Shown one piece after another: positions 1 to 20,214 of a stretch of 20,214 nucleotides of DNA (its first letter is position 1; every line of letters begins with the position of its first letter). Position numbers and translations under genes: made by a program. The stretch comes from a virus. The DNA is taken from positions 1 to 20,214 of IMG/VR virus record IMGVR_UViG_3300042450_000459; one strand, 5' to 3'. The notes beneath the pieces are model-generated. The model did no database searches, was not told the origin of the DNA, and was given only the letters and a program-made list of their open reading frames with translations.

Positions 1-45
1 CTTTTATTCACACCCGTGCAAAAATAAATGTACTAAATTTTAGAC

Positions 46-53
46 TATATTTG
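46..53 (+). promoter_or_regulatory. Candidate -7 box (TATATTTG) before the packaging genes
   Basis: TATATTTG matches the Bacteroidota primary-sigma -7 consensus TAnnTTTG and ends 5 nt before the TerS start codon. A start site at the usual distance would fall on or next to the ATG, giving a leaderless or nearly leaderless mRNA. No TTTG/TTG -33 element is visible at the expected spacing, so the box could be chance or could need a phage factor. Confidence 0.4.
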
Positions 54-58
54 TAAAT

Positions 59-529
59 ATGAAAGGAAGGCCACGAATACCAACCGAAATTAAGGTCATG
101 AAGGGAACGCTAAGCCCGAGCAGGGAATTGGCCGCGCCGATGATCGTCGAACTAAGCGAAGGGGTACCGCAACCGCCTGCGCACTTAAACGCTTTGGGCT
201 TTGAGTACTGGGATATAACGTGCAAGGAATTGAAAAACAATCATTTGTTAACAGGCGTTGACTTGGGATTAGTTGCCGGGTACTGCAACGAGTTAGGGCT
301 TTATAAGAAAGCGTGCGGAATGACAGAGGCGGAGGGCGAAGTTGTGTTAAATCGTTTCGGCGATAAAGTGATTAGCCCCTGGTACGATGTTAGAAGCCGA
401 GCACTTAAGCAAGCTACACAAATGGGGCAACTCTTTGGAGTAACGCCAAGCGCGAGGGGCAAGATTGAAACAGGCAAGAGCGCGCCAGTAAGTAAATTGG
501 AACTTTTACAAAAATCAAAAATAGCATGA
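59..529 (+). CDS. terS: Terminase small subunit (P27-like)
   Basis: Probable small terminase subunit, which recognises the packaging site on phage DNA and loads the large subunit. The 156-aa protein begins with GRPRIPTEIKVMKGT, typical of the P27/Terminase_4 family (usual form GRPxxPTxLKxxxGT). A helical middle follows (residues 45-95, with WDITCKEL and a DLGLVAGYCNEL stretch), then a C-terminal helix (ALKQATQMGQLFGVTPSARGKI, about residues 119-140) that matches the family's conserved end. Length is normal for the family. The ATG at 59 is preceded by an A/T-rich leader and a TAnnTTTG box, with no Shine-Dalgarno sequence. It is the first gene of the packaging block and is followed by a 4-nt ATGA overlap with the next gene. 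The family call rests on motif resemblance read by eye. Confidence 0.88.
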   Translation: MKGRPRIPTEIKVMKGTLSPSRELAAPMIVELSEGVPQPPAHLNALGFEYWDITCKELKNNHLLTGVDLGLVAGYCNELGLYKKACGMTEAEGEVVLNRFGDKVISPWYDVRSRALKQATQMGQLFGVTPSARGKIETGKSAPVSKLELLQKSKIA

Positions 530-741
530 AAAAGAAAATTGAAACAACCGAGCCAGTCGAAGTAACGGCAGGCGTAACTTTTAGAGTTGAGCCAAGCGGC
601 TTGCATTTTATTGTTAGCCGAGATCAAGGCAGCGGATTCAAGCCATGTGGCAAGGACGGGCTTTGGGCTGAAGTTCCGCACCTTTACAGAAACGAATACC
701 TTGCCGCTCAGGCGTTAACCTATTTCGTTGAAAATAGCTGA
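526..741 (+). CDS. Small hypothetical protein between terS and terL
   Basis: A 71-aa protein of unknown function. It starts with KKKIE, then a predicted beta-rich body (VTAGVTFRVEPSGLHFIV) and ends in a short helix (EYLAAQALTYFVENS). No membrane segment or signal peptide is visible. Its ATG overlaps the terS stop as ATGA, and its 3' end overlaps the start of terL by 14 nt, so it is probably co-translated with the terminase genes. The position could suit a packaging accessory protein, but nothing in the sequence proves this. It is retained as a real gene because the frame is tightly wedged between two certain genes. Confidence 0.6.
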   Translation: MKKKIETTEPVEVTAGVTFRVEPSGLHFIVSRDQGSGFKPCGKDGLWAEVPHLYRNEYLAAQALTYFVENS

Positions 742-2350
742 GCAGTATATTGAGGGCGTAGTGAGTGGGCGCGTAATTGTGTGCGAACACGTGCGCAATG
801 CCGTTAACCGCTATCTGTCCGATAGGGCAGGGGGTTGGGCGTTTAGCGAAAACTACGCGCAGCACGCCATTGACTTTATAGAACAGCTCGAGCACTCGAC
901 GGGAGACTATGCCGGCAAGCCTTTTAAGTTGGAAGGGTGGCAGGCGTTTATAGTTTGGAATCTGTTTGGCTTTCTGAATCCCGATGGCAGCAGAAGATTT
1001 ACGCGGGCTTATGTAGAAGTACCCCGAAAAAATGGGAAATCTACTTTCTCGAGTGCGGTTATGCTTTACGGATTGATGGCCGACGGCGAAAGTGCAGCGC
1101 AAGTTTATAGCGCGGCTACGAAACTCGACCAGGCTATGATGGTATTTGCAGAGTCGGTCCGCGTTTGCCAAAATGTAGACTGGCTAGCAGAATCGTTAAC
1201 CGTTAACAACAGTGTAAACAATCGGCGAATACTTTATGGGCAATCGGTGTATAAGCCCCTCGAATGGAACCCAAGTAAACAGGACGGGCTAAACACTCAC
1301 TTCGCAGTAATTGACGAATACCACGCGCACCCAAACGATGAGCTTTATAACGTATTGCGCAACTCGATGGGGGCAAGAAGGCAACCGTTGTTATTTACAA
1401 TTACGACGGCGGGCTTTAATCGTGAGTCGCCGTGTTATAAACATCGCAATTACTGCGCCTCGGTTTTATCTGGGGCGATTAAGGACGATGCTTTGTTTTC
1501 GGTGATTTACACTTTGGATGAGGGCGACGACTGGACAGACTCGGCAAACTGGGCAAAGGCTAATCCTAATTGGGGCGTAAGCGTTTATCCGCGTCAGTTA
1601 GAGCAGGCGCTAACCGAGGCTAAGGAATTTGTACACAAAGAAGTTGAATTTAAAACCAAACTGCTAAATGTGTGGACAGATACGGCCATGACTTGGATTA
1701 ACGACACTACTTGGATGGAATGCGCCGAGTTACAAAAACTAGACGGGATTTGTTACGGGGGGTTGGATTTGGCGAGCACTGGAGACTTTTGCGCGTTTAC
1801 TTTGTATTGGCCCGAATACTCGGCGATTAGGACTTGGTACTTTTTGCCAAGCGAGGCAGCGTACAAAAGAAAGGACGCAGCAGGTGCAAGTATTAGGCAA
1901 TGGATTGCGGACGGTGTAATTACTGCAACCGATGGCAACGTAACGGATTATAATTTTATTAAGGCCCAAATATTAGACTTGGCTTTGGAGTTTGAAATTA
2001 AAGATATTGCTTATGACCGCTTCAACGCTAGCCAGCTTGTAATTGATTTACAAAACGAAGGCTTGCAAATGTTTCCTTTTGGGCAGGGCTTTATTTCAAT
2101 GAGCAGCCCGACGAAGGAACTCGAGCGCTTAGTAAAAGACGGCAGGCTTAAACACGATGGCAACCCAGTAACGCGTTGGATGATGGGTAATGTATTACTT
2201 GCTAATGATCCTGCGGGCAATATCAAGATTAACAAAGCAAAGAGCGGCGATAAGGTCGATGGGCCTGTTAGTATTGTGATGGCTTTGGGCACGGCTATGC
2301 AAGACGCTGCCAAAGAAAAGGAAACAGACTTCTGGTTTATAAGCTTATGA
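728..2350 (+). CDS. terL: Terminase large subunit (HK97-type TerL)
   Basis: Packaging motor ATPase and headful/cos nuclease. The 540-aa length is typical of the Terminase_1 family. The Walker A-like loop is VPRKNGKST (residues 98-106) and the Walker B strand with catalytic acid is FAVIDE (192-197, D196/E197), followed by the coupling-like motif TITTAGF (224-230). The C-terminal RNase H-like nuclease starts at YGGLDLAS (343-350, candidate metal ligand D347), continues at YDRFN, and ends near VDGPVSIVMAL, where the last acidic ligand is expected. The start taken is TTG at 728, because the resulting N-terminus (AEQYIEGVVSGRVIVCEHV) matches the usual first helix of the family; no upstream ATG fits. 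It overlaps the previous gene by 14 nt and the next by 4 nt (ATGA). All key residues appear present. Confidence 0.95.
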   Translation: MKIAEQYIEGVVSGRVIVCEHVRNAVNRYLSDRAGGWAFSENYAQHAIDFIEQLEHSTGDYAGKPFKLEGWQAFIVWNLFGFLNPDGSRRFTRAYVEVPRKNGKSTFSSAVMLYGLMADGESAAQVYSAATKLDQAMMVFAESVRVCQNVDWLAESLTVNNSVNNRRILYGQSVYKPLEWNPSKQDGLNTHFAVIDEYHAHPNDELYNVLRNSMGARRQPLLFTITTAGFNRESPCYKHRNYCASVLSGAIKDDALFSVIYTLDEGDDWTDSANWAKANPNWGVSVYPRQLEQALTEAKEFVHKEVEFKTKLLNVWTDTAMTWINDTTWMECAELQKLDGICYGGLDLASTGDFCAFTLYWPEYSAIRTWYFLPSEAAYKRKDAAGASIRQWIADGVITATDGNVTDYNFIKAQILDLALEFEIKDIAYDRFNASQLVIDLQNEGLQMFPFGQGFISMSSPTKELERLVKDGRLKHDGNPVTRWMMGNVLLANDPAGNIKINKAKSGDKVDGPVSIVMALGTAMQDAAKEKETDFWFISL

Positions 2351-2532
2351 GATTCGTTGACGATTTTATGAACAAGTATTATTTTAACCTTCCTAAGTAT
2401 CGCACTTATGAGGATGCCTATAACGCAACGGAAGCGGAGTACCTAGAAAGGTACGGCGTGCCACGCTATAAAAACTACGACGTATTTCGCTCGGCTCTTT
2501 GCAGGTGGCTAGCTCAAGGTCGGAATAAATAA
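2347..2532 (+). CDS. Small hypothetical protein between terL and portal
   Basis: A 61-aa protein of unknown function. It is rich in Tyr and Arg (FNLPKYRTYEDAYNATEAEY, then RYGVPRYKNYDVFRSALCRW), with two probable helices and no membrane segment. The second half (YKNYDVFRSALCRWL) could be a small helical DNA- or protein-binding unit, but this is only an impression. The ATG overlaps the terL stop (ATGA), so expression is probably coupled to the terminase. The gene is followed by a 45-nt spacer that carries the element at 2534-2571. Confidence 0.6.
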   Translation: MRFVDDFMNKYYFNLPKYRTYEDAYNATEAEYLERYGVPRYKNYDVFRSALCRWLAQGRNK

Positions 2533-2577
2533 GATTTGTTAACACGGCGGAATTAAAGAGGTTGTAATTTGCGGGCG

Positions 2578-3849
2578 ATGAATCTACGATTTTGGGAACG
2601 GAAAACAGAAAAGCGGTCAATGCTAACGCAACCCGCGGACTGGTTCGTGAACACTTTAAATAATATTTTCGGCTACCAAACTAAAAGCGGGCAGGCTGTA
2701 AATAATACAACGGCGTTAAGCATTGCATCCGTGCACGCTTGCGTTAGAGTTATTGCGGATGGAATCGCGGGGCTTGGGCTGAAGTTGTATAAAGATGACG
2801 GGCAGAATAGGGATCAAATTATAATCCACTACGCCACAGCTTTAACTAACGAGCCGAATCCCTATCAAACTAAATACGATTTTACCAAGTACATGACTAG
2901 CCACTTGGCGCTAACTGGTAACGCTTACGCTTTTATTAATCGCGATGTGCGAAACATCGGCATAGAGTTGCACCCAATCGCGCCGCAGTACGTTACGCCT
3001 GTTATGCAGGACGGTCTTTTGTTTTACAAGGTTACACTTGCAGGATACCCGGGCATGATACCCGCTACTGAAATGTTACACTTTAAAGGAATGTGTGGCG
3101 ATAATCCGCTAGTAGGTTTGAGTCCAGTAGTATTGCACGCCGAAACTTTAGGCATTGACTTGGCAGCAATCAGCCAGAGCGCAGGCGTTTATAAAAATGG
3201 AGTATTGAAATTTTTGTTAACGTCAGACGCCCAGATAAAAATAGACCAAGCAGGGCCGTTAAAAAAATCTTTGGATGACGTAATCGACGGGGCAAGCCGT
3301 AGCGCTGTGCTTCCTAACGGAATCAAGATGGAAAAATTAAGCCTTAGCCCTGAAGAGGCACAGTATCTTGAGACCCGTAAATTTAGCAGCGAGGAAATCG
3401 CACGAATCTTTGGAGTGCCTGCTTCTATGATAGGCGCAACGGCAGGCATCAAGTCAAGCGTTGAACAGGAGTACCAAGATTTTTACGCGCGCACTTTAAT
3501 GAGCTACGCTATAAACATCGAGCAGGAATTAGCCCGCAAGCTGTTAACAGAAAACGATAAGCTTACGTATTACTTTAAATTTAATTTTAACTCACTATTG
3601 AGGGCCTCCGCTAACGAGCGAGCAGACTATTATAACAAAGGCATCCGCGGCGGCTGGCTTTCTAGAAACGAGGCGCGGGTTTATGAGGATGTTAACGCGT
3701 TTGATGGCGGCGACGAATATTTAATCGAAGCCAACTTAATGCCTAGCAGTCAAATCAACGAGTATATGGATGCCAAGATTGCAAACCTTATGGCGACCGC
3801 AGACAAAAACAATAACCCCGAGGGCGTAAATAACCAAACAATAAATTAA
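2578..3849 (+). CDS. Portal protein (HK97 family)
   Basis: Probable dodecameric portal at the packaging vertex, the DNA gate that docks TerL and later the connector. The 423-aa length fits the Phage_portal (HK97 gp3-like) family. Recognisable family features are the N-terminal LSIASVHACVRVIADGIAGLGLKLY region (about residues 45-70, read in pieces), LTGNAYAFINRD, the stretch around EMLHFKG, and the late motif RKFSSEEIARIFGVPASMIG followed by the long helix SVEQEYQDFYARTLMSYAINIEQEL. The C-terminal NRNEAR-like stretch (GGWLSRNEARVYEDVN) is also typical. I chose the ATG at 2578; an in-frame TTG at 2569 would add three residues. A near-TAnnTTTG box lies just upstream. The protease gene follows after one base. 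Confidence 0.93.
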   Translation: MNLRFWERKTEKRSMLTQPADWFVNTLNNIFGYQTKSGQAVNNTTALSIASVHACVRVIADGIAGLGLKLYKDDGQNRDQIIIHYATALTNEPNPYQTKYDFTKYMTSHLALTGNAYAFINRDVRNIGIELHPIAPQYVTPVMQDGLLFYKVTLAGYPGMIPATEMLHFKGMCGDNPLVGLSPVVLHAETLGIDLAAISQSAGVYKNGVLKFLLTSDAQIKIDQAGPLKKSLDDVIDGASRSAVLPNGIKMEKLSLSPEEAQYLETRKFSSEEIARIFGVPASMIGATAGIKSSVEQEYQDFYARTLMSYAINIEQELARKLLTENDKLTYYFKFNFNSLLRASANERADYYNKGIRGGWLSRNEARVYEDVNAFDGGDEYLIEANLMPSSQINEYMDAKIANLMATADKNNNPEGVNNQTIN

Positions 3850-3850
3850 A

Positions 3851-4462
3851 ATGAAACAAGAAAGGCGCACATTTACGGGCACCGTACACACCAGAGCAGA
3901 GGGCGAAGGCATGCCAAAAGAAATTGGTGGCATCGCTGCCGTTATTAATTCAGTAACTGACCTTGGATATTTTGAAGAGGTGATAATGGCAGGGGCGTTT
4001 GACAATGCTTTGAGTAAAGATTACGACATTCGTTGTTTGTTCAACCACGAAGCCGAGTTAATTTTGGGCCGCACAAAAGCAAACACCTGCAAAGTGTTTG
4101 TAAATGGCGACGGCAATCTTGAATATACTTGGGTGCCAGATTACGAGAACCCTACGCATATGAGCGTCGTGCGTTCTATTATGCGCGGAGACATTACGCA
4201 AAGCTCATTTGCTTTTACAATTAAAGAGCAGAACTGGAGCGAGTCAGAAAAATACGGCACAATGGGAAAGCGTACTATCAAAGTGATTGAGGACCTATAC
4301 GACGTAAGCCCTGTAACTTATCCAGCGTATGAGGATACAGAAGCAGACGCTCGCAGCATTGCAGCAACTAGAGACCAAGAGCTAGAAATTGAAGCGGCAA
4401 AACAAAGCCAAGTAAGCGCAGATATTTTGAAACTTGCTTTAGCTAGATATACAAACTATTAA
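3851..4462 (+). CDS. Prohead maturation protease (HK97 gp4-like, S78/U35)
   Basis: Probable serine protease that removes the scaffold-like delta domain of the capsid protein during prohead maturation. The 203-aa protein carries the family hallmarks: the GxAAVxN-like opening, the EVIMAGAF segment (residues 43-50), the catalytic His in FNHEAELILGRT (H66) and the catalytic Ser in DITQSSFAF (S119 by alignment with the usual MSFGF; S118 is the alternative), then DVSPVTYPAYEDTEADAR, which matches the conserved DVSxVTxPAYxxT motif. The C-terminal about 40 residues are helical and charged and may act as a targeting or self-cleaved tail. It sits between portal and capsid genes, as in HK97. The ATG at 3851 follows the portal stop by one base. 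Confidence 0.93.
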   Translation: MKQERRTFTGTVHTRAEGEGMPKEIGGIAAVINSVTDLGYFEEVIMAGAFDNALSKDYDIRCLFNHEAELILGRTKANTCKVFVNGDGNLEYTWVPDYENPTHMSVVRSIMRGDITQSSFAFTIKEQNWSESEKYGTMGKRTIKVIEDLYDVSPVTYPAYEDTEADARSIAATRDQELEIEAAKQSQVSADILKLALARYTNY

Positions 4463-4476
4463 AAAAAACAAAAATC

Positions 4477-5790
4477 ATGAATAAAATTAAAGCCCTAAAA
4501 GAAGAGCGTGGACGTTTGCTAGGCGAATTGTCTACCCTACAATCTACCATCGAGCGTGAAGCACGTTCTATGGCTGACACTGAAACTAACCGTTTGTCTG
4601 AAATCGAGGCTCGTTTGGGCGCGATCAAAGCAGAGGTTGAAACCTTAGAGAAATTGCAAAACCTTGCAGCTCAAGCCGCAGGCCACAGCGCAAGCCGTAG
4701 CGAAGAGAAAGAAAAGTCTAACATGGCTAAAGATTACAGCTTTAAGCGCGCAATGGAAATGGCTATCACTGGCCGTCGTGATGGTTTAGAAGGCGAATTC
4801 TCTGCAATGGGTGGCGACGAGTTCCAACGTTCAGGCGTTAGCGTTTCTGCTCACTCTATTAAAATCCCTTCTGAAGTATTCAAACGCGATATGACTGCAA
4901 CAGGCGGAACTTCTGGCTCTGAAGGTGGTGTAAATATCCAGACTTCTGTTGGTTCTATTATTGACATTTTGCTACCGAAAACTGTTTTAGCAGGTTTGGG
5001 CGTTCAGCGTTTGAGCGGCCTTGTTGGAAACTTGGATTTACCAACAGCATCAACTTTGCCAAGTGCAGGTTGGAATACTGAGAACGGCACAGCTACTGAA
5101 AAGAGCCCCGCGTTTTCTAAAATCACTTTGAGCCCTAAGCGTTTGGCTGCCTATATTCAGGTATCTAACCAGTTAATGTTGCAATCTAGCAACTCTATTG
5201 ATGGGTACGTAAGAAACTGGTTGCTTAATGCTATGGCACAATCTTTGGAAACTGCTGCTATTAAAGGTGGTGGATCTAACGAGCCTACTGGTATTATTGC
5301 TAACGCTAACGTAAACGTAACTTTCGCAGGTGGCGCAACTTCTAACTCTACCAATGCTAACGGCGCCGCTCCAGTTTGGGCCGATGTTGTTAACTTGATG
5401 AAAGCAGTAGAGAACGCTAACGGTAACGGAGTTGCTTACTTGACTAACCCAACTGTAAAAGCTAAATTGCAAACAACTAGCCGTCAGGCTTCAGGCGTTG
5501 AAGGTAACTTTATTTGGCCTGCGGGTGGTACAGACTTGAACGGTTACAATGTTCAAACTACTACCTTGGTTCCTAGCAACTTGTCTAAAGGTTCTAGCTC
5601 TACTTTGTCTGCATTAATTTTTGGCGACTTCTCCAAAATGTGCGTGGGAAACTGGGGAGGAATGGAACTCACAGTAGACCCATATTCAGGAGCTACTGCC
5701 GGCTTGACCAATGTAGTACTTAACGCTTATTTGGATACTGCTTTATTGAACCCTGCAGCCTTCGCGGTTTGTAAGGACATCGTTGCCTAA
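4477..5790 (+). CDS. Major capsid protein (HK97 fold)
   Basis: Probable coat protein of the icosahedral head. The 437-aa length and organisation match HK97-type precursors. Residues 1-70 are a charged coiled coil (LKEERGRLLGELSTLQSTIE onward), the delta/scaffold domain expected to be cut off by the protease just upstream. The coat domain begins around SNMAKDYSFKRAMEMAI (about residue 78). Typical coat segments include VNIQTSVGSIIDILLPKTVL, LPSAGWNTENG, the P-domain spine helix region, GSNEPTGIIAN, and the late FGDFSKMCVGNWGGMELTVDPY. The leader is a run of A residues (4463-4476), the kind of start context that Bacteroidota use in place of Shine-Dalgarno pairing. Codon choice (CGT, TCT, GCT, GGT, TTG) differs visibly from neighbouring genes and fits very high expression. 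Confidence 0.95.
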   Translation: MNKIKALKEERGRLLGELSTLQSTIEREARSMADTETNRLSEIEARLGAIKAEVETLEKLQNLAAQAAGHSASRSEEKEKSNMAKDYSFKRAMEMAITGRRDGLEGEFSAMGGDEFQRSGVSVSAHSIKIPSEVFKRDMTATGGTSGSEGGVNIQTSVGSIIDILLPKTVLAGLGVQRLSGLVGNLDLPTASTLPSAGWNTENGTATEKSPAFSKITLSPKRLAAYIQVSNQLMLQSSNSIDGYVRNWLLNAMAQSLETAAIKGGGSNEPTGIIANANVNVTFAGGATSNSTNANGAAPVWADVVNLMKAVENANGNGVAYLTNPTVKAKLQTTSRQASGVEGNFIWPAGGTDLNGYNVQTTTLVPSNLSKGSSSTLSALIFGDFSKMCVGNWGGMELTVDPYSGATAGLTNVVLNAYLDTALLNPAAFAVCKDIVA

Positions 5791-5799
5791 TCACTAGCC

Positions 5800-5825
5800 C
5801 GCTCGGGGGCGTAAAAGTCCGAGTG
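5800..5825 (+). other. Hairpin 1 after the capsid gene
   Basis: CGCTCGG (5800-5806) can pair with CCGAGTG (5819-5825), giving a 7-bp stem with one G-U pair and a 12-nt loop. It begins 9 nt after the capsid stop codon. There is no T-run after it, so it does not look like an intrinsic terminator; it may protect or trim the 3' end of a capsid transcript. Confidence 0.5.
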
Positions 5826-5829
5826 CTGC

Positions 5830-5852
5830 GGGGGGTCTTGACTGCACCCCCC
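5830..5852 (+). other. Hairpin 2 after the capsid gene
   Basis: GGGGGGT (5830-5836) pairs perfectly with ACCCCCC (5846-5852) around a 9-nt loop. It stands 4 nt after hairpin 1 and 9 nt before the next start codon. The stem is very stable and lacks a T-tract, so it could act as an mRNA stabiliser, a partial attenuator, or a brake on translation of the next gene. Confidence 0.55.
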
Positions 5853-5861
5853 ACGGGCCAA

Positions 5862-6047
5862 ATGTTAGTAAAATTTTTGATCAATCCAACAGGGCAATTT
5901 AACCTAAGTTATAACTTGGGGGAGGTTGTAGAAATTGAAACTAAGCAAGCCGAGTTATTACTTGAGGCGGGGGCTGTTGAAGTTGTAGCTGCACCAAAGA
6001 CCAAAAAGAAACCGACAAATCCAGAGACCGAATTAGACGCCGAATAA
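5862..6047 (+). CDS. Small hypothetical protein after capsid
   Basis: A 61-aa protein of unknown function. It opens with VKFLINPTGQFNLSYNLGEVVEI, a pattern of short beta strands, then a helix (TKQAELLLEAGAVEVV) and a Lys/Pro/Glu-rich tail. Small proteins of this shape often follow capsid genes in HK97-type clusters and are usually called head or connector-associated, but no function is assured. I chose the ATG at 5862; an in-frame GTG at 5823 would add 13 residues encoded by the hairpin region, which is unlikely. Its stop overlaps the next start as TAATG. The two hairpins upstream may lower its expression compared with the capsid. Confidence 0.7.
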   Translation: MLVKFLINPTGQFNLSYNLGEVVEIETKQAELLLEAGAVEVVAAPKTKKKPTNPETELDAE

Positions 6048-6706
6048 TGTTTAAATCAAGAAGATACACAGCCTTTGCAAATGTAGCCACAGACTACTTA
6101 AGTTTAGCCGACGCTAAGCAGCATTTGCGCGTTACGGCTTCCGATGACGACAGTTATATTAGCGGTTTAATTAGTATGGCCGTTGACGCCTGCAGCAACT
6201 ATCTTGGTTATTCAATTAAGAAGGGAACGGCTAAATATGGCTTTGATAGCTTTACGGGCTCGCCTGCGCTAATCAATCCCGTAAACGGGCTCAATATACC
6301 TTCTGGCAATTATCTGCGCGTAAATAGCCGCGTGTTGGCTGTTAACTCTGTGAGCTATGTAAACTCTAGCCAAGCGGTAACTGCATTTGCAGGCAGTGAT
6401 TGGATAGTAGCGCCTGACCCAATGGGCAACTATACGCGAAATATTTTTATCAATACAGCGCCCGACTCAATTACAGACGATACAATTAAATACATTATTG
6501 AAGTATCTGAAGGATTTAATCCAGTGGGCACAGCAAGCGTTGACCCAGATACTATTTTTCCAATGGCAATTAAACACGCCGCTTTACTTTTAGTCGGTCA
6601 GTATTACGATAACAGGAACGCGATAGTAGTGGGAACCATCCAAAGCAAAATATCTTTAGGCTTCGAGTATCTTCTAGATCCTTACAAAATCCAAATTATA
6701 CTATAA
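6047..6706 (+). CDS. Head-tail connector (gp6-like)
   Basis: Probable connector (adaptor) protein that forms a ring under the portal. The N-terminal part has the gp6-like signature LSLADAKQHLRVTASDDDSYISGL followed by the helix ISMAVDACSNYLGY (about residues 18-54; note the D-D-D loop typical of the family). The central part is beta-rich (YLRVNSRVLAVNSVSYVNS), and a late helix contains MAIKHAALLLVGQYYDNRNA, also usual in this family. At 219 aa it is longer than the simple about 100-aa gp6 proteins and resembles the roughly 200-aa gp6-like versions. It starts in the stop codon of the previous gene (TAATG) and ends in a TAATG overlap with the head-closure gene. Confidence 0.85.
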   Translation: MFKSRRYTAFANVATDYLSLADAKQHLRVTASDDDSYISGLISMAVDACSNYLGYSIKKGTAKYGFDSFTGSPALINPVNGLNIPSGNYLRVNSRVLAVNSVSYVNSSQAVTAFAGSDWIVAPDPMGNYTRNIFINTAPDSITDDTIKYIIEVSEGFNPVGTASVDPDTIFPMAIKHAALLLVGQYYDNRNAIVVGTIQSKISLGFEYLLDPYKIQIIL

Positions 6707-7026
6707 TGCAGTCGGGATCTATGGACGTATTGGTAAGCCTGCAGAGTTATGCGGAAACCATCGACGCGAATACAGGTGAGAAATTACAAACGTGGACGAC
6801 CTACGCAACAGCTTGGGCTCAGCGCGTCGAACAGGAAAGCGGAAGCGAGCAAGTGAATGCGGACCGCAGAGAGCATAAGCAAATTGTTTACTATACCATC
6901 CGCTATAATTCAGCGGTAAGCGTCAAGCATAGAATAGTCGACGCGGGGCTTAATCACAACATTGTTAACATTGCAAACCTAGCACGCAATTTATATTTGA
7001 AGCTACAAACGGAACTAACAGAGTGA
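6706..7026 (+). CDS. Head closure protein (SPP1 gp16-like)
   Basis: Probable head-tail joining or stopper protein, 106 aa, the size of the Phage_H_T_join family. The family pattern is visible: an early MDVLVSLQSYAETIDANTGE strand/turn, WTTYATAWAQRVEQESGSE (the usual W-x-x-x-x-x-x-WAxxxxxxGxE), then HKQIVYYTIRYNSAVSVKHRI (the conserved xxxVxFxIRYxxxIxxxxRI pattern) and a final LYLKLQTELTE. It overlaps its neighbours by a single shared base (TAATG) upstream and a 4-nt GTGA downstream. Confidence 0.88.
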   Translation: MQSGSMDVLVSLQSYAETIDANTGEKLQTWTTYATAWAQRVEQESGSEQVNADRREHKQIVYYTIRYNSAVSVKHRIVDAGLNHNIVNIANLARNLYLKLQTELTE

Positions 7027-7472
7027 GCAACAAAGTAGAAAATATCGCCGAGGTGATAGACGCCTTAAAAGCGATGGGGGTCGAAATCGATAACCCCGAA
7101 TTTCAGCGTATGCTCAAAGCTCAGGCATTACCCATAATTAATAGCGCAAAGAACTTAGCGCCAAAGGAAGGCGGAGACTTGGCGGCATCCATCGGCTTTA
7201 TTACTGGCAAGGACAAGGACAATAAAACGAAAGTGCTTATCGGATTGCGCAAGGAATATCAAAATAATTATCTAGGTCCGATGTTTGAATTTGGTGTGCC
7301 AACAAATCGTATACAGTCAACCACGGGCAGAGACACAGGGATATTAGAAGCGCGCCCTTTTATGCGCCCGGCATTAGACCAGAACGCGGGCAAGGTAACG
7401 GACGGAATTATTAACGGCGTGGATAAAATCCTAGCCAAATTAGCAAAGAAAAATAACTTAATATACAAATAA
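7023..7472 (+). CDS. HK97 gp10-like neck/tail-completion protein
   Basis: Probable tail-completion or neck protein of the HK97-gp10 family, 149 aa. It has the usual helical start (IAEVIDALKAMGVEI and FQRMLKAQALPIINSAKNLAPKEGGDLAASI, read in parts, matching the A.P..tG.L..SI motif), a central strand (KVLIGLRKEY), and the family end YLGPMFEFG followed by ARPFMRPALDQ and a C-terminal helix. The start is GTG at 7023, overlapping the previous stop. It sits directly before the tail tube gene, as expected for a protein at the head-tail interface. Confidence 0.85.
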   Translation: MSNKVENIAEVIDALKAMGVEIDNPEFQRMLKAQALPIINSAKNLAPKEGGDLAASIGFITGKDKDNKTKVLIGLRKEYQNNYLGPMFEFGVPTNRIQSTTGRDTGILEARPFMRPALDQNAGKVTDGIINGVDKILAKLAKKNNLIYK

Positions 7473-7474
7473 TC

Positions 7475-7912
7475 ATGGCAACTACTGGACCAGTAAACGG
7501 CACGCTCATAAGCATCTATAAAGATGTGAGCGGCACACTTAAAAAAATCGCTAACGCGACATCTAACTCGCTCGACATTTCTAAGGATATGATCGACGTT
7601 ACAAGCAAAGACAGCGCAGGCGCAAAGGAATTTATTGCCGGCGAGTATGGCTATACTTTGAACGTTGAAGCAATCTTTGAAGATGACTCAAGCGTAGGAG
7701 CTTCACAAGTTTCGTACAAGGATTTGGTAACAGATTTGCTTGCAGGTACTTTATTGACTATCGTAATGACATCAAACGTAACGGGCGACGAAAAATATAG
7801 TGGATCTGCTTTCTTTTCTAGCTTAAGCTTGAGCGCACCAAACAACGACAAAGCAACTTGGACAGGCACCTTGCAGGGATCTGGAGCTTTGACTTTGGGT
7901 ACTGTTGCTTAA
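7475..7912 (+). CDS. Major tail tube protein
   Basis: Probable tube subunit of the non-contractile tail, 145 aa, resembling the TP901-1-type/TTP family. The N-terminus (NGTLISIYKDVSGTLKKIANATSNSLDISKDMIDVTSKDS) shows the hallmark pattern of these proteins, in which a tag of beta strands is followed by the D-x-x-x-V-T-S-K-D-S turn. GEYGYTLNVEAIFEDDS and the strand pair YSGSAFFSSLSLSAPNN / ATWTGTLQGSGALT complete the beta barrel. Codon use has some of the capsid's bias, which fits an abundant structural protein. It is followed by an 18-nt gap holding a promoter-like box. Confidence 0.87.
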   Translation: MATTGPVNGTLISIYKDVSGTLKKIANATSNSLDISKDMIDVTSKDSAGAKEFIAGEYGYTLNVEAIFEDDSSVGASQVSYKDLVTDLLAGTLLTIVMTSNVTGDEKYSGSAFFSSLSLSAPNNDKATWTGTLQGSGALTLGTVA

Positions 7913-7926
7913 TAGTATTATATTTG
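7894..7926 (+). promoter_or_regulatory. Candidate promoter before the tail chaperone gene
   Basis: TTTG (7894-7897) and TATATTTG (7919-7926) are 21 nt apart, close to the Bacteroidota -33/-7 arrangement (TTTG, TAnnTTTG). The -7 box ends only 4 nt before the ATG at 7931, so the transcript would be leaderless or nearly so. The -33 part lies inside the end of the tail tube gene. Confidence 0.5.
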
Positions 7927-7930
7927 TGCC

Positions 7931-8263
7931 ATGAGCACTACAATTAAACTAGGGGGTGCTGAGCATCCCCTTTTATTTAACATGAATAGCCTGCGCAACA
8001 TTATGGAAGTTGCCGGCATGGAAACCTTTGCAGATTTAAACTTGCAAAAGGACTTAGCGAAGTCTATGGACTTTGCTTTAAGCTGCGCGTTTTACGGGAT
8101 TTTGGAAGGCTACGAGGCCCAGGATAAAAAGACGCCTTATCCAACCGTGCAAAAGTTAGGCGCGGCAATTAAAAAGTTTCAAGAAATTAGCCCCGCGTTA
8201 GAAGGATTCACGGCAGCAATTACAGAATTTTTTGCACCTGTTGAAGAGTCAACGGGGGAGTAA
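7931..8263 (+). CDS. Tail assembly chaperone, G part
   Basis: Probable tail assembly chaperone, 110 aa, which coats the tape measure protein during tail assembly and is not part of the virion. It opens with a beta strand (TIKLGGAEHPLLFNMNSLRNIMEVAG), typical of siphovirus G-type chaperones, and continues with helices (LAKSMDFALSCAFYGILEGYE, VQKLGAAIKKFQEISPALEG) and an acidic end (PVEESTGE). It lies between the tube and tape-measure genes, the conserved place for the G/GT pair. Its last codons contain a G-run followed by a stop and a stem-loop, and the -1 frame is open beyond, so a longer G-T fusion is expected (see the frameshift element). Confidence 0.8.
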   Translation: MSTTIKLGGAEHPLLFNMNSLRNIMEVAGMETFADLNLQKDLAKSMDFALSCAFYGILEGYEAQDKKTPYPTVQKLGAAIKKFQEISPALEGFTAAITEFFAPVEESTGE

Positions 8264-8297
8264 CTGCCAAGGGCGACAGCGCCCCGCTAACTTGGCG
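8254..8297 (+). promoter_or_regulatory. Probable -1 programmed frameshift signal (slip site plus stem)
   Basis: The end of the chaperone reads ACG GGG GAG TAA (8252-8263). A peptidyl-tRNA on GGG (8255-8257) can slip back one base and still pair with GGG (8254-8256). The -1 frame is open from 8245 to 8604. Starting 4 nt after the stop is a structure: outer stem TGCCAA (8265-8270) with TTGGCG (8292-8297), which closes with a U-G pair, and inner hairpin GGGCG (8271-8275) with CGCCC (8280-8284), loop ACAG. Spacing of 5-8 nt between slip site and stem is the usual one for -1 frameshifting. The predicted fusion is 224 aa (109 + 115). Confidence 0.6.
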
Positions 8298-8325
8298 CAA
8301 GATTGAGCGCATTGCTTATGGCGAA

Positions 8326-8604
8326 ATGATGCTAAGTGAAAGGGAGTTTCTACTTTCAACGCCTCGCTTTTGGCGTTTAAAATTGGAAGGGATGCGCGAA
8401 GCTCAGCAGCAGCAGTATCGCAACCAATGGGAAATAACGCGCTGGGCTGTTGCTACGGGCATGGCCCCGCACTTAAAGAAACCCATAGAACCCAAACGTC
8501 TGTTAACATTTCCTTGGGAGGTATCCGATTACTTATCTATTCACGACGCTTTAAAGTTATATTCGCATGTCTTTGATAAGTTAACCCCAGACGCGAAAGC
8601 ATGA
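8326..8604 (+). CDS. Tail assembly chaperone, T part (read mainly as G-T frameshift fusion)
   Basis: Probable C-terminal domain of the tail chaperone GT product. From the ATG at 8326 it is 92 aa, but the family-like sequence begins upstream in the same frame: APLTWRKIERIAYGEM (8281-8328) precedes MLSEREFLLSTPRFWRLKLEG, which resembles the W..I..A......EF..LTPREFW.L..G pattern of T-type chaperone domains. Later come QQQQYRNQWEITRWAVATGM and FPWEVSD. This supports reading by -1 frameshift from the upstream gene rather than independent initiation, although the ATG ATG pair at 8326-8331 could also start translation. The stop overlaps the next start (ATGA). Confidence 0.78.
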   Translation: MMLSEREFLLSTPRFWRLKLEGMREAQQQQYRNQWEITRWAVATGMAPHLKKPIEPKRLLTFPWEVSDYLSIHDALKLYSHVFDKLTPDAKA

Positions 8605-9005
8605 GCGCAAATAAAATAGTTTATAACATCCTAAGTACTAACGCGGCGCTCACTGCGCTAATATCTACGCGCCTAAATCCTGTTAGGATACCACAGGAAA
8701 GCGCGTTTCCTGCTGTGAGTTATAACTTAATTAGCCAAGTTCCTAACCCTACAAAATCAGGGCACAGTCGCACAGAGTTTGCACGCGTTCAAGTTAATGC
8801 TTATGGCACAAGTTTGAGCAGCGCGCAGGCAGTTGCTTCAGCAATTCGCACAGCGTTTGAGGCGGTAACATTGCCCGGAACTTTTAACGGGATCAAATGC
8901 CAAACACTGGAATACGACGGCGAGAATCAAACCGCCGACGATACAGCCGCCTTTGCAGGTTTATACCAAATTTCTCAGGACTATTTAATTAACTTTACTA
9001 GGTAA
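8601..9005 (+). CDS. Tail terminator/completion protein (DUF3168-like)
   Basis: Probable tail terminator that stops tube growth and joins tail to neck. The 134-aa protein matches the DUF3168/gp17-like pattern: helix IVYNILSTNAALTALISTRLNP, then VRIPQESAFPAVSYNLIS (the usual P......PaIvY..is), HSRTEFARVQVNAYGTSLSSAQ (R..vqVd.w..s...a..la..v) and a final strand pair around LYQISQDYLINF. In most phages of this type this gene stands before the tube gene; here it lies between the chaperone and the tape measure, which is unusual. ATG overlaps the previous stop, and its TAATG end overlaps the tape measure start. Confidence 0.75.
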   Translation: MSANKIVYNILSTNAALTALISTRLNPVRIPQESAFPAVSYNLISQVPNPTKSGHSRTEFARVQVNAYGTSLSSAQAVASAIRTAFEAVTLPGTFNGIKCQTLEYDGENQTADDTAAFAGLYQISQDYLINFTR

Positions 9006-10813
9006 TGGCTAAAAGTTTAAATATTGTTATAGGCGCCGACATTGAAAAGCTGCGCGAAGGGTTTAACAAAGCGATTGCAGTAGTTCAATCTGGCAGCAAT
9101 AAGATGAGCGCCGAGGTTGCGAAGTCGGCGAAGTCGATGGAGGAACGTTTGGCGGCTATTGCTACGCGTAACCCAACAATGGGCAGCGTAAGGCAATTAA
9201 CAATGTTAGCAATGGAAGCGCGGGCATTAGGTCCAGAGTTTGCCCAAGTTGCCAACGAAATAATTAAACAGGCGGGCCGCATGAAGGATGCCATCGCCGA
9301 TACGCGCGGAGAGGTGACTTATTTTGCGAGCGATACGCGTAGACTAGATGCGGTGCTCGGCGGTATACAAGGAGTAGCAGGGGCTTTTGGAGTTGCGCAA
9401 GGTGCGGCTGCTGTATTCGGTGGTGAAAATAAAGAGCTGCAGCAAACTATGGTAAAGTTGCAGGGCGTTATGGCTTTGGTAACTGGATTGCAAGCGGTGC
9501 AAAATACCTTGCAGGCAGAAAGTGCTTTTATGGTTGGGCTAACTACAGCGGCCACAAAAATACAAACCTACGTTTTAGGGCAGGCAACAGTTGCCGCGCG
9601 CGTTTATTCTGCCGCATTAGTTGCTACTGGAGCGGGCGCTATTATCGCGGGCTTAGTTTTAATTTACAATGCACTTCAAAATAATGCAGAAGCGGCAGAA
9701 GCTGCCGAGCAAGCACAGAAAAAATATACTACAGAATTAGAGGCGTACAATAACAGAGCGTTAAAATTTGTTGAGCGCCAGTTAGAATATAAAAAGAATG
9801 TTGCAATAAAAGAGGCTCAGCTTGCAGGTAAAACAGAGGCGGAAATTGCAAAGATAGAACTAGAGCACATGCATAAAAGGCTTAAGGCCTTAAAAACTTT
9901 GCAAGGTCAATTAAGCGATGATTCAGAATTAAAAATCCAGTTAACACAAACGACGCAGGAATTAGAGAACGATATTATATTAAAGGGATTAGATATCCAG
10001 ATTGCGGCTAAAGGCAAGTCAACCCAAAAATCTGCTGAACTTACCGAGAAACAATTAAAAAAAGAATTAGATTTAATTATTGCGCACGGCAAAGGAGTAA
10101 ACGATGCTGAGCAGTTTAACATTGAGCGTAATAAAAAGCTAAAGGATAAAGCGGCAGCCGACGCTTTAAAATCAAAACAATTTACCCCTGCCAATATGGT
10201 AGCGGGCACAGGAGTTGCGCCAATATTATTGCAGGTTAAAATTGACCCGCAGAGCTACAGCGAAACAGTTAAAAAAATGAAGGAGTTAACGGCAGAGCTT
10301 AACGCTGCTTTTGCTACCTTACAGACTGAGGCCGCGGCATCATTTGCGCAACTTATTGCAGACGTTGCAACAGGCGATAAAAACGCAGGCAAAAATTTTG
10401 GTAAAAATATGCTTGGCGCGATTGCGGGCTTTATGCAAACTTTAGGTAAAGCTATTGTAGCTACCGCGATTGCGACGGATGCCTTTAAAAAATTAATTGT
10501 AGCCAACCCAATAGCGGCAGCTGCGGCAGGTATTGCTTTGATGGCGGGCGCGGCGATTGTGCGTAATACTTTAGCCAACGGCCCACAGGTTACAGCCTTC
10601 GCCGACGGTGGTATAGTTAGCGGTCCAACGCTTGGCCTTATGGGTGAATATCCTGGGGCGAGTTCTAACCCTGAAGTAATAGCGCCATTGGATAAGTTAA
10701 AAGGAATGTTAAAGACAAACGACAGCAGTGGATTTGTAGCTTCTACAAGTATACAGGGGCGTGATTTGGCAATAGTTTTGGAACGATATAATAGAGACTC
10801 TAGCAGAGGATAA
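9005..10813 (+). CDS. Tape measure protein
   Basis: Probable tape measure that sets tail length and is passed into the host at DNA entry. At 602 aa it is short for the family, which suggests a short tail of about 90 nm if the usual 1.5 angstrom per residue holds. The N-terminal 110 residues are helical (IEKLREGFNKAIAVVQSG onward), with an Ala/Gly-rich hydrophobic stretch at about 116-142 and another at about 203-226 (ATGAGAIIAGLVLIYNAL). A long charged coiled coil runs from about 228 to 400, and a third hydrophobic region (IAAAAAGIALMAGAAIV) lies near 500-520. The C-terminal FADGGIVSGPTLGLMGE (532-548) plus EVIAPLDKLKGML (556-568) is a well-known ending for tape measures. Confidence 0.92.
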   Translation: MAKSLNIVIGADIEKLREGFNKAIAVVQSGSNKMSAEVAKSAKSMEERLAAIATRNPTMGSVRQLTMLAMEARALGPEFAQVANEIIKQAGRMKDAIADTRGEVTYFASDTRRLDAVLGGIQGVAGAFGVAQGAAAVFGGENKELQQTMVKLQGVMALVTGLQAVQNTLQAESAFMVGLTTAATKIQTYVLGQATVAARVYSAALVATGAGAIIAGLVLIYNALQNNAEAAEAAEQAQKKYTTELEAYNNRALKFVERQLEYKKNVAIKEAQLAGKTEAEIAKIELEHMHKRLKALKTLQGQLSDDSELKIQLTQTTQELENDIILKGLDIQIAAKGKSTQKSAELTEKQLKKELDLIIAHGKGVNDAEQFNIERNKKLKDKAAADALKSKQFTPANMVAGTGVAPILLQVKIDPQSYSETVKKMKELTAELNAAFATLQTEAAASFAQLIADVATGDKNAGKNFGKNMLGAIAGFMQTLGKAIVATAIATDAFKKLIVANPIAAAAAGIALMAGAAIVRNTLANGPQVTAFADGGIVSGPTLGLMGEYPGASSNPEVIAPLDKLKGMLKTNDSSGFVASTSIQGRDLAIVLERYNRDSSRG

Positions 10814-10814
10814 G

Positions 10815-13235
10815 ATGGCACGCAAATACTACGGTAGTTTTTATTCAATTACGGGCGCCCTTCACAAGGTCGAAATATGGGACGCGCCGAGCGGTTCGGG
10901 TGCAGGTGGAACGGAGTTATTACTAGCCAATAACGGATACGAAATAAACAGGGACGGCTCAGGCAGTAAATTTTTTGAGAATGCTATTCGTTCTTCGCGA
11001 TCTACTTCGCACTGGGTAATGCCGAATAATACAGTATTGGCAGATTTTAAAAACCTTGCCACAAATAATGAGCAGTATTGGGCCGTATTAATTTATCAAG
11101 ATTCAGTACTTCAGCACGTCGGCAGAGTAATTGCTGATCAAATGACTTTTTTGCGTGAGGCAATCGAAGGTAAGCCTGTTATTTCTTTGGGCGCTGTTGA
11201 TGGGTTGGAGTTGTTGGATGGATTTAAAGTAAGCGCTGATTGGTTCACCGATGGCAAGATACAAATATCGCAGCTATTCAGGAAGAGCTTAGACTTGCTA
11301 GGCTTAAAAGAATATTGGGTTATAAACGGAACGCAGACGGATTACCTACGTGATGCAGTTAGCCCTTACTCTAGCGATGCAAGTATTAAAGGTATCCACC
11401 TGCTTAAGGTTGACATCAATACTTTTGTAACGGGTTACGATGCTTTTAAGGATTTAACCGCGAGCGATGTTAACGCTTTCCAATATGCTAGCGAAAATAT
11501 GGTTAGTTGCAAAGAAGCAATCAAGCAGATTTGCGAAATACTGCAATGTCAATTTATTCATGAGCTTGGCGTTTATTGGTTGGTTTCAGTTGCTGAGTAT
11601 TTAGACTCAACGGTAAGTTATAGGCAGTACAGTTATACGTTGCAGTACATTGGAACGGGAACCTATACACACGCCGTAACCTTGGGCGCAACTTCTACAC
11701 GTCCGCAATGGCAGGCCAAGCCATCAATGAGCTATCAACCCGCGGCTAAGTATGTGCAAATAGATACAGAGCGAACTCTAAATACAGGAGTTTATAGAAG
11801 CTATAACAACAAAACAACAACGACCTTAAGCGGGGCGTTTACTGGAATACCTACAGGCTCCACGCCAGACGTTGCACCGATGCGTATAAGGTTTGCATTA
11901 AAGTTTCAACGTCATATATTTAGCGGCTCGCCTTCAGGCGCAGAAGATTTAACTAGGGTATCTATACAAATTTGGCTAACCGATTCGGCAGGTAATAAAA
12001 TGGTATTAGACCGCCGCAATTATTTTTGGTACAGTAGTGCAGTTATACCAATATTTAACGAGGATATAAAGACAGATCAAAGCACGACCTGGACAAGTTT
12101 TGTTTTTGACAAACAAGTGAGCACAGCGCCCGCGGGATTTGACACTTTAAATGTTTTAGTTTATGGAGTGAAAGCTTTTAAAAATAGGTTTAATATTTTC
12201 GGTATTCCAAAAAATCCGCCAGACGTTTTCGAAAAAGATTATTGGGGTGCTATACAAATCGCATTTGCAGACGCTAGCCCATACAATAACCCGGACTTTA
12301 CTTTTAACATTACAGAAGTATTTAACCCAGGCACCAACAGCGCTTTAAATTCAACGCCTATTATTTTAAATCCAAAATATTACTATTCAAATAGTAAATA
12401 CGGAACGGGAAATATTTTGGCTAACAATGGCACGGCTGACGTTATTGCAGACGATTGGTATGGTGGTTGGGATTCAGTGACGCACGGATCACCTACGGCA
12501 ATGCTAGGGCAAGGCGTTGCAGGATTGTATCGCGATTTTGTGCCAGTAATACAAGGCACTTGGGTGGATGCGGGAACTTTGACGGCTATTAAGTCGCTTT
12601 CTTTTGATAGCTTTAAATGGATATTTAACGGCGGAGTTTACTCTGCAATGTCTGAGCAGTGGAGCGGTGAGTGGTTGGGCTTGGTTCCAATTTACACTGG
12701 GCTAACTTCCACAGGCGAGGGCTTGCGTTTGGGTAATGGTTTAAAGGATCGCGTAAATTATCAAGATATCCAAATTGGGAAATTAAACGACGAGGTGCAG
12801 CGCACGCCTGACCTAGTTCTGAGCCACTTGGTAAATGATGCAGACGGCGCGCCTTCTGCAGTGCCAACAGTAAACACCCAGTACGAGGTAATGGTACAGT
12901 ATGATTTAGCCAACGAGCAAATGGAGTGGCACCTGCAAGAACACGGCACCTTTAAAACTTATACAACAGGCACGAGCTCACTGGATACAAACTTCGAGGG
13001 GCACATTGGAAATACTGCGGGCGGTTCTGTTATTTTAAACTTGCCTGCTGTAGCTACACAGAAAGGGAAAAAATATTACTTCGTGAAGTCGGGCGCCTCG
13101 CATACCTTCAGGATTAATGCAGCCACTGGAGAAAATATAAACGGCACAGATCACTTCCTTTTAAATACAAACTATGACAGCCACACGATTATTTGCGACG
13201 GCACCAAGTGGTTTATAATTGCAGCTCATCCGTAA
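10815..13235 (+). CDS. Large tail-tip/hub structural protein
   Basis: Probable tail hub or tip protein, 806 aa, by position directly after the tape measure and before the fibre genes. The N-terminal third is beta-rich with segments that recall hub proteins: YYGSFYSITGALHKVEIWDAP, then ISLGAVDGLELLDGFKV (about 122-138; hub-type proteins often carry a similar A.DGL.LL turn), followed by a helical stretch QISQLFRKSLDLLGL and CKEAIKQICEILQCQFI. The middle (about 300-560) is beta-sandwich-like. The C-terminal 90 residues (after NTQYEVMVQYDLANEQMEW) form a small Gly-rich beta domain ending in FIIAAHP. It may combine the roles of distal tail protein and hub, since no separate Dit gene is seen. No enzyme motif was found. 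Confidence 0.7.
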   Translation: MARKYYGSFYSITGALHKVEIWDAPSGSGAGGTELLLANNGYEINRDGSGSKFFENAIRSSRSTSHWVMPNNTVLADFKNLATNNEQYWAVLIYQDSVLQHVGRVIADQMTFLREAIEGKPVISLGAVDGLELLDGFKVSADWFTDGKIQISQLFRKSLDLLGLKEYWVINGTQTDYLRDAVSPYSSDASIKGIHLLKVDINTFVTGYDAFKDLTASDVNAFQYASENMVSCKEAIKQICEILQCQFIHELGVYWLVSVAEYLDSTVSYRQYSYTLQYIGTGTYTHAVTLGATSTRPQWQAKPSMSYQPAAKYVQIDTERTLNTGVYRSYNNKTTTTLSGAFTGIPTGSTPDVAPMRIRFALKFQRHIFSGSPSGAEDLTRVSIQIWLTDSAGNKMVLDRRNYFWYSSAVIPIFNEDIKTDQSTTWTSFVFDKQVSTAPAGFDTLNVLVYGVKAFKNRFNIFGIPKNPPDVFEKDYWGAIQIAFADASPYNNPDFTFNITEVFNPGTNSALNSTPIILNPKYYYSNSKYGTGNILANNGTADVIADDWYGGWDSVTHGSPTAMLGQGVAGLYRDFVPVIQGTWVDAGTLTAIKSLSFDSFKWIFNGGVYSAMSEQWSGEWLGLVPIYTGLTSTGEGLRLGNGLKDRVNYQDIQIGKLNDEVQRTPDLVLSHLVNDADGAPSAVPTVNTQYEVMVQYDLANEQMEWHLQEHGTFKTYTTGTSSLDTNFEGHIGNTAGGSVILNLPAVATQKGKKYYFVKSGASHTFRINAATGENINGTDHFLLNTNYDSHTIICDGTKWFIIAAHP

Positions 13236-13265
13236 TTTGTTAACGCGCCACAGAGGGCGTAGTTG

Positions 13266-13273
13266 TATTTTTG
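13266..13273 (+). promoter_or_regulatory. Candidate -7 box (TATTTTTG) before the fibre genes
   Basis: TATTTTTG fits TAnnTTTG and ends 4 nt before the ATG at 13278, giving a leaderless or near-leaderless start. The spacer between the hub stop (13235) and this ATG is 42 nt. A TTTG at 13236-13239 is 26 nt upstream, longer than the normal -33/-7 spacing, so the promoter is uncertain. Confidence 0.4.
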
Positions 13274-13277
13274 ATTT

Positions 13278-13616
13278 ATGGCTGTTGCTTTATATACTGG
13301 CGAGGATGTAACGATTGTTATTGATTTGGTAGACGATACATTTTCTTTAATGGCTGACGTAATAGTAGGCGTAATTATTAACGACGTTTTAAAAGTAAGC
13401 TTTAAGAAAACAGCAGGCACTGTGATTGCAGTAAGCGGTCAAACAAAACAATGTTCTGTGTTATTAACGCGCGCCATTACTAAAGGTTGGGAGGCGGGTA
13501 TGTTGTCAATGGAAGTTACAAAGGTTTTCACGGATGCCAGTTACCCAAGCAATAAGCACGTAATTTATAAGGATAACATCGTACAGTTTAGCAACGCATT
13601 GACTAAAAACTTATGA
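13278..13616 (+). CDS. Small beta-rich tail-associated protein, unknown
   Basis: A 112-aa protein of unknown function with strongly alternating hydrophobic residues (LYTGEDVTIVIDLVDDTFSL, MADVIVGVIINDVLKVSFKK) and a later strand pair ending in KHVIYKDNIVQFSNAL. The overall shape recalls the N-terminal domain of baseplate upper proteins (BppU_N-like), which attach fibres to the tip, but I cannot show the match. It lies between the hub and the fibre gene, and its stop overlaps the fibre start as ATGA, so a role in joining the two is a fair guess. No signal peptide is present. Confidence 0.6.
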   Translation: MAVALYTGEDVTIVIDLVDDTFSLMADVIVGVIINDVLKVSFKKTAGTVIAVSGQTKQCSVLLTRAITKGWEAGMLSMEVTKVFTDASYPSNKHVIYKDNIVQFSNALTKNL

Positions 13617-14419
13617 GCGATATTATCGTACAGATACCAGGGGCTACAAATGTAACGGTAACAGATGCGCCAGCGTCTGCGATTGTTGTAACTTTCCCCG
13701 CCTCTACCGAGGTAGTAACTTCTGTAATTGATAAGGGCGTTTTGTATGGCATCCAAGGGGCGAGCGGTTTGCCCGGTGGTGTTCTATCTGTAAACAATCA
13801 GAGCGGCGTAGTTTCTTTAACCACTCAAGAAATACCCGAGGCAGCGACTGCGCTATATTACACTAGCGAGCGAGTAGATGACAGGGTTGCGGCGCTGTTA
13901 CAAGCGGGCGCCAATGTTACTATAACCTATAACGATACCGCCAACACTTTAACAATAGCAGCACAGGGCTCTGTTACTTCCGTGAATGGTGAAGTCGGGG
14001 CTGTTGTATTGGATAAGACAGATATCGGTTTAACCAATGTGGACAATACCGCCGACATTGATAAGCCAGTGAGCACAGCGCAAGCTGCAAGCATTGCAAC
14101 CAAAGCAAGCACCACAGCGCTAACAAACCATACAACAAACTATAGCAATCCGCACGCTGTTACTAAGGACCAAATCAGCTTAGGCAATGTGCAAAATGTC
14201 GACCAAACAGCTGCGGGCAATATCATAAGCGGGACATTGGATGTCGCGCGTTTGCCTAATACAGTTACTTTGGCAGGCAATGTTTTTAACGATGCTAACA
14301 AACTTGTAAGGCTAGACGGCAATTTAAAACTGCCTGCTGTCGATGGATCTAATTTAACAAATTTACCTAACACAGGCGGCGGCGTAGGCTCCGCTTTATA
14401 CTTATTCTATAACTACTAA
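13613..14419 (+). CDS. Tail fibre protein
   Basis: Probable tail fibre or fibre shaft, 268 aa. The first 50 residues are a beta-rich attachment region, followed by YGIQGASGLPGGVLSVNNQSG, where GIQGASGLPGG looks like a short collagen-like turn. Then comes a fibre motif widely shared by phages: ALYYTSERVDDRVAALLQAG, SVNGEVGAVVLDKTDIGLTN, and two related repeats, DKTDIGLTNVDNTADIDKPV and SNPHAVTKDQISLGNVQNVD. The end (GNLKLPAVDGSNLTNLPNTG) is typical of fibres just before a tip domain. A trimeric shaft is likely. It overlaps the previous gene by 4 nt and is followed one base later by the next gene. Confidence 0.82.
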   Translation: MSDIIVQIPGATNVTVTDAPASAIVVTFPASTEVVTSVIDKGVLYGIQGASGLPGGVLSVNNQSGVVSLTTQEIPEAATALYYTSERVDDRVAALLQAGANVTITYNDTANTLTIAAQGSVTSVNGEVGAVVLDKTDIGLTNVDNTADIDKPVSTAQAASIATKASTTALTNHTTNYSNPHAVTKDQISLGNVQNVDQTAAGNIISGTLDVARLPNTVTLAGNVFNDANKLVRLDGNLKLPAVDGSNLTNLPNTGGGVGSALYLFYNY

Positions 14420-14420
14420 A

Positions 14421-14825
14421 ATGGCAGCAAATACATCACCCATATTCGCACTATCACCAGAGCTTTCATTTGCAACGGTAACGGGTGCAACAACCGACAG
14501 AACAGGTGCAACGATGACAAACACCGTCACGCTTTTAACTGCTGCAACAAACGGCACAAAGATCACGCAGATAGGGGCAAAGGTTGCAGGAACAAATGCG
14601 GCAACTTTGGTTTTGATTTTTGTGAGTGATTCAAGTGGGGCGAATTTCAAACTTTATGATGAGATTGCTTTGGCTGCAATTACCGCATCAACTACGGTGA
14701 CATCACAAAGAGCAGTTACTGCTTATTCGGATTTGCAATTGAAGGCAGGTCAAGTCGTAAAAGTTGGGACAACCGTTGCGACTGCGGCAGGGGTAAATAT
14801 ATTCGCAGTAAAAGGAGATTATTGA
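14421..14825 (+). CDS. Small Ala/Thr-rich protein in fibre cassette, unknown
   Basis: A 134-aa protein of unknown function, very rich in Ala, Thr and Val (PELSFATVTGATTDRTGATM, NTVTLLTAATNGTKITQIGA). The pattern of alternating small and beta-branched residues suggests a beta-sandwich, and the sequence has no charged clusters, signal peptide or membrane segment. It stands between the fibre and the arabinofuranosidase-like protein, so a fibre-linked or virion-decoration role is possible. The DNA is richer in CAA, ACA and AAT codons than upstream genes; the shift starts around here. An AAGGAG-like run near its end (14812-14817) lies 9 nt before the next start. Confidence 0.65.
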   Translation: MAANTSPIFALSPELSFATVTGATTDRTGATMTNTVTLLTAATNGTKITQIGAKVAGTNAATLVLIFVSDSSGANFKLYDEIALAAITASTTVTSQRAVTAYSDLQLKAGQVVKVGTTVATAAGVNIFAVKGDY

Positions 14826-14826
14826 G

Positions 14827-15696
14827 ATGCCTGACTTTGGGATAATGCGTGGGTTTAATGAGAAGTTGTTTGGTGACAAGTTGGTCGCTGGGCAATTGCC
14901 GACGCAGTTGGGGTTGATTGGTAGTCAAAATGTTTCTCCTTTATTACTTGATGCTTTTCCCAACGCAGCTGCTGCCTATTCATTGCGTAAATTAAATACT
15001 GCGTACACGGGTAGTGCAATTCGTGTAAGGCGAACCGATTTAACAGAAAGTGACATTGGATTCACAAGTACTGGGGCGTTAGATACAACGGCTTTGATTG
15101 CCTTTACGGGTACGGGTGCTTTAGATAATGGATTTATAACTACTTGGTACGACCAAAGTGGAAATGGCAGAAATGCTACACAAACAACGGCTTTAAGTCA
15201 ACCACAAATAGTAAACGCTGGGAGTATTTATCAATTAAATTCTAAACCTACAATAATTGCACAACCTACGCAAAACTGGTCTTTTACTGCGGTATCAAGT
15301 AATTTATATTCATTATTTATAACTTATTATAAAACTGCAACGGGTAATCAAGCAATTATCGGCAGCGGAAACAATAATTATATGTGGCTGGATTATGAAT
15401 TAAGCCAATATGTCGCATCTGGTGCAATGATAACAATAAGCAGTGTTTTTAATAGTAACACATCCTACACATATAACGCAATCGCAAATTCGGCGGTTGG
15501 GGCGGAAATATTTCGGAACAATTTAAGCATAGGAACGATAGGTACATATACAGGAAACGACATTACCGAATTTCCATATAGTATCGCAAGAACAGCAAAT
15601 TTGCATTTGCAAGAAATGATAATTTATTCTTCAAACCAAGCAACTAATCGTTCAGGTATTGAAGGAAACATAAACGACTTTTACTCTATCTACTAA
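14827..15696 (+). CDS. Receptor-binding candidate with arabinofuranosidase-like (ArabFuran-catal) domain
   Basis: A 289-aa protein whose residues about 48-135 match the conserved core of the alpha-L-arabinofuranosidase B catalytic domain: AAAYSLRKLNTAYTGSAIRV, RRTDLTESDIGFTSTGALDT, ALIAFTGTGALDNGFITTWY and DQSGNGRNATQTTALSQPQI. In the fungal enzyme this region belongs to a concanavalin-like fold. In phages such domains sit in tail proteins, where they most likely bind host surface glycans; whether any cleavage occurs is not clear. The remainder (about 135-289) looks like a LamG-like sandwich (NWSFTAVSSNLYSLFITYY, MIIYSSNQATNRSGIEGNIN, the latter a typical LamG end). Base composition is lower in GC than upstream genes. 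No signal peptide. Confidence 0.75.
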   Translation: MPDFGIMRGFNEKLFGDKLVAGQLPTQLGLIGSQNVSPLLLDAFPNAAAAYSLRKLNTAYTGSAIRVRRTDLTESDIGFTSTGALDTTALIAFTGTGALDNGFITTWYDQSGNGRNATQTTALSQPQIVNAGSIYQLNSKPTIIAQPTQNWSFTAVSSNLYSLFITYYKTATGNQAIIGSGNNNYMWLDYELSQYVASGAMITISSVFNSNTSYTYNAIANSAVGAEIFRNNLSIGTIGTYTGNDITEFPYSIARTANLHLQEMIIYSSNQATNRSGIEGNINDFYSIY

Positions 15697-15930
15697 ATGC
15701 AAGGCTATTTTTTTAAAACCGAAACCGAAGCAATCACCGCCCGTGAGTTGTGCGATGCTTACTACGGCATACCTGTAACGCCCGATGACATGACACAGAA
15801 TTGGGTTGACTATAAATTTGCAGAATTAAATACACCGCAATTTTGGTACATTGTATTCGATGAATCACTCACTCCAATACTCGGAACGCCAACAGAATTT
15901 GAAGTTGTAACCCCACCATTCCCGATATGA
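15697..15930 (+). CDS. Small protein after the fibre-tip gene, unknown
   Basis: A 77-aa protein of unknown function: YFFKTETEAITARELCDAYY at the start, then WVDYKFAELNTPQFWYIVFD and PILGTPTEFEVV. It has many aromatic residues and alternating strands and helices, and no signal peptide. The location after a fibre-tip gene suggests a fibre assembly chaperone or a tip-associated protein, but this is inferred from location only. Its ATG directly abuts the preceding stop (TAA ATG), and its own stop overlaps the next ATG (ATGA). Confidence 0.6.
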   Translation: MQGYFFKTETEAITARELCDAYYGIPVTPDDMTQNWVDYKFAELNTPQFWYIVFDESLTPILGTPTEFEVVTPPFPI

Positions 15931-16208
15931 CAACACCGAAAGTAAAACCCAATGCCCTTCCCGTCTCGTTTGACCAATTCCGTAAAAACCCTGTTGCTGC
16001 CGTGGCTTTTTGTATGCTTTTGGCTGTTAGTTATTTGTATATGGACTTGCGTTCGGGCTATAAGGAACAGATTGAAAAGAGTAATCAAAAAATAGATGCG
16101 CTTGATATTAAGATTGATCGCCTCAGCTACGCGTTGAAAAAATCTGATAGCGCACTGGCTGCCGCCATTACTGAAATACGCATAATGAATACAATGAAAA
16201 AACTATGA
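15927..16208 (+). CDS. Membrane-anchored coiled-coil protein (lysis region)
   Basis: A 93-aa protein with one hydrophobic segment (residues 22-39, NPVAAVAFCMLLAVSYLY) preceded by Lys/Arg residues, then a helical, charged tail (EQIEKSNQKIDALDIKIDRL and onwards) with coiled-coil character. The arrangement places the N-terminus in the cytoplasm and the coil in the periplasm, or the reverse. It could be a holin partner, an i-spanin-like protein or a tail-tip chaperone; the sequence does not decide. It starts in an ATGA overlap and ends in an ATGA overlap with the next gene, so it belongs to the lysis polycistron. Confidence 0.65.
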   Translation: MTTPKVKPNALPVSFDQFRKNPVAAVAFCMLLAVSYLYMDLRSGYKEQIEKSNQKIDALDIKIDRLSYALKKSDSALAAAITEIRIMNTMKKL

Positions 16209-16573
16209 AACACTTTACTCTAATTTTTGCAGCCTGTTTATTTGTTAGCATCGTTGCTGTACCTACCGACAAAGCCAAGGCGGTGCCAGTGGATGAAGTC
16301 GAGGCGATGCTGGGCAAGATTACAAAAAATTTGCAAGCCGCATCTGTTGCAACTGCACAGGCGAAGGCAATGGGTGAGGCAATGGTTGAAAGTAAGGTAG
16401 CGGAAAAGGAAGCGCTAAAGGAGGCCGTAGTTGAAGCTACAACCAAGGCGCAAGTGTTTGAATTGAAGGCGGAAAAGTATGCCACCACTATGATGATAAT
16501 GGGCGTCGATACTTCACTGGCTGAAATGGACACGCTGAGCCTCAACAATATGATGAAGTTAAACGGACTGTAA
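16205..16573 (+). CDS. Exported Ala/Glu-rich coiled-coil protein (lysis region)
   Basis: A 122-aa protein with a signal peptide: positive start (MKH), hydrophobic core (FTLIFAACLFVSIVAV) and a probable cut after AKA (residue 26). The mature part is mostly helix with many Ala, Glu and Lys residues (AMGEAMVESKVAEKEALKEA), compatible with a coiled coil in the periplasm. No enzyme motif is present. Cys11 lies too early and in the wrong context for a lipobox. A spanin-like or scaffold-like role in envelope disruption is possible, but it is only a guess from context. ATGA overlap upstream, TAATG overlap downstream. Confidence 0.65.
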   Translation: MKHFTLIFAACLFVSIVAVPTDKAKAVPVDEVEAMLGKITKNLQAASVATAQAKAMGEAMVESKVAEKEALKEAVVEATTKAQVFELKAEKYATTMMIMGVDTSLAEMDTLSLNNMMKLNGL

Positions 16574-16689
16574 TGGCAAAGGCGAGCGCAACAGTTGGAA
16601 AGTGGCAACCCAAGCCCAAGCGTAAAAACAAGGGCGTACATTCAAAAAATAACAAGCCCGCGAAAAGATACCGCGGCCAAGGTAGATAA
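16573..16689 (+). CDS. 38-aa basic protein (KRYRGQGR ending)
   Basis: A 38-aa gene, easily missed because of its size, fitted exactly between its neighbours by TAATG overlaps on both sides. It has 13 Lys/Arg, no Asp/Glu, one His and one Trp (WQPKPKRKNKGVHSK, then KPAKRYRGQGR). The C-terminal YRGQGR with an upstream KGVHxK resembles a very small basic protein I have seen repeatedly in Bacteroidota phage genomes, so it is probably real. The charge suggests binding to nucleic acid or to phospholipid head groups. Its position among lysis genes might mean a membrane-active role, but no function is known to me. Confidence 0.6.
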   Translation: MAKASATVGKWQPKPKRKNKGVHSKNNKPAKRYRGQGR

Positions 16690-16919
16690 TGAAAAAGATA
16701 CTCGAAATATTCAAAGGAGACAACGGCCAACTATCCAGTAAGCGGTTTGTCGGAATTATCGGCGCGTTTGTTTTGTTTGGAACGATGGCGCACAATTCAA
16801 TGAGCCCGCAGGACATTGCACCGAGTGCGGAATTAGTGGCGGCCGTTGAATGGGTAACTATTTTGACGCTTGGCTTTACAAGCATAGATAAGTTTAGCGG
16901 CAAGAAAAACGACGAATGA
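16689..16919 (+). CDS. Holin-like protein, two membrane segments
   Basis: A 76-aa protein with two candidate membrane helices: residues about 20-34 (FVGIIGAFVLFGTMA) and about 47-64 (AELVAAVEWVTILTLGFT), separated by a short polar loop, and a charged C-terminus (DKFSGKKNDE). This is the size and shape of small phage holins. SSKRFVGIIG at the start of the first helix resembles the SxxRF/RxxG opening seen in holin-like proteins of Bacteroidota phages. Position just before spanin-like and lysin genes supports a holin role, letting the lysin out of the cytoplasm. Overlaps: TAATG upstream, ATGA downstream. Confidence 0.7.
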   Translation: MKKILEIFKGDNGQLSSKRFVGIIGAFVLFGTMAHNSMSPQDIAPSAELVAAVEWVTILTLGFTSIDKFSGKKNDE

Positions 16920-17209
16920 AAAACGGGGGCTTTTGGGCTGTCTGTTTAATTGTGTTAGCAGTTTGCCTATACACTATCAAGAAAGTGCCTCAGAGCCCTG
17001 TTAAAATCGTCGAGATAGATAAGGAGGTTGTACTATTGCACGACACGCTTAGGCAGATTCGGCTAAAGTACAAAACCCTGCACGATACGCAAACTATTAT
17101 AAATGAAAAATTCGATACTATATATTTGGCTTTGCATGGCGATACTAGTTGCAGCGCCACGCGTCGCCTTATCGCAATGCACCGACAGCTCGATAGTTGC
17201 GGCAAGTAA
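16916..17209 (+). CDS. i-spanin-like inner-membrane protein
   Basis: A 97-aa protein with an N-terminal membrane anchor (residues 5-21, GFWAVCLIVLAVCLYTI) followed by KK and a long helical periplasmic part (VEIDKEVVLLHDTLRQIRLK and onwards). This is the layout of i-spanins such as lambda Rz. The 3' end of the gene overlaps the next gene by 107 nt in another frame, echoing the overlapping Rz/Rz1 type of spanin genes. The C-terminus has two Cys residues (C78 and C95) that might form disulphide bonds. I infer a role in outer-membrane disruption from topology and genomic position, not from sequence homology. Confidence 0.6.
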   Translation: MKNGGFWAVCLIVLAVCLYTIKKVPQSPVKIVEIDKEVVLLHDTLRQIRLKYKTLHDTQTIINEKFDTIYLALHGDTSCSATRRLIAMHRQLDSCGK

Positions 17210-17417
17210 TTTGTATTTAATTAAAGGCGCGGAAGCCCGGGAAAACTTAGCACTGTGCAGAGAGTTTCGTAAGGTAGACAGCGCAGTCATTGCACAGCAG
17301 GGCAAGATTGAGGCTAAGCTTTTAGATCGCATACAGGCAACCGATAAACAGGTAACTAAATGGAAACGCCTAACGCTTGGCATTTCATTGCTAAGTATTA
17401 TTTTTGCTATACTATGA
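17103..17417 (+). CDS. Exported protein with C-terminal membrane anchor (u-spanin-like topology)
   Basis: A 104-aa protein with an N-terminal signal sequence (MKNSILYIWLCMAILVAAPR, followed by VALSQC), a helical middle (ENLALCREFRKVDSAVIAQQ and onwards) and a short C-terminal hydrophobic anchor (LTLGISLLSIIFAIL, residues 90-104) preceded by Lys/Arg. A protein held at both ends is the topology of u-spanins such as phage T1 gp11. However, the lipobox is not canonical: the residues before Cys26 are L-S-Q, where G/A/S is expected at -1. Cleavage after ALS would leave QC at the mature N-terminus. The gene starts inside the i-spanin-like gene in the +1 frame relative to it, and ends in an ATGA overlap with the lysin gene. 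Confidence 0.62.
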   Translation: MKNSILYIWLCMAILVAAPRVALSQCTDSSIVAASNLYLIKGAEARENLALCREFRKVDSAVIAQQGKIEAKLLDRIQATDKQVTKWKRLTLGISLLSIIFAIL

Positions 17418-17977
17418 ACATACAAACACTAAAGGCCACGATGGCCGCTAAGAAATACGCTTTCTTTGAGGGCGGCGAATACAATTTAAATATTATCGGG
17501 ATCCGCAACAGTTCTACTGGCTCCAAAGTTACTAACGCTTTTGACGATAAGCTTGTAGTTGCTTACCAAGTTGCCGGGGCTTGGGTGATCAAAGAATATC
17601 CAATTACAACGGATAACGGCGGCGGAACTGCGCGCCTAGTTTGTAACCAGTACAGGGGAAGCCATGCAATCGGTTTGCACCAAGGTAAGTATGAGGCATT
17701 GCGCCAAGTTGCACCTGTAACAGTATACCGCGATTTTACAAAGGATGGAATATATCAAACTGATAAAACAGAGACTGGAGTATTCGGCATTAACATACAT
17801 AAGGCTGGAGTTGACAGTGCCCGGGTGGATGACTGGAGCCACGGCTGCCAAGTATTTAAGCGAGTTGCTGATTTTAACGAGTTTATGCTACTAGCAAAAA
17901 AAGCGGCCGCCTTGCATGGCAACCGCTTTAGTTATACCCTGCTCGAGAGCAAGGATCTAGTTAACCTTTTGGATTAA
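17414..17977 (+). CDS. Lysin with L,D-transpeptidase (YkuD-type) catalytic motif
   Basis: Probable endolysin, 187 aa. The catalytic signature of L,D-transpeptidase-fold enzymes is visible: GINIHKAG with H129, then DDWSHGCQVF with S142-H143-G144-C145, the nucleophile being C145. The H-x(n)-SHGC spacing matches the YkuD family, except that the residue after Cys-x is V rather than the usual R. No signal peptide or lipobox is seen, so the enzyme needs the holin to reach peptidoglycan. I chose the ATG at 17414, which overlaps the previous stop as ATGA; an in-frame ATG at 17360 would add 18 residues with no obvious family features. Such enzymes can act on cross-links or side chains; hydrolase versus transferase activity cannot be told. 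Confidence 0.75.
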   Translation: MNIQTLKATMAAKKYAFFEGGEYNLNIIGIRNSSTGSKVTNAFDDKLVVAYQVAGAWVIKEYPITTDNGGGTARLVCNQYRGSHAIGLHQGKYEALRQVAPVTVYRDFTKDGIYQTDKTETGVFGINIHKAGVDSARVDDWSHGCQVFKRVADFNEFMLLAKKAAALHGNRFSYTLLESKDLVNLLD

Positions 17978-18569
17978 TCTTGGCATTGATTGCATCGACT
18001 GCAGCAGGTTGCATAGGCGTTATGTCTATTACTTCCTCGCTCGTCTGCATACCCATTAATACCTCGGGGGCGTAAAGCCTGCCAAAGAAAGCAGCGGCCC
18101 TATACTTTAGCATAAGTTCTGGCATAGTGATCCACTTGCTGCCTGTTTTCGTTAGCCATCCCTCAGCCTTTGCCATTGCTAAAGACACTGTGGGGCCTTC
18201 TAACACTTCGCCCGTTGCTTTGTCTGTCGCTACTGCTTTGCACTTATCAGCGTCGCCTTGGAAACGGAGGGTAGTGAAACGGCCGCAAGAATTGAGCGAG
18301 GCAATAATAAAACTGGAGCCCCAAGATGGGCGGCCGTGGATTATGTGCAAGTTTTGCATAACCATAAGCGGACTAGCGCCCATACGGTTAGCCATTTCAA
18401 GGGCAACGAGCGTGTTGGCTACGTTGTTTTTATACTGGGTTGGTACTAGGTCGCTGGATGATAGGACTTTGGCAATGCGCTGGGCGTGTTCAAACTGAGC
18501 GGGGGCAAAGATTGGGCCGTTGTTTGGCTCAATGGTAGTTAATTCGGTGGTGTTATTTACGGTTTCCAT
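17961..18569 (-). CDS. RecT-like single-strand annealing protein candidate
   Basis: A 202-aa protein, probably a recombination partner of the nuclease upstream. Two blocks stand out: YKNNVANTLVALEMANRMGA followed by SPLMVMQNLHIIHGRPSWGS (residues 46-85), then FIIASLNSCGRFTTLRF, and later VSLAMAKAEGWLTKTGSKW and MPELMLKYRAAAFFGRLYAP (about 118-158). These blocks recur in phage proteins often annotated as RecT-like or as a recombination-associated family. The helix-rich first half fits this, but it is much shorter than classic RecT. It overlaps the upstream nuclease gene by 13 nt, so the two are probably one operon. At its 3' end it overlaps the lysin stop by 17 bp, tail to tail, with no visible terminator. 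Confidence 0.55.
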   Translation of the reverse strand: METVNNTTELTTIEPNNGPIFAPAQFEHAQRIAKVLSSSDLVPTQYKNNVANTLVALEMANRMGASPLMVMQNLHIIHGRPSWGSSFIIASLNSCGRFTTLRFQGDADKCKAVATDKATGEVLEGPTVSLAMAKAEGWLTKTGSKWITMPELMLKYRAAAFFGRLYAPEVLMGMQTSEEVIDITPMQPAAVDAINAKINPKG

Positions 18570-19330
18570 ATTTCAAGTTTAGTAACGATTTCAGAATAGC
18601 CCGACCAAATGCCAGACTCTTTGCACAGTCTATAAGTGAGCAGATTTTTTTGGTATTTCTGTCTAGCTTCTAGCAGGTCGTCTGCACCTAAAAAATAAAC
18701 AGCGCACAGGAACGGCGGGGATTTCTCAACGGCTATAAAGAAAAAGCCTTCACACTCTTTGCCAGTTGCAGCTTCGAGCCCGTCAGAATAAAACGCGGCC
18801 TGCACATCGTAACGATACTTGCGGACAGACTGAGCGAACCCGCGGGGGCTTGCATCCTCAGTAGTTTTTAGATCAACTATTATATTATCTGGAGTAAGCC
18901 AGTCGGGGCGTGCTTTGCAGTCCACTTCGATAGCTTCATCGGTCCACTCAATTACTTTCTCTGCCTGCCCTTCTTTAAGCAGGTACTTTGCAGCAGGAAA
19001 TTTACGGACGGCTTCCATTATGCGCTCGCATAGGGTTGCGGTTTCGGAGTCGAGGCAGGTAAGCCCTGCGGATTGGGTTAAGAACTCTTCCCATTCGGCC
19101 TTTCCCTTGGAAGTTCGGCGGTCAACGCGTGGCCCAACGGCGTAGCGTTTGCCAAACTCTTCGGGTTCCAGTACGGCGCAATGGACTGCCGACCCAATGA
19201 CCAGGGCGGGCGTTTCTTTTTGCGGTGGGGCGTTTGGGTTTAAGTAGCGCTCAAAGTAATGAGCTGGAGCGCGGTTAATTAGGTCGAGGCCGCTTTTAGA
19301 TATGCGGCTAGTATTAGTGTGGTAACTCAT
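18557..19330 (-). CDS. PD-(D/E)XK exonuclease (RecE/DUF3799-like)
   Basis: Probable double-strand DNA exonuclease, 257 aa. Motifs appear in the order of the RecE-like family: a GSAVHCAVLEPEEF segment (residues 46-59, H50), E124 in a KVIEW stretch, then RPDWL (141-145, D143), IVDLKTT (151-157, the D-x-K core D153/K155) and YDVQAAFY (174-181, the Q-x-x-x-Y motif). D143, D153, K155 and Q177 are the expected catalytic or metal-binding set. Together with the next gene it would make 3' single-strand tails and pair them, as in RecE/RecT. The ATG lies 41 bp from the divergent HTH gene, with a TAAATTTG box 7 nt upstream. Confidence 0.82.
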   Translation of the reverse strand: MSYHTNTSRISKSGLDLINRAPAHYFERYLNPNAPPQKETPALVIGSAVHCAVLEPEEFGKRYAVGPRVDRRTSKGKAEWEEFLTQSAGLTCLDSETATLCERIMEAVRKFPAAKYLLKEGQAEKVIEWTDEAIEVDCKARPDWLTPDNIIVDLKTTEDASPRGFAQSVRKYRYDVQAAFYSDGLEAATGKECEGFFFIAVEKSPPFLCAVYFLGADDLLEARQKYQKNLLTYRLCKESGIWSGYSEIVTKLEIWKP

Positions 19331-19337
19331 AAGGTTG

Positions 19338-19345
19338 CAAATTTA
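19338..19345 (-). promoter_or_regulatory. Promoter -7 box for the recombination operon (TAAATTTG on - strand)
   Basis: On the - strand TAAATTTG ends 7 nt before the nuclease ATG at 19330. A - strand TTTG lies 23 nt upstream (19369-19372), slightly wider than the usual spacing. It faces the promoter of the HTH gene. Confidence 0.5.
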
Positions 19346-19365
19346 ACACATTATTTGTAAATTTG
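19338..19365. repeat. Inverted repeat between divergent genes, probable operator
   Basis: CAAATTTA (19338-19345) and TAAATTTG (19358-19365) form a perfect 8-bp inverted repeat with a 12-bp spacer. Each arm is also the -7 box of one of the two divergent promoters. A repressor dimer binding here, most simply the HTH protein encoded next to it, would block both. Confidence 0.5.
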
Positions 19366-19371
19366 TAGCAA

Positions 19372-19548
19372 ATGAATACAAATATTGTAATGCAGTTAAA
19401 ACTGAGGGCGGTTAGCAAAGGGGTATCGTTAACGAAAGTTTGCGACATGGCAGGCATTAATAGAGGGGTATTAAGCCATTGGGCAAAAAAGGAACCCAAG
19501 ACGTTAACAACTCTTAGACGTATTAACGAGGTACTGGATACGCTGTAA
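19372..19548 (+). CDS. 58-aa Cro/CI-type HTH regulator
   Basis: A 58-aa gene, small enough to be missed by length cut-offs. It reads as a single compact helix-turn-helix domain: MQLKLRAVSKGVSLTKVCDM, AGINRGVLSHWAKKEPKTL, and TTLRRINEVLDTL. The pattern GVSLTKVCDMAGINRGVLSHW is the usual Cro/CI HTH (helix 2 about residues 19-26, recognition helix about 30-38), and the final TLxRINEVLDTL is the fifth helix. It has no oligomerisation domain, so it is Cro-sized. It is transcribed away from the nuclease gene across 41 bp and followed by a strong terminator, so it is likely a stand-alone switch gene. Confidence 0.78.
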   Translation: MNTNIVMQLKLRAVSKGVSLTKVCDMAGINRGVLSHWAKKEPKTLTTLRRINEVLDTL

Positions 19549-19589
19549 TAATTTTGCACCTTATTAGTGTGGTGCTAATTTTTTAGTTT

Positions 19590-19619
19590 GCCTCGGGTTT
19601 CGGCTCGGGGCTTTTTTTT
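19590..19619 (+). terminator. Intrinsic terminator after the HTH gene
   Basis: GCCTCGGG (19590-19597) pairs with CTCGGGGC (19604-19611), an 8-bp stem with two G-U pairs and a 6-nt loop TTTCGG, followed directly by eight T residues (19612-19619). It stands 42 nt past the HTH stop. A weaker ATTAG/CTAAT hairpin with a T-run lies just before it (19563-19584). Confidence 0.8.
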
Positions 19620-19639
19620 AAAAATATTTTAAAATTTAT

Positions 19640-19669
19640 TTTGTTTTGTGTAAAACTTGATTAGATTTG
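19640..19669 (+). promoter_or_regulatory. Promoter for the downstream small-gene operon
   Basis: TTTG (19640-19643) and TAGATTTG (19662-19669) are 18 nt apart and match the Bacteroidota -33/-7 pattern. Transcription would start shortly after 19669, giving an A-rich leader of about 15-20 nt before the ATG at 19692. This is the best promoter in the window. Confidence 0.7.
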
Positions 19670-19691
19670 CACACACAATAACCAAAAAACT

Positions 19692-19946
19692 ATGAAAAAC
19701 ACCACATTAACAATCGACAAAAAAGCCCCGATGGGCGTAATTTATCAAGTATCTCAAACTTTCAAAGTAGGGGATACCGTTTTTATTCACAATTGCATCA
19801 CTGGAAAAGTTAGTTATTCAGCGGTAATTAAAAGTTATACAAAATTGGCAAATGGATCTCACATTGCCGTTTTGTTTAATTGCTTAAACAATGGCATATA
19901 TTCAAATACTTTGGGTACTGCATTAGTTGTAGAATCTCAGGCGTAA
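19692..19946 (+). CDS. Small hypothetical protein, first gene of new operon
   Basis: An 84-aa protein of unknown function, beta-rich: VIYQVSQTFKVGDTVFIHNC, then GKVSYSAVIKSYTKLANGSH, and a last strand TALVVES. The VGDTVFIHN turn resembles SH3-like or small barrel proteins. No membrane segment or Cys motif is present (two Cys, spaced far apart). It follows the promoter at 19640 with an A-rich leader and a TATGAAAAA start context, and is separated from the next gene by 12 nt. Confidence 0.6.
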   Translation: MKNTTLTIDKKAPMGVIYQVSQTFKVGDTVFIHNCITGKVSYSAVIKSYTKLANGSHIAVLFNCLNNGIYSNTLGTALVVESQA

Positions 19947-19958
19947 TTTTTAAAAATC

Positions 19959-20156
19959 ATGGATGCAATCTACCTTATTCTAGCAACCCCTTTAGCCGTT
20001 GCAGTCAGCTTTATCGCTTGGAAATTCAAGCAGTACAAACGCGATTTAAATCGTTTACCAGAGGCTCGGCCTTATGAGTTTGAACGCGACGAATTTATCC
20101 CGCATTTTGATGAGTACACTCAGATGTTAACCCAAAGAAAAACTAAACAAAAATGA
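19959..20156 (+). CDS. Small membrane protein, unknown
   Basis: A 65-aa protein with an N-terminal hydrophobic segment (residues 3-21, AIYLILATPLAVAVSFIAW), then a basic stretch (KFKQYKRDLNRLPEAR) and a charged, helical tail. The positive charge after the segment suggests the tail stays in the cytoplasm. The function is unknown; its stop overlaps the next start as ATGA. Confidence 0.55.
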   Translation: MDAIYLILATPLAVAVSFIAWKFKQYKRDLNRLPEARPYEFERDEFIPHFDEYTQMLTQRKTKQK

Positions 20157-20214
20157 TACTTTACACCACACTAGCCACTATTGCAGCCGTTGCGCTTGCA
20201 TTGGCGTTGAATGC
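20153..20214 (+). CDS. Start of a gene cut by the window end
   Basis: An open frame beginning with ATG at 20153 in an ATGA overlap, reading MILYTTLATIAAVALALALN and running off the window. Only the N-terminus is visible; it is a hydrophobic helix, either a signal sequence or a membrane anchor. Confidence 0.45.
   Translation, partial: MILYTTLATIAAVALALALN

Follow-up and report, generated by a model that had tools for sequence, protein, structure and literature searches.

Gene content and layout of the probable tail chaperone locus

The window analysed here is the whole of the IMG/VR virus record IMGVR_UViG_3300042450_000459, a stretch of 20,214 nt from an uncultured virus. Its genes follow the order terminase, capsid, connector, tail tube, G, T, tail terminator-like and putative tape measure (Table 1). 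The terminase has its best match in Marinobacter phage AS1, at 39% identity, and no named phage is close. Searches recovered neither tRNA genes in the window nor Rfam families within 8100-8500. We infer that the source is an uncultured siphovirus-like phage and that G functions as its tail assembly chaperone, while the relatives described below hint at a group infecting Bacteroidota.

As in phages with the lambda G/GT type of organization, G is a short gene that follows the one for the tail tube and precedes the (putative) tape measure gene. Its product weakly matches PHROG 2115, labelled 'tail protein' (E 3.3e-4), and the G protein of one distant relative matches PHROG 183, labelled 'tail chaperone protein'. 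The predicted structures are of low to middling quality, with pLDDT values of 66.7 for G and 72.8 for T, and a comparison of the G model at that pLDDT with the PDB returned no match to a solved structure. The -1 frame downstream of G matches PHROG 16333, a family whose function is not known (E 6.4e-9), and the match begins at residue 23 of the open frame, so that family-like sequence indeed precedes the first ATG, as the initial annotation had noted. Among 50,697 phage records we found one relative of T and none of G, and 84,980 species genomes held no relative of the window's T.

Table 1. Positions of the genes and candidate recoding signals at the G-T locus
Feature	Position	Strand	Evidence or remark
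Tail tube gene	7475-7912		Pfam Phage_tail_2, PHROG 1407; directly upstream of G
Gene G, zero-frame tail assembly chaperone (putative), 110 aa	7931-8263	+	ORF, PHROG 2115 match, gene place
TGA in the -1 frame, upstream limit of the shift	8242-8244	+	With TAA confines the shift to 8245-8263
Predicted slip site G GGG GAG (sister clade G GGA AAG)	8254-8260	+	157 distinct junctions
T part, -1 frame, 114 aa after the predicted slip (fusion 224 aa)	8260-8604	+	Third-position substitutions, PHROG 16333
Zero-frame stop TAA, directly 3' of the heptamer	8261-8263	+	0 changes in 115 protein-selected junctions
Putative stimulatory stem-loop	8266-8296	+	RNAalifold, pairing in relatives, synonymous suppression
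Speculative pseudoknot, loop GCGC with downstream GCGC	8279-8282 with 8307-8310	+	Invariance
ATG that gene callers would choose as the start of T	8326-8328	+	Not conserved
Tail terminator-like gene	8601-9005		PHROG 347, Pfam Tail_completion_gp17; between T and putative tape measure
Putative tape measure gene, 602 aa	9005-10813		Size and place; weak matches to unnamed families

The G-T junction in close relatives

Reading of the ORFs and frames confirmed that the 3' end of G is ACG GGG GAG TAA and that the -1 frame lies open from 8245 to 8604, both as initially annotated. To place this junction among its relatives, we collected a first set of 80 loci by searching with the G protein. Every locus in this set that reaches the junction reads NNG GGG GAG TAA; the codon before GGG varies (ACG, GCG, GAG, GTG, CAG, AAG), and its third base, at 8254, is always G. 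T lies in the -1 frame in all of these loci except L050. In the latter, about 8 nt inserted into the stem region just after the G stop create GCTGACTCTTCAGC, the reverse complement of the 3' end of G just upstream, and break the T frame; the insertion looks like either a snap-back artefact or a mutation.

A further search with a more distant G (L076) recovered a sister clade, here termed clade B as opposed to the window's own clade A, in which G is about 75% identical, the junction reads GAG GGA AAG TAA and T is again in the -1 frame. The sister heptamer GGGAAAG thus occupies the homologous place in the same phase as GGGGGAG, directly before TAA. A DNA scan in which the heptamer was left free yielded 157 distinct junctions, of which 70 carry GGGGGAG (the window's clade) and 87 GGGAAAG (the sister clade), with no third kind; in both clades, all junctions have TAA immediately 3' of the heptamer. 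One could suppose that a sequencing or assembly error has split a single gene here, given that the window is a metagenome contig and that L050 has an insertion breaking the T frame; however, the same split recurs in all 157 distinct junctions, which come from many assemblies, and these relatives refute that idea, leaving it a practically negligible likelihood.

GGGGGAG does not conform to the classical X XXY YYZ pattern, whereas GGGAAAG does. Nevertheless, in 157 of 157 distinct junctions the overlap holds a conserved site at which the tRNAs in both the P and A sites could re-pair after a slip, in the case of GGGGGAG via one G-U pair. The bare heptamer is no evidence by itself, since the window contains a second in-frame GGGGGAG at 5918-5924, within the 5823-6047 ORF and 120 nt before its stop. 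What lies beyond chance for GGGGGAG at the end of G is its conservation, its phase, its place at the stop and its tie to the open -1 frame. The extent of that frame bounds where a shift could happen: it opens at 8245 in 57 of the 58 clade-A junctions, whereas two clade-B junctions have it open only from 8254, where the heptamer begins, and in these two the shift would be confined to 8254-8263.

Substitution patterns across the junction

We counted changes by parsimony on a tree of 115 distinct junctions picked by the G protein alone. An alignment selected by DNA pattern had been dropped for the test of the stem and the TAA, because the pattern itself had fixed those bases, and the test was therefore redone with the protein-selected set. 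The G-frame third positions 8245, 8248 and 8251 change 17, 9 and 9 times, respectively, and 8254 not at all; constraint begins exactly at the heptamer and extends over the TAA and the stem-loop. Only two changes fall within 8254-8263, both of them switches between the two heptamers, which is conservation beyond the needs of G. Over the stem region (8264-8298), 12 T-frame third positions show 12 changes in total, where other stretches with the same number of third positions show medians of 109 (T) and 135 (G) and never fewer than 35 and 75, respectively. Similarly, the four-fold sites in 8260-8311 show 0, 0, 5, 0, 0 and 0 changes, versus a median near 9 downstream.

These data bear directly on whether T is instead a separate gene, begun at ATG 8326 (the first start codon of the open -1 frame) by internal initiation or termination-reinitiation, with the overlap being incidental. 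An ATG does stand at this codon in 58 of 58 clade-A junctions, and some Microbacterium phages are reported to have a pair of chaperone ORFs that shows no apparent frameshift (PMC7302621). Yet in clade B the codon is TTG in 34 junctions, TTA in 17, CTC in 4 and ATG in just 2, and the first ATG comes at 8392 in 55 of 57. Moreover, the 27 bases between the stem and ATG 8326 (8299-8325) contain no in-frame ATG, GTG or TTG and change 2, 1 and 38 times at the first, second and third T-frame codon positions; the near-restriction of changes to -1-frame third positions indicates that this segment is translated in the -1 frame without a start codon of its own. The conservation of the heptamer in excess of what G requires also speaks against a separate T, which we regard as very improbable. 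The downstream -1 ORF, in sum, overlaps the end of G and has no conserved start, and its annotation should be mended accordingly: T is better given as part of a fusion than as a gene starting at 8326.

The initial annotation had proposed that -1 frameshifting joins G to T and had asked whether the G-run, the TAA and the stem are conserved and whether T has a conserved start. All three elements proved to be conserved (the stem in a revised form, see below), T has no such start, and the proposal is thereby strongly supported. With heptamer, stop and stem conserved, the -1 frame coding upstream of any start and the ATG lost in the sister phages, it is highly probable that a programmed -1 ribosomal frameshift in this tail assembly chaperone pair makes a 224-aa G-T fusion. 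Judged from sequence conservation alone, an uncultured group of phages present in many IMG/VR metagenome assemblies would use a G/GT frameshift.

A separate stretch near the 3' end of T, 8559-8574, also has third positions with few or no changes among the 115 relatives, which might reflect a signal belonging to the gene that follows at 8601.

The downstream stem-loop

A two-part stem at 8265-8297 had been described initially, and folding of 8261-8299 gives it as the structure of lowest energy (-14.3 kcal/mol). This energy is unremarkable (z -1.24, with 22 of 200 shuffles folding as well); since it is unconvincing by itself, we judged the stem by its conservation. The inner half of that fold (8271-8275 with 8280-8284) was rejected, with the pair 8272-8283 failing in 11 of 17 distinct relatives. 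The conserved fold instead pairs 8266-8275 with 8285-8288 and 8291-8296, leaving an AA bulge at 8289-8290 and a 9-nt loop at 8276-8284, and has an RNAalifold consensus energy of -12.7 kcal/mol. Across 17 distinct sequences its pairs are formed in 169 of 170 cells (99.4%); the variants comprise three further pair types, all one-sided and consistent, and there was no two-sided compensatory change among these 17. The conserved stem begins 5 nt past the heptamer. The stem as first drawn was placed 4 nt after the stop codon, which is a miscount: it starts 1 nt after TAA, and the gap of 4 nt counts from GAG.

The GCGC in the loop might speculatively pair with the GCGC downstream to form a pseudoknot: all four pairs are invariant in the 115 sequences, and the third positions in 8304-8310 are unchanged. 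As both arms are invariant and there is no covariation, this pairing stays a mere suggestion.

Proposed mechanism of the frameshift

We propose the following model for the window's junction. Most ribosomes would read GGG GAG and stop at TAA to yield the 110-aa G chaperone, and a minority would slip back by one base on G GGG GAG. In the P site, tRNA-Gly would re-pair from GGG to GGG, and in the A site tRNA-Glu could move from GAG to GGA through a G-C pair, a mid-codon G-U pair and, given the anticodon UUC, an A-U pair. Reading would then resume at GTA in the -1 frame to give 110 + 114 = 224 aa. The stem-loop 5 nt downstream, and perhaps also the stop codon entering the ribosome, would raise the rate of slippage. 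The occurrence and efficiency of the slippage, the tandem mechanism and the stimulatory role of the stem and the stop are what we infer from the pattern of conservation. A point against the frameshift reading is that re-pairing on GGGGGAG depends on G-U in the middle of the A-site codon.

Two details of the initial annotation need adjustment in light of this model. It correctly set GGGGGAG apart from strict X XXY YYZ heptamers, but its description of a poor A-site match overlooked the possible tandem re-pairing of GAG on GGA. It likewise gave the right length for the fusion, 224 aa, but expected the junction peptide EESTGGVTAK, whereas tandem slippage predicts EESTGEVTAK; a chain reading ESTGGVTAK rather than ESTGEVTAK would need a slip before GAG is decoded. 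Peptides spanning the fusion would cover the G-T junction sequence FQEISPALEGFTAAITEFFAPVEESTGEVTAK.

A variant compatible with the main reading is a stop-assisted slip of a single tRNA, in which TAA would occupy the A site while the tRNA-Glu in the P site moves from GAG to GGA. The adjacency of TAA to the heptamer in all junctions of both clades would fit this variant, as would the importance of a nearby stop at one plant virus shift site (PMC5009743) and the site of phage KL1, in which TGA directly follows GGGAAAC (PMC3483164). Conversely, the fact that the heptamer always begins with G, together with its two re-pairing codons, fits tandem slippage, and in the distant relatives considered below the stop is often several codons away. 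The two routes give the same product, so the sequence does not discriminate between them; we consider the stop-assisted slip rather unlikely and retain tandem slippage in the model.

Comparison with known frameshift systems

Fusing two overlapping tail-assembly genes through frameshifting is familiar from tailed phages. In the lambda G/GT type, both G and G-T are made, with a low proportion of the fusion; G binds the tape measure and T binds the tail tube protein. The window's locus resembles it in its place after the tail tube gene, in having a short G with a fused T at the overlap end and in the -1 direction of the shift. GGGAAAG, the heptamer of the sister clade, is lambda's own G/GT slip heptamer. 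It differs from lambda in the heptamer GGGGGAG, in the stop directly after the heptamer and in the presence of one gene (8601-9005) that separates T from the putative tape measure gene. An intervening gene in this position is also seen in HK97, SPP1 and KL1 (PMC3483164). The G/GT frameshift and the high shift-proneness of G_GGA_AAG in E. coli are both described in PMC5009743, and phage TP901-1 likewise has GGGAAAG (PMC4493119), identical to the heptamer of the sister clade. GGGGGAG and GGGAAAG, which occupy homologous positions and share both stem and stop, constitute a natural pair for studying the effect of the A-site codon on slip efficiency.

The closest parallel to the window's own heptamer is GGGGGAA, the 'fivetwo' motif of about a thousand annotated SEA-PHAGES frameshift genes, nearly all of them tail chaperones, for which slippage has been argued through re-pairing of GAR on GGA via G-U (PMC10885494, PRFect). 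The corynephage phi16 similarly has a proposed GGGGGAA site with a proposed downstream RNA structure (PMC5506516). The window shares with these actinobacteriophage sites a run of five Gs followed by a glutamate codon; unlike them, it uses GAG rather than GAA, and its relatives suggest a group infecting Bacteroidota; the likeness drawn here is one of slip site. In layout, the locus recalls gp18/gp19 of the Burkholderia phage KL1 (PMC3483164), with a heptamer (there GGGAAAC) directly before the zero-frame stop, a downstream stem-loop (predicted in KL1) and the intervening gene. Among the matches listed in the open-access literature, none presented GGGGGAG as a slip site that had been tested, and the exact string combined with frameshifting gave unrelated papers. 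Taken together, the evidence supports well a tail-chaperone frameshift of the ordinary lambda type, whose heptamer is one of the less common ones.

Distant relatives with A9 junctions

The PHROG 16333 family extends to a distant set of loci (L162-L328; e.g., L187:2735-3345) from Prevotella/Bacteroidales genomes and viral contigs. Their T proteins are homologous to that of the window, at about 20-25% identity, and here too T lies in -1 relative to a short gene upstream of it. When the close G set was compared with the distant one, profile against profile, the result fell short of significance (probability 9.7%), so the link to these loci is based on T (PHROG 16333) and on gene place. Unlike the junctions described above, the overlap in these loci holds exactly nine As in all 25 distinct junctions (19 clusters at 80% G identity), and the run starts at codon position 2, 1 or 3 in 13, 6 and 6 of them, respectively. 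The 84,408 bases of these loci contain 25 A/T runs of nine, equal to the number of junctions, and none longer. The zero-frame stop stands at a varying distance from the run.

In many bacteria, selection against runs prone to slippage can be seen once these reach a length of nine (PMC1088944). The run length being fixed and the codon phase not, these A9 junctions suggest that the fusion is reached by transcriptional slippage, although each run also contains a ribosomal A_AAA_AAA site. This raises the question of whether RNA polymerase rather than the ribosome might change the frame in the window as well, by slipping on its G run. The exact A9 at the same junction in relatives, in all three codon phases, and the significance of that length in bacteria are the points in its favour. 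However, the window's junction has five Gs only, not the run of some nine or more As or Ts that marks a transcriptional slippage site, the sister GGGAAAG has no run longer than three, and both heptamers keep their codon phase and the downstream stem; polymerase slippage in the window is hence extremely unlikely, and ribosomal frameshifting remains the preferred reading there.

It is conceivable, though we would not favour it as the likelier outcome, that a single chaperone family employs two machineries, namely ribosomal slippage in the window's group and RNA polymerase slippage in its A9-bearing Bacteroidales relatives. If true, the family would resemble dnaX, for which E. coli relies on frameshifting and Thermus on slippage (PMC1088944). 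The A9 relatives make such a switch between ribosomal and transcriptional recoding within one chaperone family testable. Two further loci, L191 and L322, have an A8 run with T in the +1 frame, as expected from the loss of one A; this could be either a sequencing loss or a real length variant.
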